Assembly: GCF_002973595.1 (NCBI RefSeq)
Contig: NZ_PVEO01000001.1
Location: 1-64,000 of the forward strand
Origin: Jejuia pallidilutea
GTDB taxonomy: Bacteria > Bacteroidota > Bacteroidia > Flavobacteriales > Flavobacteriaceae
Direction: 5' to 3'
DNA: 64,000 bases
Shown: positions 1-64,000 of the stretch, one piece after another
Numbering within the stretch: position 1 is the first letter of the stretch
Layout of the letters: each line of letters opens with the position of its first letter
Notes under the pieces: model-generated
The model's input: the letters and a program-made list of their open reading frames with translations, nothing else
Database searches by the model: none
What the model was told of the DNA's origin: nothing
Position numbers and translations under genes: made by a program

Positions 1-65
1 TCGACTTGCATGTGTTAGGCCTGCCGCTAGCGTTCATCCTGAGCCAGGATCAAACTCTTCATCGT
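1..65 (-). rRNA. rrs: 16S ribosomal RNA, 5' end only
   Basis: The reverse complement carries the universal 16S 5' region, with GAGTTTGATCCTGGCTCAG followed by GATGAACGCTAGCGGCAGGC and then the ACACATGCAAGTCGA stretch. The form with GATGAACGCTAGCGGCAGGCCTAACACATG is typical of Bacteroidota. The gene runs off the left edge, so only the first 65 or so bases are here. The 5' end is placed by alignment to E. coli position 1 and could be off by a few bases. Confidence 0.97.
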
Positions 66-238
66 TAAATTTTTAAGTCTCTTACGACTTGTTTGCTTAA
101 CAACTAAATAGTATTCTCGGTACTCAAAATGGTCTATTCTTTATGTCGGCAACAACCGTTTCCAATTGCTGCCTACGCTGTCAATTTCAATATGTCTATG
201 AACTTTTTATCTTATTACTTATCTCGTTTCCTCGTTAA
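66..238 (-). other. rRNA operon leader
   Basis: This is the transcribed leader between the proximal rrn promoter and the 16S 5' end. On the minus strand it contains a GACATATTGAAATTGACAGC stretch, which resembles the antitermination-type box found in flavobacterial rrn leaders. I see no coding potential. The role as leader follows from its position between the promoter boxes and 16S. Confidence 0.7.
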
Positions 239-245
239 GCGGGTG

Positions 246-276
246 CAAATATAAAACCCTTTTTTTTACCCCACAA
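246..276 (-). promoter_or_regulatory. rrn promoter, proximal to 16S
   Basis: On the minus strand TATATTTG (246-253) fits the Bacteroidota -7 consensus TAnnTTTG. A TTG element lies at 274-276, 20 bases upstream. Homopolymer A tracts follow further upstream, as in strong rrn promoters. The box is followed by GCACCCGC, which recurs at the distal promoter. Confidence 0.75.
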
Positions 277-385
277 CACTTTTTTGAACTTTTTTTGAAA
301 AAATTTTTAGGCCCTTTCTAAAAACATATATTATAGCATGTGGAGGAACTTTCGCGCCAACAGCTCTTGACCGTTTTTGCGGGTG

Positions 386-415
386 CAAACATACTACCCT
401 TTTTTATTTTCGCAA
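386..415 (-). promoter_or_regulatory. rrn promoter, distal from 16S
   Basis: On the minus strand TATGTTTG (386-393) is a second TAnnTTTG box, with TTG at 413-415 and a 19-base spacer. The flanks AGGGT before the box and GCACCCGC after it match the proximal promoter, so the two are copies of one promoter module about 140 bases apart. A long A-rich tract lies upstream (416-450). Confidence 0.7.
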
Positions 416-500
416 TGACTTTTTTTATCTTTTTTTTAGCTTTTTTTTTGATACGTTTTAAGACACTCTATTTCTGTGAGTTACGAACCTAATTTTTTTA

Positions 501-786
501 AGACACACAAGTACTTATGAAATCCATAGCGGCATTAGGAATACCTCTCTTTATACCTTTAGGCGGTTGGAGCGACAAACTTATGTCAAAAGGGGCCTTT
601 TGGACACAACTTTAATTATGGGAAGCGAGCGTATTTTGAACTTATGCACCCGTAACCATCTGTAAGCGGACAGCACAACAAACCAGAAATAATAAAAAAG
701 ACCTGCAGACCTGCCGATAAGGACACCTAAGGTGGAACGCCCTGTTTCATCCCTATTGTTATTGTTACAGGATGTATAATATAAAA
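501..786. other. intergenic stretch, content unknown
   Basis: Between the rrn promoters and the porin-like gene lie about 285 bases with fewer A/T runs than the surrounding spacer. A 74-codon reading frame on the minus strand (581-805) overlaps the end of the next gene and looks like no protein I know. I see no tRNA, terminator or promoter here that I can support. It may be a decayed gene or a structured spacer. Confidence 0.4.
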
Positions 787-2829
787 TTACATAAAGAAAT
801 TCCATACTAATCCAAACCTAATAGTAAAATCTCTGTATGGATAATTAGGAGCGGAATAATAATCGTAACCAGTGAACGCTGAATTGAAATGTTCGGCTTT
901 TAGGAAAATACGTGTTTGACGTATTTTTGCATTTATAAAGAAATCTAGTCTTGGAAACTCTCCAAATTCTCTTTCGTTTTGCACATAGAACTCTGCCAAT
1001 ACAGGATTATATCCATTCATATAATATTTAGTAAAGTAATTTAAGGTTATACCTGTTTGTAAAAACATGGCTTTTCTAAAAAGTTCTGAACTAAAATAAA
1101 ACGTATTTCGTGTAGTGATTTCTGGCACATTTAAAACACTATTGTCGTCTTGTACATTTTGATACAATACTGTATTATTAAGCGCAAATTTACCAACTCT
1201 AATCTCGTTTTCTAATTTGGCTCGCAAATAACTTATTGTAGCATTATTTTGAAATGCCTGTATGGACTGAGATGCTGTAGCTGTTTGGTCTTGTTTGAAA
1301 TAAACATAATCTGAAATAGTAGAGTAATCTACAGAGAGATTAACCAAATGCTTATATTTTATTTGAAATGCTAATTGTTGGGTCTCTATGTTATTGAAAC
1401 TATTTTGCCAATTAAAATCCTGATAATTACTTTGGTACAGGAGTGCATTGAAATTTGGAGCTTTCGAGCTATGGTTAATGCTTACTTTGGCAAATATATC
1501 GTCTGTTAGGTTATAGGATGCTTCTCCTGTTATATAATTGCCTGTAAAATCGCCAACAAGATTTAAACCTGCTTCACCTTGAATATTAAAGCCTTTATAA
1601 AACTTACGATACTTGGCTCCTGCAGCATATATATTTCCTTTTAACCTATTGGTTATGGTATTGTCAGTTAATACTACTAATTTATTATATCCGTAATTAT
1701 AGTATGTATTGTTAATATTTACAGTGAAATCACCTAGTTCATTATTGAAATAATTTAATTCTAATTGATTGTATAATCGCTCTAGAGTTACTCTGTCTCT
1801 TAAATTAGAGCTTCTAAATGCATCACCAAATAGCGCGTTTTGACTTGATTGATCGAATTGAAATGATTTGTCCTCGAAAGACACTATATGATTTAATGCA
1901 AGCTTATAAGTAGAAGTAGAGTCGTTAAGCGTTTTTGGCAGTGCTTTTTTTACTACTTTATTAAAGATGTTGAAACCATGGTCTAAATGAAAACGCTTAC
2001 CTTTTAAAATACTTTCAGCATTTTCAAAATTAACTTCCATAATGGCACGGTCCAAAAATTCTGGGACACCCTGTTCGAAATTATCTATCATATCGCTCCT
2101 AAGCCCACCATTTTCCTCGTTAAGCAAATCCTGCATTACGATATGACCTCTCATTTGGTAACGCTTATTTTTTGTTGTGTAATTTGTGGTGACCCTAAAA
2201 TTGCCAGTACTGGTTAAAATATGCTGGTATTGCCCCAAAGAACGCATACCCTTATATGCAATAGAAAAATTGAATTGAGGCGATGTATTTACTGTAAAGA
2301 AAGAATCGGCCAATTGGCCTTGTTCAAACGCGGTTTTGTAAAATAATTCTGTTAAAGGTGTTGGTACCCTATAATAATATATGTCTTCAATCTCCATATA
2401 ATTAAAATGTCGTGCTCTTGCACCAAAACGCGGTAAAATATTGGTGTTTTGAAAATTATAGGTTAATGAATTATAGGTTTGCCCAAGATTAGAAAATGGC
2501 ATTAAACCAAAATTATCTTTTCTTAGGTAATTAAATTTATACTCTTTTTGAATGGTTAATGTAGTATCCAGATACGTTGTATCGCGCTTATGTGAAATAA
2601 TAAGATAATCTTGAATTTTGGCTTTTTTATCAGTATCTCCGCCTCTAGTTAATTTACCCAATAAGCTTTCTTTGTTGGATTTGTTTTTAGCAACAATAGC
2701 AGTGCTATCCTTTACTTTTACATCTGTAGAATCTGAAACCGAGACTGAAGGTTTTTCTTCAGGATTGGTTTGCCCAAAAACAGCAATTGTAGATAGCACA
2801 AAAAATAAAACGAAAGTTAACTTCTGCAT
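787..2829 (-). CDS. putative beta-barrel porin
   Basis: A 680-residue protein with a clear signal peptide (residues 1-19, cleavage after FGQ) and then a low-complexity Ser/Thr/Lys-rich segment to about residue 55. The rest is rich in alternating aromatic and polar residues, as in beta strands. The protein ends in VWNFFM, a C-terminal aromatic signature of outer-membrane barrels. Length and layout match the 'putative porin' family (Porin_10 type) common in flavobacteria, whose substrate is not known. It is transcribed toward the rRNA operon and away from rnhB, from a -7 box at 2848-2855. The outer-membrane location is firm; solute specificity cannot be read from the sequence. Confidence 0.85.
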   Translation of the reverse strand: MQKLTFVLFFVLSTIAVFGQTNPEEKPSVSVSDSTDVKVKDSTAIVAKNKSNKESLLGKLTRGGDTDKKAKIQDYLIISHKRDTTYLDTTLTIQKEYKFNYLRKDNFGLMPFSNLGQTYNSLTYNFQNTNILPRFGARARHFNYMEIEDIYYYRVPTPLTELFYKTAFEQGQLADSFFTVNTSPQFNFSIAYKGMRSLGQYQHILTSTGNFRVTTNYTTKNKRYQMRGHIVMQDLLNEENGGLRSDMIDNFEQGVPEFLDRAIMEVNFENAESILKGKRFHLDHGFNIFNKVVKKALPKTLNDSTSTYKLALNHIVSFEDKSFQFDQSSQNALFGDAFRSSNLRDRVTLERLYNQLELNYFNNELGDFTVNINNTYYNYGYNKLVVLTDNTITNRLKGNIYAAGAKYRKFYKGFNIQGEAGLNLVGDFTGNYITGEASYNLTDDIFAKVSINHSSKAPNFNALLYQSNYQDFNWQNSFNNIETQQLAFQIKYKHLVNLSVDYSTISDYVYFKQDQTATASQSIQAFQNNATISYLRAKLENEIRVGKFALNNTVLYQNVQDDNSVLNVPEITTRNTFYFSSELFRKAMFLQTGITLNYFTKYYMNGYNPVLAEFYVQNEREFGEFPRLDFFINAKIRQTRIFLKAEHFNSAFTGYDYYSAPNYPYRDFTIRFGLVWNFFM

Positions 2830-2847
2830 AAAATTTTAAAAACGTTG

Positions 2848-2855
2848 CAAATGTA
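2848..2855 (-). promoter_or_regulatory. -7 box for the porin gene
   Basis: TACATTTG on the minus strand fits TAnnTTTG and lies 18 bases before the ATG at 2829. I do not see a convincing -33 element at the normal distance, so this is a single-box call. Confidence 0.45.
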
Positions 2856-2898
2856 AATACAAAATATGATAACGTAGTAAAATGAAAAAATTATTTAG

Positions 2899-2929
2899 TT
2901 GATATATTAAATTATTCATAATACTTTTG
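2899..2929 (+). promoter_or_regulatory. promoter for rnhB
   Basis: TTG (2899-2901), a 20-base spacer and TACTTTTG (2922-2929) make a full Bacteroidota promoter. The box ends only four bases before the ATG at 2934, so transcription would start at or inside the first codons. Either the message is leaderless or translation begins at ATG 2940. Confidence 0.55.
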
Positions 2930-2933
2930 ATTC

Positions 2934-3533
2934 ATGCTAATGGTTAAACACACAAAACACACTTACGAATGTGGTACAGACGAAGCAGGTCGTGGCTGTT
3001 TAGCTGGTCCAGTTACTGCTGCTGCTGTAATTTTACCCGATGGTTTTAAAAACAACACTTTAAACGATTCTAAACAATTAAGCGAAATAAAACGCGATAT
3101 TTTAAAACCCGTAATAGAAAATGATGCTGTGTGTTTTGGCGTATCGCATGTGTTTCAAGAGGAAATTGATGAAATAAATATTTTAAATGCATCAATCTTG
3201 GCAATGCATCGTGCTATTGACAAATTAAATACACTACCAGAATTTATTATAGTAGATGGTAATAAATTTAAACCTTACAACGCTATTCCTCATAAAACAA
3301 TAGTTAAAGGTGACAGCAAATATTTGAGTATAGCTGCGGCTTCGGTTTTAGCAAAAACCTATCGTGATGCCTACATGAATACAATTCATGAAGAATTCCC
3401 AATGTATAATTGGAAACAAAATAAAGGCTATCCTACAAAAGCGCACAGGGAAGCCATAAAAAAATATGGTACAACAAAGTACCATAGAAAATCTTTTAGA
3501 TTATTACCAGAACAATTAAAGTTAGACATATAA
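2934..3533 (+). CDS. rnhB: ribonuclease HII
   Basis: This enzyme cuts the RNA strand of RNA-DNA hybrids and excises ribonucleotides misincorporated in DNA. The active-site motif GTDEAGRG (residues 14-21) supplies the first two acidic residues, and [20 protein letters not shown] further on carries the conserved Lys/Ser/Asp block. At 199 residues it is the normal size for bacterial RNase HII. The start at 2934 (ML...) resembles relatives; ATG 2940 is a close alternative because the promoter box abuts the first codon. The next gene follows after 32 bases in the same direction and may be co-transcribed. Confidence 0.96.
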
Positions 3534-3565
3534 GTTTTATATTTTAGCAGAAATTTGATGATTCC

Positions 3566-5998
3566 ATGAGATTTTTTTTGTGCTCCCTCCTATTTTTTAC
3601 GCTATTAAGTTGCAATAATTACAAAAATAAGCGCCACACACTTATAGATTATGTACCAAGCAATTCTGATGTTGTTTTTAAAAGTGCAAACCTTGAAAGT
3701 TTAAAAAACGATATACAAAATAATACATTATTTAACGCATTTTCTGATACTGAAATATATACGGTATTAAAAACCAAATTAGAGCCAATAAGTACATTTA
3801 ACTCAAATGGAGAAATCTTGCTATGCTTATCTAGAAGCAAAAACGACAGTATTGATTATACTTTAATTACTAAAAACTCTAAAGCGTTATTTGAAACTGA
3901 TTCTTTAAAAAATTATATTGAAGAACAAATAAAGTACAAAAGCCACAACATTGTAAAATCCCAACTAGGAGACAATACATTTTTTAGTACCGTAATAGAT
4001 AGTACGTTTATTGTATCATCATCTAAAAACATTATCACCAATAGTTATAATTCTACTGAAAACAGTACCAATTTTAAAAAACTGTATGATGTTTCAGGAA
4101 ATAATGAAAGTTTATCCATTCTTCTAAAAACAAACAATGCCTTAGCACCTTCTTTTTTTATTGAAGATGCTTTAAAATTAAGCAGACTTACTGATTTTTT
4201 AACCTTAGATACTGAAATATCCCAAAACGATATTTTTGTTAATGGTATTGCAAAGTCTTTAGATTCTTCTAAAAATGTTATTGATATTTTTAAAAATACG
4301 GTGGCACAGGAAAACCAAATGCAACATATAACCCCCGGCAATAGCGACGGTTTTTTGAGTTTTACGTTTAACAATTTTAAAACGCTACAAAATAATATTT
4401 TAAAATACCGTGTTAGAGATTCTATTTCTGAAAACGAAACACTTTTTAATTCTATTACAGAGGTTGGGTTAATTTACGAGGGCGAAAACCGTGCTGTTGT
4501 TTTAAATTCAGTTGATGTAATAGCTACTCAAGACGCACTTTTAGGAGAACAAAACAAGATTGAAACCTATAGGAATATTGATGTTTTAGAATTTTCCCTA
4601 ACCCACATTTTTTCTAAAACATTCGCACCACTTATCACCAATGTAGAAGTTTCTAAATACTGTATTTTAGATCATTACTTTGTGTTTGCAAACTCTTTAG
4701 AACAACTGCAAAACATTATAGCAAGTTACCAAAACCATACTACGTTAAGCAAACACAGCTATTTTAGCGAATTAAACGAAAAACTGAGTAGCGAAAGCTC
4801 TTTAATATTTGTTGCTAAACCCGAGCTAATTAAAGCCATAATTAATAACAATCTAGAAAACAAACAAAATATCAACATAGAAAGCTACAACCTTTCTGCA
4901 ATTCAATTTATTTACGACTCTAATTTTGCACACGTACACGGTGGGTTAATAAAAGGCAAGACTAAACGTATACAAAATTCTATTTCTGAAAGTTTTAACA
5001 TAAAACTAGATACAGATATTTTAAACACCCCTCAGTTTGTTACCAATCATAGTAACAACCAAAAGGAAATTGTGGTTCAAGATGTAAAAAACAACCTTTA
5101 TTTAATTTCAAACAAAGGAAAAGTAGTGTGGAAAAAACAACTTAACGGCCCTGTAGTTGGCGAGATTTCTCAAATTGACATGTATAAAAACGGTCGATTG
5201 CAACTAGCCTTTGCAACTCCAAATAGAGTTTATGTTCTGGACCGAAAAGGTAGAGATGTTGCGCCTTTTCCTTTAAAGTTTAAAGATAACATAACACAAC
5301 CGCTTTCGGTTTTTGATTATGATAAAAATAAAAAATACCGCCTCTTGGTTACTCAAGGCAAAAACGTACTAATGTACGATGCCAGGGGAAAAATTGTATC
5401 GGGGTTTACTTTTAAATCAGCCGAAGGCACAATTATAAGTCAGCCTAAACATTTTAGAATTGGCACTAAAGATTACTTGGTGATAAAAACCAAAAACAAA
5501 CTTCATATCTTAGACAGAATAGGAAAAACACGAGTGTCTCCAAAAACTAAAAACACATTTTCTAACGAACCTGTTTTTCTTTATCAAAATAAATTCACCA
5601 CAACTTCCATAGAAGGAAAACTTGTTAGTATAGACACAAGAGGGAACGTTTCTTCTGTTAACTTAAACTTAGGGACTAATCACAATTTAGAAACCACAAG
5701 CAAAACGCGAGTTACCTTACATGACAACAAATTGGGGATAAAAAGTAGAGTATTAGAATTAGACTACGGTAATTATACAAGACCTAACATTTTCTACATA
5801 AACGATAAAATTTATGTAACCACAACCGATTTACAATCTAAAAAAGTATACCTGTACGATAGTCAAGGTAAATTAAGGCCTAATTTCCCAGTTTATGGCA
5901 ACTCACCAATAGTTCTTGATGATGTTGATAACGATAAAAATTTAGAATTCATAACCAAAGGCGACTCTAATACAATTATACTTTACAAAATCAACTAG
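3566..5998 (+). CDS. large lipoprotein with propeller-like C-terminus, function unknown
   Basis: An 810-residue protein with an N-terminal hydrophobic segment ending in LLSC, so Cys16 is the likely lipidated residue. Residues from about 20 to 470 show no domain I recognise. The C-terminal 300 residues contain repeated units of the type 'N-x-L-Y-L-I-x-x-K-G-K' and 'R-V-Y-V-L-D-R-K-G-R', spaced about 45 residues, as in PQQ-like or FG-GAP-type beta-propeller blades. One late blade has the acidic DDVDNDKN loop seen in integrin-like propellers. It sits directly after rnhB in the same direction. Membrane-anchored binding or scaffold protein is the most that can be inferred; I see no catalytic motif. 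Confidence 0.75.
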   Translation: MRFFLCSLLFFTLLSCNNYKNKRHTLIDYVPSNSDVVFKSANLESLKNDIQNNTLFNAFSDTEIYTVLKTKLEPISTFNSNGEILLCLSRSKNDSIDYTLITKNSKALFETDSLKNYIEEQIKYKSHNIVKSQLGDNTFFSTVIDSTFIVSSSKNIITNSYNSTENSTNFKKLYDVSGNNESLSILLKTNNALAPSFFIEDALKLSRLTDFLTLDTEISQNDIFVNGIAKSLDSSKNVIDIFKNTVAQENQMQHITPGNSDGFLSFTFNNFKTLQNNILKYRVRDSISENETLFNSITEVGLIYEGENRAVVLNSVDVIATQDALLGEQNKIETYRNIDVLEFSLTHIFSKTFAPLITNVEVSKYCILDHYFVFANSLEQLQNIIASYQNHTTLSKHSYFSELNEKLSSESSLIFVAKPELIKAIINNNLENKQNINIESYNLSAIQFIYDSNFAHVHGGLIKGKTKRIQNSISESFNIKLDTDILNTPQFVTNHSNNQKEIVVQDVKNNLYLISNKGKVVWKKQLNGPVVGEISQIDMYKNGRLQLAFATPNRVYVLDRKGRDVAPFPLKFKDNITQPLSVFDYDKNKKYRLLVTQGKNVLMYDARGKIVSGFTFKSAEGTIISQPKHFRIGTKDYLVIKTKNKLHILDRIGKTRVSPKTKNTFSNEPVFLYQNKFTTTSIEGKLVSIDTRGNVSSVNLNLGTNHNLETTSKTRVTLHDNKLGIKSRVLELDYGNYTRPNIFYINDKIYVTTTDLQSKKVYLYDSQGKLRPNFPVYGNSPIVLDDVDNDKNLEFITKGDSNTIILYKIN

Positions 5999-6112
5999 CT
6001 TTCTTGTAAATACCTAATTAACAACGAAATGTTTATTAATTTCCCCCAAAGATCTTTGTATCTAAAAAACTAATTTCTATATTTAACACAGCTATTAATC
6101 AAACTTTTTTCG

Positions 6113-7654
6113 ATGAAATTCCTGAAAAATGCGCAAAGCATTATAATTCTTGGAACACTACTCCTTTTTCTAGTTCCGGAATTTAATGCCCAAACCAAAG
6201 AAATAAAACGCCCTAAAAATCGAGTTGGTGTACCCAGTGTAGACAAGTTTGTACAAGAGTCTTTCGATATTTATGATAAAGTATACAAATACGATCGTTA
6301 CGCCGAAACGGGTACACCTCTAGACGATGAAGATATGGATGCTCTGGAAGACGCTCTAGACGATTTACAAGGCCTGAGCGACAGTGCGCCAGATATTTTA
6401 GGAGATTTAGATGGCATAAGTGTTATTAAACAAGGCAAAGCCACATTACACATAAATAAAGCAAAAAAAGCTTTAAAATACAGCTTAAAAACATCTAAAG
6501 CGTTGCTCCTTGGCCAACGAAAACGAGACAAAGAACCAGAAGAAGATGTTTCAGAAAATAACAAGTCTAATAATAATACTTCAAATGATACTCACAATAA
6601 TTCTGAAAATATTAAACAAAGCACAAATATCTCTGACAATTTAGAAGTTTACAGTAAATACGATTTTGTTCCTGGAGACAAGCTGCTTTTTTTCGATGAT
6701 TTTTCTAAAGATTTTATTGGCGATTTTCCAAGCAAATGGAATACAAATGCTTCTGGCGAAGTTGTAAAAATTGAAGATAAAGGTAAGTGGTTTGAGCTTA
6801 AAACAGGTTACGGCGTTTATTTTATACCAGATGTAAAGCAGCTTCCTGAAGATTATACCATAGAATTTGATTTGTTAACAAGAGGTATAAACAAACAAAC
6901 CTCGTCTACCGCAAGATTATCTGTAATTTTAAGCGACAGCGAAAAATTCAACCTTGGGAATGCACACTACGCATCGGTAAGTATACCTCTAGGGCAGTAT
7001 GCAGCATTCTCCCTAAGAGCCAAAAATTTCTTTAACCGAAGCGCAGGCGCTATTAATACTGATATTAAGGCAGACATTAGAGAGGCCGTTTTAAACCAAC
7101 CACATATTGCAATTTCTGTTACAAAAAAACGTTACAGATTATGGGTAAACGAAACAAAATATATAGATATTCCTAAATTTATTGAGGAGCCCAACGTGCT
7201 CAAATATCTAAAATTCCACCTAAATAACTTAAAAGATAATGAAGAGCACCTTTACATTTCTAATTTAAAGGTTGCCCAAGGAGGTGTAGATTTAAGACGT
7301 AAATTATTATCTGAAGGAAAAATATCCACAAACGGTATTTTATTCGATTCTGGTTCTGCAAACATACAACCCCAATCTTTGGGCATTGTGCGACAAATTT
7401 CGCAAGTATTAATGCAAGACGAGAATATAAAACTAAAAATTGTAGGACACACTGATGCAGATGGTAGTGAAGAAGCCAATTTAAAATTATCTAAAGCCAG
7501 AGCTGAAGCCGTAAAAAAGGCACTTATAAATATATATAACATATCTGCTAATAGACTAGAAACCGATGGTAAAGGCGAAAGTGCTCCCGTTGGAGATAAC
7601 AATACTCCCGATGGGAAAGCCCAAAACAGGCGCGTAGAATTCATTACAATATAA
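6113..7654 (+). CDS. OmpA-family protein with central jelly-roll-like domain
   Basis: A 513-residue secreted protein with a signal peptide (residues 1-26, ending FNAQ). Residues 45-145 are helical and Asp/Leu-rich; residues 150-180 form an Asn/Ser linker. Residues 185-395 read like a concanavalin/LamG-type beta sandwich (FFDDFSKD..., YTIEFDLL). The C-terminal 110 residues are an OmpA domain with GILFDSGSANI, the peptidoglycan-binding GHTDADG motif and QNRRVEF. It is therefore likely bound to peptidoglycan and anchoring the outer membrane, with the central domain perhaps binding sugar polymers. The next gene starts 13 bases downstream, which suggests one transcript. Confidence 0.88.
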   Translation: MKFLKNAQSIIILGTLLLFLVPEFNAQTKEIKRPKNRVGVPSVDKFVQESFDIYDKVYKYDRYAETGTPLDDEDMDALEDALDDLQGLSDSAPDILGDLDGISVIKQGKATLHINKAKKALKYSLKTSKALLLGQRKRDKEPEEDVSENNKSNNNTSNDTHNNSENIKQSTNISDNLEVYSKYDFVPGDKLLFFDDFSKDFIGDFPSKWNTNASGEVVKIEDKGKWFELKTGYGVYFIPDVKQLPEDYTIEFDLLTRGINKQTSSTARLSVILSDSEKFNLGNAHYASVSIPLGQYAAFSLRAKNFFNRSAGAINTDIKADIREAVLNQPHIAISVTKKRYRLWVNETKYIDIPKFIEEPNVLKYLKFHLNNLKDNEEHLYISNLKVAQGGVDLRRKLLSEGKISTNGILFDSGSANIQPQSLGIVRQISQVLMQDENIKLKIVGHTDADGSEEANLKLSKARAEAVKKALINIYNISANRLETDGKGESAPVGDNNTPDGKAQNRRVEFITI

Positions 7655-7666
7655 ATACCATTAACT

Positions 7667-8344
7667 ATGAAAACTAAATTAGCTTTATTATTTAGCACTA
7701 TTATAGTAAGTTTTTTTGCTTCCGCACAAAACACATGTAACGCCTACTACCCCTTTAAAGAAGGTGTTACGTTTGAAATGACCAACTACAGTAAAAAAGG
7801 AAAAAAAGAAAGCGCTGTAGAATATCATGTTTCTGAAATTAACGGTAATACAGCAACTGTTAAAGCTACAGTTGTTGATGATAAGAATAAAGAAATAACC
7901 ACCACTTCTTATGAGGTTACCTGTTATGGCAACACTATTTCTATTGATTTTAAATCTATGATTAATCCAGATATACTAAAACAATATAAAGATATGGACA
8001 TGGACATCTCTGGAACAAACATAGAGCTACCGAACGATTTAGATATTGGAAAAAAACTCAAGGATGCCGATATGGTTATGAGTATAAATATGGGAGGCAT
8101 AACTATGAACATGACCATGGACATGGTAAACAGAACTGTAGACGCTAAAGAATCTATAACCACACCCGCTGGCACATTTAATTGTTTTGCAATAAGTTAC
8201 GAGTCTCAAGTAAAAATGGGCATAAAAACATCATTCACTATAAAAGAATGGATAGCCGAAGGTGTAGGTGTTGTTAAAACCGAATCTTATAACAAAAAAG
8301 GAAAACTAATGGGATATTCAGAACTTACCAGTATTAGTCAATAA
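7667..8344 (+). CDS. secreted TapB-like/DUF3108-like protein
   Basis: A 225-residue protein with a signal peptide (residues 1-20, FASAQ). The mature part begins with CNAYYPFKEG and ends with a WIAEGVGVVKTE segment followed by NKKGKLMGYSEL. This pattern, with a beta-rich body and a conserved 'TPAGTFNCF' turn, is that of the DUF3108-like proteins labelled TapB family in Bacteroidota. The biochemical role of that family is not established. The middle is unusually Met-rich (residues about 140-165). It follows the OmpA-family gene by 13 bases and is closed by a terminator at 8379-8413. Confidence 0.75.
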   Translation: MKTKLALLFSTIIVSFFASAQNTCNAYYPFKEGVTFEMTNYSKKGKKESAVEYHVSEINGNTATVKATVVDDKNKEITTTSYEVTCYGNTISIDFKSMINPDILKQYKDMDMDISGTNIELPNDLDIGKKLKDADMVMSINMGGITMNMTMDMVNRTVDAKESITTPAGTFNCFAISYESQVKMGIKTSFTIKEWIAEGVGVVKTESYNKKGKLMGYSELTSISQ

Positions 8345-8378
8345 TTTTTAACCACCAAAATACAAGTCCTCGAATCTA

Positions 8379-8413
8379 GGCGTCAAAGTGCTTTTGCTTT
8401 GGCGTCTTTTTTT
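8379..8413 (+). terminator. rho-independent terminator after the OmpA/TapB pair
   Basis: A 10-bp stem, GGCGTCAAAG (8379-8388) with CTTTGGCGTC (8397-8406), contains two G-U pairs and an 8-base loop. It is followed by a run of seven T (8407-8413). Confidence 0.85.
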
Positions 8414-8463
8414 ACAGTAATTCCAACTTAATTTAATAGTATTGCATTATAAATAACACACCT

Positions 8464-9513
8464 ATGATTTCTAGAAAAAACGCATCCATCTCAAAATTCA
8501 TTATTCACAAAGTAGGTAACAAATTTAACGATACTAAAAATGCCTTTTCCGAGAAAACCGTAGATTTTGATGAAGCTAGCTACGATTTAATGTTGCCGTT
8601 TCTTTTAAGGCCATTTGGAAGTGTAGTGCAAAGTTATAGATTTAACCATCATGCCAATATTTCACTAAACGAAATAAACACTTATTGCACGCAATTATTT
8701 AACGATGAAGAGGCTTTTGTAGAGGTTTCAAAGCATATTGTAATGCATCTTTATGAGCAATCTAGTTCAGCAAACATAAAAACTGGCGACGTTCTAGTTG
8801 TAATGTTTGAAGGTATAGAGTTTAGAGATATAACCACAAATGCTATTGGTATTTTTAAAATTGAAAATAAAGTAAATTTCTTTCAAACCTATTTAGAAAA
8901 CAACAGCTACGATGTATTGGTCCAAAAGGGAATTAACTCTAAAAAAGTAGATAAAGGTTGTTTAATTTTAAACCAAAGCGATACCGAAGGCAATATTATT
9001 TTTAGCGTAGATAATAATAGTTACGATACACAATATTGGTTAAACCATTTTTTAAACATAAAGTATGCCGATGATGCTAACAACCACACACAACAATATA
9101 TTGAGTTATGTAAGGATTTCTCCACCGAAATTATAAAACAGAGTTATGGTGCAAAAGAGCAAAATACTTTTTTAGCGAAAACAATTGACTTTTTTAAGGA
9201 AAATGAAATAGTTAACGTAGAGCGTTTTAAAGACGAACTTTTTGAAGAAGACAAGCACAAACGTGAATTTGATAATTACAAAAAAGAATTTGAAGATGAA
9301 CAAAATCTAATTATTAGAAATCAGTTTGATATAGCCGAAGCAGTAGTTACCAAAGAAAAGCGTAAAATTAAAACAGATATAAAGTTAGATACCAACATAC
9401 AAATTAAGTTGGATATTGATGCACCAGATGCCTCAACCGAATACCTAGAACGTGGTTACGACGAAGAAAAGAAAATGCATTACTACAAAGTGTTTTTTAA
9501 TGCCGAGAATTAA
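8464..9513 (+). CDS. nucleoid-associated protein (NdpA/YejK family)
   Basis: A 349-residue cytoplasmic protein with no signal peptide. The N-terminus (ISKFIIHKVGNK) and the middle motif GDVLVVMFEG are characteristic of the 37-kDa nucleoid-associated protein family (PF04245, YejK/NdpA), whose members bind double-stranded DNA. The region after about residue 210 includes the charged helical segment typical of the family. The 75-base gap to ppk2 downstream shows no terminator, so read-through is possible, but no functional link is known. Confidence 0.85.
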   Translation: MISRKNASISKFIIHKVGNKFNDTKNAFSEKTVDFDEASYDLMLPFLLRPFGSVVQSYRFNHHANISLNEINTYCTQLFNDEEAFVEVSKHIVMHLYEQSSSANIKTGDVLVVMFEGIEFRDITTNAIGIFKIENKVNFFQTYLENNSYDVLVQKGINSKKVDKGCLILNQSDTEGNIIFSVDNNSYDTQYWLNHFLNIKYADDANNHTQQYIELCKDFSTEIIKQSYGAKEQNTFLAKTIDFFKENEIVNVERFKDELFEEDKHKREFDNYKKEFEDEQNLIIRNQFDIAEAVVTKEKRKIKTDIKLDTNIQIKLDIDAPDASTEYLERGYDEEKKMHYYKVFFNAEN

Positions 9514-9587
9514 TTTTTAATTCTGTAATTACACTGTTTACTTTTTTTATTAAATTGTAAGTTCACTATAAAACTTAACTGGGATTT

Positions 9588-10367
9588 ATGAGCAAAGACA
9601 AAAACTTTAACTACGACGAAGAATTAAAAAAACTACATACAGACCTTGTTCATCTGCAAGAATGGGTTAAAAAGAAAGGCCTAAAGGTAGTAATTGTTTT
9701 TGAAGGAAGAGATGCATCAGGCAAAGGCGGCACTATAAAGCGCTTTACCGAGCCTTTAAACCCAAGGGTGTGCAAAGTTGTAGCCTTAGGCGTACCTACC
9801 GAAAAAGAGAAAACACAATGGTATTTTCAGCGTTATGTAGAGCATTTACCATCGGCTGGACATATTGTGCTTTTTGATAGGAGCTGGTACAACAGAGCTG
9901 GTGTTGAAAAAGTAATGGGCTTTTGTACCGATGAAGAATACCGGGAATTTTTAAGATCGTGCCCCGAATTTGAGCGTATGTTGGTACGTTCTGGTATTAT
10001 AGTATTAAAATACTGGTTTTCGGTGAGTGACGACGAGCAAGAAAAGCGTTTTAAAAATAGAATTAATAACCCTTTAAAACGTTGGAAATTTAGTCCTATG
10101 GATTTAGAATCACGATCTCGTTGGTTGGAATATTCCAAAGCGAAAGACAATATGTTTGCGCACACCGATACCAAACAAGTACCATGGTATGTAGTTAACT
10201 CTGATAATAAGAAAAAGGCACGCTTAAATTGTATAAGCCATGTTTTGAGTATGATACCCCATGAAAAAATGGACATTAAGCCTATAGAACTTCCAGAATT
10301 ACCAGATTACGAAGGTTACGTACGCCCACCAATGAACTACCAAACTTTTGTACCAGAGAAATATTAA
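9588..10367 (+). CDS. ppk2: polyphosphate kinase 2
   Basis: The protein moves phosphate between polyphosphate and nucleoside di- or monophosphates. At 259 residues it is the single-domain short form. It shows the Walker A loop GRDASGKGGT (residues about 42-51), the Walker B/lid region FDRSWYNRAGVE and the late motif RWKFSPMDLESRSRW, all PPK2 hallmarks. PPK2 classes I to III differ in preferring GDP/ADP or AMP; I do not assign a class from sequence alone. It is the last plus-strand gene before a convergent methyltransferase 14 bases away. Confidence 0.95.
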   Translation: MSKDKNFNYDEELKKLHTDLVHLQEWVKKKGLKVVIVFEGRDASGKGGTIKRFTEPLNPRVCKVVALGVPTEKEKTQWYFQRYVEHLPSAGHIVLFDRSWYNRAGVEKVMGFCTDEEYREFLRSCPEFERMLVRSGIIVLKYWFSVSDDEQEKRFKNRINNPLKRWKFSPMDLESRSRWLEYSKAKDNMFAHTDTKQVPWYVVNSDNKKKARLNCISHVLSMIPHEKMDIKPIELPELPDYEGYVRPPMNYQTFVPEKY

Positions 10368-10380
10368 AAAAAGGTTGGAT

Positions 10381-11181
10381 TTACAGCTTCTTCGCCTTCA
10401 AAGTGAAAATTAGTGGATACAATTTATTTTTTGTTACAAACATTCCAGAATTAGTTTTTATCAAATTAGGTAAAACATCATAGGGGCTTTCGTCGTATTC
10501 TTTTAAATACTCAATATGTAATCCTGCCTCGGTTAGTGCTGTAACTATTTCCCCTAAACCATGATTCCAAGCGTATTCTTTACTTATCATTTTAGAATTT
10601 TTATCGGCATAAGTCCCTTCATATTCTTCATAAATCACATCCTCTTGCATGTAGCCATATTTTATTGTTGGAGCGTCTTCTAGATAATCAAACATCCAAA
10701 CAATGGGATGAAATTCGGCCATAAAAAAAGTACCACCGGTTTTCAATCGTTCGGCAATTATTTGGCCCCAGAGTTTTAAATTGGGCAACCAACCAATAAC
10801 ACCGTAACTGGTAAATACTACATCAAATTCATCTGTTATATGTAAAGAAGTATCTAGTACGTTACAACATACAAATTCTGCGTTTAAATATAATTCATCA
10901 TTTAGTTGTTTTGCCAAGTTAATGCCTTCATCACTTAAATCTATCCCCGTACATTTTGCTCCTAGCCTACTCCAACTTAAGGTGTCTTGCCCGAAATGGC
11001 ATTGCAAATGCAATAACGATTTTCCCGAAACATCACCAAGAGCATCCAATTCATAGGGCTGTAATGAAGATTTTCCGTTTTTAAACGCCTTCATGTCGTA
11101 CATCTCACTTTTAGCATGAACTTTTACTTTTCTGTTCCAAGTAGCTTTATTGGTTTCAAAAAAAGATTTTTGTGGCTTCAT
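10381..11181 (-). CDS. class I SAM-dependent methyltransferase
   Basis: A 266-residue protein with the Rossmann methyltransferase motifs: SLLHLQCHFGQDT (motif I, residues about 54-66), ATGIDLSDEGI-type acidic loop (CTGIDLS, motif II) and FDVVFTSYGVIGWL (motif IV). The substrate is not visible from the sequence. The HLQCHFGQD version of motif I defines a widespread family of stand-alone bacterial methyltransferases. It is transcribed alone on the minus strand, away from the YjdI/CDGSH gene region. Confidence 0.88.
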   Translation of the reverse strand: MKPQKSFFETNKATWNRKVKVHAKSEMYDMKAFKNGKSSLQPYELDALGDVSGKSLLHLQCHFGQDTLSWSRLGAKCTGIDLSDEGINLAKQLNDELYLNAEFVCCNVLDTSLHITDEFDVVFTSYGVIGWLPNLKLWGQIIAERLKTGGTFFMAEFHPIVWMFDYLEDAPTIKYGYMQEDVIYEEYEGTYADKNSKMISKEYAWNHGLGEIVTALTEAGLHIEYLKEYDESPYDVLPNLIKTNSGMFVTKNKLYPLIFTLKAKKL

Positions 11182-11316
11182 AATTGTAAGTGAAACATTT
11201 GAAAAAACATAAAAATATTACAAATTAAACAAACAGCCTTTATCGCACATGCATATGTTAACACTCCAAATGTGCCTTATTCGAGAATTTAAACGCCTTA
11301 TCTTTTCACGGTGGTA

Positions 11317-11736
11317 CTAGTCCTTAAATTCAGCGTTTACATGGGCGCCATCACAAAAAGGCTTATTATTTGAAGCGCCGCACCTACAAAAAGCTGTAGT
11401 TTTATTTTTTGTTTCTTCTTTACCATCCTTATGTGTTATTTTTAAGGTACCGTAAACCAACAATGGGCCATTTTCTAAAACCTCAACTTTAGTATTTTGT
11501 GACTGCGCCGTTTTATCTTCTTCATTGTTCATATAAAAACTTAATGCTCCAGTAGGGCAACGTTTAACTTGGTTGACCAAGGCTGTTGTATCTGCGCCTT
11601 TTATGTTTACCCATGGGCGAACTTTTGGCCTAAATACATTAGGAAGCCCTTTTACACAAATACCAGAGTGAATGCATTTATCGGCTTCCCAAACAATGGT
11701 AACCTCACCATTAGTGTATTCCTTTTTTTTTCTCAT
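11317..11736 (-). CDS. YjdI-type ferredoxin fused to a CDGSH iron-sulfur domain
   Basis: A 139-residue protein with two iron-sulfur modules. Residues 1-68 match the divergent mono-cluster family (Fer4_19, YjdI) with CIHSGICVKGLP and later KRCPTGAL. Residues 85-139 hold a CDGSH domain with the ligand pattern C-R-C-G-x-S-N-N-K-P-F-C-D-G-A-H, where three Cys and one His bind a 2Fe-2S cluster. In many bacteria these occur as separate neighbouring genes or as this fusion. A role in electron transfer or redox sensing is inferred. It is divergent from kynureninase with about 90 bases between the two starts. Confidence 0.92.
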   Translation of the reverse strand: MRKKKEYTNGEVTIVWEADKCIHSGICVKGLPNVFRPKVRPWVNIKGADTTALVNQVKRCPTGALSFYMNNEEDKTAQSQNTKVEVLENGPLLVYGTLKITHKDGKEETKNKTTAFCRCGASNNKPFCDGAHVNAEFKD

Positions 11737-11820
11737 AACTTTAGATTTTGAACTAAAGATACGAAAAATACAAACTGAATTATGGGAGTATTCTAGCTTC
11801 TAAAGCTTAGTTTTAATTCT

Positions 11821-11828
11821 TATTTTTG
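11821..11828 (+). promoter_or_regulatory. -7 box before kynureninase
   Basis: TATTTTTG fits TAnnTTTG. It overlaps the first possible TTG codon of the downstream gene (11826-11828), which argues that translation starts further in, at TTG 11853. No good -33 element is visible at the usual distance. Confidence 0.4.
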
Positions 11829-13118
11829 TTAGAAATCGAAAACACTAAGAAATTGTTTACATATAAATTAGGCCTTGAATTTGCAAAAGAACAGGACAGG
11901 AATGATACTTTATCTAATTACAAAAATAAGTTTCACATCCCTAAAGATAAACATGGAAATAACCTGATTTACATGACAGGTAATTCACTTGGACTTCAGC
12001 CTAAACAAACCAGAGCATACGTTAACCAAGAACTTGAAGATTGGGCAAATTTAGGTGTTGAAGGACATTTTGAAGCTAAAAACCCTTGGTTGAGCTATCA
12101 TGAATTTTTAACCGAACCCATGGCAGATATAGTAGGCGCAAAACCTATTGAAGTGGTGGTAATGAATACACTAACTGCCAATTTGCACTTTATGATGGCA
12201 TCGTTTTACCAGCCTACAAAAACACGTTATAAAATAGTAATTGAAAGTGATGCGTTCCCTTCTGATAAATACGCCGTAGAATCGCAATTACGACATCATG
12301 GGTTTAACCATAAGGAAGGCCTTATACTTTGGAAACCTCGTAAAAATGAAGAATTGCTAAATTATGAAGATTTAGAAACCATTTTAAACCAACAAGGCGA
12401 TGAAATTGCTTTGATTATGATTGGTGGCGTAAATTATTACACAGGACAATTTTTAGATTTAAAACGTATTACAGAATTAGGACATAAACATGGTTGTATA
12501 GTTGGTTTTGATTGCGCACATGGCGCAGGGAATGTACAATTAAATCTACACGATTCTGGTGCAGATTTTGCCGCTTGGTGTACTTATAAATATTTAAATT
12601 CTGGCCCAGGAAGTTTGGCAGGTTGTTTTGTACACGAACGGCATGCATACCGAAAGGATTTAAATAGATTTGCTGGCTGGTGGAGCCATAATAAACAAAC
12701 CCGCTTTAATATGCGTAATGAGTTTAACCAGCTTCCCGGTGCAGAAGGTTGGCAGTTAAGTAATCCACCTATTCTATCTATGGCGGCCATAAAAGCATCG
12801 ATAGATTTGTTTGCTGAAATTGGTATGGAAAAACTAATAGCAAAGTCTAAAAAACTAACAGGGTATTTCGAGTTTTTGCTTAAACAGTTGGGAGAAGATA
12901 CTATTAGAATTATCACACCAAGCAATCCTAAGGAAAGAGGGTGTCAACTCTCTATTCAAGTAAAAAATGCAGACAAAACATTGCATAATAAATTAACAGA
13001 AGCTGGAGTAATTAGCGATTGGCGAGAACCCGATGTAATTCGTTGCGCTCCAACCCCATTCTATAATTCCTATGAGGATGTGTACCATTTAGTTGAAAAA
13101 TTAAAAGCTATTTTATAA
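11826..13118 (+). CDS. kynU: kynureninase
   Basis: A PLP enzyme that splits kynurenine or 3-hydroxykynurenine into (3-hydroxy)anthranilate and alanine. Conserved blocks include YMTGNSLGLQPKQT near the N-terminus, FDCAHGAGN (PLP-binding Asp) and the Schiff-base lysine in WCTYKYLNSGPG. It has 430 codons from the first TTG; family members are about 415-425. There is no ATG near the 5' end. TTG 11826 lies inside a -7 promoter box, so TTG 11853 is an attractive alternative (421 codons). It opens a run of kynurenine-pathway genes on the plus strand, with kmo starting 52 bases downstream. Confidence 0.95.
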   Translation: MLEIENTKKLFTYKLGLEFAKEQDRNDTLSNYKNKFHIPKDKHGNNLIYMTGNSLGLQPKQTRAYVNQELEDWANLGVEGHFEAKNPWLSYHEFLTEPMADIVGAKPIEVVVMNTLTANLHFMMASFYQPTKTRYKIVIESDAFPSDKYAVESQLRHHGFNHKEGLILWKPRKNEELLNYEDLETILNQQGDEIALIMIGGVNYYTGQFLDLKRITELGHKHGCIVGFDCAHGAGNVQLNLHDSGADFAAWCTYKYLNSGPGSLAGCFVHERHAYRKDLNRFAGWWSHNKQTRFNMRNEFNQLPGAEGWQLSNPPILSMAAIKASIDLFAEIGMEKLIAKSKKLTGYFEFLLKQLGEDTIRIITPSNPKERGCQLSIQVKNADKTLHNKLTEAGVISDWREPDVIRCAPTPFYNSYEDVYHLVEKLKAIL

Positions 13119-13170
13119 TAAAAGATTAAGCAAATAAAACAGGCTCTTAAAAGACGTTTAGAAACAAAAC

Positions 13171-14571
13171 ATGAAAAACAAACAACAAAATATACTAATA
13201 ATTGGTGCTGGACTTTGCGGAAGCCTTCTAGCGCTTCGCTTAGGCCAAAGAGGCTACAATGTGTCTGTTTACGAAATGCGACCCGATTTACGTAAAGTAG
13301 ATATTTCTGCAGGACGCTCCATTAATTTGGCATTTTCAGATCGTGGTAACAAAGCCATGAAACTAGTTGGTCTAGAAGCACAAGTTAAAGAACTTTGTAT
13401 ACCCATGAACGGACGTATGATTCATGATGCGCATGGTAATACGTTTCAATCTAATTATAGTGGCAGATCGCATGAATACATTAACTCTATTTCTCGTGGC
13501 GATCTTAATGCATTACTACTCGATGAAGCCGAAAAACATGAGAATGTAACTATTTATTTTAACAAAAAATGTAAATCTGTAAACTTCGAAAAAACAACCG
13601 CCTTATTTAAAGATTATCATGATGAAGACGAGTTTGTTGAAGATGCCGATGTAATTATAGCTACAGATGGTGCTGGCTCAGTAATGCGAAAAAGCTACTA
13701 TTTGGCTAAAAAATTTCTGTTTAGTTTTTCGCAAGAATATTTAAGCCATGGTTATAAAGAACTTACCATTTTACCAAAAGTTAATGGCGATTATAAAATT
13801 TATAAGAATGCGCTTCATATTTGGCCCCGAGGTAGTTTTATGCTTATAGCCTTACCAAATTTAGATGGCAGTTTTACGGTAACGCTTTTTTTAAGCTATA
13901 ATGAAGGCAAATACAACTTTAACAACTTAACCACAGAAGAACGCGTTTTAAAGTTTTTCCAAAATGAATTTCCAGATGCCTTAGCAGTAATGCCAAATTT
14001 GCTAGAAGATTTCTTTACCAATCCCACAGCACCTTTAGGCACAATTAAATGTTCCCCATGGCATTACAAGGGCAACACCTTACTAATGGGAGATGCAGCA
14101 CATGCCATTGTTCCATTTTATGGCCAAGGTATGAATGCATCTTTTGAAGATGTTGTAGAGTTTGATGCTGTTTTAGAAAAACATAAAGGGGATTGGGAAA
14201 CAACTTTTTATGAATACGAAAAGAACAGAAAAAAAGATACAGATGCCATTGCAGATTTAGCTATTGATAATTTTCATGAAATGAAAGACCACGTGGCACA
14301 CCCCATTTTTCAAGAAAAACGAAAAATTGAAATGGCCTTAGAAAAAGAATTTCCAAAAGAATATATATCAAAATATAGTTTAGTTACCTTTAATGAAGCT
14401 ATTGGGTATCGAGAAGCCATGTTGAGAGGACGCGCCCAAGATAAAGCCATTTTAAACATGCTGGCCGGTGGCGTTATTTCTCCCAATGATGATATGAAAA
14501 TAGTTTTAGAAAAAGTAAAAAAAGAAACCGAAGCTATCCTTGAAGACGACAGGATTGCTGGATTAAGATAA
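13171..14571 (+). CDS. kmo: kynurenine 3-monooxygenase
   Basis: An FAD enzyme that hydroxylates kynurenine to 3-hydroxykynurenine with NADPH and oxygen. The FAD fingerprint GAGLCGS is at residues 11-17, the R-x-x-D-I-S-AGRSINLA substrate-loop block follows, and the second FAD motif LLMGDAAHAIVPFYGQGMN is near residue 305. At 466 residues it is normal for the family. The C-terminal helical tail (after about 380) corresponds to the membrane-associating region in eukaryotic KMO, but no strong transmembrane helix is evident here. It lies between kynU and an SDR gene in the same direction. Confidence 0.96.
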   Translation: MKNKQQNILIIGAGLCGSLLALRLGQRGYNVSVYEMRPDLRKVDISAGRSINLAFSDRGNKAMKLVGLEAQVKELCIPMNGRMIHDAHGNTFQSNYSGRSHEYINSISRGDLNALLLDEAEKHENVTIYFNKKCKSVNFEKTTALFKDYHDEDEFVEDADVIIATDGAGSVMRKSYYLAKKFLFSFSQEYLSHGYKELTILPKVNGDYKIYKNALHIWPRGSFMLIALPNLDGSFTVTLFLSYNEGKYNFNNLTTEERVLKFFQNEFPDALAVMPNLLEDFFTNPTAPLGTIKCSPWHYKGNTLLMGDAAHAIVPFYGQGMNASFEDVVEFDAVLEKHKGDWETTFYEYEKNRKKDTDAIADLAIDNFHEMKDHVAHPIFQEKRKIEMALEKEFPKEYISKYSLVTFNEAIGYREAMLRGRAQDKAILNMLAGGVISPNDDMKIVLEKVKKETEAILEDDRIAGLR

Positions 14572-14572
14572 A

Positions 14573-14690
14573 AAACCCTTTCCTTTCCTCTCAATGAGAA
14601 AGACGGCTATTGCTTTTAAAACAAATAGTAATACGTATTATACGTTTAAATAAAAACTACGCTTCTTTGTAGGTTAAAAAGAATTAAAAT
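14573..14690. other. kmo-SDR spacer with weak palindromes
   Basis: A 118-base gap containing a pyrimidine/purine mirror segment (CTTTCCTCTCA next to ATGAGAAAG at about 14578-14605) and nothing that qualifies as a promoter or terminator. Similar small GC-rich palindromes occur in the next gaps of this gene run. Confidence 0.35.
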
Positions 14691-15473
14691 ATGGACTTAA
14701 AATTAAACAACAAAAACGCCCTAGTATGTGGCAGCACACAAGGCATAGGAAAAGCAACAGCAATAGCCTTAGCACAAGAAGGAGTTAACGTAACGCTTGT
14801 TGCCCGTAACAGAGAAAAACTTAAAGAGGTGTTAGCCGAATTACCAAAACACCGTAACCACAGTTACATTGTGGCAGATTTTCTAAATCCTAGAGATTTA
14901 CAAGAGCAGGTTATAAAGTTTATAGAGAGAGAACATGGGTTTCATATACTAGTAAACAACACAGGAGGTCCTGCAAGTGGTGAGATTGTAAATGCTAGCT
15001 TAGAGGCTTTTGAAAACGCGTTTACAATGCATGTAAAATGTAACCATCTTTTGGCACAAGCCACTATTCCCTTTATGAAAAAAGAAGGTTTTGGACGCAT
15101 AATTAATGTAATTTCAACCTCTGTAAAAGAACCAATTCCAAGACTTGGTGTAAGTAACACCATTAGGGGCGCCGTTGGTAATTGGAGTAAAACCCTATCT
15201 ATTGAAGTAGCAGAATTTGGTATTACCGTAAACAACGTACTACCCGGATTTACAGATACGGAACGCTTAACCGAAATTATTAAAATTAAGGCAAAATTAG
15301 AAGACAAATCTATAGAAGAAATGACTGAGATAATGAAACACTATACACCTGCTAAACGTTTTGCAGAACCAGAGGAAACCGCAAGCGCTATAACGTTTCT
15401 TGCCAGCGCATCTGCTGGTTACATAAACGGTATAAATTTGCCTGTAGATGGTGGCAGAACCAAATCTTTGTAA
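14691..15473 (+). CDS. SDR-family oxidoreductase in the kynurenine run
   Basis: A 260-residue classical short-chain dehydrogenase. The nucleotide-binding Gly motif GSTQGIGKA is at residues 14-22, NNTGGPASG takes the place of the NNAG block, and Ser-x-x (ISTSVKEPIP) precedes an altered active site: the usual Y-x-x-x-K reads N-T-I-R-G, so the catalytic Tyr and Lys are not at their normal place. The C-terminal PVDGGRTKSL is typical. The missing Tyr/Lys suggests a divergent catalytic mechanism or a non-redox role. Placement between kmo and the 3-hydroxyanthranilate dioxygenase gene suggests a step in kynurenine breakdown, perhaps on a muconate semialdehyde; this is inferred from context only. Confidence 0.85.
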   Translation: MDLKLNNKNALVCGSTQGIGKATAIALAQEGVNVTLVARNREKLKEVLAELPKHRNHSYIVADFLNPRDLQEQVIKFIEREHGFHILVNNTGGPASGEIVNASLEAFENAFTMHVKCNHLLAQATIPFMKKEGFGRIINVISTSVKEPIPRLGVSNTIRGAVGNWSKTLSIEVAEFGITVNNVLPGFTDTERLTEIIKIKAKLEDKSIEEMTEIMKHYTPAKRFAEPEETASAITFLASASAGYINGINLPVDGGRTKSL

Positions 15474-15611
15474 TAAAGCCTTTCCCTGGCCTTCCAGAGA
15501 GCGAGAGAAATTACAGAAGATGTATTATCTTTATATTAATTTTAAATTTAACGAAACTTAAATACCCGATTTGAGTTTCTCCCCATTAAGGGAGATTAAG
15601 AGGGGCTTAGT

Positions 15612-16145
15612 ATGAGCAATTTAACATCGCCTATTAATTTTAAAGCTTGGATTGATGAAAACCGACATTTACTTAAACCGCCTGTTGGCAATAAAGTAGT
15701 TTGGAAAGACGCAGATTTTATAGTAATGGTTGTTGGCGGGCCAAATAACAGAAAAGACTATCACTACAACGAAACACCAGAGTTTTTCTATCAAGTAGAA
15801 GGTGATATTGTTTTAAAAATTATTGATAAGGGCACACCAAAAGATGTTCATATAAAAGAGGGCGATATTTATTTATTGCCTCCTAAAGTGCCACATTCGC
15901 CCCAACGTGGACCAAATACAGTAGGTTTAGTTATAGAGTATAAACGTCCTAAAGGCACAAAAGATGCATTGCTTTGGTTTTGCGAAAACTGTGTTACTAA
16001 ACTCTATGAAGAAGATTTTACTTTAGATAATATTGAAACCGATATGCCCAAAATTTTTGATAAGTATTATGGGGATATAAACAAACGCAGCTGTCCAAAC
16101 TGCGGAGAAGTGATGCAGCCGCCTAAAAAAGTTAAATTAGACTAG
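15612..16145 (+). CDS. nbaC: 3-hydroxyanthranilate 3,4-dioxygenase
   Basis: This cupin enzyme opens the ring of 3-hydroxyanthranilate to 2-amino-3-carboxymuconate semialdehyde. The metal ligands His51, Glu57 and His95 fall at exactly the positions known for the bacterial enzyme. The C-terminus has the second, rubredoxin-like iron site with two CxxC pairs (CENC and CPNC), as in bacterial rather than animal forms. The 177-residue length fits. It is preceded by a 138-base gap with small palindromes and followed 76 bases later by the decarboxylase that consumes its product. Confidence 0.96.
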   Translation: MSNLTSPINFKAWIDENRHLLKPPVGNKVVWKDADFIVMVVGGPNNRKDYHYNETPEFFYQVEGDIVLKIIDKGTPKDVHIKEGDIYLLPPKVPHSPQRGPNTVGLVIEYKRPKGTKDALLWFCENCVTKLYEEDFTLDNIETDMPKIFDKYYGDINKRSCPNCGEVMQPPKKVKLD

Positions 16146-16221
16146 TGCTTTACAATATTAATAAAATAGCAACTACACCATTAAATAATCTTAAAGATTC
16201 CTGACCCCTCAGGACCTCATC

Positions 16222-17304
16222 ATGAAACGAAAACTTAGAATAAACGGACATTCGCATTTACTGCCCTATCCAGAAGAAATACCAGAATTTATGCGTGAAA
16301 AAGGTATTTTTTGGGTAGACAAAGAACGTAAGTTTATGTTACAAAAAGGGTGGAAACGCCCCGTTACCGATTCTAGTTTTTTTTTAAATGAGAAATTATC
16401 GTGGATGGAACGTAACAAAATAGACCATGCGGTGGTATTAAATTTATCCCAACTTTATGGAAATGGTTTACGTGTTGAAGAAATGAAAAAAGCATTACGG
16501 TTTCAAAACGATTTTAATGCACGTGTTCAGCACGACCACCCAGACAAGTTCACCTGTGGTTTTGTGGTGCATCCTGGGTTTATTAGAAGTGCCTGTTGGG
16601 AAATTGAACGTTGCGTTGAAACTTTAGGTATGCGTTTATTGTGCTTGCCCACGCATTACATGGATACTATTGGTACTTGGCGCTGTATTTTTGATGAGGA
16701 AAATGAACCACTTTTTGAACTCGCCAATAAATATAATTTAGCAGTGGAAATTCATCCCTACGATGGAGAAAAGTTTATAAATCTAGCTAATACAGCTTGG
16801 AGGTTTCATTTAATTTGGATGTTGGCACAATGTGCAGATGCATATCACTTTTTAACATTAAATGGCTACCAAGAAAAGTTCCCTAATATGCGTACTTGTT
16901 TTGCTCATGGCGGACAGTTAGCGCAAATTAATTTAGGTAGACGCATACAGGGTTTTGATGGTAGACCAGATTTATTTGAAGGTAAACACCACCCTAGAAA
17001 AGCTGTAGGACACAAAAATATTTTCTTTGACACCTTGGTTCATGACACCAGTGGATTGGAATTATTAATAAGAAATCACGGTTCTAAACAGGTGCTTATG
17101 GGGTTAGACGATCCCTACCCTTTGGGTGAAATGGAGAGTGACGCTCAATCGTCTTATCCCGGAAAAATATTGGACTTGGCTATGGAAAAAAACATTATTT
17201 CCCAAAAAGATTTCGATGCTATATGGGAAGATAATGTACTTCAGTGGTTATTTGGGGAAGACACACTGGGGAAAGAACAATTAATTAATAGAATTTTAAA
17301 TTAA
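16222..17304 (+). CDS. 2-amino-3-carboxymuconate-6-semialdehyde decarboxylase (ACMSD-like amidohydrolase)
   Basis: A 360-residue metal-dependent amidohydrolase-fold enzyme. Metal ligands appear as His10-x-His12 (NGHSHL), His in VEIHPYDG, the catalytic His in CFAHGGQ and Asp in GLDDPYPLGE; the last motif closely resembles that of ACMSD. It would decarboxylate the unstable product of the preceding dioxygenase and steer it away from quinolinate. The order dioxygenase then decarboxylase supports this. Some family members act on other carboxylated aromatics, so the exact substrate is a strong inference rather than a certainty. Confidence 0.88.
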   Translation: MKRKLRINGHSHLLPYPEEIPEFMREKGIFWVDKERKFMLQKGWKRPVTDSSFFLNEKLSWMERNKIDHAVVLNLSQLYGNGLRVEEMKKALRFQNDFNARVQHDHPDKFTCGFVVHPGFIRSACWEIERCVETLGMRLLCLPTHYMDTIGTWRCIFDEENEPLFELANKYNLAVEIHPYDGEKFINLANTAWRFHLIWMLAQCADAYHFLTLNGYQEKFPNMRTCFAHGGQLAQINLGRRIQGFDGRPDLFEGKHHPRKAVGHKNIFFDTLVHDTSGLELLIRNHGSKQVLMGLDDPYPLGEMESDAQSSYPGKILDLAMEKNIISQKDFDAIWEDNVLQWLFGEDTLGKEQLINRILN

Positions 17305-17357
17305 AAAAACGTGAGTTGCACTTAGCTATAACAACTAATACATCTCATTTAAAAACC

Positions 17358-18002
17358 ATGCATTTTATACCCGAAGATATAGACCATTACGTAGTAGCAC
17401 ATTCTGAAGATGAGCCAGAATTACTACAACAACTTACTAGGGAAACCTACCAGAAAATATTACAACCACGCATGTTAAGTGGACACTACCAAGGAAGGCT
17501 TTTAAGTATGATTTGCAAATTAGTGCACCCTAAAAACATTTTAGAGATTGGCACTTACACAGGCTATTCTGCATTATGTTTAGCAGAAGGCATGCAAACC
17601 TCTGGGGAGCTACATACTATTGATATTAATGAAGAACTCTTTGATTTTCAGCGGAAGTATTTCGATAAATCTGATTTTGGTAAACATATTCATCAACATT
17701 TAGGAAATGCTCTGGAAATTATACCGAAACTCAACACAACCTTCGATTTAGTTTTTATTGATGCCGACAAAGAAAACTACACTAATTATTTTGAAGCTGT
17801 TATTGATAAATTAAACTCTGGTGGCATTATTTTGTCTGATAATGTACTATGGAGCGGTAAAGTTTTAGATACAACCTTTAAAAAAGAAGATACTTCTACG
17901 CCTGCTCTTATTGCTTACAATAAATTACTGAAAGAAGATAAACGCGTGGAAACAGTGGTATTACCTATTCGGGATGGTTTGACGATTAGCAGAAAGTTAT
18001 AA
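17358..18002 (+). CDS. class I O-methyltransferase
   Basis: A 214-residue enzyme of the catechol O-methyltransferase-like family (PF01596). Motifs are LEIGTYTGYSALCLAEG (SAM binding), HTIDINEE, FDLVFIDADKENYTNY (metal-binding Asp) and ILSDNVLWSGKV. I place the start at ATG 17358 rather than the upstream TTG 17316, because the next 14 codons look like untranslated spacer and family members begin MHFIPE-like. It follows the ACMSD-like gene by 53 bases in the same direction. Related enzymes methylate vicinal hydroxyls on aromatic rings, so 3-hydroxykynurenine or 3-hydroxyanthranilate are conceivable substrates. Confidence 0.9.
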   Translation: MHFIPEDIDHYVVAHSEDEPELLQQLTRETYQKILQPRMLSGHYQGRLLSMICKLVHPKNILEIGTYTGYSALCLAEGMQTSGELHTIDINEELFDFQRKYFDKSDFGKHIHQHLGNALEIIPKLNTTFDLVFIDADKENYTNYFEAVIDKLNSGGIILSDNVLWSGKVLDTTFKKEDTSTPALIAYNKLLKEDKRVETVVLPIRDGLTISRKL

Positions 18003-18068
18003 AAGTAAAATACTGCACTTTTTAACAATGGCAGATTATAGATTTAAAGACTTGCATTATCAAACAGG

Positions 18069-18148
18069 TGCGTTAAGGATTGAGGCATTTGTTGAAGCTC
18101 CTCGCAGAGAGCGACTGCCGAAAGCCTGACCCGATAGGGTAACGCCCA
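18069..18148. repeat. dispersed structured repeat, copy 1
   Basis: An 80-base unit running from TGCGTTAAGGATTGAGG to GGGTAACGCCCA, with a second copy at 58486-58573. Outer arms GCGTTA and TAACGC pair perfectly here; an inner stem GGCA (18084-18087) with TGCC (18116-18119) becomes GGTA with TACC in the other copy. It lies between the convergent O-methyltransferase and tatA genes. Confidence 0.85.
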
Positions 18149-18157
18149 AATAATGAT

Positions 18158-18445
18158 TTATAACTTACGCCTAACAGAGCCCGTAAAGTCTTCTAAATCA
18201 TCCTTCACTTTGTCTAATTCTTTTTTAACATCTTTGGTAATACTTGTATCTATACCATTCTTTTCGGCTGTTTTGGTAATTTCGTGCTTAATGTCGTTGG
18301 TGGCATCTCTAAGGGTGCGCATGCCCTTCCCTAAACCACGAGCTATTTCGGGGAGCTTATCTGCACCAAAAACCATAATGGCAATAAAGAGAATAAATGC
18401 TATTTCTCCGCCACTAATAAATAAAAATGTTGGGTTTTGTATCAC
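18158..18445 (-). CDS. tatA: Sec-independent protein translocase component TatA
   Basis: A 95-residue protein with one N-terminal membrane helix (EIAFILFIAIMVFG, residues 14-27), the hinge FGADKLPEIARGLGKGMR and an amphipathic helix followed by a charged tail. This is the TatA/TatE layout that forms the pore for folded proteins at the inner membrane. The F-G at the hinge and the short tail favour TatA over TatB. The start is GTG at 18445, five bases after a TATATTTG box, so the message may be leaderless. No tatC is in the window. Confidence 0.92.
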   Translation of the reverse strand: MIQNPTFLFISGGEIAFILFIAIMVFGADKLPEIARGLGKGMRTLRDATNDIKHEITKTAEKNGIDTSITKDVKKELDKVKDDLEDFTGSVRRKL

Positions 18446-18449
18446 AGTA

Positions 18450-18457
18450 CAAATATA
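18450..18457 (-). promoter_or_regulatory. -7 box for tatA
   Basis: TATATTTG on the minus strand lies four bases before the GTG start of tatA. It is an exact match to TAnnTTTG, but there is no clear -33 element, only a T-rich stretch at the right distance. Confidence 0.5.
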
Positions 18458-18476
18458 GTGAGTTGTTTATGAGAAT

Positions 18477-18510
18477 AAAAAAAAAGCCGATTCTAAAAAA
18501 ATCGACTTTT
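18477..18510 (-). terminator. rho-independent terminator after the M1 peptidase
   Basis: Read on the minus strand, AAAAGTCGATT pairs with AATCGGCTTTT (one G-U pair) around a 7-base loop and is followed by a T run. It begins 16 bases after the peptidase stop codon. Confidence 0.85.
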
Positions 18511-18525
18511 TAATATTTTCAGGAT

Positions 18526-20829
18526 TTATCCTTGTATTTTTTCTTTAAAACTATCGAATTCGCCTTGTACCTCTTGTTTTGGCCATGAGTTGTTAGCAGT
18601 GTCAATATCTGCTGTTTCCTTATTAGGATCTACAACAATATTTACTATTTCTTTATCGCTGGCTATGGCTTTACTTACTTCATTGTCGTTAAATCGCCAT
18701 ATTTGTGCCGGATAGGTTTCTTTTTTCTTAGAACCATCGGCATAGGTGTATTCTACAATAATAGGCATTACTAAGCCCCCTGGCTTTTCAAAAGTAATAT
18801 TGTAAAAATATTTTGGTGCTTTTATGGCTTTACGCTCTTGGGGAGTAAAGTTATCCATTAAATACTCCTTAACAGTTTTTATTTCGGTAGGGTCTTGATC
18901 TTTCATAGATTTTTTAAAATCTTCGCTTCCTTCTTCTACCATAAATACTAGTGGTCTTAATTGATTTTTTTTAATACCGCGTTCTTTCATTATATCTTTC
19001 ATGTAGGTATTAGGTTCAGAAGACACATAATATTTTTTTACATCTTTTATACCTATATCAACCCAATCGGTAGTGTAAAACCACCCTCTCCAAAACCAAT
19101 CTAAATCTACTGCCGATGCATCTTCCATAGTTCTAAAAAAGTCTTCGGGTGTTGGGTGCTTAAACTTCCATCGGTTTGCGTATTCTTTAAATGCATAATC
19201 GAACAATTCGCGTCCCATAACAGTTTCCCTTAAAATATTTAGTGCTGTAGCTGGTTTACCGTAAGCGTTGTTCCCAAATTGGTAAGTATTTAAGCCTTTA
19301 GTCATTATTGGTGCAATATAATCTTGATTACCACTCATGTAAGGCACTATCATATGTGCCGGACCTCTATCAGAAGGGAAATGCTCGTCTTTTTCAGATA
19401 GTGCATCAGGATATGCTTCTCCAAAGTCTTGTTCGGCAACGTATTGCAAAAAGGTGTTTAAACCTTCGTCCATCCATGTCCACTGGCGCTCATCGCTGTT
19501 TACAATCATTGGAAAAAAATTGTGCCCAACTTCGTGAATAATTACCCCCATCATACCATACTTAACGCGGTCGGTATAGGTACCATCTTCTTTTGGGCGC
19601 CCGTAGTTCCAACAAATCATTGGGTACTCCATACCTTGTCTTTTGGCGTGAACCGAAATGGCTTTATGGTAAGGGTAATCAAACGTCATTCTAGAATATG
19701 TTTTTAAGGTACTGGCAACTGCCTTGGTTGACCATTCTTCCCAAAGCGGATTTCCTTCTTTTGGATACATAGATACGGCCATAACATCTTTATCTCCAAT
19801 TTTAACAGCCATCATGTCCCAAATAAACTTTCGTGAGGTTGCAAAACCAAAATCACGAACATTCTCTGCTTTTAATTTCCATGTTTTAGTTTCTGTAGAA
19901 AAAGTACTCTCTTTAGCTTCTGCCTCTTCTTGAGTTACAATTACAACTGGCGTGTTATAAGATTTTTTGGCTTGCTCGTAACGCTCCATCATGATTTTAG
20001 AAAATACTTCCTTACGGTTGGTTAAAACACCTGTCCCGTCTAAAATATGATCTGCAGGCACTGTTATATTAACTTCATAATCACCAAAGGTTAAAGCAAA
20101 CTCATCGCGCCCCCAGAATTGGGAGTTTTGCCATCCTTCCACATCGCTATACACTGCCATTCTTGGAAAAAACTGTGCGATTACATAAGCTCTATTGCCA
20201 TCTTCTGGAAAAAACTCATATCCAGAGCGGCCTCCATCATTAACATGGTCATTAATTTTGTACCACCACTTTATAGAGAATGTAAATGTGTCGCCTTTTT
20301 CCATTGGCTTAGGTAATTCAATACGCATCATGGTACGATTTATTGTATGTGGTAATGGGTTACCACTTTCATCTTTTACTTCTTGTATATTAAACCCACC
20401 ATCAAATCGTTCTTTCAAATATTTTTTTGTAAACTGGCTAGGATACATAACTGGATCTACTTCACCTGCTTGTATTAAAGGGCTTTTAGAATCCTTGGCC
20501 CGCATATTCTGATCCAGCTGAACCCACAAATATTTTAAAACATCAGGGGAATTATTGGTATATGTAATGGTTTCAAAACCAGAGAGTGTTGTGTTTTTAT
20601 CATCTAAAACAATGTCCATTTTATAGTCTGCCTGTTGTTGATAATAGGCATATCCTGGAGCTCCAGATGCTGCTCTGTAAGCGTTTGGTGTAGAAAACTC
20701 GTCGTAAAGCTGTTTAAATTTGTTGGTATTGGTATGTCCTTTTTTTGGAGCAGTATCCTCTTGCTCTTGAGCGCAAATACCTGAAGAAATAAAAACAACA
20801 GATAAAAAATAATACAGAATGTGTTTCAT
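18526..20829 (-). CDS. M1-family zinc metallopeptidase, secreted
   Basis: A 767-residue protein with a signal peptide (residues 1-20, SSGICAQE). The gluzincin active site HEVGHNF supplies two His ligands and the catalytic Glu, and DEGLNTF 18 residues after provides the third ligand. The exopeptidase motif GxMEN typical of aminopeptidase N is replaced by KRQGMEYP, a variant common in secreted flavobacterial M1 proteins. It probably trims peptides in the periplasm or outside the cell. It heads away from a DUF6702-type gene 110 bases upstream and ends in a clear terminator. Confidence 0.93.
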   Translation of the reverse strand: MKHILYYFLSVVFISSGICAQEQEDTAPKKGHTNTNKFKQLYDEFSTPNAYRAASGAPGYAYYQQQADYKMDIVLDDKNTTLSGFETITYTNNSPDVLKYLWVQLDQNMRAKDSKSPLIQAGEVDPVMYPSQFTKKYLKERFDGGFNIQEVKDESGNPLPHTINRTMMRIELPKPMEKGDTFTFSIKWWYKINDHVNDGGRSGYEFFPEDGNRAYVIAQFFPRMAVYSDVEGWQNSQFWGRDEFALTFGDYEVNITVPADHILDGTGVLTNRKEVFSKIMMERYEQAKKSYNTPVVIVTQEEAEAKESTFSTETKTWKLKAENVRDFGFATSRKFIWDMMAVKIGDKDVMAVSMYPKEGNPLWEEWSTKAVASTLKTYSRMTFDYPYHKAISVHAKRQGMEYPMICWNYGRPKEDGTYTDRVKYGMMGVIIHEVGHNFFPMIVNSDERQWTWMDEGLNTFLQYVAEQDFGEAYPDALSEKDEHFPSDRGPAHMIVPYMSGNQDYIAPIMTKGLNTYQFGNNAYGKPATALNILRETVMGRELFDYAFKEYANRWKFKHPTPEDFFRTMEDASAVDLDWFWRGWFYTTDWVDIGIKDVKKYYVSSEPNTYMKDIMKERGIKKNQLRPLVFMVEEGSEDFKKSMKDQDPTEIKTVKEYLMDNFTPQERKAIKAPKYFYNITFEKPGGLVMPIIVEYTYADGSKKKETYPAQIWRFNDNEVSKAIASDKEIVNIVVDPNKETADIDTANNSWPKQEVQGEFDSFKEKIQG

Positions 20830-20939
20830 TGTAAATCTTATACTTTTTTATAAAAACTGTTAATAATGCTAACAAATCTTGATTTTTTGTTGCATAACGC
20901 GACCAAAAATAAGATTTTAAGAGAGGTTTAAACTTTAAT

Positions 20940-21443
20940 TTAATTAAAATTTAACACTGCATTATCATTTTGTTTGGTGAGTACAAAACTCTTTTGTTTG
21001 GAGTTAATATCTAACTTTATGATATGTTGTTGTTCGGTAAACAAATCGAAAAGTGTTTGATTTGTAATTTTAAAGGTATTTATTTCATTAACATCTTCTA
21101 TCTCTAAATAACACTTTGCAACACCCATATCTAGTGCTTTACCAATAAAGATGAAGGGTTGCGGTTTACCATTAATATGTATTTTTAATTTCTCCCCAAG
21201 GTATCTTTCAACATAAACATCTGTAGTTTTAACATGAGCATCATCAAAAGTTACATGTGCGCCATACCGCTCTTTTAGTACGTTTTCAAAATCATCAATA
21301 AACAAGCGTGTTATAATCTGTACCGATTTTTTCTCTTTTACATAGTCAATTTGTGTATTACTCACATAATATTTGTGCAATACTCCAAACGACGACAGGG
21401 ACAGTATAATAAAAAACGATATAATGATTTTAAATAACTTCAT
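20940..21443 (-). CDS. DUF6702-type secreted protein
   Basis: A 167-residue protein with an N-terminal signal or anchor segment (residues 4-20) followed directly by HKYYVSNTQIDYV. The pattern, with a RLFIDDFENVL block and a C-terminal beta-rich part, matches the small family annotated as DUF6702 in flavobacteria, which often lies beside M1 peptidases. No catalytic residues are evident and the function is unknown. It is read in the same direction as the peptidase gene and the two paralogous proteins upstream. Confidence 0.75.
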   Translation of the reverse strand: MKLFKIIISFFIILSLSSFGVLHKYYVSNTQIDYVKEKKSVQIITRLFIDDFENVLKERYGAHVTFDDAHVKTTDVYVERYLGEKLKIHINGKPQPFIFIGKALDMGVAKCYLEIEDVNEINTFKITNQTLFDLFTEQQHIIKLDINSKQKSFVLTKQNDNAVLNFN

Positions 21444-21505
21444 GTATTAGAATTATTAACGGCAAAAATAGCCAATTTCTAGCTTTCAAAAAGCATTCCA
21501 AAAAA

Positions 21506-22303
21506 TCAATCGTCCGACTTCTGATTTATTTTGTACTGTTTTAATTTTGTTTTTAGAAATTCTAAAACTTCTAAATCGGGCTTTGTTGTACAGGTTTCGT
21601 AAAAATTATCATCCATTTCACAGAAATAAAAAAAATCTGTTCTATACGCTTCATCTAAAGGATTTATGTTGAATAAACTCTCTGAAAACTTTTCCCTAAT
21701 TTTGATGATTAGCGCCTCGTTACGTTCGTGTTCAACACGCTTTTTAAGCATTTTTGTTCTACCGCTAATACTATTTATCACAGGGTCTAATGGCATAGAT
21801 CCTGCTAGTAAACCTAACAACATTATAGGTTTAAATTCTCCTGCAGTAAAAAGCCTTCTCTCGCTCTGTGTGGCGAGTTTACCTGTGTAACCAGGTATGC
21901 CTAAATTGTAAAAATTTATGGGAGCACTACCTTCTACGTTCCCAATATCTGAATTTAAATCGCCCGTGAGCACCTTACCTACAGTTACCAGATTCAATTT
22001 ATTTATCTTCTCAACGAGTAGCACTGTAACTGTTTTTGATGTATAAATTGCTTTTGAAACCACAATTGCTTTGGCTTCGTGCTGAACCGAAGAAAAACTT
22101 AAGGTATCGTTTACGTTTACTGGAATTGTAAACTCACCAAACCTATTTGTTATCGTAAACTTTTGAGCGGTTTTATTTATTACGTGAATGTTTTCTACAT
22201 CAACACTACTTTCTACCTTACCAGTAATTTCAACAGATTGTGCTCTGGCTAAACCAACCAAAAAGATAATAGGAAAAAGTGATGTAGCCCTCAAAAAAAA
22301 CAA
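21506..22303 (-). CDS. carboxypeptidase-like regulatory domain protein, paralogue A
   Basis: A 265-residue exported protein. After a signal segment (ending RAQ) comes a CarboxypepD_reg-like beta domain (VEITGKVESSVDVENIHV ... FGEFTIPV, residues about 23-100), a fold usually found at the N-terminus of TonB-dependent receptors. The C-terminal 150 residues, beginning near LTGDLNSDIGN, are unique to this small group. The next gene on the same strand (22385-23188) is a paralogue with the same domain order. The start is uncertain: the first codon is TTG 22303, and TTG 22291 gives a nearly complete signal peptide too. Confidence 0.8.
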   Translation of the reverse strand: MFFLRATSLFPIIFLVGLARAQSVEITGKVESSVDVENIHVINKTAQKFTITNRFGEFTIPVNVNDTLSFSSVQHEAKAIVVSKAIYTSKTVTVLLVEKINKLNLVTVGKVLTGDLNSDIGNVEGSAPINFYNLGIPGYTGKLATQSERRLFTAGEFKPIMLLGLLAGSMPLDPVINSISGRTKMLKKRVEHERNEALIIKIREKFSESLFNINPLDEAYRTDFFYFCEMDDNFYETCTTKPDLEVLEFLKTKLKQYKINQKSDD

Positions 22304-22384
22304 CTGTTTTAAGATATAAATAACGGAAGTATTATCTTAAATAAATTAAAAAGAGGCTATAAAATTTAGTTAAATGTGTATTAA

Positions 22385-23188
22385 TTAATCCTTATCTTTT
22401 TTTAGGAATTCTGTACTTTTTTTGTTTAGTAGCTCTAAAAACTCCAACTCTCTGCCATAGTTAAGTAAGGTAAAATCAAAATCACCACTTTCAACAAAAG
22501 CAATAAAATCTGGAACACGCTGTTCTGGAATTTCAAAATTATCTACCAAAAACTCCGAGGCGAAATAATATTTAATCGCCTTACTTGGTACCTCTGGTAT
22601 ATTATTAGATTTTTTCTCTTTAGCTTCCGATCTAAAAACGGGCAATAATAATTGGTCTACTACATTTACAATATTTAAGCCATTGTAAAATCTGTTGCGT
22701 TGTATAGGGTCTCCAATATTTTTTACTTCTGTTTTATAATCGGTTTCAAAATTATATTCGCTACTGTGCTTTACACCAAAATATAGGGCGTCTAATTTAG
22801 GGTTAAACGTTTTAGAGCCATCTATATCCGTACCTAAATTACCCGTTAAACCTTTAGATTTTACAACGATTTCATCTAGCTTATTAATCTCTTCAATTAA
22901 AAAAATCTTCATACTTCTAGATTTTACAATATCCTCATTTACCTTAAAACTTAAATTCTGAAATTGTAACGCACTAACCTCTATTACATCGTTTTTAGCT
23001 ACCGCTATAGTAAACTCTCCGTCTTCGTTTGTAATTGTTCCTGTATCAGAAGAAGAGTTAAAAATAGTAATACCAGATATATCGCTTTGTTCCACAACAA
23101 TCTTACCTTTTACATCGGTTCTTGTTATGGTTTGAGCGTAAAGGTTTGAAAAAGTAATGAAACATAAAACGTATAATATTTTTTTCAT
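22385..23188 (-). CDS. carboxypeptidase-like regulatory domain protein, paralogue B
   Basis: A 267-residue exported protein with a signal peptide (residues 1-18, NLYAQ) and a CarboxypepD_reg-like domain (residues about 25-105, with GTITNEDGEFTIAV). The shared block 'EEINKLDEIVVKSKGLTGNLGTDI' region corresponds to 'EKINKLNLVTVGKVLTGDLNSDI' in the downstream paralogue, which shows tandem duplication. The C-terminal half has no known domain. Such proteins may act with outer-membrane receptors, but there is no TonB-dependent receptor gene nearby, so this is open. Confidence 0.82.
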   Translation of the reverse strand: MKKILYVLCFITFSNLYAQTITRTDVKGKIVVEQSDISGITIFNSSSDTGTITNEDGEFTIAVAKNDVIEVSALQFQNLSFKVNEDIVKSRSMKIFLIEEINKLDEIVVKSKGLTGNLGTDIDGSKTFNPKLDALYFGVKHSSEYNFETDYKTEVKNIGDPIQRNRFYNGLNIVNVVDQLLLPVFRSEAKEKKSNNIPEVPSKAIKYYFASEFLVDNFEIPEQRVPDFIAFVESGDFDFTLLNYGRELEFLELLNKKSTEFLKKDKD

Positions 23189-23333
23189 AGGTCAATTTTT
23201 AGTTAAAGGTATTCCCATTAAAGTAAGCAATATTTTCTTTTCTTTAAAAATACGACTAAAAACTGATTTTTTAAAACATGAGCGTTTTATTATCATTAAA
23301 AAATGTTTAGCTTTATCATAAAACATTTTTATA

Positions 23334-24041
23334 ATGCAGCACCTTATTATAGCAAGCACATCTACAGTTCATGGCAGCGGATATTTAGAATACATATTAG
23401 AAGAACTTTCTAACCATTTTAAAAATGCACAAACTATAGTTTTTATACCCTATGCAAGACCAGGAGGCATATCGCATAACGCCTACACCGAAATTGTTAA
23501 TACAGCTTTCTCTAAAATAGGAAAAACAGCAGTGGGACTTCATACGTTTAAAAACCCAGAAGAAGCGATTAATAACGCAGAGGCAATTTTTACAGGTGGC
23601 GGAAACACCTTTGTACTTATAAACCAACTTTATAAAAATAATTTGCTAGAACCACTAAGAAACGTCATAAAAAGCGGTACACCCTATTTAGGTACTAGCG
23701 CGGGCAGTAATATTTGTGGCTTAACCATAAAAACCACTAACGATATGCCTATTATTTACCCACCTAGTTTTAATGCTTTAGCATTAGTACCTTTTAACAT
23801 TAACCCGCATTATTTAGATCCAGACAAAAACAGCACACACATGGGCGAAACTAGAGAAACAAGGATAAAAGAATTCCATTTCTATAATACGCAACCCGTT
23901 GTTGGTTTACGCGAAGGCAGCTGGCTAGAGGTTAAAAACAATAATATTATCCTAAAAGGCCCACACACAGCAAGAATTTTTGAACATGGCAAACCGCCCT
24001 ACGAAATTAATCCCGAAACCAATTTAACCCACTTAAATTAA
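23334..24041 (+). CDS. pepE: dipeptidase E (peptidase family S51)
   Basis: A 235-residue cytoplasmic serine peptidase that cleaves Asp-X dipeptides. The nucleophile is in the elbow GTSAGSNI (Ser near residue 121), and the family blocks FIPYARPG, FTGGGNTF and NINPHYLDP are present. The size equals that of the Salmonella enzyme. It is divergent from the paralogue B gene, with a 145-base gap in which I see no convincing promoter box. A terminator overlaps its stop codon. Confidence 0.94.
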   Translation: MQHLIIASTSTVHGSGYLEYILEELSNHFKNAQTIVFIPYARPGGISHNAYTEIVNTAFSKIGKTAVGLHTFKNPEEAINNAEAIFTGGGNTFVLINQLYKNNLLEPLRNVIKSGTPYLGTSAGSNICGLTIKTTNDMPIIYPPSFNALALVPFNINPHYLDPDKNSTHMGETRETRIKEFHFYNTQPVVGLREGSWLEVKNNNIILKGPHTARIFEHGKPPYEINPETNLTHLN

Positions 24042-24064
24042 TGTAATTTGGGCGGGTTTTTTTA
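24026..24064 (+). terminator. rho-independent terminator overlapping the pepE stop
   Basis: AACCCACTTAAATT (24026-24039) pairs with AATTTGGGCGGGTT (24045-24058) with two G-U pairs and one mismatch, and is followed by seven T. The left arm includes the last codons of pepE. Confidence 0.75.
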
Positions 24065-24206
24065 TCAAAAAAAAACCGCGCTATCCGCTACTAGTTTTGG
24101 CTCGATGCACGCCTCGCCAAAAGCTAACCACTACTATCGCTCCAGCACCTATCTGCCAAAACCAATAACCTAGCGTTACAGCAGTTTACTTGCCAAAAGT
24201 ATACAA
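24065..24206. other. non-coding spacer with fold-back structure
   Basis: This stretch between two terminators is richer in G and C than typical spacer. It contains TTTTGGC and GCCAAAA arms around a 14-base centre (about 24092-24119) and an outer GCGCTA / TAGCG match. Read on the minus strand it ends in GATAGCGCGG followed by nine T. I see no coding frame. It resembles the non-coding repeats seen after flavobacterial genes, but there is only one copy here. Confidence 0.4.
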
Positions 24207-24242
24207 ACAAAAAAAAGACCTCATCGAAATTTCGATGAAGCC
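24207..24242 (-). terminator. rho-independent terminator after tRNA-Gly
   Basis: On the minus strand GGCTTCATCGAAA pairs with TTTCGATGAGGTC (13 bp with two G-U pairs, almost no loop) and is followed by a run of eight T. It begins three bases after the encoded CCA of the tRNA. Confidence 0.85.
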
Positions 24243-24244
24243 TT

Positions 24245-24320
24245 TGGAGCGGGAGACCAGGTTCGAACTGGCGACATTCAGCTTGGAAGGCTGACGCTCT
24301 ACCAACTGAGCTACTCCCGC
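24245..24320 (-). tRNA. tRNA-Gly (anticodon UCC)
   Basis: A 76-base cloverleaf with acceptor GCGGGAG / CTCCCGC, D-arm AGCTCAGTTGGTAGAGC, anticodon arm TCAGC-CTTCCAA-GCTGA giving anticodon TCC, and T-arm with GTTCGAA. The 3' CCA is encoded. A matching promoter lies 11 bases upstream and a terminator just downstream, so it is a single-gene unit. Confidence 0.97.
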
Positions 24321-24331
24321 ATTAGCGGCAA

Positions 24332-24360
24332 CAAATATAAATAAAAACTGCATATCCAAA
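24332..24360 (-). promoter_or_regulatory. promoter of tRNA-Gly
   Basis: On the minus strand TTTG (24357-24360), a 17-base spacer and TATATTTG (24332-24339) form a complete Bacteroidota promoter 11 bases from the tRNA 5' end. Confidence 0.75.
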
Positions 24361-24370
24361 CACAAAAAAA

Positions 24371-24796
24371 TTAAAACTTCTTTAAAAAATGGTAGCCCAA
24401 AATTTCAAAGTCTTCATTATAATAAAACTTATGTGAAGGATAGTTGCTCACATAAGTGTTTAGTTCAATAGTGCTACATCCTTTATTAATTGCGTAATCG
24501 TAAATCCACTTAAAAAACTGTTTTCCAATACCTTTTCCTCTATACGCATCCTCAATATATACATGGTCTATCTCAACGCTTTTCCCTGCATAATGTCGTG
24601 TACAGAACCACAACCCGCAAACACCAATAATTTCATTTTGACTTAAAATTACAGCACACTCATAATTTTGCTGTATCATTTCTAAAAATCGCTCACTTAA
24701 AACTTCTTTTGTGACCTTAAAATTATCTAACTTTTCAACTAAAGGCACTACTTTTAATATATCTGTCTTATCTAAAATTGTAAATTTAAACTCCAT
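24371..24796 (-). CDS. GNAT-family N-acetyltransferase
   Basis: A 141-residue acetyl-CoA-dependent transferase. The GNAT core shows strand 4 EIDHVYIEDAYRGKGIGKQFF with the pyrophosphate loop RGKGIG, and the C-terminal SHKFYYNEDFEILGYHF (motif B). The acceptor substrate cannot be read from the sequence. It ends close to the tRNA-Gly promoter and is divergent from a second, unrelated GNAT gene 80 bases away. Confidence 0.9.
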   Translation of the reverse strand: MEFKFTILDKTDILKVVPLVEKLDNFKVTKEVLSERFLEMIQQNYECAVILSQNEIIGVCGLWFCTRHYAGKSVEIDHVYIEDAYRGKGIGKQFFKWIYDYAINKGCSTIELNTYVSNYPSHKFYYNEDFEILGYHFLKKF

Positions 24797-24876
24797 TAGT
24801 AATTTTTAATGTGAAGATAAGTAAATTGCTTCCAATTAATTAAAATGCGTTTAAGCCTGTCACCTAAAAAATAAAA

Positions 24877-25329
24877 ATGGCAACTAAGGAAGATTACCAA
24901 ATTATGCAAATATGTGCCAAAGAAACATACCCAGTAAGGCACCCTGTTTTAAGGACAGGAAAACCAATAGAAACCTGTGCCTTTAATGGCGATGATTTAC
25001 CTAGTACTATGCATATAGGCCTTTTTTATAAAAATGCTATTGTAGGTGTTGCGTCATTTATGAAATCAAACAACAACCAGTTTTCAAAACAATTGCAATA
25101 TCAATTAAGAGGAATGGCAATTCTAGAAACGTTTCAAGGTAAAGGGCTTGGTAAATTAGTATTAAACTACGGTGAAGCCTTATTAAAAAATAAAGATACA
25201 GAGTTAATTTGGTGCAATGCAAGAACTGCCGCAGTTAACTTTTACAAGCGTAGAGGTTATAAAATTACCGGAACGCCATTTAACATCGCTGAAATAGGAG
25301 AACACTACACAATGTACAAAGTTTTGTAG
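24877..25329 (+). CDS. GNAT-family N-acetyltransferase
   Basis: A 150-residue acetyltransferase with QLRGMAILETFQGKGLGKLVLNYGE (acetyl-CoA loop QGKGLG) and NARTAAVNFYKRRGYKITG (motif B with Tyr). The N-terminus RHPVLRTGKP is a conserved opening in a subgroup of bacterial GNATs of unknown substrate. It is not closely similar to the GNAT on the opposite strand. The M48 protease gene follows after 86 bases. Confidence 0.88.
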   Translation: MATKEDYQIMQICAKETYPVRHPVLRTGKPIETCAFNGDDLPSTMHIGLFYKNAIVGVASFMKSNNNQFSKQLQYQLRGMAILETFQGKGLGKLVLNYGEALLKNKDTELIWCNARTAAVNFYKRRGYKITGTPFNIAEIGEHYTMYKVL

Positions 25330-25415
25330 CACTACCTAAGTGACATTTCATAACACTATGTGTCACAATAATATAAGCTAAAATTTTGTAATTTACTACC
25401 CTAAAACCATTCAAC

Positions 25416-26183
25416 ATGAGAGGAAGAAATTTTAAAGTGCGTTTGCTTATTGGTGCAGCCATCGCCATTTTTTTTGTTTTAAAACGCTGTAGCCAACGCG
25501 AAGAAAATCCTTATACAGGAAGAGTACAAACTATTTCCATGTCTCCAGATAAAGAGATTGCTATTGGTTTACAAAGCGCACCTCAAATGGCACAACAGCA
25601 TGGTGGTTTGCACCCTAATAACGAATATCAGGCTTTGGTAGATAACGTTGGCTTTAAATTAGTAAATAATAGTGTGGCAAAGGAAACGCCGTACAGATAT
25701 GAATTTCACTTATTAAACGACCCTAGAACCATAAACGCTTTTGCGCTACCAGGAGGACAAATATTTATTACCTACGCGCTTTTTTCTAAGTTACAGAATG
25801 AAGATCAACTAGCTGGAGTTTTAGGGCATGAAATTGGACATGTTTTAGGTAGGCATAGCGCTGAACGCATTGCAGAAAGTGAATATTGGCAAGGTTTGGC
25901 TACAGCAGGCTCTGTTGGTGCAGATATGGGCGGTCTTGTTAGTGGCATAGGCCAACAAACACTGCTAACCAACGGACGGGATGATGAGTTAGAAAGTGAT
26001 GATTTAGGTGTTTTATTTATGATTAAAGCTGGATATAACCCCAAAGAAATGATTGGTGTAATGAAAATATTGAAAGATGCTGCTGGACCAAATCGTGTCC
26101 CAGAGTTTCAGAGTACTCACCCAGACCCAGATAATAGAATAGAAAAAATAGAAGAGGCTATCGCAAAATATAAAAATTTATAA
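25416..26183 (+). CDS. M48-family metalloprotease
   Basis: A 255-residue zinc protease with an N-terminal membrane anchor (residues 9-23). The active site HEIGHVLGRH (residues about 139-148) supplies two His and the catalytic Glu, and ELESDDLGV supplies the third ligand. Family resemblance is to periplasmic LoiP/BepA-type quality-control proteases, but there is no TPR domain as in BepA. Cys25 in KRCSQ lies just after the hydrophobic stretch; it lacks a good lipobox, so lipidation is uncertain. It converges on the ankyrin gene across a bidirectional terminator. Confidence 0.93.
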   Translation: MRGRNFKVRLLIGAAIAIFFVLKRCSQREENPYTGRVQTISMSPDKEIAIGLQSAPQMAQQHGGLHPNNEYQALVDNVGFKLVNNSVAKETPYRYEFHLLNDPRTINAFALPGGQIFITYALFSKLQNEDQLAGVLGHEIGHVLGRHSAERIAESEYWQGLATAGSVGADMGGLVSGIGQQTLLTNGRDDELESDDLGVLFMIKAGYNPKEMIGVMKILKDAAGPNRVPEFQSTHPDPDNRIEKIEEAIAKYKNL

Positions 26184-26185
26184 CT

Positions 26186-26212
26186 AAAAAAAGCCCTCGT
26201 TGAGGGCTTTTT
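26186..26212. terminator. bidirectional terminator
   Basis: GCCCTC (26193-26198), a GTT loop and GAGGGC (26202-26207) are flanked by an A run on the left and a T run on the right. The hairpin works in both directions between the convergent M48 and ankyrin genes. Confidence 0.9.
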
Positions 26213-26249
26213 GGAGTGACTAACTCAAAATAATTATAAAAGCTTGTAA

Positions 26250-26645
26250 TTATTTTTTCTTTTTTGCAAGTGCTTCTGCTAACACCTTTTCTGCATCTAC
26301 CGCCTTATGCAACTTAGCATATTTCATAGCCGTCATGCCTTTTGTAGATTTCACTTTTAATTTAGCACCATTTGCAATTAATAATTTTAAAATGTCGCAA
26401 CGGTTAAATTTAGCTGCATACATAGCAGGTGTCATCCCGTTAGATTTTTCATTAATATTTGTACCTAACTCAATTAACTTTTTTACTGTTTCTATATCAC
26501 CTTTAGCAATAGAAACACAAAACGGGTTTACATTTGTAATGGCCTGTGTTTTGTAAAATTTAGTTGGTTCAAAAGAAGTCTTTGCATTAATACTAACAAT
26601 TGAAAAGCATAATGCGATTGCGGAAATAATGATTGTTTTTTTCAT
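26250..26645 (-). CDS. secreted ankyrin-repeat protein
   Basis: A 131-residue protein with a signal peptide (residues 1-21, SINAK) and three ankyrin repeats. The units read 'PFCVSIAKGDIETVKKLIELGTNIN', 'MTPAMYAAKFNRCDILKLLIANGAKL' and a partial 'GMTAMKYAKLHK', each with the helix-turn-helix pattern. The C-terminus is Lys-rich (AKKKK). Such small periplasmic ankyrin proteins usually bind a partner protein; none is indicated by the neighbours. Confidence 0.9.
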   Translation of the reverse strand: MKKTIIISAIALCFSIVSINAKTSFEPTKFYKTQAITNVNPFCVSIAKGDIETVKKLIELGTNINEKSNGMTPAMYAAKFNRCDILKLLIANGAKLKVKSTKGMTAMKYAKLHKAVDAEKVLAEALAKKKK

Positions 26646-26867
26646 GATGAAAGAATTTAATTTTGATTAATGATTTGTTTTTTGATTATGTTTAAAAGAC
26701 GACGGAAAATATAATTTGTTACACCTCCTAGTCTTAAATAACATTTTTTTAACGTTTAGCTTACATGGTTTTAAGAAGTATAAACGTTTTAAAAATTGGC
26801 AGTGTTTTTGTGAAAAAACAAGATGGTTTTTAGCTAATATTAACGCCTTTAATCCCTTTAAAATCCT

Positions 26868-26875
26868 TATATTTG
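26868..26875 (+). promoter_or_regulatory. -7 box for gpmI
   Basis: TATATTTG is an exact -7 box, 23 bases before the ATG of gpmI. The -33 region is only T-rich. Confidence 0.55.
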
Positions 26876-26898
26876 CACCTTAAAACAAACCAATAAAA

Positions 26899-28416
26899 AT
26901 GAACAAAAAAGTCATCCTTATGATACTTGACGGTTGGGGCAAATCTCCAGACCCGAAAGTTTCTGCAATTGATAATGCAAACACACCTTTTATAGATAGT
27001 TTATATACAAAATACCCAAGCGCATCTTTAAGAACCGATGGCTTACATGTGGGCTTACCCGAAGGCCAAATGGGAAATAGTGAAGTTGGACACATGAATC
27101 TTGGAGCTGGCAGAATTGTGTACCAAGATTTGGTTAAAGTAAATTTAGCTGTAGAAAATAAAACCTTAAATAAAGAACAGGTTTTGGTAAATGCATTCAA
27201 TTATGCTAAAACTAACAACAAGGATGTTCACTTTTTAGGATTATTAAGTAACGGTGGCGTACATTCCCACATCAATCACCTTATTGGTTTAATTGACGCA
27301 GCCGAAGAAGCTGGAGTTAAAAATTCGTATGTCCATGGTTTTACAGATGGGCGCGATGTAGACCCAAAATCTGGCGCTGGTTTTGTAGAACAGCTACAAG
27401 CGCATATTAAAAATACCAATACCAAAATTGCCACTATTTCTGGTCGTTACTACGCCATGGATAGAGACAAACGCTGGGAGCGTATAAAATTGGTTTATGA
27501 CGCTTTGGTAAATGGCATTGGAGAAAGCTCTTATGATGTTACTGCATCGGTTAAAAATAATTATGCTAAAGATGTTACTGATGAGTTTATAAAACCAATT
27601 ATTGCTGTAGATAAAAATAATGTGCCTATTACTAAGGTAAAAGACGGCGATGTTATTATTTTCTTTAATTTTAGAACAGATAGAGGTCGAGAGTTAACCG
27701 AAGTATTATCTCAGAAGGATTTTCCTGAGTTCGGTATGAAAAAACTAGATTTACATTATGTAACACTTACCAATTATAACGACGAGTACAAAAACATAAA
27801 TGTAATTTTCAATAAAGAAAACTTAAGCGAAACTTTAGGTGAAGTATTAGAGAAGCACAACAAAAAACAAATACGAATTGCGGAAACCGAAAAGTATCCC
27901 CATGTTACCTTTTTCTTTTCTGGTGGTAGAGAAGAACCTTTTAAAGGCGAACAACGTATTTTAAGAAACTCTCCAAAAGTAGCTACCTACGATTTAAAAC
28001 CAGAAATGAGCGCTTACGAATTAAAAGATGCACTTGTTCCAGAACTTAATAAAGGAGAGGTAGATTTTGTGTGCTTGAATTTTGCTAATGGAGACATGGT
28101 TGGGCACACAGGAGTAATGGAAGCTGCCATTAAAGCTTGTGAGGCTGTTGATGAGTGCGTTAAAGAGGTTGTTACTGCCGCTTTAGATAACAATTATACC
28201 ACGCTATTAATTGCAGATCACGGTAATTGTGAAACCATGATAAATCCTGATGGTACACCAAATACAGCACATACCACTAACCCTGTACCTATTATTTTAA
28301 TTGATAAAGAATTAAAAAATATAAAAGATGGTATTCTTGGTGATTTAGCGCCAACAATATTAAAACTTATTGGTGTAGAACAACCAGAGGCAATGACGCA
28401 ACACCCATTAGTTTAA
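26899..28416 (+). CDS. gpmI: 2,3-bisphosphoglycerate-independent phosphoglycerate mutase
   Basis: A glycolytic enzyme converting 3-phosphoglycerate to 2-phosphoglycerate using two manganese ions. Metal ligand Asp11 is in ILDGWG, the phosphoserine nucleophile Ser61 is in MGNSEVGH, and the late metal-binding blocks NFANGDMVGHTG and IADHGNCE are intact. The 505-residue length is normal. It begins a short plus-strand pair with the HAD-like gene 45 bases downstream. Confidence 0.97.
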   Translation: MNKKVILMILDGWGKSPDPKVSAIDNANTPFIDSLYTKYPSASLRTDGLHVGLPEGQMGNSEVGHMNLGAGRIVYQDLVKVNLAVENKTLNKEQVLVNAFNYAKTNNKDVHFLGLLSNGGVHSHINHLIGLIDAAEEAGVKNSYVHGFTDGRDVDPKSGAGFVEQLQAHIKNTNTKIATISGRYYAMDRDKRWERIKLVYDALVNGIGESSYDVTASVKNNYAKDVTDEFIKPIIAVDKNNVPITKVKDGDVIIFFNFRTDRGRELTEVLSQKDFPEFGMKKLDLHYVTLTNYNDEYKNINVIFNKENLSETLGEVLEKHNKKQIRIAETEKYPHVTFFFSGGREEPFKGEQRILRNSPKVATYDLKPEMSAYELKDALVPELNKGEVDFVCLNFANGDMVGHTGVMEAAIKACEAVDECVKEVVTAALDNNYTTLLIADHGNCETMINPDGTPNTAHTTNPVPIILIDKELKNIKDGILGDLAPTILKLIGVEQPEAMTQHPLV

Positions 28417-28461
28417 AGAATTTAAAAGAATTAACTTTACGTAAAACAAACCCCAAATTGC

Positions 28462-28872
28462 ATGAATTTTGCAGATACACTTGTTATAGCTGTTGATTTT
28501 GATGGCACTATTGTAGAAGATGCCTACCCTAGAATTGGCAAACCGCAAATGTTTGCTTTTGAAACATTGAAGAAGTTACAAGATGAAGGGCATCGCCTTA
28601 TTTTATGGACCTACAGATGCGGTGATAAATTGGATGAAGCTGTAAAGTTCTGTGAAGATAACGGCATACAGTTTTATGCAGTAAACAAGAGTTTTCCTGA
28701 GGAAGAGTATACCAGCGATATTAGCAGAAAAATAAATGCCGATTTGTTTATTGACGATAGGAACGTTGGTGGTTTTTTAGGATGGGGCGAAATATACCAG
28801 CTATTAACCAATAGCGATATAAAAGCTTTGGAATACAAAAAGAAAAAAAGCTTCTTTGATTTTTTTAAATAA
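28462..28872 (+). CDS. small HAD-like hydrolase (BT0820 type)
   Basis: A 136-residue protein with the HAD motif I DFDGTIVED (residues 12-20; nucleophile Asp12 and general-acid Asp14), motif II in LILWTYR and motif IV region ADLFIDDRN. There is no large cap domain, and the size and sequence resemble the compact BT0820-type HAD proteins of Bacteroidota, which are structurally known but lack an assigned substrate. It follows gpmI by 45 bases. It converges on a CoA-transferase gene across a long hairpin. Confidence 0.87.
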   Translation: MNFADTLVIAVDFDGTIVEDAYPRIGKPQMFAFETLKKLQDEGHRLILWTYRCGDKLDEAVKFCEDNGIQFYAVNKSFPEEEYTSDISRKINADLFIDDRNVGGFLGWGEIYQLLTNSDIKALEYKKKKSFFDFFK

Positions 28873-28882
28873 ATAACAAAAC

Positions 28883-28929
28883 AACCTGTTGTGCGTTTTA
28901 TATATTAAAAACAGAGCGCATAACAGGTT
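28883..28929. repeat. long inverted repeat between convergent genes
   Basis: AACCTGTTGTGCG (28883-28895) is matched by CGCATAACAGGTT (28917-28929) with a single mismatch. The interior GTTTTATATATTAAAAAC can extend the stem. The right arm covers the stop codon of the minus-strand CoA-transferase gene. There is no long T run, so it is not a standard terminator; it may block transcription or protect 3' ends. Confidence 0.7.
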
Positions 28930-30193
28930 AAATCAAATCAAAGTATGCTCTATCTATAGATGCTCTATGGTCTGGGTGTGCTACGTTAACTAGCGCCTTT
29001 ACGCGCTCTTTAATAGTTTTTCCGTATAGATTAGCAATACCATATTCTGTAACTATGTAGTGTACATGCGCCCTAGTTGTAACAACCCCAGCACCAGGTT
29101 TTAAAGATGGTACTATTCTACTAATGCCATTTCTTGTAACAGATGGTAAAGCAATTATGGCTTTACCACCATCGCTTAACGAAGCACCACGAACATAATC
29201 CATCTGCCCACCAACTCCAGAGTACATTTTAGAGCCCATTGAATCTGCACAAACCTGCCCAGTAACATCAACCTCAATAGCAGAATTTATAGCAATCATT
29301 TTTGGGTTTTGTTTAATTATGGAAACATCGTTTACATAATCTGATGTTCGTAATTCTACAAACGGATTATCGTCTACATACTCATATAATCTTTTAGAAC
29401 CCATTAAAAAAGTAGATAATGTTCTTCCAGGATTTACACCTTTATAATTTCCGTTAATAACATCATTTAAAATTAAATCGATAACACCATCAGAAAACAT
29501 CTCTGTATGAAGCCCTAAATCTTTATGGTTTGTAAGCCGAGACAGAACCGCATTAGGTATATTACCAACACCCATTTGCAGTGTACTTCTATCATCAATT
29601 AAACTCGCTACGTAATCACTAATTTTATTTTCTATTGGAGTTGGGGTACCTAAAGCATGTACAGGAATAGGTTCATTACATTCAACAAACAAATCTATTT
29701 CAGAAAAGTGAATAATACCATCACCATGAGTTCTGGGCATTTGCGGATTTACTTGCGCTATAACCGTTTTAGCGTTATCAATAGCAGCCAAAGTGGCTTC
29801 AACAGAAACACCTAAAGAACAATACCCGTGCTTATCTGGTACAGAAACGTGTATTAAAGCTACATCTAAATCTATAATGTTTCTTTTAAAAAGTATGGGC
29901 AATTCACTTAAAAACACTGGCGTATAAGAGCCATTTCCTGCGGCTAAAGTATGGCGCACATTAGCACCAATAAAAAAAGAGTTAACATGAAAACTATCTC
30001 TTAATTCAGAGTTTGCATAAGGTGTATCACCTTCAACATGTAAATGGCATACTTCAACATTACGTAATTCTTCATAACGCTCTGTCATAGCATTCATTAA
30101 TAATTGGGGAGCAGCAGCTGCAGCCTGCACATATACCCTATCATTACTTTTTATAGCCTTTACAGCTTCTTGCGCACTTACACTTTTATACAT
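28928..30193 (-). CDS. acetyl-CoA hydrolase/CoA-transferase family protein
   Basis: A 421-residue enzyme of the 4-hydroxybutyrate CoA-transferase / acetyl-CoA hydrolase family. The catalytic Glu is in NSAIEVDVTGQV, followed by GVGGQMDYVRGASLS, which forms the CoA-binding loop. The N-terminal GNIPNAVLSRL and DHRASIDRAYFDL end are typical. It moves CoA between short-chain acids. It is monocistronic, with 120 bases to the divergent map gene. The exact acyl groups are not readable. Confidence 0.92.
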   Translation of the reverse strand: MYKSVSAQEAVKAIKSNDRVYVQAAAAAPQLLMNAMTERYEELRNVEVCHLHVEGDTPYANSELRDSFHVNSFFIGANVRHTLAAGNGSYTPVFLSELPILFKRNIIDLDVALIHVSVPDKHGYCSLGVSVEATLAAIDNAKTVIAQVNPQMPRTHGDGIIHFSEIDLFVECNEPIPVHALGTPTPIENKISDYVASLIDDRSTLQMGVGNIPNAVLSRLTNHKDLGLHTEMFSDGVIDLILNDVINGNYKGVNPGRTLSTFLMGSKRLYEYVDDNPFVELRTSDYVNDVSIIKQNPKMIAINSAIEVDVTGQVCADSMGSKMYSGVGGQMDYVRGASLSDGGKAIIALPSVTRNGISRIVPSLKPGAGVVTTRAHVHYIVTEYGIANLYGKTIKERVKALVNVAHPDHRASIDRAYFDLI

Positions 30194-30289
30194 TACTTAC
30201 ATTTTAATGCAGCAAAATTATAGTTTAAAAAGCAGAATAAAACTGCTATAAGTCATCTAATCTTAAAAAAAATGTTTTTTAAATTTAAG

Positions 30290-30297
30290 TATCTTTG
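30290..30297 (+). promoter_or_regulatory. -7 box for map
   Basis: TATCTTTG fits TAnnTTTG, 17 bases before the ATG of the methionine aminopeptidase gene. The upstream region is A/T-rich without a clear TTTG. Confidence 0.5.
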
Positions 30298-30314
30298 CCA
30301 ATATTTATTGACAA

Positions 30315-31133
30315 ATGATTAAAATAAAAACCAGAGAAGAGATAGAACTTATGCGCGAAAGCGCGTTAATAGTATCTAAAACCTTAGGCGAAGTTGCAAA
30401 GGCCATTAAACCAGGAGTTACAACTTTACAACTTGATAAAATTGCTGAAGAATACATAAGAGACCAAGGAGCAGTACCAGGGTTTTTAGGACTTTATGAC
30501 TTTCCTAATACGTTATGTATGAGTCCGAATTCTCAAGTGGTTCATGGCATACCAAATAACGATCCCTTAGTAGAAGGCGATATTATTTCTATTGATTGCG
30601 GTGCACTTAAAAATGGTTTTTATGGCGATCATGCTTATACTTTTGCCGTTGGGGAAATTGATGTAGAAACTGAAAAACTTCTAAAAATAACCAAAGAATC
30701 ACTTTACGTTGGTATAAGGGAGTTTAAGCTAAATAATCGTGTTGGCGATGTAGGATATGCCATTCAACAATATTGTGAAGCACATGGTTATGGTGTAGTA
30801 AGAGAATTGGTTGGTCATGGCTTAGGCAAAAAAATGCACGAAGACCCTGAAATGCCTAACTACGGTCGTAGAGGTCGTGGCAAAAAATTTGTTGAAGGTA
30901 TGGTAGTTGCTATAGAGCCTATGATAAATATGGGAACACAGCGCATTAAACAACACAGGGACGGCTGGACCATAACTACTTTAGACGGAAAACCATCTGC
31001 ACATTTTGAGCATGATGTTGCCTTGGTTGATGGCAAACCTGAATTACTTTCAACATTTGCATACATTTATGAAGCCTTAGGAATTAAGAGTAATGAGGAG
31101 GAGGAGTTTCGTAAGGAAGCTTTGGTGCTCTAA
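30315..31133 (+). CDS. map: methionine aminopeptidase, type I
   Basis: Removes the initiator methionine from new proteins. Dinuclear-metal ligands are visible as Asp in ISIDCGALKNGFYGDHAYT (two Asp), His in VGHGLGKKMHEDP, Glu in VAIEPMI and Glu in HFEHDVALVDG. At 272 residues it is a normal type Ia enzyme with no N-terminal extension. Its stop codon is only three bases from the left end of the inverted-repeat unit at 31137-31598. Confidence 0.97.
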   Translation: MIKIKTREEIELMRESALIVSKTLGEVAKAIKPGVTTLQLDKIAEEYIRDQGAVPGFLGLYDFPNTLCMSPNSQVVHGIPNNDPLVEGDIISIDCGALKNGFYGDHAYTFAVGEIDVETEKLLKITKESLYVGIREFKLNNRVGDVGYAIQQYCEAHGYGVVRELVGHGLGKKMHEDPEMPNYGRRGRGKKFVEGMVVAIEPMINMGTQRIKQHRDGWTITTLDGKPSAHFEHDVALVDGKPELLSTFAYIYEALGIKSNEEEEFRKEALVL

Positions 31134-31136
31134 GAA

Positions 31137-31598
31137 CTATTACACAAAGATTCTCAAAGGCGCACTGAGTTACACTGAGAATTATTAATTTCAATTAAAA
31201 TATATTGTACAACAAAATAACTGAAAATATAATTGGTGCAGCAATTGAAGTCCATAAGGCTTTAGGCCCCGGACTACTTGAATCTGCTTACCAAGAATGT
31301 CTTCTTTATGAATTAAAAGCCCTAGGTTATTCAGTAAGAAAAGAAGTTGTACAACCTGTAATCTGCAAACACAAAAAATTAGATCATGGCTATAGAATTG
31401 ATTTACTTGTTGAAAACTCTATTGTGTTAGAACTTAAAACAGTAGAAAATCTAACCTACATGAAATTGGGAAATTACCTATTAGGTTTGCTTCTTAATTT
31501 TAAAACTAAACTACTAAAAAACGGAATTAAAAGATTTATAAATACTATTGAGTAATGCTCTGTGGTACTCTATCGCTTTGTGAATCTCTGTGTAATAG
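31137..31598 (+). mobile_element. 462-bp unit with terminal inverted repeats carrying a GxxExxY gene
   Basis: The ends CTATTACACA...CTCAAAG (31137-31159) and their inverse CTTTGTGA...GTGTAATAG (31576-31598) match at 21 of 23 positions; the similarity continues, weaker, about 25 bases inward on each side. The unit contains one gene and nothing else. It fits exactly between the stop of map and the ATG of the methyltransferase gene (31602). GxxExxY genes framed by CACAGAG-like repeats recur in other genomes as I recall, which I cannot check here. Confidence 0.65.
31205..31555 (+). CDS. GxxExxY protein (PDDEXK_3 family)
   Basis: A 116-residue protein. The name-giving motif appears as GLLESAYQ (G-x-x-E-x-x-Y), preceded by IIGAAIEVHKALGPG. 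The nuclease-like core is DHGYRIDLLVENSIVLELKTV, where Asp, Glu and the ELK triad follow the PDDEXK pattern. Function of the family is not established. The only usable start is TTG 31205; an in-frame stop lies nine bases upstream. It is enclosed by inverted repeats, so it probably arrived as a unit between two resident genes. Confidence 0.88.
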   Translation: MYNKITENIIGAAIEVHKALGPGLLESAYQECLLYELKALGYSVRKEVVQPVICKHKKLDHGYRIDLLVENSIVLELKTVENLTYMKLGNYLLGLLLNFKTKLLKNGIKRFINTIE

Positions 31599-31601
31599 CT
31601 A

Positions 31602-32366
31602 ATGAAGAAACTATTCAAATTAGTACTAAACAAAATCCCAAGACCAATATTAATAAGGTTAAGCTACCTTATTCGTCCAGTTTTAGCATTGTATTTAAAG
31701 GGTACAACATACACAGACCCTATTGATGGCAAAAGTTTTAAAACGTTTTTGCCTTATGGATATGGAAAGCAACGCAATAATGTACTATCGCCTTCTACGC
31801 TCTCTTTAGAACGCCACAGACTACTTTGGTTATATTTAAAATATGAAACCAATTTTTTTTCAGATAACTTAAAAGTATTGCACTTTGCTCCTGAACAATG
31901 TTTTTTAAAACGTTTTAGAAAATTAAACAATTTGAATTATACCACAACAGATTTAGTGTCGCCAATAGCAGATGTAAAAGCTGATATTTGCAATCTTCCT
32001 TTTGAAAACAACACCTACGATGTAATATTATGCAACCATGTGCTAGAACATATTCCAGACGACACAAAAGCTATGCAAGAGTTGTATCGTGTAATGAAAC
32101 CTGGTGGTATGGGTATATTTCAAATTCCTCAAGATTTGAATAGAGATGTTACGTTTGAAGATAATTCTATTACCGACCAAAAGGAACGTGCCAAAATATT
32201 TGGGCAATACGACCATGTTCGTGTTTATGGAAGGGATTATTTTGATAAACTAAGAAGCATTGGTTTTAAAGTTGAAAAAGTAGATTATACAGCTTCATTA
32301 ACAAAAACGCAAATTAAAACCTATTGTTTAGCAGAGGGCGAAATTATTCCAGTAGTAACAAAATAA
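31602..32366 (+). CDS. class I SAM-dependent methyltransferase
   Basis: A 254-residue protein with FAPEQC-type motif I (LKVLHFAPEQCFLKRF), an acidic TTDLVSP segment, and the post-motif blocks YDVILCNHVLEHIPDD and ELYRVMKPGGMGIFQIP. The N-terminal 40 residues are basic and hydrophobic, which may associate with membrane. The substrate is unknown. Its ATG lies three bases after the right end of the inverted-repeat unit, so its native upstream region has been replaced. Confidence 0.88.
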   Translation: MKKLFKLVLNKIPRPILIRLSYLIRPVLALYLKGTTYTDPIDGKSFKTFLPYGYGKQRNNVLSPSTLSLERHRLLWLYLKYETNFFSDNLKVLHFAPEQCFLKRFRKLNNLNYTTTDLVSPIADVKADICNLPFENNTYDVILCNHVLEHIPDDTKAMQELYRVMKPGGMGIFQIPQDLNRDVTFEDNSITDQKERAKIFGQYDHVRVYGRDYFDKLRSIGFKVEKVDYTASLTKTQIKTYCLAEGEIIPVVTK

Positions 32367-32471
32367 AAAAGTTGCCCCAAAATAAACAGTATTTAAATCA
32401 GAACAACTCTTTGTAATTAAATGATTAATAGCAATTTTTAGACACAACACGTCACAAAAAGTCACAATTAA

Positions 32472-33467
32472 TTATTCAGGAAAACCGTTTAAGCTTAAAG
32501 TTTCTAATTCGTTATTATCATTTTCAAAAATAAAAAATACTTTTAGCTCGGGGTGTTGCGTTAAAAACGCACTAACTTTTTCTATTCCCATGGCCTGAAA
32601 AGCGGTTGCGTAACCATCGGCAACCATACAATCGTTAGCAATTACAGAAACACTTAAAATATTAGTTTTGGTAGGGTAGCCTGTTTTTGTGTTTATGATA
32701 TGCGCATATTTGTTACCTTTTTCATCAACTTTAAACTTTCGGTAAGTACCAGAGGTTGCCATAGCTTCATCTTTTAAACTAATGGCTTTGTAAACCGATT
32801 GTCCACCATCAAACCTAGGCTCGTCCAGACCTACACGCCATGGTGCATTTTTCTCCATATTTTTTCCACTCACTCGTAACTCTCCTCCTATTTCAACTAA
32901 ATAATTTTCTACGTTTTTACTTTCTAAAAACTTGCCAATAACATCAACACCATAACCTTTTGCTATGGCATTAAACTCTAGATACGTATTTGCTGGTTTA
33001 ATAATTTTGTCTCCTTTTAATTCTACCTTATTAAACCCCACAAACTGCATTAAACTATCAATGGTGGCACTGTTGGTTAAAAATTTATTGGTTTCTGCTC
33101 CAAAACTCCATGCGTTAACAACATCGCCAATTGTGGGATCAAAAACACCATTAGTTGCATTGTATATGTTTTTTGAAGTACGAAAAACATTTTTAAAATG
33201 CGCATCTACCTTTACAGGCTCATTTCTATTCAATTTAGAAATGTCAGAATTTGGAATATAAGTTGATAATGAGGCGTTTATAACGCTGAACAAACTATCA
33301 AATTGTGTTGTATAATTTATCTTAGAATCGTAAATAACGCTGTAGGAAGTACCAAAAACAGCTCCAGAAAGTTTTGTGTTTTCAGGTGCTTCAACAGGCG
33401 ACTTAAGTTTTTGTTTACACGAAAAAACAACAATTAAAAGTACTATAACTATTGAAAGTTTTTTCAT
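32472..33467 (-). CDS. apbE: FAD:protein FMN transferase
   Basis: A 331-residue lipoprotein (hydrophobic segment ending VVFSC, Cys17) that attaches FMN through a phosphodiester bond to Thr in the D-x-x-(S/A)-G-A-T motif of target proteins. Family signatures: FGTSYSVIY near the N-terminus, VDPTIGDV-like FDPTIG, AKGYGVD, NYLVEIGGELRVSG and the C-terminal Asp/Thr metal site ADGYATAFQAMG. NqrB and NqrC, encoded at 45299-47325, are the natural targets. Its ATG directly follows the stop of the small upstream gene, indicating translational coupling. Confidence 0.95.
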   Translation of the reverse strand: MKKLSIVIVLLIVVFSCKQKLKSPVEAPENTKLSGAVFGTSYSVIYDSKINYTTQFDSLFSVINASLSTYIPNSDISKLNRNEPVKVDAHFKNVFRTSKNIYNATNGVFDPTIGDVVNAWSFGAETNKFLTNSATIDSLMQFVGFNKVELKGDKIIKPANTYLEFNAIAKGYGVDVIGKFLESKNVENYLVEIGGELRVSGKNMEKNAPWRVGLDEPRFDGGQSVYKAISLKDEAMATSGTYRKFKVDEKGNKYAHIINTKTGYPTKTNILSVSVIANDCMVADGYATAFQAMGIEKVSAFLTQHPELKVFFIFENDNNELETLSLNGFPE

Positions 33468-33845
33468 TTAATTTAAGTTTGGTTCTATGTACTGAATACC
33501 GTTATATTCTATTAGATAGTCTTCGTTAAGATAAATTGGCAAGTCTTCTCCGTTAGGATTACCCAATCCAACCCCTGCATAAAGCACCTTGGCATCTTTT
33601 TCAAAAGCATGTTTTTTAAAAGACTCCATCCAAACAATATCGTAATTATTTGGGTTTTCTGGTAATATAACTGCACGAACAACTACAAAAAAGTACTGGT
33701 TGTTTTTGTCTATACATACAAATTGCGGATGCCGTTTTAATTTACTGTTAATAGCTACAAATTCAAAACCACGCTGTTCTAAATCTTTACCTACATGGTT
33801 CATAGCTAGGTTATGCAATTCCTGTTTTGAAAGTGGCTTACTCAT
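33468..33845 (-). CDS. small conserved protein coupled to apbE
   Basis: A 125-residue cytoplasmic protein with no signal peptide or Cys cluster. Relatives in flavobacteria are often labelled 'Na(+)-translocating NADH-quinone reductase subunit F', although it has no Fe-S or FAD motifs; the name reflects its usual place beside nqr/apbE genes. The sequence has a DxxxxGFEFVAINSKLKRHPQFVCI block and a VGLGNPNGEDLPIYLNEDY block. Its stop and the ATG of apbE are contiguous. A role in Nqr maturation is only an inference from location. Confidence 0.75.
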   Translation of the reverse strand: MSKPLSKQELHNLAMNHVGKDLEQRGFEFVAINSKLKRHPQFVCIDKNNQYFFVVVRAVILPENPNNYDIVWMESFKKHAFEKDAKVLYAGVGLGNPNGEDLPIYLNEDYLIEYNGIQYIEPNLN

Positions 33846-33871
33846 ATTACAAAAATACTAAAAGTTAATAG

Positions 33872-33902
33872 TATGATGACATTTTTAAACACTTTCGATG
33901 TA
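33872..33902 (+). repeat. 31-bp upstream repeat, copy 1
   Basis: The segment begins TATGATGACATTTTTAAA and ends TTCGATGTA. The same 31-base element occurs at 35093-35123. The first 18 and last nine bases are identical; the middle shifts by one base. It lies 38 bases before the ATG of the 33941 lipoprotein gene. Confidence 0.75.
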
Positions 33903-33940
33903 GAGATATAAACAATTGTTAAACCTTATTATAATTTATT

Positions 33941-35092
33941 ATGAAAACGCTAATTTATTTCTTGTGCGCAACAACACTAGTACTTTTTTCGTGTGGCCAA
34001 AACCAAACAAACCATAACGATCTAGCAGAATTTGATGATGATTCTGAATATTATTTTCAAGATAACGATACTCCTGAATTTAATGAAACCAAAATATCCC
34101 ATACCGAAAAAGAAAACTTAAAAGGCTATAAAGTAATGAGTAAACAATTTGGTATTCCAGTAGGTATTATGCCCATTCCAAAACACTGGAACGTAAAACA
34201 AAAAAATAAAGAAGGTATTTTATTTCAATCGCATGATGGTGTTAAAGTGTATGGCGAACGCTTTGTGTCCTACTTCTACTCTAACAACCAACAACTTAAT
34301 TATTTTACGCAACAAAGCGGAAAACCCGTTGCACCGGTTAAGAATGTAAACAGTGTAATTCAAGAAGATATTTTACCCCATGCTAAATCCCAAGGTTTAA
34401 AGCTATTAAAACAATTTTCGCTACCTGAACTGGCACAATTTGATAAACGCTTTGACAGCTATTTGTTTAAAGGCATACCAGAGAACAAACAATTTCAATG
34501 TATAGCTACCGAGTGGGAAGACCAAAACGGAGAGAAATCTATAGGCATTATTCGCTACTTTACAAATCAATACCCAAGTACGGGTGGTATGGATTGGGGA
34601 TATACCTTAAATGCTATGGGTGCTCCTGCTAATATCTACGAAAACGCCAAAAAGGCCTTTATTAATGCTTTAGTAAATTTTAAAATTAATCCGCAATGGG
34701 TACAAACCAGTAACAATTTTTATTCCCAAAAATCTAGACAAGGTGCAGCACAACACCAACAACGAATGGCCGCTATTAATACCCAAGGACAAGCTAGTAG
34801 AAACCTTGGCAATACTTATAGCTCAATTTCAGATAGTAGTTTTGAAAGTTGGAAACGCATAAACGATATGAACAATGCTGGACACTCTAAATCTATTAAC
34901 AACGGTATCTGGGAACGTACTACCATATCTAGCCCAAATACAGGACAACGCTATTATGTTGAGGGCCAAAATAATTATTATTGGATGAACCAAAACAATG
35001 AATACTTGGGTACAGATAATTCGCTCTATAACCCAAATACCGACAACGCCATAAATAATCAACAATGGTCTCAATACAACATTGAAAATTAA
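33941..35092 (+). CDS. lipoprotein of unknown function
   Basis: A 383-residue protein with lipobox LFSC (Cys18). Residues 25-45 are acidic. The middle (residues 60-260) is a mixed alpha/beta region of the kind seen in periplasmic lipoproteins, with 'YKVMSKQFGIPVGIMPIPKHW'. The C-terminal third is rich in Gln, Asn and Ser and reads like an extended tail. I recognise no domain. It shares a 31-bp upstream element with the next lipoprotein gene, 64 bases downstream of its stop, suggesting common control. Confidence 0.72.
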   Translation: MKTLIYFLCATTLVLFSCGQNQTNHNDLAEFDDDSEYYFQDNDTPEFNETKISHTEKENLKGYKVMSKQFGIPVGIMPIPKHWNVKQKNKEGILFQSHDGVKVYGERFVSYFYSNNQQLNYFTQQSGKPVAPVKNVNSVIQEDILPHAKSQGLKLLKQFSLPELAQFDKRFDSYLFKGIPENKQFQCIATEWEDQNGEKSIGIIRYFTNQYPSTGGMDWGYTLNAMGAPANIYENAKKAFINALVNFKINPQWVQTSNNFYSQKSRQGAAQHQQRMAAINTQGQASRNLGNTYSSISDSSFESWKRINDMNNAGHSKSINNGIWERTTISSPNTGQRYYVEGQNNYYWMNQNNEYLGTDNSLYNPNTDNAINNQQWSQYNIEN

Positions 35093-35123
35093 TATGATGA
35101 CATTTTTAAATCACTTCGATGTA
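35093..35123 (+). repeat. 31-bp upstream repeat, copy 2
   Basis: It starts at the base after the stop codon of the 33941 gene and ends 32 bases before the ATG of the 35156 gene. It matches the copy at 33872-33902, except for a one-base shift in the middle. Confidence 0.75.
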
Positions 35124-35155
35124 CAAATAAATTCAATAAATCAAAATATTAAATT

Positions 35156-35932
35156 ATGAAAGCTTTTAAATTATACAGTCTTTTAGCCATAATTATCCTT
35201 TTAGCGTCATGCAGCTCAAACGACAATGATGCCGTAAATTTTACAAACGCTACTTCTCAACAAGGTTGCCCAAATGTAGTAGGCCCCACAGCCGTTTATT
35301 GGGATTATGCCCATGGTATTCCTGCACCTTTTACAGCCATACCAATTATGCCAGAACCTAAAACAAGGTTTACACATTCAATGCCTAATTTAAATATGAG
35401 TTTTGATTTTCCACAGGGCTATACTGCTACCGAAATAGCAATACAAAACAGCACATTTGGTGTTGATTTAAGACGATCAGAAAACGACCCACAAAATAAA
35501 GTACTATGGCGTTATTACCCCATAACTCTATTTTCTGGAAGTGCAAATATAGATCAAGTAAGAGCCTTTGTTATAAACGATTTGATGACTAATGAATATG
35601 GTTTTAACGGTACACCAATTGTTGATTGTGCACCGCCAATACAAACTGTAGATTTTGGTGGAATTACAAGAACCTTTAGCTCTAGAGCAATAAGATTTGG
35701 CAACATTAGAGCAATTATTTGGGTAGCTCTTGTACCAATGCCTTTTGGAAGTTCGGTGGCTGTATCTATATCTGCTGGCCCTATTAATGAATTTGATAAT
35801 TTAGCAATGAACGTGTTTTTCCCAATAAGTTTTGAATTGTTGCTTCCAGATAGGGATGCACTTTCTGATAGAGATGGTGATGGTACACCCGATATTTTCG
35901 ATTCTCAACCAGATAACCCTAACGTAACATAA
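35156..35932 (+). CDS. lipoprotein with C-terminal calcium-type Asp repeat
   Basis: A 258-residue lipoprotein (LLASC, Cys19). The C-terminus DRDGDGTPDIFDSQPDNP is a thrombospondin type-3-like calcium-binding segment, commonly found near the end of secreted Bacteroidota proteins. The body, with 'WDYAHGIPAPF', is unfamiliar. It may be surface exposed. It is followed after ten bases by another lipoprotein gene, so the two are probably co-transcribed. Confidence 0.75.
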   Translation: MKAFKLYSLLAIIILLASCSSNDNDAVNFTNATSQQGCPNVVGPTAVYWDYAHGIPAPFTAIPIMPEPKTRFTHSMPNLNMSFDFPQGYTATEIAIQNSTFGVDLRRSENDPQNKVLWRYYPITLFSGSANIDQVRAFVINDLMTNEYGFNGTPIVDCAPPIQTVDFGGITRTFSSRAIRFGNIRAIIWVALVPMPFGSSVAVSISAGPINEFDNLAMNVFFPISFELLLPDRDALSDRDGDGTPDIFDSQPDNPNVT

Positions 35933-35942
35933 ACATACAGCC

Positions 35943-36386
35943 ATGAAAAAAACATCACACATAATTTGGGTTATAATTGCCTTAGTAATACTATTTAATT
36001 GTAGTAAAAAAAATGACGACCAACTAGACATGGAAAATAATTGTCCTGCCATTAACATAAGTACACCTGATATTTTAGGAGATTGGATATTTACTGGTAC
36101 AGAACGAAACGGACAGTTAATAATTGAAGGTTGCGACGAAAGAACAAAATTAACCGTAACAAACACACAATTTATTTGGGACAACTATTCAGGCACCAGC
36201 TGTGGCATTCTTACAGTAATTCCAACATGTTACAGTATTGAAAATGATACCGTTTACTACTTTGATGATTTAGGTGAAAAAACCGGATTTTATCAAACAA
36301 TTAAAGTGCTGAATAACAAAACTTTAATTCTAGAAAACCCAAGTTCATCTAATATTATTGCAACAGAAAATTATGAACGATTATAA
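35943..36386 (+). CDS. lipocalin-like lipoprotein
   Basis: A 147-residue lipoprotein with lipobox LFNC (Cys20). The mature part starts with ILGDWIFTGTER and continues with alternating beta strands and a closing 'NKTLILENPSS' strand, as in the lipocalin-like DUF4923/PF13648-type domains of Bacteroidota. Two Cys pairs (CDERT, SCG, TCY) could form disulfides. It follows the preceding gene by ten bases. Ligand unknown. Confidence 0.72.
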   Translation: MKKTSHIIWVIIALVILFNCSKKNDDQLDMENNCPAINISTPDILGDWIFTGTERNGQLIIEGCDERTKLTVTNTQFIWDNYSGTSCGILTVIPTCYSIENDTVYYFDDLGEKTGFYQTIKVLNNKTLILENPSSSNIIATENYERL

Positions 36387-36445
36387 AAAAACTTAAACCG
36401 CATAATTTCTAAACAACCTAATTATTAACCATTTGTAGTTTAGTA

Positions 36446-36476
36446 TTTGAAGAAAAACGAAATAATTGTATATTTC
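36446..36476 (+). promoter_or_regulatory. possible promoter of the sigma/CHAT operon
   Basis: TTTG (36446-36449), a 19-base spacer and TATATTTC (36469-36476), which differs from TAnnTTTG only at the last base, lie 17 bases before the ATG of the sigma-factor gene. Confidence 0.45.
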
Positions 36477-36492
36477 CTATAGCTATTAATTC

Positions 36493-37062
36493 ATGGGGAA
36501 AACAATACACTTATTAAGTCAGTCGCAACTGGTTGAAGCTATAAAGTCTAACAACACTAAAGTTTTAAAACAACTTTATACCTCAAATTATCCTAAAGTT
36601 GAAGCTTTAGTTTTAAAAAACAGTGGGTCTGTTGCACATGCAAAAGATATATATCAAGAAGCATTTATAACCGTTTGGACACATGTAAAACAAAATAAGT
36701 TTACACCCCAAAATGATAGCGCCTTACAAGGTTATTTATACAGTATTTCTAAAAATAAATGGACGGACGTATTAAGGTCTAAATCGTTTAAAGATGTAAA
36801 ACCGCTAAATAACGATACACTAGGAGGAATGAAAGAAGATGAAGCATATAGTGAACCAGAGGATAAAAAATTAAAATTAACCATGGAAGCCTTTAAAAAA
36901 TTAGGGCAACCCTGTAAGCAATTATTAAAAACCTTTTATTTCGAAAAAAAATCTTTGAAAGAAATTTCAAAAGCGTTAAACATAGAAGAAAATACAGCAC
37001 GAAACAAAAAATACAGATGTATGCAAAAACTAAGAGCTGTAGTATTAGCCTCAAAACCTTAG
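36493..37062 (+). CDS. ECF-type sigma-70 family sigma factor
   Basis: A 189-residue sigma factor with region 2 at residues about 20-88 (SVAHAKDIYQEAFITVW, then a QGYLYSISKNKWTDVLR segment) and region 4 at about 130-185 with the helix-turn-helix KSLKEISKALNIEENTARNKKYR. There is no region 1 or 3. It is read in the same direction as the membrane TPR gene (TTG start three bases after its stop) and the CHAT gene. The arrangement suggests that the membrane protein holds this sigma factor and that the operon may autoregulate, which is inferred. Confidence 0.93.
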   Translation: MGKTIHLLSQSQLVEAIKSNNTKVLKQLYTSNYPKVEALVLKNSGSVAHAKDIYQEAFITVWTHVKQNKFTPQNDSALQGYLYSISKNKWTDVLRSKSFKDVKPLNNDTLGGMKEDEAYSEPEDKKLKLTMEAFKKLGQPCKQLLKTFYFEKKSLKEISKALNIEENTARNKKYRCMQKLRAVVLASKP

Positions 37063-37065
37063 AAA

Positions 37066-37806
37066 TTGAAAGATAGCAACAACATATCAGAAGAGTTATT
37101 AGAAACCATTGAACGTTATCTCAACGGCACTTTAAACACTCAAGAACTAAAAGATTTTAATAGACTTTTAGACATTGACGACGATTTTAAAGCCCAAGTA
37201 GAAGATGTGCGCACCATGCTTTTTGGTATAGAAACGCAATCTTTAAAAGAACAGCTAAACGAATTCCACAAAGATGTTCCAAAACAGATAAAAACAGAGC
37301 CTTCGCCAAAACAAAAGGTGCGTTATTTAAGGTATAGTAGAATTGCTGCGGCGGCGGCCATAATTATAGCTGTAGGTAGTATTTGGTTTTTTAGTACACC
37401 AAAAAACGAAAAACTATATGCTAATTATTTTAAACCAGACCCCGGACTGCCAACCACCATGGGCAATACAGCTAATTTTATTTTTTATGATGCCATGGTA
37501 AACTACAAATATGGCGATTATGATATTGCCATTTCGAAATGGGAAACACTAGCCGAACAAAAACCTGAGAACGATACCTTAAATTATTTTTTAGGTGTTG
37601 CGCATTTAGCTATAAGAAAAGAAGCAGAGGCAATACCGTTTTTAGAACGCACCATACAAACAAAAAAAGATTTTGCGTTAATAGACGATGCATATTATTA
37701 CTTGGGTTTAGCCTATTTAAAAGAAGGTAATTTAGAGCTTGCGAAAAAAAATTTAAACATTAGCAATAAAGACTTGGGTAAAGAGCTACTCTCTAAATTA
37801 AAATAA
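37066..37806 (+). CDS. membrane protein with TPR domain, candidate anti-sigma factor
   Basis: A 246-residue protein with an N-terminal cytoplasmic part (residues 1-88, starting with LLETIERYLNGTLNTQELKDF, the opening typical of Bacteroidota anti-sigma-like proteins), one membrane helix (IAAAAAIIIAVGSIWFF, residues about 92-108) and a periplasmic TPR part (residues about 130-240, e.g. YGDYDIAISKWETLAEQKPEN). The only nearby start is TTG 37066, three bases after the sigma gene stop, so translation is probably coupled. The topology, cytoplasmic sigma-binding part plus periplasmic sensor, is inferred from the order of segments. Confidence 0.8.
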   Translation: MKDSNNISEELLETIERYLNGTLNTQELKDFNRLLDIDDDFKAQVEDVRTMLFGIETQSLKEQLNEFHKDVPKQIKTEPSPKQKVRYLRYSRIAAAAAIIIAVGSIWFFSTPKNEKLYANYFKPDPGLPTTMGNTANFIFYDAMVNYKYGDYDIAISKWETLAEQKPENDTLNYFLGVAHLAIRKEAEAIPFLERTIQTKKDFALIDDAYYYLGLAYLKEGNLELAKKNLNISNKDLGKELLSKLK

Positions 37807-37821
37807 TAAATACTACAACAC

Positions 37822-40800
37822 ATGCCTAACGTGCCAAAAAATTATAGGTTAATTATAATCGCTCTTATATTTTGTGTGAACAATTTACTGGCACAAAGCA
37901 ATATTCATCCCAATATTAAAACAATTAATACACTAATTAAACAAGATGCCCTTCAAGAAGCTAACGCACTTATAAAATCTGACATAGAAAAATTAAAAGA
38001 AACTAAAAAATGTAGCGTACTAGTGCACTATATTTTCCCTCTAGGCAAAATTCATATTCTAAACAATGCTTTTAACGAAGCTGCGCAAAAAGGCAAGCTA
38101 TTAGTAGATTTTATTGAGAGCAACACTTTGGATGCAGAAACGCTATACCTAGCAAACATAGAATATTCAAAACTATGTTTAGATATTGGCGAACTACCCA
38201 AAGCGTACAAGCATGCTAATAAAGCAAAAGCCTATGCACAACAAACTAAAAATACATTATACCTAATAGAGAGTGCTTATTATTTGGCCGATTATGCTAT
38301 GAAATTGGGACAAATAGATGTTCTAGAAAAACATGTAAGAAGTGCAGATAGTATATTACGTAAAAATCCTAATTCAGAATTCAAAATAACAGCTAGAGTT
38401 TATAATTTATTTGGGGCACTTATGTACTTTACATCAAAACAAGACAGTGCATTTTATTACTTTAACAAAGCATTAAAACACATACCTAAGCTAGAGCAGA
38501 ATGAAGAAAATAGTTTGTATTTACCCGCTGCAATAAAGGGCAATATGTCTGTTATAAAATTAAATCAAGGCCAACCTTCAGAAGCTAAACCCCTTATTCA
38601 ATCTTCAATCCAATTGTCTAAAGCATTTCTTGATAAAACTCAACATCACCCCTTAGAAAACCGAGTAAAAAGAAACCTTACCATTGCATACAACAACCTT
38701 AATGGGCTTTACTTCGATTTAGGTGATTTTGAAAAATCAGACTTTATTACCAAACTAGCTCTTGATTATACAAAAAGTAACTTTCCAGAAAATTCTCAAG
38801 AATATTTTATGGCTGCTTTAACTCATGCCGAAGTAAAAACCCAAAAAAGAGAATTTAAAACAGCTTTAAAGTATTTAGATATTGCCAACAAAACTTTAGC
38901 GAAAATACCTGGTGATAATTTTCAGCTTAAAGCATTTTTATACAATGAGTATGCTAATGTTTATTACATGATGGAAGCTTTTAAAGAAGCACTAGAATTT
39001 AGGGAGTTAAGCAACCTTAATTATAAAAAATCCAACCCAAACGCTTTCGATCCAAATAAGCTTTATAACACTATGAATTTGGCTATCGCCTACTCTGAAA
39101 TAGGCGAAAAAGATAAAGCCATTAAAACAGCTAAAAGCACTTACAATTACTTTTATAAAGCTAAAGGCGAAAACGATTATTTTACAAATGCGCTAATGCT
39201 AACACTCGCCAAAGTATATTATAATTTAGGGATGTATAATGAGAGTGAAATATGGAGCGAAAAAAGTATAAAGCTTTATAACGAAAAGGCTTCAAAAGAA
39301 ACTGTAGATAGGCTGTATTTTGAAGAAGATAAGGCAGAAATTTATATTTTAAATGCTCAATCTAAATACCAAAGAGCACAAAAAAAGGATAGCTTGTTTT
39401 TAAAACAACTTTTACCTCTAATAAACAATGCCATTAAAGCACTTGAGGAGAAAAAAATTACAATTACTGCTTTTAATGATATAAATGCCCTAATAGAAAA
39501 CAACACTAAGGTTTTTAATTTTGCTAAAAAAATAAATCTAGAATTATACCATATCACTAACAATACTAGCTATTTAGAAAAAACTATTAGCTTGCATGAA
39601 TCTGCCTTGTACAATAGAATAAGGGCTAGGTTAAATACAAATCCTAATATCTCATTCTCTGGTATTCCCAGTCATATTTCAAAAAGAGAAAAAGAAATAA
39701 AGCAAACATTAACCACAAAAAAAGAAAATCTTGATGCACTTGTAACAAACACCAATATATGGCATACATTTTTAGACACCTTAAAAACGCATTACCCAAA
39801 ATATTATAAAATGCGCTATGCAACCATAGAAAAGCCTTTCGCTGATATTTATAAGCACTTACCTAAAAATACTACGGTAATACGGTATTTGTTTATTGAA
39901 AACAACCTGTACGGTTTTGTACTTTCTTCTGATAGAAAAAAAACCATTACTAAATTAAAAACCAATAATCTAGATGCTTACATAACACAAGTATCAAATA
40001 ACGACAATAATGTTAAGGCTACAAGTAAAAGTCTTTTTGCTTTATACCAACAGTTATGGAAACCTTTAGAAAATAACATAACTACTGAAAAAATTATAAT
40101 AATTCCAGACCGTGGCTTATTTAATCTTAGCATTGAAAGTATTACGCCTAAACCGATAACTACATTTGATGAATTATCTACAAACAGCCTATTATCAAAA
40201 CACATTATTTCTTACAATTACAGTTTATTGCTTCTTGCAAAAGACCAAAAAACAATAGGCTACAATAAAGATTTTGTAGCTTTTGCCCCAGAGTTTAATG
40301 CAGACATGAAACAGCATTACAGCATTACTATAACCGATTCCCTTTCTATTGATAAAACCTATTTAAACCTATTACCACAGCCGTTTAGTGTAGATTTGGT
40401 TAAAGAATATTCAAGAGTTTTTAATGGTGATCATTTTATTAATGAAAATGCATCAAAAACAATATTTAAAAACGAAGCTAACGAACATAAAATAATACAT
40501 ATAGGCACCCACGCCGAATCTAACAATATAACTCCAGAATTATCCCGTTTAATTTTTGCTAAAACCAATGAGAATGAAGACAATTCGTTATACACTTACG
40601 AGATTTATAACGAGAGTTTAAATTCTAACTTAGCTATTTTAACAGCTTGCGAAACAGGAAAACCCACTTACCAGTCTGGAGAAGGCATGATTTCTCTTGC
40701 CCATGCGTTTAATTATGCCGGTAGCGAAAGTATTTTAACAAGCCTCTGGGAAATTGATGAAAAATCGAGTTCAGAAATCATTAAATTCTTTTATCAAAAC

Positions 40801-41028
40801 ATAAAAAAAGGATTACCAAAAGACAAAGCACTACAACAAGCAAAGCTAAGTTATATTAATAAAGCCAACGGTAGAACTCTCCACCCTCAATATTGGGCTG
40901 GATTAGTTCTTATTGGAGATACCACTCCTATACACTTAAAATCTTCAATGGACATGGCATGGTTCTTTATAATTGGCATGCTAATTATTATTGCAGCTTA
41001 TTTTATTTTAAAAAAACGAAACACATAA
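37822..41028 (+). CDS. CHAT-domain protease with TPR repeats, membrane anchored
   Basis: A 1068-residue protein with a signal peptide (residues 1-24, NNLLAQS), tetratricopeptide-type helical repeats (about 50-560), a linker and a C-terminal CHAT domain (about 690-1035). The caspase-like dyad is intact: His897 in HIGTHAE and Cys943 in LTACETG, 46 residues apart. A single membrane helix (about 1045-1061) and a KKRNT tail end the protein, which places the protease domain in the periplasm. It is the last gene of an operon with an ECF sigma factor and an anti-sigma-like TPR protein, 15 bases downstream of the latter. The substrate is unknown. TPR-CHAT proteases elsewhere cleave defence or stress effectors. 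Confidence 0.93.
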   Translation: MPNVPKNYRLIIIALIFCVNNLLAQSNIHPNIKTINTLIKQDALQEANALIKSDIEKLKETKKCSVLVHYIFPLGKIHILNNAFNEAAQKGKLLVDFIESNTLDAETLYLANIEYSKLCLDIGELPKAYKHANKAKAYAQQTKNTLYLIESAYYLADYAMKLGQIDVLEKHVRSADSILRKNPNSEFKITARVYNLFGALMYFTSKQDSAFYYFNKALKHIPKLEQNEENSLYLPAAIKGNMSVIKLNQGQPSEAKPLIQSSIQLSKAFLDKTQHHPLENRVKRNLTIAYNNLNGLYFDLGDFEKSDFITKLALDYTKSNFPENSQEYFMAALTHAEVKTQKREFKTALKYLDIANKTLAKIPGDNFQLKAFLYNEYANVYYMMEAFKEALEFRELSNLNYKKSNPNAFDPNKLYNTMNLAIAYSEIGEKDKAIKTAKSTYNYFYKAKGENDYFTNALMLTLAKVYYNLGMYNESEIWSEKSIKLYNEKASKETVDRLYFEEDKAEIYILNAQSKYQRAQKKDSLFLKQLLPLINNAIKALEEKKITITAFNDINALIENNTKVFNFAKKINLELYHITNNTSYLEKTISLHESALYNRIRARLNTNPNISFSGIPSHISKREKEIKQTLTTKKENLDALVTNTNIWHTFLDTLKTHYPKYYKMRYATIEKPFADIYKHLPKNTTVIRYLFIENNLYGFVLSSDRKKTITKLKTNNLDAYITQVSNNDNNVKATSKSLFALYQQLWKPLENNITTEKIIIIPDRGLFNLSIESITPKPITTFDELSTNSLLSKHIISYNYSLLLLAKDQKTIGYNKDFVAFAPEFNADMKQHYSITITDSLSIDKTYLNLLPQPFSVDLVKEYSRVFNGDHFINENASKTIFKNEANEHKIIHIGTHAESNNITPELSRLIFAKTNENEDNSLYTYEIYNESLNSNLAILTACETGKPTYQSGEGMISLAHAFNYAGSESILTSLWEIDEKSSSEIIKFFYQNIKKGLPKDKALQQAKLSYINKANGRTLHPQYWAGLVLIGDTTPIHLKSSMDMAWFFIIGMLIIIAAYFILKKRNT

Positions 41029-41032
41029 AACA

Positions 41033-41902
41033 CTACTTAAAGCTAACAAATTTAGAGTTGTAAAAGGTATAGTTTGATACTGGAATAACAGCATCTTTTT
41101 CTAAATGATACCATGGCGATTGTGTAGTATCTTCTAAATTTTTTACTAAATGCACACTTTGTGCTGGTGTGTTTCCTTGAAAGAGCAAATATATTTTATC
41201 GCCACTTGCATTTATGGCTTCGTCACAAATCATTACAATATGTCCCGGAGCCCCACCTTTTATTAACATATCGCCAATTTTTAAATCTTTTGAATTATTA
41301 ATTTTTGGAAGTTCGTTGTAAAGAGATAAAGTACCAGAATACATGTAAATTATATTCAAGTATTTATAAAAGTTGTCTTTTGAATGGTTTTTATAAGCTG
41401 TTTTGTGAAACGAAACACTATTGTCTTTAATTTTTGGTCTGTATCCTTCAGCATATTTTTCCCAAGAAAAATAGTGACCACTTGTAAAATTGAAACCTAT
41501 TTCGCCCTTCCTATTATTGTCCCATAAATACTCACTTCGTATTCTAATTAAGGCATCGGCGCATTGTTGTAATCCGTTTTTAGGCACAGGAATATCTAAA
41601 ACACCAATATGTCCCCGTTGCCAAAAATATTCGGTATCATCATAATTTATGATTTTTGTTCCAAATGGTTTTAGCTTATAATTTCTAAGATACGCTTGAA
41701 AGGAACCAGCAGTATAAGGTACACGTTTGTAACCTTTAGGAGCATTTACCCTGTTTTTAATGGTAAGACCATCTTTATTAATATAACTAGCGGTATACGC
41801 TGTGGGAATTAATGTAGATTTAGCGTACTCAATAGGTTTAAATTGATAAAATAATATAGCTGTAATAAAAGCTATACCTACAAAAACTAAAAGTTTTTTC
41901 AT
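41033..41902 (-). CDS. DUF4846-family protein
   Basis: A 289-residue protein with an N-terminal membrane anchor or signal (residues 3-19). Conserved features are KGYKRVPYTAGSFQAYLRNYKLKPFG, the block QQCADALIRIRSEYLW, and FNFTSGHYFSWEKYAEG. The later GDMLIKGGAPGHIVMICD contains Gly-His and Asp positions as in papain-like amidase folds, though I do not claim activity. It is the first minus-strand gene after the CHAT operon, meeting it end to end with a four-base gap. Function unknown. Confidence 0.8.
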   Translation of the reverse strand: MKKLLVFVGIAFITAILFYQFKPIEYAKSTLIPTAYTASYINKDGLTIKNRVNAPKGYKRVPYTAGSFQAYLRNYKLKPFGTKIINYDDTEYFWQRGHIGVLDIPVPKNGLQQCADALIRIRSEYLWDNNRKGEIGFNFTSGHYFSWEKYAEGYRPKIKDNSVSFHKTAYKNHSKDNFYKYLNIIYMYSGTLSLYNELPKINNSKDLKIGDMLIKGGAPGHIVMICDEAINASGDKIYLLFQGNTPAQSVHLVKNLEDTTQSPWYHLEKDAVIPVSNYTFYNSKFVSFK

Positions 41903-42011
41903 AGTCTACAAACGCTACCATTAGTAACTTCGTATTTCTTAAGCTAAAATTTAAGATTAATTTTACCTATAAAAACGAAATTTTTAGTAATTTGAAGTAA
42001 AAAATTAGGAT

Positions 42012-42461
42012 ATGAAAACTTCAAAACGTTTAGAATTGGCTATTAGTAAGCTATACACAGCATTTCACAATAATACACTAAACCCAGAATGCTGCCAACA
42101 ATGTGCAGTTGGGAATATTCTAGATAATACTGATAGCTGGAAGCATTTATCAGACGCACACGGCTCACTAAAACTAAATTATATTGGAAAAGTACACCAA
42201 AGCTTAGGGCGACAATTTAATGGCTATTCGCCTTTAGAACTTTTAAAAATCGAGCATATTTTTTTAACCGCATGTGGTTTTCAGTTGCCATTACACTATA
42301 ATAACAGCAAACCAGAGCACCCCACCAACAAAGATGTTTTATTTAACGGGCTTTCTGCTGTAATTGCTTATTTGTGTGAATTAGATGGGGTTGAAAATGT
42401 TATGGACTATACTAAGTTATTTAAGGGTAATACTAAGAAAACGATACAAACCTTGGTATAA
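42012..42461 (+). CDS. cysteine-rich small conserved protein near nqr genes
   Basis: A 149-residue protein with no signal peptide. Its Cys motif near residue 27, ECCQQCAVGN, and the block KHLSDAHGSLKLNYIGKVHQSLGR are conserved. Such proteins are sometimes annotated in flavobacteria as 'Na(+)-translocating NADH-quinone reductase subunit F', with no sequence basis for that name. The Cys cluster could bind a metal or a cluster. It converges on the nqr operon through a bidirectional terminator. Confidence 0.65.
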   Translation: MKTSKRLELAISKLYTAFHNNTLNPECCQQCAVGNILDNTDSWKHLSDAHGSLKLNYIGKVHQSLGRQFNGYSPLELLKIEHIFLTACGFQLPLHYNNSKPEHPTNKDVLFNGLSAVIAYLCELDGVENVMDYTKLFKGNTKKTIQTLV

Positions 42462-42481
42462 TTCTTTATAAAATACTTTAT

Positions 42482-42517
42482 AAAAAAAACCAACTCCTAA
42501 TTGAGTTGGTTTTTTTA
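42482..42517. terminator. bidirectional terminator before nqrF
   Basis: ACCAACTC (42489-42496), a 6-base loop and GAGTTGGT (42503-42510) are flanked by seven A on the left and six or more T on the right. It ends both the 42012 gene and the nqr operon, which stops at 42543. Confidence 0.9.
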
Positions 42518-42542
42518 TGTTTTATTAAATGACGATTATGGA

Positions 42543-43862
42543 TTAACCTCCAAAGTCATCAAAACGTATATGTTCATCAGGGATACCAAAATCCTCTCCC
42601 ATTTTTTGAACCGCTTTGTTCATTAATGGAGGCCCACAGAAGTATAGTTCAATATCTTCAGGAGCTTCATGGTGATTCAAATAATTATCAATCACACAGT
42701 TATGAATAAACCCAACAAAACCATCACCTTCTTCGTCATTAATATCTTTTTTAACCTTCCAATTATCTTCTTCTAAAGGCTCAGAGAGTGCCATGTAGAA
42801 TTTAAAATTAGGAAAGTCCTTTTCTAAAGATTTAAAGTGATCTATATAGAATAGTTCTCTTTTAGAACGACCACCGTACCAATAGGTTACTTTTCTTCCA
42901 GTTTTTACTGTTTTAAACAAGTGGTATAAATGCGAGCGCATTGGTGCCATACCTGCACCGCCACCAACGTATAACATTTCACTTTCAGACTCATTGATGA
43001 AGAATTCACCATAAGGCCCAGAAATAGTAACTTTGTCTCCTGGCTTTTGCGCGAATATGTAAGATGATGCCACTCCTGGATTTACATCCATCCAACCATT
43101 TTTAGAACGATCCCATGGTGGAGTTGCAATACGAACATTTAACATAATTTCCCGTCCTTCAGCTGGGTAAGAAGCCATAGAATAAGCTCTCTCAACTGTT
43201 TCTGTATTTTTCATTACTAATGGCCAAAGACCAAACTTATCCCACTCTGCTTGAAACTTGTCTGGTGTTTCGTGTTCTTCGGGATGCGCTGTAATATCAA
43301 TATCAGAATATTTAATTTCGCATGGAGGAATTTCAATTTGAATATATCCACCAGCTTTGTACCCCATATCCTCAGGAATTTCAACTACAAACTCTTTAAT
43401 AAATGATGCTACGTTATAGTTACGCACAACGGTAGCTTCCCATTTTTTAATACCAAACACCTCTTCTGGAATGGTAATGTTCATGTCTTGCTTTACTTTA
43501 ACTTGGCAAGCTAAACGTGCACCTTCTTGTAGCTCTTTTCTAGAAAAATGTGGTGTTTCTGTAGGCAATGCCTCTCCACCACCTTCTAATACATGGCACT
43601 CGCATTGAATACATGTACCGCCACCACCACAAGCCGATGGCAAAAATATTTTATTTGATCCAAGCGTAGATAATAAAGTACCACCTGATGCTACCTCGAT
43701 TTCTTTCTCACCATTAATCGTAATTTTTACAGGACCTGATGGTGATAATTTTTGTTTTACTACCAATAGTAAAGCGACTAACAACAATGTAATAACTAAA
43801 AAAGCTGAAACTGTTGCTACTATTGTTCCTACTGTACCGGCTGCTAATATCATATTACTCAT
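42543..43862 (-). CDS. nqrF: Na+-translocating NADH:quinone reductase subunit F
   Basis: The NADH-oxidising entry subunit, 439 residues. It has an N-terminal membrane helix (residues 8-33), a 2Fe-2S ferredoxin domain with the Cys pattern [14 protein letters not shown] (residues about 77-90) and a distal Cys in RLACQ, then an FAD domain with RAYSMASYP and an NADH domain with [13 protein letters not shown]. The start overlaps the nqrE stop by 8 bases (ATGAGTAA), so translation is coupled. Complete and normal. Confidence 0.97.
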
Positions 43863-44574
43863 TTAATTTTATGTTGTTAGCTACTTTATCTTTATTAGAA
43901 TCCTCAACAGACTCTTGTACTTTTGCAGTTTTCTCTTCTTTTGGAGCCTCTTCGTCTCCTCCAGTTAGCATACCTCCAAAACTCATAAAACCTATGGCCA
44001 TTAAGCCTGTAATAATAAACGTAATACCTAATCCTCTTAAGGCTGGTGGTACATTTGAATATCTAATTTTTTCGCGAATTGCAGCTATGGCTAAAATGGC
44101 TAAAAACCATCCAATACCCGAAGCTACACCGTAATTAAATGCCAAACCAAACGTTTGTATCTCACGCGATTGCATAAATAAAGATCCTCCTAAAATTGCA
44201 CAGTTTACAGCAATTAGTGGCAAGAAAATACCAAGTGAGTTATACAAAGATGGTGAAAACTTTTCAACCACTATTTCTACCAATTGTACCATTGTTGCAA
44301 TAGTTGCAATAAACATGATAAATGATAAGAAACTTAAATCGTAATCTGCATACTCTGCACCTAGCCACGATAATGCTCCTGGTTGTAATAAATATTGGTC
44401 TAACAACCAGTTTAAAGGCACTGTAATAGCCAATACAAAAATTACCGCAGCTCCTAAACCAACCGCTGTACTTACTTTTTTAGATACCGCAAGGTAAGAG
44501 CACATTCCTAAGAACGTTGCAAATACCATGTTATCTATAAATATCGATTTAAAAAATAATTCTACGTGTTCCAT
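43855..44574 (-). CDS. nqrE: Na+-translocating NADH:quinone reductase subunit E
   Basis: An integral membrane subunit (239 residues) with about six hydrophobic helices that, with NqrD, encloses an iron centre between the two subunits; the Cys in [13 protein letters not shown] and in [12 protein letters not shown] are the conserved positions. The C-terminal tail after residue 210 is polar and longer than in Vibrio. It overlaps nqrF by eight bases and is preceded by 72 bases of spacer after nqrD. Confidence 0.96.
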
Positions 44575-44646
44575 TTTTTTAAGTTTTCAGCCTCAGTCAC
44601 AATTCACAGCTAAGTACTGCTAGTTGTTACATAAACTGTATACTGA

Positions 44647-45297
44647 TTAGTCTTCTATTAATGCTTTATTTTTAGTACGTTGTACCCAAATAATAATACC
44701 CACAACAATTAGTGCCATTGGCGATAGTAACATAAAACCATTGTTCTCGTAACCTATAGCATACAATCCTGTTTTTTCAATTGGATCTCCTAAAACTTTA
44801 AATCCTAGTAATGTGCCAGAACCTAATAATTCTCTAAAGAAACCAACAATAATTAGGATGGCTCCATAACCTGCTGCATTACCTATACCGTCTAGAAAAG
44901 AACGCCAAGGACCGTTTCCTAAAGCAAAGGCCTCGAAACGTCCCATGATAATACAGTTTGTAATAATTAATCCGACGAATACTGAAAGTGTTTTACTCAA
45001 CTCGTAAGCAAATGCCTTTAAAACTTGATCTACAATAATTACCAGAGCAGCTACTACCACTAACTGAACAATAATTCTTATTTTAGAAGGAATAATATTT
45101 CTCATTAAGGAAATAACTACGTTTCCTACACCTAAAACAAACAGTACAGATATAGACATAACTATTGATGCCTTTAATTCTGCAGTAATTGCCAAAGCTG
45201 AACAAATACCTAATACTTGGATAGTAATTGGGTTATTATCCGCTAAAGGGTCTGTGATTAACTTTGTGTCTTTTTTTGATAAAAGTCCCATAATCAA
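44647..45297 (-). CDS. nqrD: Na+-translocating NADH:quinone reductase subunit D
   Basis: A 216-residue membrane subunit paired with NqrE. It has six predicted helices and the conserved Cys in QVLGICSALAIT and ITNCIIMGRFEAFA that bind the intramembrane iron centre with NqrE. Its start and the nqrC stop are almost contiguous (one base apart), so the two are translated together. No irregularity is visible. Confidence 0.96.
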   Translation of the reverse strand: MIMGLLSKKDTKLITDPLADNNPITIQVLGICSALAITAELKASIVMSISVLFVLGVGNVVISLMRNIIPSKIRIIVQLVVVAALVIIVDQVLKAFAYELSKTLSVFVGLIITNCIIMGRFEAFALGNGPWRSFLDGIGNAAGYGAILIIVGFFRELLGSGTLLGFKVLGDPIEKTGLYAIGYENNGFMLLSPMALIVVGIIIWVQRTKNKALIED

Positions 45298-45298
45298 T

Positions 45299-46099
45299 TT
45301 AATTTTTTTGAGATTTTAAACTATCGAAATAAGGTTTATACAACTTTAAATCGCTCTTTATCATAGCTGTAACGCCATCTCCTGTGATGGTTGCTCCAGC
45401 AATGGCATCAACCTCGTTATCAGTTTTATCTTCGTTTTTAGGATCTGCATTTCCTTTGGCAACTGTAATACCTTTAAAAGCACCAGACTCTCCAAGTAAA
45501 TGTTCGCCAATAAAATCATCCATAAAATAACGTTGCTTTATATTGGCTCCTAGCCCAGGGGTTTCTCCTTTGTGATCAAAATAAGCACCTTGCACTACCA
45601 TATTTTCATCTACGGCTACATAGCCCCAAATAGCATCCCATAAACCTTTTCCATAAATTGGTGCTACATAAACTTTTTTACCTTCTTTATTATTGCCTAT
45701 AAATAAAGGTAATTTACGTACGCCTCCACTTTTTGCATTACTCTTTTGTTTTTTAATATTTATCAAGTAAGGCTCTTTTCCATTATTGGCATCCATAAAC
45801 TCTTTACGTGTCATTTGGCTTATAATTTCACCATCTTTGGACTCTAAAACCAATTGTTCAGAAACCTTTTCGGTAAATAGTTCTGGAGCTTGTGTTGTAG
45901 CCACAAAATTTGCACTACTCTCATCATTCTCGTTTATTCCCATTGCATAAAGAATATTTTGCTGTTTCTCTATACGCTCGTTCTCTGTAATTGTAGGCTT
46001 TAATGATGAGGCGGTAAATGCCAATAAAGCACCAACAACCACAACCATGCCGATAGCGAACAATATTGTGTATGAATTTTTGTCTGTATCCATTGCCAT
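45299..46099 (-). CDS. nqrC: Na+-translocating NADH:quinone reductase subunit C
   Basis: A 266-residue subunit with one N-terminal membrane helix (residues 11-30) and a periplasmic FMN domain. FMN is bound covalently to Thr in DAIAGATIT (near residue 238), which fits the ApbE target pattern D-x-x-(S/A)-G-A-T. The gene lies two bases after nqrB and one base before nqrD. The FMN attachment depends on apbE at 32472-33467. Confidence 0.96.
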   Translation of the reverse strand: MAMDTDKNSYTILFAIGMVVVVGALLAFTASSLKPTITENERIEKQQNILYAMGINENDESSANFVATTQAPELFTEKVSEQLVLESKDGEIISQMTRKEFMDANNGKEPYLINIKKQKSNAKSGGVRKLPLFIGNNKEGKKVYVAPIYGKGLWDAIWGYVAVDENMVVQGAYFDHKGETPGLGANIKQRYFMDDFIGEHLLGESGAFKGITVAKGNADPKNEDKTDNEVDAIAGATITGDGVTAMIKSDLKLYKPYFDSLKSQKN

Positions 46100-46101
46100 A
46101 A

Positions 46102-47325
46102 CTAAGCTGTTTTAACTTTTAGACGTTTCATTCGTTTTTTCACATTACCTTGTACTACGTAATGATCTATAGTTGGTGCAAATACATTCATTAAAAGAAT
46201 TGCTAAAAATACACCCTCTGGGTATGCTGGATTAAATACACGAATCATAATAGAAATAAATCCTATTAAGAAACCATATATCCATTTTCCTTTATTGGTT
46301 TGCGAAGCTGTTACAGGATCTGTAGCCATATACACTGCTCCAAATAAAATACTACCAATAATTAAATGTTGCCAGAAGGGAACACTCATTAACCCATAGA
46401 ATTTACTTGATTCCCCTATCCATCCAGCATCAACAACGCCGTTAAATATTAAGCCCATAACCAAAGCACCTATTAATGTTGAGATGATAATTCTCCAACT
46501 TCCAACTTTTGAAAATATTAGAAATAGTGCTCCAATGATGATTAAAAATTTTGAAGTTTCTCCAACTGATCCTGGAATTAACCCCCAAAACATATCCCAA
46601 TAATCGTAAACCACTGAGTTGTTTTGTGCATAAGAACCTAAAATAGTTTCACCAGAAATAGCGTCTAGATTAGCGCCTTCAGCAATCATTTGGTCTCTTT
46701 CTACAGCACCATGTACCCAAACTTTATCTCCAGACATCCAAGTAGGATAGGCGAAGAATAAAAATGCTCTTATGGTTAATGCTGGGTTTAGAATATTCAT
46801 TCCTGTACCCCCAAATACTTCTTTGCCTATTACAACACCAAATACTACTGCAACTGCCAACATCCACAATGGAATATCTACAGGTACAATAAGTGGCACC
46901 AACATTCCTGTTACCAAATATCCTTCTTCTACTTCGTGTCCTTTTATAATGGCGAATATAAACTCTACAGCTAAACCTACACCGTAGGATACCACTACTA
47001 GAGGTAATACTTGCCATATGCCTACCATTAAATTGTCTATTGTCCAAAACGAAGCACCTAAAAACCCTTTAGCCGATTCAATTTCACCTAGGGCTAAATA
47101 ATGTTGGTACCCTGCATTGAACATCCCGAAAATTAAACATGGCACTAAAGCCAAAATCACGGTATTCATGGTACGCTTTAAGTCATCTGCTGCCTTTATA
47201 TGAGTACCTCCATGCGTGGTCTCGTTTGGCATAAATAAAAATGTATGCAATGCTGAAAACGCAGGCAACCATTTTTTATCTTTGTTTTTAACTTTAAAAC
47301 TGTGTAATTTTTCTTTTAAACCCAT
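46102..47325 (-). CDS. nqrB: Na+-translocating NADH:quinone reductase subunit B
   Basis: A 407-residue membrane subunit with ten or so hydrophobic helices forming the sodium path. The covalent FMN attachment site reads DAISGETILG (near residue 206-215) instead of the common SGAT, keeping the Thr and Gly and changing Ala to Glu. Its ATG and the nqrA stop share bases (TAATG-type overlap at 47325). The overall length and order are normal. Confidence 0.96.
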   Translation of the reverse strand: MGLKEKLHSFKVKNKDKKWLPAFSALHTFLFMPNETTHGGTHIKAADDLKRTMNTVILALVPCLIFGMFNAGYQHYLALGEIESAKGFLGASFWTIDNLMVGIWQVLPLVVVSYGVGLAVEFIFAIIKGHEVEEGYLVTGMLVPLIVPVDIPLWMLAVAVVFGVVIGKEVFGGTGMNILNPALTIRAFLFFAYPTWMSGDKVWVHGAVERDQMIAEGANLDAISGETILGSYAQNNSVVYDYWDMFWGLIPGSVGETSKFLIIIGALFLIFSKVGSWRIIISTLIGALVMGLIFNGVVDAGWIGESSKFYGLMSVPFWQHLIIGSILFGAVYMATDPVTASQTNKGKWIYGFLIGFISIMIRVFNPAYPEGVFLAILLMNVFAPTIDHYVVQGNVKKRMKRLKVKTA

Positions 47326-48680
47326 TATCCTATCTCTTTAAGCATTAAGTCTAAACCTTCTCTTATTATTTTTTGATGTGGTTGTTTAGAAACACATACA
47401 AATTCTGTTAATGCAAAATCTTCTGGGGCAACTTCGTACATACCTAAGGCTTCCATTTCATCTAAATCTTGGTACATACAAGCCTTTAAGATCTGCATTG
47501 GATATATATCTAAAGGAAATACTTCCTCGTAAGTTCCTGTTGTTACAAAAGCACGGTGCTCACCATTTGTGTTGGTATTTAAATCGTACTCTTTTTTAGG
47601 GTTTAACCAAGAAAACGTTAAGGCTCTAGATGTAGAAATTTTGTTAAAAACAGGCTTTGTCCAACCAAAAAGCTCATAATCATCACCCTCTGGAATTATA
47701 GTAATAACATTACTGTAATAATCTAAATATCCATCTGGCTTAATTTCTTTCCCGTTTAGTACGTTACCAGAAATAATTCTAGCATTGGCGTCTTTTTCAA
47801 CACCGTTGTCATAAATCATTGTTGCAACTTCGCTTCCTAATTTGGTAACGAAATAACGCGGAGACTTAACCTCAGATCCCGTTAAAGCAACAATACGTTC
47901 AGCATTAAACTTACCTGTTAACAACAACTCACCTATAATAACTAAGTCTTGTGCAGCAACCGTCCAAACGGTTTCACCTTTGTTTACAGGGTCTATTTTG
48001 TTAATTAGTGTACCAACGTTTCCTGATGGATGCGGACCAGACACTTTATGTAGTGTTATTCCAGACAAACCTGCTAAAGGTGAGCTGGCATTTTTGCCAA
48101 CACCTACATGAACCTGCCCTTCGGTTAGTTTACCAAGCGCAGATACTGCTGCTTGTAATTCAGCCTCTTTTCCTTGTAAGGTATAATCTAAGTCGGCCGC
48201 CAATGGTGCGCTGGCATAACCAGAGATAAAAATAGCTTTTGGCATTTTATCTGGTTTAGCAATAACATCGTAAGGTCTTTGCTTTATAAATGGCCATAAA
48301 CCGCTTGCTAATAAATGTGCTTTTAACGCTTCTGGCGTTGCGGCATCAACATCAAACTTACCATGTTCTTGATATGTTTGCGCTTTATCAGCTTGAATTT
48401 TAATTTCTAAAATTTTACGTTTAGCACCTCGAGAAATCTCGATGACTTCGCCAGAAACTGGAGAAACAAACTTTACGTCCTCGTTCGATTTATCGTAAAA
48501 CACAGGTTCTCCCGCTTTTACTTTGGTACCAACCTTAGAAATTAATTTAGGAATTACGCCATGGAAATCTTCTGGTCTTAAAACAAAAAAGTTACTCAAA
48601 ACCGCTGTATCAGTGGTTTTTTTTGCTTCACCTTTAAGCTTAATATCTAGACCTTTCTTAATGCGAATGTCGTTTGACAT
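47325..48680 (-). CDS. nqrA: Na+-translocating NADH:quinone reductase subunit A
   Basis: The 451-residue soluble subunit and first gene of the operon. Recognisable blocks include FHGVIPKLISKVGTKVKAGEPVFYD near the N-terminus, SGPHPSGNVGT and the C-terminal FVCVSKQPHQKIIREGLDLM. It is transcribed from a promoter at 48721-48753, 41 bases before its ATG. The stop overlaps the nqrB start by one base. Confidence 0.97.
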   Translation of the reverse strand: MSNDIRIKKGLDIKLKGEAKKTTDTAVLSNFFVLRPEDFHGVIPKLISKVGTKVKAGEPVFYDKSNEDVKFVSPVSGEVIEISRGAKRKILEIKIQADKAQTYQEHGKFDVDAATPEALKAHLLASGLWPFIKQRPYDVIAKPDKMPKAIFISGYASAPLAADLDYTLQGKEAELQAAVSALGKLTEGQVHVGVGKNASSPLAGLSGITLHKVSGPHPSGNVGTLINKIDPVNKGETVWTVAAQDLVIIGELLLTGKFNAERIVALTGSEVKSPRYFVTKLGSEVATMIYDNGVEKDANARIISGNVLNGKEIKPDGYLDYYSNVITIIPEGDDYELFGWTKPVFNKISTSRALTFSWLNPKKEYDLNTNTNGEHRAFVTTGTYEEVFPLDIYPMQILKACMYQDLDEMEALGMYEVAPEDFALTEFVCVSKQPHQKIIREGLDLMLKEIG

Positions 48681-48720
48681 ATTTTCTTTGTTGAAATTAG
48701 TTGTCTAAAAAAAATCGGTG

Positions 48721-48753
48721 CAAAAATACGAACTAAAAAGTAGTTACCACAAA
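48721..48753 (-). promoter_or_regulatory. promoter of the nqrABCDEF operon
   Basis: On the minus strand TTTG (48750-48753), a 21-base spacer and TATTTTTG (48721-48728), a match to TAnnTTTG. The ATG of nqrA is at 48680. Confidence 0.65.
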
Positions 48754-48824
48754 AATTTAATAGAAATTTATAAGTATTAAATTATCCGAAGCTTTAGGCA
48801 TCAATTTTGATTATATTTACAAAA

Positions 48825-50084
48825 ATGAATTACATGCGCTGTAAATACACTTTCTTTGTTGGAGTGCTTTTTCTTTGTTTTAACCTAAAAGCCCAGGTAA
48901 GCGAAGTTAATCCTCCCGATTATATAAAAACTATCACTTTTAAAAGTGAAAATAGTGATTTAGGTGAGCTTCCTATTATAAAATTAGGCGAAACATTTTA
49001 TCTGGAATTTGATGCCTTGGTAACCAACGAACCCGATTTTTATTATAAAATTGAACATTATGATTATGATTGGACCGAGTCTATTTTAGTAAGAACTGAG
49101 TTTTTATTGGGCGTAGATAATTTTAGAATTCAAGACTATCGTAATTCCTTTAATACGTTTCAGTTATATTCACATTATAGCCTTAGTATTCCCAATGCAC
49201 AAACAAGAGCTTTAACGGTCTCTGGCAATTACCTTATCTCTATTTTTGATAGGGATGACCAATTGGTTTTTTCTAGAAAACTAATGGTCTACGAAGATAT
49301 TGTAACCCCTGGCATAAGTATAAAGCGCTCTAGAAATGTGCAGACTATTGATGAAATGCAAACTGTAGATATAGAGATTAATACCAATTCCCAAATTAAC
49401 AACCCGTTGCAAACCATTAACACTGTTATTATTCAAAACAGAAATTTAAATACAGCCATAAAAAATATAAAACCCCAATACACCATTGGTAATAAATTAA
49501 TTTATCGTTACGTAGACAAAACTGCATTTTATGGAGGTAACGAGTATCTGTTTTTTGAAACTAAAGATGTAAGAGCAGCATCTATGGGTGTTGAGTTTAT
49601 TAAACTTGAAGATATATATCACAGCTACTTATTTACCAACAGGTCTAGAGCTAACCTTCCATACACTTACAATCCTGATATTAATGGGCAGTTTAAAATT
49701 ACTGCAATAGACCGAGAGGATGTTTCGGTAGAGGCAGATTATGTTGAAGTTCATTTTTCTTTAGCGTATCCAGAATTATTGAATGGCGAACGTATTTATG
49801 TGTATGGCAATTATAACAATTATGCCCTAGACGATTACAATAAAATGGTATATTATCCAGAAGGCAAAATTTATAAAACTCATTTTAAACTAAAACAAGG
49901 ATTTTACAACTATAAATATGTAGTTTTAAATGCCGACGGTACTTTAGACGAAGGACGTATAAGTGGAAATTTTTGGCAAACCGAAAACAATTATAAAGTA
50001 CTGGTTTATTATCGCGATTTAGGCGCTAGATACGATAGAATTATAGGTTTTAATGAAGTTTCATCGACTAATATTACCAATTAA
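48825..50084 (+). CDS. DUF5103-family secreted protein
   Basis: A 419-residue protein (from ATG 48825) with a signal peptide that ends near NLKAQ, followed by a beta-rich body. Conserved points are LPIIKLGETFYLEFDAL near residue 40, YYKIEHYDYDW, the later VYGNYNNYALDDYNKM and a carbohydrate-binding-like YNYKYVVLN strand. This matches the DUF5103 family of flavobacteria. I prefer ATG 48825 or ATG 48834 over the upstream TTG 48807. It diverges from nqrA; a functional link to Nqr is not shown. A role in outer-membrane or gliding-related export is unproven. Confidence 0.82.
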   Translation: MNYMRCKYTFFVGVLFLCFNLKAQVSEVNPPDYIKTITFKSENSDLGELPIIKLGETFYLEFDALVTNEPDFYYKIEHYDYDWTESILVRTEFLLGVDNFRIQDYRNSFNTFQLYSHYSLSIPNAQTRALTVSGNYLISIFDRDDQLVFSRKLMVYEDIVTPGISIKRSRNVQTIDEMQTVDIEINTNSQINNPLQTINTVIIQNRNLNTAIKNIKPQYTIGNKLIYRYVDKTAFYGGNEYLFFETKDVRAASMGVEFIKLEDIYHSYLFTNRSRANLPYTYNPDINGQFKITAIDREDVSVEADYVEVHFSLAYPELLNGERIYVYGNYNNYALDDYNKMVYYPEGKIYKTHFKLKQGFYNYKYVVLNADGTLDEGRISGNFWQTENNYKVLVYYRDLGARYDRIIGFNEVSSTNITN

Positions 50085-50167
50085 TCTGTATTTAACACTT
50101 TTTCTAAAGGTTAAAGTTTAAAATCGTTATTTTAGCGTTCAAAAAGTATTGTATATCAATCCTTAGC

Positions 50168-50554
50168 ATGGTTCAACAAGTAACAAAAGGCATAAAAATT
50201 TCGGTAGAAACCACTTTCGAAGGCTCATTTTATAAAAACTATAAAATACATTATGCCTTTGGCTATACCATAACCATAGAAAACCAAAGCAAGGACTCTG
50301 TACAACTCTACGCGCGCCATTGGGAAATCTTAGACGCTTTAAACAACGTGGAAACTGTAACAGGCGAAGGGGTTATTGGTAAAAAACCAGTGCTTATACC
50401 TGGAGAATCCCACACCTACACTTCTGGGTGTTTGCTCACCTCGCCGTTTGGTGCAATGCAAGGATATTACAACATGATAAACTTTACTACTACAAAAAAA
50501 TTTCAAGTAATTATACCAACCTTTAAATTAAGCGCTCCATTTGCTTTAAATTAA
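50168..50554 (+). CDS. apaG: ApaG-domain protein
   Basis: A 128-residue all-beta protein with the DUF525 (ApaG) pattern: FGYTITIENQSKDSVQLYARHWEI, then GVIGKKPVLIPGESHTYTSGC and the closing GAMQGYYNM. ApaG is linked to Co2+ resistance and Mg2+ export in enterobacteria; its biochemical activity is unresolved. It is free-standing, 83 bases after the DUF5103 gene. Confidence 0.95.
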   Translation: MVQQVTKGIKISVETTFEGSFYKNYKIHYAFGYTITIENQSKDSVQLYARHWEILDALNNVETVTGEGVIGKKPVLIPGESHTYTSGCLLTSPFGAMQGYYNMINFTTTKKFQVIIPTFKLSAPFALN

Positions 50555-50647
50555 AGAATTCTATCCAAATATTCCTTCTGAATCACAGTGTGTTACCTTA
50601 CATTTTATCGTTTTTTTTAATTAAAATAAAAAACACCCAAAAAAAGT

Positions 50648-50674
50648 TTTGAATATTAAAAAGCATTAATTTTG
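50648..50674 (+). promoter_or_regulatory. probable promoter of the amidoligase operon
   Basis: TTTG (50648-50651) and TAATTTTG (50667-50674), a match to TAnnTTTG, with a 15-base spacer that is shorter than usual. The ATG of the RimK-type gene follows 32 bases after the box. Confidence 0.45.
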
Positions 50675-50706
50675 TAATAAATTTAATTTGCTACTATGCT
50701 ACGTTA

Positions 50707-52152
50707 ATGCAAAAATACATCGTTGTAAATCAACCTGAAAAATGGAATTTTTTAGTTGAAAACATCACTGTTATTTCCTCACAAGACTATTTAACAAACC
50801 CAAAGTATGCTTTACTTAAAAAAGCACGCATTTTCAACCTGTGTAAAGAATACAATTACCAATCTAAAGGCTACTATGTATCGCTTTTAGCCGAGGCTCG
50901 CGAACATTTACCAATTCCAACGGTTAAAAATATTGTAGATTTAAAAAACCTAAAACTTGTTAGAATTGTATCCGATGAATTTGATGATATTATTCAAAAA
51001 AGCTTAAAAAACATTAAATCGCAAGAGTTTGTTCTAAGCATATATTTTGGGCAAAATGTAGCTCGAAAATACAAAGAACTTAGTAACTTATTTTACAAGC
51101 ATTTTCAAGTACCTTTTTTTAGGGTAAAATTTAGTTTTAACACAAAATGGCAAGTACAAAGCGTTAAAGTTATTTCTGAACTAGAAATTCCTAACGACCA
51201 CCTAGAGAGTGTACAAATATTTGCCAACGAGTACTTTTCTAAAAAACGCTACGATACTCCAAAACTAATAAAGAGTGATTTTGATTTAGCCATATTGGTA
51301 AACCCTAACGACCCAGCGCCACCAAGCAACCCAAAAGCCTTAAAAAAGTTTGTGGATATAGCAGAAAAAATGAATATCTATGCGGAAATTATCCATCCAA
51401 AAGATTTAACGCGCTTATCGTCTTTTGACGCACTTTTTATCCGCCAAAGTACCGAAGTTAACAACGAAGCTTATGCCTTTGCCCGAAAAGCACAGCAAGA
51501 AGGCATTGCCATTATAGATTATCCTGATGCTATTTTAAAATGTTGCAATAAAGTGTATATGGCCGAAGCATTGCAAAATGCCAATATTAATACGCCAAAA
51601 ACAAGTATTGTGCATAAAAACAATTTGGATGATGTACTTCATTACACAGGGCTGCCTTGTGTACTAAAAGCACCCGATTCTACATTTTCTTTTGGTGTAA
51701 AAAAAGCAAAAACCAAAGAAGAATTTTATGCACTGGCAAATACCATGCTAAAATCTTCTGATTTAATTATTGCACAAGAATTTTGCCCTTCCGCTTTCGA
51801 TTGGCGCATAGGACTAATAGATGGTGAACCTTTTTTTGCCTGTAAATATTATATGGCTAAAAACCATTGGCAAATTTATAACTGGAAAGCTAAAAACAAA
51901 AACGACCAAGATGGAAATGTAGACAGCCTTCCTATTGAAGATGTACCAAAGAATGTATTGGATATGGCTGTAAAATCGGGAAGGTTAATAGGCAAAGGAC
52001 TTTTAGGTATTGATATAAAAATAGTTGACAAAAAACCTATGGTTATTGAAATTAACGATAACCCCAATATAGATTTTGGGGTAGAAGATTTACACTATGG
52101 CGATTTGGTTTACTCTAAAATACTAAATGCTCTTAAAAATAGGTTAGACTAG
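50707..52152 (+). CDS. RimK-type ATP-grasp ligase with RLAN domain
   Basis: A 481-residue ligase. Residues 1-160 correspond to the RLAN domain (RimK-like ATP-grasp N-terminal). The ATP-grasp fold occupies about 200-480: IIDYPDAILKCCNKVYMAEALQ (ATP-binding), LKAPDSTFSFGVKKA (glycine loop), IAQEFCPSAFDWRIGLIDG and the metal block GKGLLGIDIKIVDKKPMVIEINDNPNIDFG. It should join an amino group to a carboxylate at ATP cost. It is first of three tightly packed genes with a GCS2 ligase two bases downstream, a pattern known for RLAN proteins and predicted to build small peptide metabolites. The substrate is unknown. Confidence 0.92.
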   Translation: MQKYIVVNQPEKWNFLVENITVISSQDYLTNPKYALLKKARIFNLCKEYNYQSKGYYVSLLAEAREHLPIPTVKNIVDLKNLKLVRIVSDEFDDIIQKSLKNIKSQEFVLSIYFGQNVARKYKELSNLFYKHFQVPFFRVKFSFNTKWQVQSVKVISELEIPNDHLESVQIFANEYFSKKRYDTPKLIKSDFDLAILVNPNDPAPPSNPKALKKFVDIAEKMNIYAEIIHPKDLTRLSSFDALFIRQSTEVNNEAYAFARKAQQEGIAIIDYPDAILKCCNKVYMAEALQNANINTPKTSIVHKNNLDDVLHYTGLPCVLKAPDSTFSFGVKKAKTKEEFYALANTMLKSSDLIIAQEFCPSAFDWRIGLIDGEPFFACKYYMAKNHWQIYNWKAKNKNDQDGNVDSLPIEDVPKNVLDMAVKSGRLIGKGLLGIDIKIVDKKPMVIEINDNPNIDFGVEDLHYGDLVYSKILNALKNRLD

Positions 52153-52154
52153 CC

Positions 52155-53381
52155 ATGGGTAAAAAATATCATCTTTTCGAGGTGTGTGGCATAGAGCTAG
52201 AATACATGCTTGTAAACACAACAAACCTAAGTGTTGCGCCTATTGTAGACGAGTTGCTCAAAATAAAAAATGGCGTACTAACGTCGGATGTAGAAAATGG
52301 AGCAATAGCTTGGAGCAATGAGTTGGTAGCCCATGTAGTAGAACTAAAAACCAATGGCCCTACAAAATATATCAACCAACTTTCTGATGTGTTTCACAAA
52401 AATATACAGGAAATAAACGCGCTTTTAAAACCACTAAACACTAAGCTTTTGCCCACTGCTGCGCATCCGCTCATGAACCCCTTAACAGATACACAACTAT
52501 GGAAACACAGCTATAGCGAAGTATATGCACTATATAATCGTATTTTTAACTGCAAAGGCCACGGATGGAGCAATGTACAAAGCACACACATTAATTTACC
52601 GTTTTACAATGATGCTGAGTTTGAAAAACTACACGCCGCCATAAGAATTATACTGCCATTAATTCCTGCCCTATGTGCAAGTTCACCCATTTTAGAAGGA
52701 AAAAAAACAGGATTTAAGGATTCGCGTTTGGAGCATTATAAAACCAACCAAAAAGAAATACCACAACTTACGGGAAAGATTATACCTGAGCCTGTATTTA
52801 CAAAAGCCGCTTACAACAAAGTAATTTTTAAGCCTATAAAAAAAGCGATAAAACCCTACGATACGGAGCGTGTTTTAGACCATTTATTTTTGAATTCCAG
52901 AGGCGCCATTGCTCGTTTTGACAGAAATGCCATTGAAATTAGGTTGGTAGACATTCAAGAATGCCCCAAAGCAGATATTGCAATTTGTGTGTTAATTATT
53001 GAAGTTATTAAGCATCTTGCAACCCATAAAATCGCCCCCCTAGATGTTCAAAAATCGTTTACGGAAACTACACTTTTTGATGTTTTAAACAACTGTATAA
53101 AATACGGGGAGGATAGCGTTATATCAAATTTAGATTATTTAAAAGTGTTCAATATACATAAAAAAACCACTGCTAAAAATGTATGGAAGCACTTGTTTGA
53201 GATTGCAAAATTAAACATAGACAGTTCTCATTACACCGCTTTAAATACTATTTTACAACAGGGCACACTTTCTACAAGAATACTAAAGGCTATGAATAAT
53301 AATGTTTCTAAAAGCAACATAGAAGCTGTATATGGTTTGCTTGCAAATTGTTTACACAACAATACAATGTTTATACCTTGA
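52155..53381 (+). CDS. GCS2-family carboxylate-amine ligase
   Basis: A 408-residue glutamate-cysteine ligase-2-type enzyme with the opening GIELEYMLV (metal-binding Glu pair), SNELVAHVVELKTNGP and the metal-binding block QSTHINLPF, then RGAIARFDRNAIEIRLVDIQ. The fold matches glutamine synthetase-like ligases that couple ATP to a peptide-type bond. It starts two bases after the RimK-type gene and its TGA overlaps the next start (TTGA). It probably makes the second bond of the product built by the operon. Confidence 0.9.
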   Translation: MGKKYHLFEVCGIELEYMLVNTTNLSVAPIVDELLKIKNGVLTSDVENGAIAWSNELVAHVVELKTNGPTKYINQLSDVFHKNIQEINALLKPLNTKLLPTAAHPLMNPLTDTQLWKHSYSEVYALYNRIFNCKGHGWSNVQSTHINLPFYNDAEFEKLHAAIRIILPLIPALCASSPILEGKKTGFKDSRLEHYKTNQKEIPQLTGKIIPEPVFTKAAYNKVIFKPIKKAIKPYDTERVLDHLFLNSRGAIARFDRNAIEIRLVDIQECPKADIAICVLIIEVIKHLATHKIAPLDVQKSFTETTLFDVLNNCIKYGEDSVISNLDYLKVFNIHKKTTAKNVWKHLFEIAKLNIDSSHYTALNTILQQGTLSTRILKAMNNNVSKSNIEAVYGLLANCLHNNTMFIP

Positions 53382-54070
53382 AATTAATTTTAACCTGCGA
53401 ACATGCTGGGAATAAAATTCCAGAATTTTACAAACACTATTTTAAGCCTGGTGAAAATGTTTTAAAAACCCACCGAGGTATAGATTTAGGCGCTTTTGAT
53501 GTTTTTAAAGCCTTAGAACCCATTTCAGATTGGGCGTTCTATAACAACAAAAGCCGGCTATTGATTGAATTAAACAGATCGCAACACCACCCTCAACTAT
53601 TTTCAGAATTCACTAGGCAATTTTCAAAAGAAGAAAAAGAAAAATTAATTAATCTTTATTATTTACCTTATAGAAACGCAGTTAAAAAGGCTATTAACAT
53701 CTATGTAAACCAAAAAGAAACTGTGTTACATGTATCGGTACATTCATTCACTCCACAATTAAATGGTGTAACTAGAAATTGTGATATTGGTTTGTTGTTC
53801 GATTCTAGGTTGCAAAAAGAAAAAGCAGTTGCTATTGCATTTAAAGAAAAAATTAAAGCGCTACATCCTAATTTGAACGTTCGCTTTAACTATCCTTATT
53901 TAGGAAAAGCAGACGGCTTTACCACCTTTTTACGTAAAGAATTTCCACAATATTATTTAGGGTTGGAACTAGAGATAAATCAAAAATTTGTTAAAAATAA
54001 CCTAACTGCTAAAAATATAAAACACACTTTACATAGCGCATTAAAAAAGTTACTTGCTACTAAACATTAA
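53378..54070 (+). CDS. N-formylglutamate amidohydrolase-family protein
   Basis: A 230-residue protein of the FGase/HutG-type amidohydrolase family. The opening LTCEHAGNKIP has the zinc-binding Glu-His, THRGIDLGAFD follows, and VSVHSFTP has a further metal His. I place the start at TTG 53378, whose codon overlaps the TGA stop of the ligase gene (TTGA, four bases), because the protein then begins just before the conserved block; an ATG 30 bases upstream is possible. Its position after two ligases suggests that it trims or salvages the amide product. Confidence 0.88.
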   Translation: MKLILTCEHAGNKIPEFYKHYFKPGENVLKTHRGIDLGAFDVFKALEPISDWAFYNNKSRLLIELNRSQHHPQLFSEFTRQFSKEEKEKLINLYYLPYRNAVKKAINIYVNQKETVLHVSVHSFTPQLNGVTRNCDIGLLFDSRLQKEKAVAIAFKEKIKALHPNLNVRFNYPYLGKADGFTTFLRKEFPQYYLGLELEINQKFVKNNLTAKNIKHTLHSALKKLLATKH

Positions 54071-55065
54071 AACTGTGCCTTTCTATTAAACCTAAAAATC
54101 TTTCCTTGCTGTTCAACATGAAAAAACTTACAGTTTGAATAGTGAATAAATTCAAACTCTAAATCATAATCAAACCCATCATCTTCAACAGTAAAAGCAT
54201 CATGCACATCAATATTTCCGTAAGGAGAAATACGTTTAAAATGGTAGTGAACATTATGCCCAGTTTTATGCAACTCGAACCAAGCACCAGCGGCAATACC
54301 AGAAAGCCATTGCGCCTTATTATGAAGGCCATCTACAGGTTTTGGTAATTGCGTTCCTATTAAATTAACCTCATGGTCTTTTAGCCTGTCTAAAAAACAT
54401 CGTATATTTTCACTAGTTTGAGACCCTTTAAACCTTGAAATTTCTCCCACTTCGGTAACCTCGTAAACATAGTTTTCTGTGTCGGCCAAAATTACATTGC
54501 CAACTGTACTTGGTGTAAACCATTTTGATTTTTCGAGACGTTTTTTTATACCTACATCTGTTACCGAAGCTATTAAAGCATCTGTTACAAATCGCGCACA
54601 ATTACAAGCATTTTTTATAAATGCAGCATACCTAATAAAATGTCTGTTTTGCATTTTTGTGATGTGTGCTCGTGCTTTTTTATAATTTACCGCATTGCAT
54701 AACGATGCTATTAATTTCCCTTCACCGTGAGTAAGTTTAGGATGCGTTGCTAAAAATTCTAGAATTTCATTAAGGTTTGTAATCGTGTTATCTTCAATAA
54801 TAGCCTTTAAGGGAAAATCCAATTCATTATCCGTATCTTTTCCTCTTACCCTACCTGTAGGCTCTGGCGTAATGTAGCGTCCAAAATCATGATACTCTAA
54901 AATTCCCGTAGTTTTATTAATAAGCACTAAAGCAGCATGACCCGCACGTAGATAGTCCTTTTTTCCAATACCTAAATATCTTAAATAGGGAGAGTACCAT
55001 TCGTCAGCCACCATTACAACGGTTTCAGGGTAAGCCATGGTTAAAATAATACCCGTATTATCCAT
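54067..55065 (-). CDS. DUF6695-type protein with possible permuted papain fold
   Basis: A 332-residue protein with no signal peptide. Two motifs stand out: RAGHAALVLIN (His43) and NCARFVTDALIAS (Cys156). A His before the Cys, with G-H-A and N-C-x-x-F-V sequences, resembles permuted NlpC/papain-like hydrolases such as YiiX or LRAT-type proteins. The name DUF6695 is from memory of the flavobacterial family. It overlaps the NRDE gene by eight bases (ATGGATAA) and converges with the amidohydrolase gene by four bases. Predicted to cleave an amide or thioester bond; unproven. Confidence 0.78.
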   Translation of the reverse strand: MDNTGIILTMAYPETVVMVADEWYSPYLRYLGIGKKDYLRAGHAALVLINKTTGILEYHDFGRYITPEPTGRVRGKDTDNELDFPLKAIIEDNTITNLNEILEFLATHPKLTHGEGKLIASLCNAVNYKKARAHITKMQNRHFIRYAAFIKNACNCARFVTDALIASVTDVGIKKRLEKSKWFTPSTVGNVILADTENYVYEVTEVGEISRFKGSQTSENIRCFLDRLKDHEVNLIGTQLPKPVDGLHNKAQWLSGIAAGAWFELHKTGHNVHYHFKRISPYGNIDVHDAFTVEDDGFDYDLEFEFIHYSNCKFFHVEQQGKIFRFNRKAQF

Positions 55066-55783
55066 TAACCGTTACTGGGAATTTTAAAGTTTTAGAAACC
55101 TGCTGGCCTTTTAATAAATTTTCATAGTGCATATTGGCACAGTTTCCTTTTTTTTCAATTTGAGTAATACTGGTAGTTCTAACGAGGTACCTGTTCATAA
55201 TAACACCATAATCTAGATTCCCTTTTCCTGCGGTTTTATGAAAGTTTAAAAGCGCACTTGCATCAAGTTTATTATCAGATTTATAGTCTTCAAACCAATT
55301 GGCACGTTCTGTTCGCATTAACGGATTGTATAAGGTGGAAGACGACCATATTTTTGGCTCTAAAGGCAATTCTGTAAGGTGTTTTTGGTTACCATCCCAA
55401 ACCAATTCAAAAAACTTTAAACCGTTATTCCAATCGGCTATTACCATAGTAAAAGGCTCAATATCATCAAAACTATACGTTGTTATGGCTGCAACAATAG
55501 TAGGAGCAACCATTAAATGTTTAGTAATTATACCTCTACTTAACCGGTAAGACGACTTACGTTCATGTATTTTAAAACCACCGTTTAACACACAAATTAC
55601 GCGTTGTTTTTCGCTTACACCTATCCAGGTACCATCAGATAATTGATCTTTAGGAAACAATACTTTGGTATTTTCAACAGTATAAAAATCTGGAGCAATA
55701 GAGGCGCGGTTGGGTGCTTCATCTCGGTTTGAGGTTAAAACAAAATCTGTTTCACCATTTGGAACAATTGTTACAGTACACAT
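55058..55783 (-). CDS. NRDE (TANGO2-like) family protein
   Basis: A 241-residue protein from ATG 55783. It begins MCTVTIVPNGE, placing Cys2 as an N-terminal nucleophile candidate, and has the name motif TSNRDEAPNR (residues about 18-27). Members of this family have an NTN-hydrolase-like fold; the animal relative TANGO2 is tied to lipid and heme handling. I rejected a longer 262-codon start, which adds 21 hydrophobic residues before the Cys. The gene overlaps DUF6695 by eight bases, so the two are translated together. Activity is inferred only. Confidence 0.88.
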   Translation of the reverse strand: MCTVTIVPNGETDFVLTSNRDEAPNRASIAPDFYTVENTKVLFPKDQLSDGTWIGVSEKQRVICVLNGGFKIHERKSSYRLSRGIITKHLMVAPTIVAAITTYSFDDIEPFTMVIADWNNGLKFFELVWDGNQKHLTELPLEPKIWSSSTLYNPLMRTERANWFEDYKSDNKLDASALLNFHKTAGKGNLDYGVIMNRYLVRTTSITQIEKKGNCANMHYENLLKGQQVSKTLKFPVTVNG

Positions 55784-55942
55784 AAAATTAGAAGTAGCTA
55801 ATGGAAGTGCCAACTTACAAAAAAAATAAATAAAAACTAAACACATGAAACCTAGATAAATTTATAACCAAAAAAATTGTTTTTTTATAAAATTTAACGC
55901 GATTTTAAGGGTAATAGGTGATATTTTGTAGTTTAATAATTA

Positions 55943-55950
55943 TAAATTTG
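55943..55950 (+). promoter_or_regulatory. -7 box for the P5C dehydrogenase gene
   Basis: TAAATTTG fits TAnnTTTG and lies 37 bases before the ATG at 55988. A TTTG (55925-55928) lies 14 bases upstream of the box, closer than usual. Confidence 0.45.
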
Positions 55951-55987
55951 TGATTAACACATAATTTATAATAAAAACGAACAAATC

Positions 55988-57616
55988 ATGGGAAAAGGCT
56001 TTTTTAATGTACCAATTGCAATTAACGAACCTGTAAAATCTTATGCACCAGGATCGCCAGAACGCGATGCTGTTCTAAAGGCTTACAAGGAGATGTTTAA
56101 CAGTAAAATTGATGTGCCTTTGTATATTAATGGCAAAGATGTAGTAACGGGCAATACCAGAACTATGTCGCCTCCCCATGACCATAAGCATACCGTTGGC
56201 ACTTACCATGTAGCAGAACAATCGCATGTAGAAGATGCTATTGCCACGGCTTTAGAAGCCAGAAAAACTTGGAGCCAAATGCCATGGGAACAACGAGCAG
56301 GAATATTTTTAAAAGCTGCGGAATTAATTGCGGGGCCTTACAGAGCAAAAATTAATGCCGCCACAATGATTGCCCAGTCTAAAAACATTCATCAAGCAGA
56401 AATTGATTCGGCTTGCGAGCTTATAGACTTTTTGCGTTTTAATGTGCAATACATGGCTGATATTTACATGGAACAACCAGAAAGCACAAGCGATGCTTGG
56501 AACCGTGTAGAATATCGTCCGTTAGAAGGGTTTACCTATGCTGTAACACCTTTCAATTTTACTGCAATTGCAGGAAACCTACCATCGTGCATGGCTTTAA
56601 TGGGTAATGTAGTAGTTTGGAAACCTAGTGATAGCCAAATATATTCTGCAAAAGTAATTATGGATGTATTTGAAGAGGCTGGTGTACCAGCAGGCGTAAT
56701 TAATGTTGTATTTGGTGACCCTGTAATGATTACCAATACAATATTAGAAAGTCCAGATTTTTCTGGATTACATTTTACTGGCTCTACTGAAGTATTTAAA
56801 AATCTTTGGAAACAAATAGGAAACAATATTCATAACTACAAAACTTACCCTAGAATTGTAGGCGAAACAGGTGGAAAAGATTTTATTGTTGCACATAAAA
56901 CAGCCAACCCAAAACAAGTAGCGACGGCCATTGTGCGTGGGGCTTTTGAATTTCAAGGGCAAAAGTGTAGTGCTGCATCGCGTGCCTACATTCCAAAAGG
57001 AATTTGGAACGAAGTAAAAAACTATGTTGTTGAAGACGTAAAATCCTTTAAAATGGGTTCTCCTGAAAATATGGAGAACTTTATAACAGCAGTAATACAC
57101 GAAGGCTCTTTTGATAAATTGGCGAAATATATAGACCAAGCTAAAAGTGATGCGGATGCAGAAATAATTGTTGGTGGGAATTACGATAAAAGTAAAGGCT
57201 ATTTTATTGAGCCAACCGTTATTGTAACTAGCAATCCAAAATACACCACAATGTGCACAGAGCTATTCGGACCAGTAATTACTATATATGTTTATGAAGA
57301 CGAGGCTTACACTGAAACTTTAAAACTTGTAGACGAAACAAGTGATTATGGTTTAACAGGAGCTATTTTAGCCAAAGATAGATACGCCATTACCGAAGCT
57401 ACTAATACCCTACAAAATGCTGCAGGCAATTTTTATATTAATGATAAGCCAACAGGTGCCGTTGTTGGCCAACAACCATTCGGGGGCGCAAGAGCATCTG
57501 GGACTAACGACAAAGCTGGTAGTGCCCAAAATTTATTGCGTTGGGTATCACCACGATTAATTAAAGAAACCTTTGTAACGCCTACCGATTATCGTTATCC
57601 GTTTTTGGGAGAGTAA
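55988..57616 (+). CDS. pruA: L-glutamate gamma-semialdehyde (P5C) dehydrogenase
   Basis: A 542-residue aldehyde dehydrogenase that oxidises the proline breakdown intermediate to glutamate with NAD+. Active-site features are VGETGGKDF (catalytic Glu block), FEFQGQKCSAASRAY (nucleophile Cys) and the late ELFGPVITIYVYED. The N-terminal extension (residues 1-40) and length match the stand-alone eukaryote-like P5CDH form. It ends with a bidirectional terminator and has no proline dehydrogenase beside it in this window. Confidence 0.96.
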   Translation: MGKGFFNVPIAINEPVKSYAPGSPERDAVLKAYKEMFNSKIDVPLYINGKDVVTGNTRTMSPPHDHKHTVGTYHVAEQSHVEDAIATALEARKTWSQMPWEQRAGIFLKAAELIAGPYRAKINAATMIAQSKNIHQAEIDSACELIDFLRFNVQYMADIYMEQPESTSDAWNRVEYRPLEGFTYAVTPFNFTAIAGNLPSCMALMGNVVVWKPSDSQIYSAKVIMDVFEEAGVPAGVINVVFGDPVMITNTILESPDFSGLHFTGSTEVFKNLWKQIGNNIHNYKTYPRIVGETGGKDFIVAHKTANPKQVATAIVRGAFEFQGQKCSAASRAYIPKGIWNEVKNYVVEDVKSFKMGSPENMENFITAVIHEGSFDKLAKYIDQAKSDADAEIIVGGNYDKSKGYFIEPTVIVTSNPKYTTMCTELFGPVITIYVYEDEAYTETLKLVDETSDYGLTGAILAKDRYAITEATNTLQNAAGNFYINDKPTGAVVGQQPFGGARASGTNDKAGSAQNLLRWVSPRLIKETFVTPTDYRYPFLGE

Positions 57617-57667
57617 TGGAAATCCTTTGAAAAAAAGGAGTATCTAAAAGCGATATGATATTATTAA

Positions 57668-57721
57668 GAGACTGCCTGAAAAGTGTTTTTAAGCACAGTT
57701 TATTCAGGCAGTTTCTTTTTT
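57668..57721. terminator. bidirectional terminator after pruA
   Basis: GAGACTGCCTGAA (57668-57680) pairs with TTCAGGCAGTTTC (57703-57715), with one G-U pair. The right side continues into a run of T. It lies between pruA and the convergent GNAT gene. Confidence 0.85.
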
Positions 57722-57726
57722 ACATT

Positions 57727-58425
57727 TTATATTAAAGTTTGTTGCTTATTAAAATACCACCAATTCATATCGCGAGTTAGCTGAAAGCCCAATGTTTTGT
57801 ATAATAAAATTGCAGGATTACCTTTTGTAGTATGCAATATAGGATGTTTGTTTGCTTTTAAAATTGCTTTTGTGGTGTGTGCTATAAGTTGTTTTGCAAA
57901 ACCACGACGTGTATAATCTGGATGCGTAACAACACCGCTAACCTCAATAAAATTGTTGGTTTGCATGCGTTGTCCAGAAATGGCAACTAATTTATTATTT
58001 TTAAAAATGCCGAAATAGTCGCCCATTTCAAAAGTTCTTTTCTTGTAGTACCCAGGCATAACTAGCCATATTAAATTATAAATTTCATCTCTATGAAAGC
58101 TGGTAAGTGGTACTATGGTTTCTGTTATTTCTTGCTCTATCAACTGGTTTAAAACCATTTGACATCCTTCTATTTTTCTGTTTAAAGCTACAGTATCGGT
58201 ATTAACTGTTGGTATTCCATTTTCTGAAACTAGAAAAAAATTATCCGTTAGTTTTGAATACGCTGTTAATGCCTCTGCAGTTTTTGAGGCATCGGTAAAC
58301 GCTCCAAAAGGACAAATTTCTGGATTATAAAATTTCACACCATCATATTCAATCAAAAAATTTTGATGTGTTTCACACAGCGCATGCCAAACAGGGTTTT
58401 GTAATGTTTGTTGAAAGTGGTTCAT
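57727..58425 (-). CDS. GNAT-family N-acetyltransferase
   Basis: A 232-residue protein whose C-terminal 100 residues form the GNAT domain: EVSGVVTHPDYTRRGFAKQLIAHTT (acetyl-CoA loop RRGFAK) and NPAILLYKTLGFQLTRDMNWW. The N-terminal half (residues 1-120), with the start NPVWHALCETHQNF, is a conserved extension found in a bacterial subgroup of unknown substrate. It converges with pruA and is followed at the 5' side by a spacer with the dispersed repeat. Confidence 0.88.
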   Translation of the reverse strand: MNHFQQTLQNPVWHALCETHQNFLIEYDGVKFYNPEICPFGAFTDASKTAEALTAYSKLTDNFFLVSENGIPTVNTDTVALNRKIEGCQMVLNQLIEQEITETIVPLTSFHRDEIYNLIWLVMPGYYKKRTFEMGDYFGIFKNNKLVAISGQRMQTNNFIEVSGVVTHPDYTRRGFAKQLIAHTTKAILKANKHPILHTTKGNPAILLYKTLGFQLTRDMNWWYFNKQQTLI

Positions 58426-58485
58426 TTAGAAAAAATAAAATTCATTGTTTTTACAAAGTACACTTGTAGTGCAAAAATATACATT

Positions 58486-58573
58486 TGCGTTAAGGATTGA
58501 GGTATTTGTTGAAGCTCTCCCGCATTAAGCGGGAAGCGACTACCGAAAGCCTGACCCGCTAGGGAAACGCCCA
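58486..58573. repeat. dispersed structured repeat, copy 2
   Basis: An 88-base copy of the unit at 18069-18148. The central hairpin differs (CCCGC-ATTAA-GCGGG) and the inner stem is GGTA (58501-58504) with TACC (58541-58544), a paired change relative to copy 1. It lies in the 302-base gap between the GNAT gene and the first TPR gene; the rest of that gap shows nothing else I can identify. Confidence 0.85.
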
Positions 58574-58728
58574 TAAAAATATAAAAACTAAAATTTTTAA
58601 TCTAAAATTGATATGAGCTTATTTCGTCTTTAAAATTTCATTAGTTTTATGTTTTCAATTATCATGGAATAGTTTTTGTTAAACATTAAAAGACAATACC
58701 CATTAAGAATTGACGTTTAAAAAAAAGC

Positions 58729-59682
58729 ATGAAAAAGATATTACTCGTTTTTGTATTTATACCTTTATTTAGTATTGGGCAAGCTACCAAGTTTGTAAGA
58801 CAAGCTTTGAGACTTACCGATCCTGAAGATCAAATAGAATTATTAAATCAAGCTCTAGAAATAGATAGCAAACATTTAGATGCCCTATTCTACAGAGGTA
58901 TTGCTAAATATAATTTAGAAGATTACGATGGTGCTATTTTAGATTTTACTAAAATTATTTTCTATGAACCTGATGCCGATAGCTATTACAACCGAGGTAA
59001 CTGCAAATTTAATTTAATGGATTACGAAGGTGCTTTACTAGATTACCAAGAAGCGCTTGAACTAGACCCCGATTTAATTGGCGCCTATTTTAACTTAGGA
59101 AATGCTAAATTTTATTTAGGAGACTTTAAAGGTGCTGTAGAGAATTTTTCTAAAATGATAAGATTTTTTCCAAATGACTACAAATCTTATAGCCAACGAG
59201 CCCTAGCGCACATGGAACTTAAAAATTACAAAGAGGCTTTTAAAGATTTTGGCGCCTGTGTTTTATTAAGACCAGATAGTGAATCTTATTACAACCGTGG
59301 GTTTGCTTTATTAGAAATAAACTATTACAAGGAAGCTAAAGACGATTTTTTAAAAGCCATAGAATTAAACCCAGATAACACACCTGCTTTCTTTTATTTA
59401 GGTGTTAGTCATTTTTTATTAGGTGAATTTCAGCAGTCCATTAATAGTTTAACATATGCTACCAACAAAGACCAAATGGATTATGATGCACATTTTGGAC
59501 TAGCAATGGCATATTACCACATTAACGATTTAGAAAAAGCAAAGGCTAAATTTGAACGTGCTAAGAAAATTCTAGATCCCACCTTAAGCACCAATAGCCC
59601 TTCTATATTTAAAGACACTTATTGGGAAGTAAATGAGAAGCAACTGTTTACAGATATGTACAAAATACTTAGTGAAATTTAG
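58729..59682 (+). CDS. secreted TPR protein, tandem paralogue 1
   Basis: A 317-residue exported protein with a signal peptide (residues 1-18, FSIGQ) and seven to eight tetratricopeptide repeats of the type 'LDALFYRGIAKYNLEDYDGAILDFTKIIFYEPDADSYYNRG'. The C-terminal part 'DTYWEVNEKQLFTDMYKIL' is shared by its two neighbours. Together the three genes are a tandem family in one direction. The TPR array should bind partner proteins in the periplasm. Function unknown. Confidence 0.9.
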   Translation: MKKILLVFVFIPLFSIGQATKFVRQALRLTDPEDQIELLNQALEIDSKHLDALFYRGIAKYNLEDYDGAILDFTKIIFYEPDADSYYNRGNCKFNLMDYEGALLDYQEALELDPDLIGAYFNLGNAKFYLGDFKGAVENFSKMIRFFPNDYKSYSQRALAHMELKNYKEAFKDFGACVLLRPDSESYYNRGFALLEINYYKEAKDDFLKAIELNPDNTPAFFYLGVSHFLLGEFQQSINSLTYATNKDQMDYDAHFGLAMAYYHINDLEKAKAKFERAKKILDPTLSTNSPSIFKDTYWEVNEKQLFTDMYKILSEI

Positions 59683-59858
59683 AGGTAGGCATTAAAACCG
59701 TAAACATTAGAGCGGTTTAATTGCAAAAATTCTCTTAAAATCAATAATTTACAAACAGTATTTTGTATTTTTATGTAGTTAGTTTTAAACAGAAAACTAA
59801 AGATTATTAGTAAGTTTCTGCTTGTATCTAATATAAACACACTATTATTCTTGTTGCT

Positions 59859-60842
59859 ATGAATAAATCTGTTTTTAACTACATTATTGTTTTCATTTTT
59901 TTAATGTCCCCGATATTTAGTATTGGGCAATCGAAAAAATTAGTCCGACAAGGTAAAAGAATTTCTGATCCAAATGAACAAATAACATATTTTACTAAAG
60001 CCATTGCTTTGGATAATGAAAATTTAGATGCCTACTTCTATCGTGGCCTCTCCAGGTATAATGTAGAAGATTATTGGGGCGCCATCTTAGATTTTACTAA
60101 AATAATTTTTACCAAACCTGATGCTGATACATTTTACAATAGGGGAAATTCTAAATTTGCTTTAGGCGATTTTACAGGAGCTTACGATGACTATATTATG
60201 GCCATTGAATATAAACGTAATTTTTTCCAAGCCTATTATAATTTAGGGGTAACTCAGTTTAACTTAGGAAAGTATACCCAAGCATTGCAATCTTTTAATT
60301 TTTTAGCAAATCACTTTCCAAATGATGTTAATACCAACATACAAATGGGATTAACCCTTACCGAGCTTAGATATCATGAATTGGCTATGTTTTTTCTTAA
60401 CAAAAGTATATATTTAGAACCTAATAGCGACACCTATCATAACAGAGGTGTGGCGTATCTAGACATGAAAAATTACAAGAAAGCTGCTTCTGATTTTAAA
60501 ACAGCAATAAAGCTAGATAAAACCAACGACTCAGCATACTTTTATTTAGGTTTATCGCAATTATTTGCTAGAGATTTTGTTAAAGCTATAGATAGTTTTA
60601 AAACAACACTTTCTTTTAATGCCCTAGACCACGAGGCGCTACTAGGTTTAGCAATTGCTAACTATCACACTGAAAACTATAACGATGCTAAGGCTTTTTT
60701 TAAAAAAGCAAAGCAAATACTGGATATGGCAGATCCGTATGATAAATATATTAACGATATTTCCTTATACAGCAATATTCCTTGGAGTGTAGACGAAAGC
60801 CATGTTTTTAGCGCTTATTTTGATAGGTTAAACGCCTTGTAA
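59859..60842 (+). CDS. secreted TPR protein, tandem paralogue 2
   Basis: A 327-residue exported TPR protein with signal peptide (residues 1-23, FSIGQSK). The order of repeats equals that of the first gene, and the end reads 'PWSVDESHVFSAYFDRLNAL', matching the third paralogue most closely. It starts 177 bases after the previous gene; the upstream spacer carries TTATTAGTAAG, which recurs before paralogue 3. It has diverged mainly in the middle repeats. Confidence 0.9.
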   Translation: MNKSVFNYIIVFIFLMSPIFSIGQSKKLVRQGKRISDPNEQITYFTKAIALDNENLDAYFYRGLSRYNVEDYWGAILDFTKIIFTKPDADTFYNRGNSKFALGDFTGAYDDYIMAIEYKRNFFQAYYNLGVTQFNLGKYTQALQSFNFLANHFPNDVNTNIQMGLTLTELRYHELAMFFLNKSIYLEPNSDTYHNRGVAYLDMKNYKKAASDFKTAIKLDKTNDSAYFYLGLSQLFARDFVKAIDSFKTTLSFNALDHEALLGLAIANYHTENYNDAKAFFKKAKQILDMADPYDKYINDISLYSNIPWSVDESHVFSAYFDRLNAL

Positions 60843-60944
60843 TTAAAACTATTTATTGTACTACAACATTAAAAAGTATTCTTTTTAGTTTAATTTGGCT
60901 TAATTTTTGGAGCTTATTAGTAAGCAAAACACTACTACCAGATT

Positions 60945-61925
60945 ATGACCAAACCATTTTATGCACCTGCTATAATATTTGCTTTTTTGTTTTTCGCTCC
61001 ACTATCCTTTAGTCAAGCTAAAAAACTAGTTCGCAAAGGGCTAAGAGAGCCCAACCTTGAAAAACAAATAGAACTTTACAACAAAGCCCTACAAATAGAT
61101 GACAAAAATTTAGATGCCTATTTTTATCGTGGTATAGCCAAAGCTAACTTAGAAGACCATTCTGCAGCAATTTTAGATTTTACAAAAGTTATTTTTTTTG
61201 AACCTAATGGAGATACCTACTACAACAGAGCAAACTCAAAATTTGCAATAGGTGATTTTAAAGGCGCTAAAGAAGATTACGAAGAAGCCATAAAATTAAA
61301 TAGAGATTTACTAATTAAAGCTACTTTTAATATTGGTCTCTCACATTTTCGCTTGGGTGAATTTTATGATGCTTTATCCTCATTTTCATTTATAGCAAGA
61401 ATAAATCCAAAACATATTGGCGCTAACTTACAAATGGGCTTAACATTTATGGAACTTGGCTACCAAGAAAAGGCTATGTTATATTTTAACAAAAGTGTAA
61501 ACCTAGATGCCAACCAATACACATTATACCATAGAGGGCTTGCGTATTTAGAAATAAAAAAATATAAGAAAGCAAATGAAGACCTTACAGCTGCTGCAAA
61601 TATGGATAAAAGTAACGCAGCTACTTATTTTTATTTGGGTATCTCTCAGTTATTTACCAGAAAATATAAAGCGGCCGCTTTGAGTTTTAATACCTCTTTA
61701 AAATTTAATGCCCTAGACTATGATGCTCTAATTGGTTTGGCAATTGCAAATTACCATCTAGAAAAGCATGAGAAATCTAAAATTCAATTTAATAAGGCAA
61801 AACACATTTTATATGCACGCAATGAAACTTTAAAAGACGATAAAGCACTCTTTAAAGATTCATTCTGGGAAAAAAACGAAACAGATGTATTTAGTACCTA
61901 TTTTGATAAATTAAATAGTCTTTAG
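60945..61925 (+). CDS. secreted TPR protein, tandem paralogue 3
   Basis: A 326-residue exported TPR protein (signal residues 1-23, FSQAKK). It shares with paralogue 2 the block LDYDALIGLAIANYHLEKHEKSK and the C-terminal 'WEKNETDVFSTYFDKLNSL', so these two are the more recent pair. It converges with rsmG, whose stop lies six bases beyond. No catalytic motif. Confidence 0.9.
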   Translation: MTKPFYAPAIIFAFLFFAPLSFSQAKKLVRKGLREPNLEKQIELYNKALQIDDKNLDAYFYRGIAKANLEDHSAAILDFTKVIFFEPNGDTYYNRANSKFAIGDFKGAKEDYEEAIKLNRDLLIKATFNIGLSHFRLGEFYDALSSFSFIARINPKHIGANLQMGLTFMELGYQEKAMLYFNKSVNLDANQYTLYHRGLAYLEIKKYKKANEDLTAAANMDKSNAATYFYLGISQLFTRKYKAAALSFNTSLKFNALDYDALIGLAIANYHLEKHEKSKIQFNKAKHILYARNETLKDDKALFKDSFWEKNETDVFSTYFDKLNSL

Positions 61926-61930
61926 CTACC

Positions 61931-62563
61931 CTAGGTTTTTGTAAACTTCTGTGGTAAATGCACTAACTTTTTGGTTTCAAAAAAAGCCTCTTCAAAATAA
62001 TCGCTTAAATTATAAATCTTGGTGGTTGTATAATCCTTAAGCTCTTCGGTTAAGTCTCCGCCTTTTAAATAAAGAATGCCATTTTTTACATCGTTTTTTT
62101 GCTTTTTTGCTATTTTACCTTTTGTCCAATGTACAAAAGTAGGCATTGCAGCAACAGCGCGACTTACTATAAAATCGTAAGTTTCGTTAAGCGCTTCTAC
62201 TCTAGTATGTGTAGTTTTAACGTTGGTTAAGCCTAAGCCCTCGGTAACTTCATTTACCACTTTTAGTTTTTTTGCAATACTATCTACCAAATGAAAATGG
62301 CAATTTGGAAACATAATAGCTAAGGGAATTCCTGGAAATCCACCCCCCGTACCAACATCCATAATTTGGGTACCATCTTTAAAAGTAATTAATTTAGCTA
62401 TTGCTAAAGAATGTAGCACGTGGCGCAGATACAATTCGTCTATATCCTTTCGCGATACTACGTTTATTTTTAAATTCCAGTCTTTATAAAGCGTTTCAAG
62501 TTGTTGAAATTTATAAATTTGATCTTGCGTAAGATTAGGAAAATACTTAAGAATTAACTCCAT
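61931..62563 (-). CDS. rsmG: 16S rRNA (guanine527-N7)-methyltransferase
   Basis: A 210-residue enzyme that methylates G527 in 16S rRNA, a site linked to streptomycin sensitivity. The SAM motif DVGTGGGFPGIPLAI (residues about 71-85) and the NVVSRKDIDELYLRHVLHSL start segment are characteristic. It is read from a TATTTTTG box at 62581-62588. It is convergent with the third TPR gene and divergent from the desaturase gene. Confidence 0.96.
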   Translation of the reverse strand: MELILKYFPNLTQDQIYKFQQLETLYKDWNLKINVVSRKDIDELYLRHVLHSLAIAKLITFKDGTQIMDVGTGGGFPGIPLAIMFPNCHFHLVDSIAKKLKVVNEVTEGLGLTNVKTTHTRVEALNETYDFIVSRAVAAMPTFVHWTKGKIAKKQKNDVKNGILYLKGGDLTEELKDYTTTKIYNLSDYFEEAFFETKKLVHLPQKFTKT

Positions 62564-62580
62564 AGATGTTAAATTTTAAA

Positions 62581-62588
62581 CAAAAATA
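62581..62588 (-). promoter_or_regulatory. -7 box for rsmG
   Basis: TATTTTTG on the minus strand fits TAnnTTTG, 17 bases before the ATG of rsmG. No clear -33 element. Confidence 0.45.
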
Positions 62589-62624
62589 GAGGTTTCACAT
62601 ATATTTTTTTACATTAAAACGTTC

Positions 62625-62653
62625 TTTGTTGCATCGATTAATACATATCTTTG
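62625..62653 (+). promoter_or_regulatory. promoter of the desaturase gene
   Basis: TTTG (62625-62628), a 17-base spacer and TATCTTTG (62646-62653) form a full Bacteroidota promoter; the ATG follows at 62711 after a 57-base leader. Confidence 0.65.
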
Positions 62654-62710
62654 CGCGGCGTATTTTAATATAATATTTTTATACCAACTTAGATTAAACA
62701 AAATTTTACT

Positions 62711-63805
62711 ATGAATAAGCAAGCACTTTCATTTTCAAGAAAAGATCCTGCAAAATTTTTTAAGACACTAAACAAACGTGTAAACGATTATTTTAAAGAT
62801 AACGACATTAAACGTACAGGAAACTGGAAGTTATACATTAAAGCTATTATAATGTTTTCTTTATTAATAGTTCCCGTAGTTTTAATTTTAACTGTAGATT
62901 TACCTGGTTGGGCCCAAATACTGGGCATGGTAATAGTAGGTGTTGGTATGGCTGGTGTTGGCATGAATGTTATGCACGATGCTAACCATGGCTCTTTCTC
63001 TAGCAAAAAATGGGTGAACAAATTAATGGGAAGCAGCATTTACATTTTAGCTGGAAACGATTATAATTGGAAAGTACAACATAATGTGCTTCACCACACA
63101 TACACTAACATTCAAGGGCATGATGAAGATATAGATGCTGGTAGGATTATTAGGTTTTCTAAACATGCTAAATGGTACAGTTTCCATAAGTATCAAAAAT
63201 ATTACGCCTTCTTTTTATATGGCTTGCTAACTGCTAATTGGGCAATTACTACAGATTTTACACAAACCTACAGATACCTTAAAAGAAAATTGGCCTATGG
63301 TAAAATGCCAAACCCAGCAACACAATGGACCAAGCTTATTATTGGTAAAATAGTATATTATTCTATTTGGGTTGTTTTACCTCTATCCTTAGGTTTTAAG
63401 TGGTGGGAAGTTTTAATTGGCTTTTTAATTATGCATTACACTGCTGGCATTATATTAAGTGTAATTTTTCAACTGGCACATGTTATGCCAAATACTGAAA
63501 TGCCAATGCCAGACGAACAAGGGAACATGAAAAATACCTGGGCGATACACCAGTTGTTCACCACATCAAACTTTTCTCCAAAGAGCTGGTTTGTAGAGTT
63601 TTATACCGGTGGTTTAAACAGGCAGGTAGAACACCATTTATTTGCGCATATTAGTCATATTCACTACAGTAAATTGGCTAAAATAGTAAGAGAAACAGCC
63701 CAAGAGTTTAGTTTACCTTACAATGAATACAACACGTTTTGGGAAGCAGTTGCAGAACACTACAACCAATTAAAAACACTAGGGCAAAAACCTAGTTTAG
63801 CTTAA
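62711..63805 (+). CDS. membrane fatty-acid (acyl-lipid/acyl-CoA) desaturase
   Basis: A 364-residue integral membrane di-iron enzyme. The three His boxes are HDANHGS (near residue 95), HNVLHHTYTN (near 125) and QVEHHLFAHISHIHY (near 310). Helical segments surround residues 45-85 and 190-260. The box spacing matches front-end/delta-type desaturases of bacteria; regioselectivity cannot be set from the sequence. There is no cytochrome b5 domain, so electrons must come from a separate donor. The aminotransferase gene follows 36 bases downstream. Confidence 0.92.
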   Translation: MNKQALSFSRKDPAKFFKTLNKRVNDYFKDNDIKRTGNWKLYIKAIIMFSLLIVPVVLILTVDLPGWAQILGMVIVGVGMAGVGMNVMHDANHGSFSSKKWVNKLMGSSIYILAGNDYNWKVQHNVLHHTYTNIQGHDEDIDAGRIIRFSKHAKWYSFHKYQKYYAFFLYGLLTANWAITTDFTQTYRYLKRKLAYGKMPNPATQWTKLIIGKIVYYSIWVVLPLSLGFKWWEVLIGFLIMHYTAGIILSVIFQLAHVMPNTEMPMPDEQGNMKNTWAIHQLFTTSNFSPKSWFVEFYTGGLNRQVEHHLFAHISHIHYSKLAKIVRETAQEFSLPYNEYNTFWEAVAEHYNQLKTLGQKPSLA

Positions 63806-63841
63806 ATTTTATAATCAAGATAAAACAAATCTAACCAAACA

Positions 63842-64000
63842 ATGCAAGTATTATCAGATAGAATTTTAAACATGTCTACATCTGCCACTTTAGCTATGGC
63901 AGCAAAAGCAAGAGAATTAAGAGGCGAAGGCAAGGACATAATAGGTCTAAGTCTTGGAGAACCAGATTTTAAAGTACCAGATTTTATACGTGAAGCAGCA
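63842..64000 (+). CDS. class I PLP aminotransferase, N-terminal fragment
   Basis: The open frame starts at ATG 63842 and runs off the right edge after 53 codons. The opening LSDRILNMSTSATLAMAAKARELRGEG and the block GLSLGEPDFKVPDFI are characteristic of class I aspartate-type aminotransferases. Only the N-terminus is in the window, so the PLP lysine and substrate residues are not seen. It may be co-transcribed with the desaturase gene. Confidence 0.9.
   Translation, partial: MQVLSDRILNMSTSATLAMAAKARELRGEGKDIIGLSLGEPDFKVPDFIREAA

Follow-up and report, generated by a model that had tools for sequence, protein, structure and literature searches.

A sigma factor, membrane TPR protein and TPR-CHAT protein triplet in Flavobacteriaceae as a candidate protease-controlled anti-sigma circuit

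The window, a 64,000-nucleotide stretch of Jejuia pallidilutea DNA, carries three plus-strand genes at 36493-41028, separated by gaps of 3 and 15 bases, whose products are an ECF sigma factor, a membrane TPR protein that is a probable anti-sigma (ANTI) and a secreted TPR-CHAT protein. We conclude that this triplet is real and recurrent, and probably a novel form of protease-controlled anti-sigma circuit. Comparison of the sequences indicates that a short motif of ANTI, just outside the predicted membrane helix, depends on the presence of the CHAT protein. We consider it probable that the CHAT protein is a site-1 protease that cuts ANTI at Met132/Gly133 and starts the release of the sigma factor, with the three proteins forming one envelope-to-gene switch.

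Anatomy of the locus

The first-pass annotation of this DNA had described the three products as an ECF sigma factor, a membrane protein with one helix and a TPR part, and a TPR-CHAT protein, and the open reading frames and domain matches bear this layout out (Table 1). The sigma protein scored above the cut-off of the sigma70-ECF model TIGR02937 (42.9 bits), which places it among the ECF factors, and it consists of regions 2 and 4 only (Sigma70_r2, Sigma70_r4).

Table 1. Features of the sigma-ANTI-CHAT locus, in window coordinates.
Feature	Position	Strand	Evidence
Conserved block GTATTTG ... TTGTATATTTC, upstream of sigma gene	36443..36476	+	alignment of 9 relatives, window included
ECF sigma factor, 189 aa	36493..37062	+	TIGR02937 80.2 bits, Sigma70_r2 41.6 bits
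ANTI (246 aa, TTG start), TPR membrane protein and probable anti-sigma	37066..37806	+	TPR_16; helix 90-109; CHAT co-occurrence 54/54
ANTI cytoplasmic part (residues 1-88), presumed to bind sigma	37066..37329	+	three helices, AlphaFold2
ANTI membrane helix, residues about 90-109	37333..37392	+	helix 281-300 of fused AlphaFold2 model
ANTI juxtamembrane motif DPGLPTTMG, residues 125-133	37438..37464	+	Met132 and Gly127 invariant in 64/64 CHAT+ rows
Proposed ANTI cut after Met132	codon 37459-37461	+	motif altered in CHAT-less genomes; pLDDT <50 at 131-133
TPR-CHAT protein (1068 aa), secreted; proposed site-1 protease	37822..41028	+	PF12770 133 bits, TPR_12; Foldseek
CHAT catalytic His897	40510..40512	+	invariant 20/20
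CHAT catalytic Cys943	40648..40650	+	invariant 20/20
CHAT Glu980, possible specificity residue	40759..40761	+	63/63 and 56/56 readable pairs

ANTI matched TPR_16 at 36.8 bits, and its AlphaFold2 model shows three N-terminal helices, one helix of membrane length and a TPR domain. It adjoins the sigma gene, has a single membrane helix and, with the helix oriented as we infer, a cytoplasmic N-terminus, which is the layout of a membrane anti-sigma. In the model with the sigma factor, which carries no interface score, the three N-terminal helices lie beside the sigma chain with a block pLDDT mostly above 90. Anti-sigma models matched ANTI below their cut-offs only (e.g., NF052375 at 22.9 bits, cut-off 100), and the distance from the cut-off was large for every such model matched, an observation that speaks against the cleavage proposal. 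A Foldseek search with the sigma-ANTI model returned TPR and sigma chains, including AlgU and sigmaE from anti-sigma complexes; with E-values no better than 0.0015 and a large sigma rmsd, these matches do not show an inhibited arrangement.

The third protein belongs to PF12770 by its domain and His-Cys dyad, and protease activity is predicted from these features. The dyad had been called intact in the first-pass annotation and it held up, with His893 as well as His897 and Cys943 invariant in all 20 aligned CHAT proteins. By eye, the N-terminus resembles a signal peptide, with AQ at the end of the stretch, and the C-terminus has a hydrophobic helix followed by KKRNT. This gene was the one CHAT match found in the whole genome. 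Separase was the top fold match in Foldseek, with DdvA and Csx29 also matched, and a profile that included the TPR part gave only TPR proteins among the matches listed (60 PDB rows). The cell-death and defence roles that the first-pass annotation gave as known for CHAT proteases in other bacteria found no support here, the best PADLOC match of the five proteins having an E-value of 0.0097.

Recurrence of the triplet

An ortholog of the CHAT gene was present in 54/395 genomes of the family and ANTI in every one of these, and since the three genes were contiguous in 51 of the 54, the triplet is not a product of chance. In three genomes of one genus the CHAT gene lies apart from the sigma-ANTI pair, yet the ANTI motif is kept. 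Related triplets occur elsewhere in Bacteroidota in four gene orders, and of 60 Bacteroidota CHAT regions sampled, 21 had a sigma gene scoring above 30 bits, versus 2 of 40 control regions. The first-pass annotation had let its reading stand or fall with whether the CHAT gene is usually unlinked to a sigma factor, and the answer depends on scope: the genes are linked in this clade, while most Bacteroidota CHAT genes at large are not visibly linked to one. DUF4846 was considered as a fourth part and rejected, as its position beside the CHAT gene was confined to this genus and nearby ones, with the family present in 12/40 relatives. A literature search, largely of papers outside subscription, did not find this Bacteroidota triplet described, and only a remark on ECF54 came close.

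The juxtamembrane motif and loss of CHAT

The ANTI motif DPGLPTxM[G/S] is nearly invariant in the 64 rows with CHAT, where Met132, Gly127 and Gly/Ser133 are each found in 64/64 and only 8 of 448 motif cells are changed. It is as conserved there as the TPR core and so is under constraint. Residues 131-133 fall in a low-confidence loop (pLDDT <50) that follows the ordered PDPGLP stretch and leads to the first TPR helix. The motif was altered in all seven genomes that have ANTI without this CHAT, with 27/49 motif cells changed. In G598, which carries a CHAT remnant, Met132Ile is the sole core change. CHAT has been lost independently at least three times with the motif altered in each case, although three losses do not suffice for a test corrected for phylogeny and a paired test cannot reach significance at this number.

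Another explanation is that CHAT loss relaxes the whole circuit and that the motif, being a loop, drifts first with no direct contact to CHAT. Cytoplasmic ANTI columns of at least 90% conservation do change more in the CHAT-less genomes (7/35 cells versus 13/320 with CHAT), and the sigma factor is absent, broken or diverged in 6/7 of them, as such decay would have it. However, TPR columns of at least 90% conservation changed in only 11/140 cells of the same seven genomes, far from the rate seen in the equally conserved motif, and purifying selection still acts on orphan ANTI, with pairwise dN/dS of 0.11-0.25 in comparisons involving CHAT-less genomes. We therefore regard general decay as improbable. 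The decay of the sigma factor is also what one would predict if switching it on requires CHAT.

Some observations in the CHAT-less genomes do not suit the cleavage proposal. G121 keeps this residue (1/7), conserved ANTI residues outside the motif also changed (His68 in 3/7, Lys148 in 3/7 and Ala96 in 5/7), and in four genomes ANTI persists under purifying selection without a close sigma factor or this CHAT.

The first-pass annotation had offered the CHAT protein as either the trigger of the circuit, for example by cutting the TPR protein, or its output. In the latter case the sigma factor would drive the CHAT gene and their linkage would be mere co-regulation, which suits the single operon in most genomes and, in the genus with the genes apart, the TTGTATCTTTC element found upstream of both the sigma and CHAT genes. 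This element is not diagnostic, however, because it resembles a common promoter type. The block in the window, GTATTTG ... TTGTATATTTC, was kept in nine aligned relatives including the window, and the genome has a single copy of its full element; we take it to resemble the common Bacteroidota -33/-7 promoter, and for that reason it decides nothing about the sigma factor driving CHAT. One of the two promoter patterns drawn for the window missed the window's own site. A purely output role also leaves the motif change upon CHAT loss unpredicted and unexplained, and we find it very unlikely. The trigger role is favoured because the motif is kept with CHAT and altered without it.

The dependence of the motif on CHAT would also be seen if ANTI were a securin-like pseudosubstrate, its motif plugging the CHAT active site and keeping the protease off, with the sigma factor reporting the state of the pair and the true substrate elsewhere in the envelope. 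Separase, the top fold match, is securin-inhibited according to passages of PMC9729208. On the other hand, the flexible loop, with its invariant Met before Gly/Ser, resembles a substrate, and a plug would have no need of a loop of this kind. Sigma decay after CHAT loss in most cases also fits an activator better, and overall we think a pseudosubstrate unlikely.

A possible specificity residue

In other Bacteroidota the residue matching Met132 is mostly Arg. Residue 980 of CHAT is Glu in Met-type ANTI/CHAT pairs (63/63) and Asp in other pairs (56/56), among 119 readable pairs after 6 of 125 were dropped for an unreadable segment. This complete split may reflect one ancestral event. In passages of PMC9729208, K670 of a TPR-CHAT is matched with the separase residue that reads a P1 Arg, and in our reading of the alignment the equivalent here is Ser984, not Glu980. 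For both reasons we did not assign Glu980 a firm role in the S1 pocket.

Proposed mechanism

In the cleavage model that we favour, the sigma factor would be held off by the cytoplasmic N-terminal part of ANTI. CHAT would be exported and its C-terminal helix would tether it to the inner membrane on the outer side, where its TPR array may sense a signal. Active CHAT would then cut ANTI between Met132 and Gly133, in an exposed loop just outside the membrane, and the TPR part would be shed. An RseP-like site-2 protease would next cut the stump within the membrane, and degradation of the stump would free the sigma factor. One site-2 protease gene (Peptidase_M50) is present in the genome.

Comparison with known systems

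In DegS/RseA/RseP, a one-helix anti-sigma receives a periplasmic site-1 cut and is then cut by a site-2 protease. The proposed logic here would be analogous, but DegS is a PDZ serine protease, whereas our candidate enzyme is a caspase-like CHAT protein and the outer part of ANTI is TPR. Site-1/site-2 proteolysis of anti-sigmas is also described in passages of PMC10028731.

CHAT showed weak sequence similarity to CRISPR-associated CHAT chains (profile E about 0.001). The locus falls outside the type III-E CASP systems, in which the CHAT gene has Cas7-11 and Csx30 as neighbours: the window has no ORF above 1068 aa and so no Cas7-11-sized gene, presuming that Cas7-11 is longer than this, and ANTI had no Csx30-type match at E<=1 when compared with Pfam, NCBIfam and PADLOC. 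In the Craspase system, as presented in passages of PMC10028731 and PMC9729208, the TPR-CHAT protease Csx29 cuts Csx30, an inhibitor of an ECF-type sigma factor (CASP-sigma), in a flexible loop. A TPR-CHAT protease with a sigma inhibitor as its substrate is also what we propose here. The Craspase parts are cytoplasmic and RNA-guided by Cas7-11, whereas this CHAT has a putative signal peptide and ANTI is a membrane TPR protein. In an alanine scan of Csx30 (PMC10028731), none of the residues at the cut proved essential, and so Csx30 gives no direct precedent for a strict Met requirement.

DdvA of Myxococcus xanthus is a transmembrane anti-sigma of an ECF sigma factor (passages of PMC4374960), and its solved chain (8rot) is annotated as a CHAT domain-containing protein. 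In DdvS/DdvA the anti-sigma and CHAT are one chain, whereas here they are two proteins from two genes, which sets the locus apart from the DdvA type. We count the cutting of Csx30 by Csx29 and the CHAT domain of DdvA as precedents for the cleavage model. ECF54 factors are similar in gene context, lying near CHAT, subtilase and carboxypeptidase genes with proteolytic control proposed, but the review passage on them (PMC8999054) states that they have no anti-sigma, whereas one is proposed here.

Implications

It is conceivable, though we would not yet lean towards it, that Bacteroidota hold phylum-wide caspase-like site-1 proteases for anti-sigmas, cutting Met- or Arg-Gly/Ser bonds close to the outside of the membrane, with residues 132 and 980 having changed together as specificity moved between Arg and Met, Csx29/Csx30/CASP-sigma a cytoplasmic, RNA-guided offshoot and DdvA a fused form. 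If the cleavage model is true, a CHAT substrate and its likely scissile bond would be named and CHAT proteases would gain a signalling role beyond CRISPR and cell death. It would also hint at the origin of the type III-E CRISPR Csx29/Csx30/sigma circuit, and would show one way by which a class of Bacteroidota ECF sigma factors is activated.

Genes of the triplet and their relatives

The first-pass annotation had described three co-directional genes separated by 3 and 15 bases, and this description was confirmed. The first product is an ECF sigma factor. The second, ANTI, is a 246-residue probable anti-sigma in which three N-terminal helices and a membrane helix at about residues 90–109 are followed by a short juxtamembrane segment and then a TPR domain. 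The 1068-residue third product, CHAT, joins a TPR array to a CHAT domain, and its termini read by eye as a signal-peptide-like start and a C-terminal hydrophobic helix. His893, His897 and Cys943 are invariant in 20/20 aligned CHAT proteins, including distant ones, and the genome of the window yielded no second CHAT match. The DUF4846 gene lies beside CHAT only in the window's genus and near genera, and is broken in G132, a genome of that genus.

Features of the triplet and its surroundings
Feature	Position	Strand	Remark
ApbE and 125-aa genes	window 32472–33845		One side of cassette
Sigma	window 36493–37062	+
ANTI	window 37066–37806	+
CHAT	window 37822–41028	+
DUF4846 gene	window 41033–41902	-	Tail to tail with CHAT
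149-aa and nqr genes	window 42012–48680		Other side of cassette
CHAT remnant	L317 (genome G442) 8341–8985		79% identity, at the ApbE-side site

Foldseek ranked human separase first for CHAT, DdvA (8rot) eighth and Csx29 (8gu6) thirteenth. With a sequence profile of the CHAT part the best PDB match was 8rot (E 6e-8), followed by other CHAT chains at E about 0.001, which we take to be CRISPR-associated TPR-CHAT. The 8rot chain was deposited as a CHAT domain-containing protein, and DdvA is the transmembrane anti-sigma of DdvS according to PMC4374960. DdvA fuses the anti-sigma to CHAT, whereas the window encodes two separate proteins; the fusion supports the proposed functional link between ANTI and CHAT. 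A review, PMC8999054, describes CHAT genes near ECF54 sigma factors and suggests that these are controlled by proteolysis, with no anti-sigma involved.

Recurrence of the triplet

With the whole CHAT protein as query, 66 of 149 genomes of the family had a match, and the hits divided into full-length orthologs and more distant CHAT proteins. The orthologs are preceded on their own strand by sigma and ANTI, and an opposite-strand sigma-ANTI pair, tail to tail, accompanies the more distant genes in 7/9 fetched. Of the 395 genomes with a completeness of 90% or higher, 61 carry an ANTI ortholog at E 1e-35 or better, and 54 of these 61 also carry a CHAT ortholog at E 1e-135 or better; no CHAT ortholog occurs outside the 61. 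All 54 loci were read, and the three genes are adjacent on one strand in 51; CHAT is separate from the sigma-ANTI pair in G027, G525 and G644, which belong to one genus. One of the 51, G044 (locus L003), has a CHAT ortholog (62% identity) with in-frame stops and what look like two frameshifts about 70 codons from each other, beside intact sigma and ANTI; either this CHAT became a pseudogene recently or the assembly is in error. The triplet is also adjacent in 10 of 12 named loci on GTDB contigs with the best full-length CHAT matches (L032–L043). At L040 the sigma-ANTI pair lies 2 kb downstream of CHAT, and neither gene was found within the 17 kb examined at L035. In the window's genus ANTI orthologs occur in 9/12 genomes, and CHAT starts directly downstream in seven of these, G132 and G701 being without it.

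PF12770 matches were present in 148/296 Bacteroidota genomes. Every second listed match was sampled, which gave 60 CHAT regions with a maximum length of 17 kb; L153 is shorter, at 3.9 kb, and one row was replaced owing to an overlapping region. The 40 control regions were taken at a distance of 100 or 250 kb on long contigs within the same set. A sigma gene above 30 bits occurred in 21/60 CHAT regions versus 2/40 controls, and sigma with an ANTI-like gene in 18/60 versus 0/40; the sample, drawn from a score-ordered list, is biased towards strong CHAT matches, three controls themselves contain a CHAT-like ORF, and the regions are not independent because all ten linked regions sharing one arrangement, a sigma-ANTI pair some 2.6–4 kb downstream of CHAT, come from one bacterial family (f23). 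In three additional regions (L143, L144, L152) CHAT is immediately preceded by a lower-scoring sigma and ANTI. A fourth gene of 526–546 aa, with similar protein starts, adjoins these distant triplets. Most sampled Bacteroidota CHAT genes are thus without visible sigma linkage, and the window's clade is linked.

Over all loci examined, CHAT and ANTI lie no more than 6 kb apart in 125 distinct pairs, some ANTI genes being counted with more than one CHAT. These pairs show four gene orders: upstream co-directional in 77, convergent in 22, downstream co-directional in 13 and divergent in 13. Two or three consecutive CHAT genes share a single sigma-ANTI pair at L325, L050, L074 and L087, and five stand in a row on a MAG contig (L067), where no sigma was found in the stretch examined.

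Loss of CHAT and the ANTI motif

Seven of the 61 ANTI genomes are without a CHAT ortholog. In all seven ANTI sits between the ApbE-side genes and NqrF, the same chromosomal place, and therefore these are cases of CHAT loss and not a different gene.

ANTI genomes without a CHAT ortholog
Genome	ANTI residues 125–133	Sigma	PF12770 search
G121	ASGLPTSMN	Still present, 56% identity	Other-class CHAT only
G685	FPALSMPID	Close sigma gone	Other-class CHAT only
G049	ATELPEINI	Close sigma gone	Other-class CHAT only
G456	VSELQVV	Close sigma gone	No CHAT found
G132	APGLQNKTN	Close sigma gone	No CHAT found
G036	DIGINTNIK	Diverged, 37% identity	Other-class CHAT only
G598	DPGLPTTIG	Two pieces	Short CHAT remnant

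ANTI alignment gave 73 rows, or 71 after removal of two duplicates (64 distinct CHAT+ and 7 CHAT-less), with L003 excluded from the CHAT+ rows as its CHAT is broken. Just outside the membrane the 64 CHAT+ proteins read DPGLPTxM[G/S], with Gly127 and Met132 invariant and residue 133 Gly or Ser in 64/64. Over seven motif columns, 27/49 cells are changed in the CHAT-less proteins versus 8/448 in the CHAT+ ones. In TPR columns with conservation of at least 90%, the same seven proteins have 11/140 cells changed (Fisher p 3e-11 for motif versus TPR columns, a value that ignores shared ancestry). Some changes speak against an effect on the motif alone: His68 and Lys148, both invariant in CHAT+ rows, are each changed in 3/7 CHAT-less proteins and Ala96 in 5/7. 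A tree built without the motif columns gives at least three independent CHAT losses. Nearly all sampled pairs differ in motif under a strict 7-of-7 criterion and about two of three under a looser 6-of-7 criterion, and with three pairs only, this association cannot reach significance.

Pairwise dN/dS of ANTI (nine pairs, dS near or above 1 in all) was 0.11–0.25 in comparisons involving CHAT-less genomes versus 0.03–0.16 between CHAT+ genomes. ANTI is intact at L314, L315, L316 and L318 (G685, G049, G456 and G132), which have neither a close sigma nor a CHAT ortholog; these orphans are under purifying selection, and their persistence is unexplained. G442, where sigma and ANTI are gone and a CHAT remnant is left, represents a different order of decay. 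G701 (L332) keeps ANTI and a diverged sigma (130 bits), its motif is lost (KAYPALTVLQ), and no CHAT was found in the 1.5 kb examined downstream of ANTI, making it a possible further CHAT loss.

Candidate cut site

PDPGLP is well ordered in both AlphaFold2 models (block pLDDT 95 and 88) and the ANTI-CHAT model gives residues 131–133 a pLDDT under 50, which suggests that Met132 is part of a flexible loop linking the anchor to the first TPR helix. Outside the window's clade the matching column is Arg in 37/52 rows, followed by Gly or Ser in 27/37, and by eye an Arg or Lys stands within a few columns of this position in several other rows. This Arg column is the only polar one beyond the membrane helix conserved in at least half of the rows. 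In the 119 pairs whose CHAT segment could be read, the Glu980 position is Glu in 63/63 Met-type pairs and Asp in 56/56 others; the split may be one ancestral change, and location of the residue in the pocket is putative. Csx29 cuts Csx30 between residues 427 and 429 in a flexible loop, and deletion of M427 blocks the cut, yet no residue at this place proved essential in an alanine scan (PMC10028731). A cut after L407 is reported for another system in PMC9729208.

Trigger or output

It had been proposed that CHAT is the output or the trigger of the sigma/anti-sigma circuit. If CHAT were only an output, the ANTI motif should be independent of it; the dependence of the motif on CHAT and the decay of sigma after its loss favour the trigger reading. 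As a trigger, CHAT would relieve the inhibition in which ANTI holds sigma, and its loss would leave sigma locked off and useless. Sigma is absent, broken or diverged in most CHAT-less genomes, which fits this role. That CHAT does so by cutting ANTI is, from the comparative sequence evidence, reasonably probable. No earlier report of a Bacteroidota sigma-ANTI-CHAT triplet was found in the literature searched, and the triplet is here classed as a probable new version of protease-controlled anti-sigma circuits.
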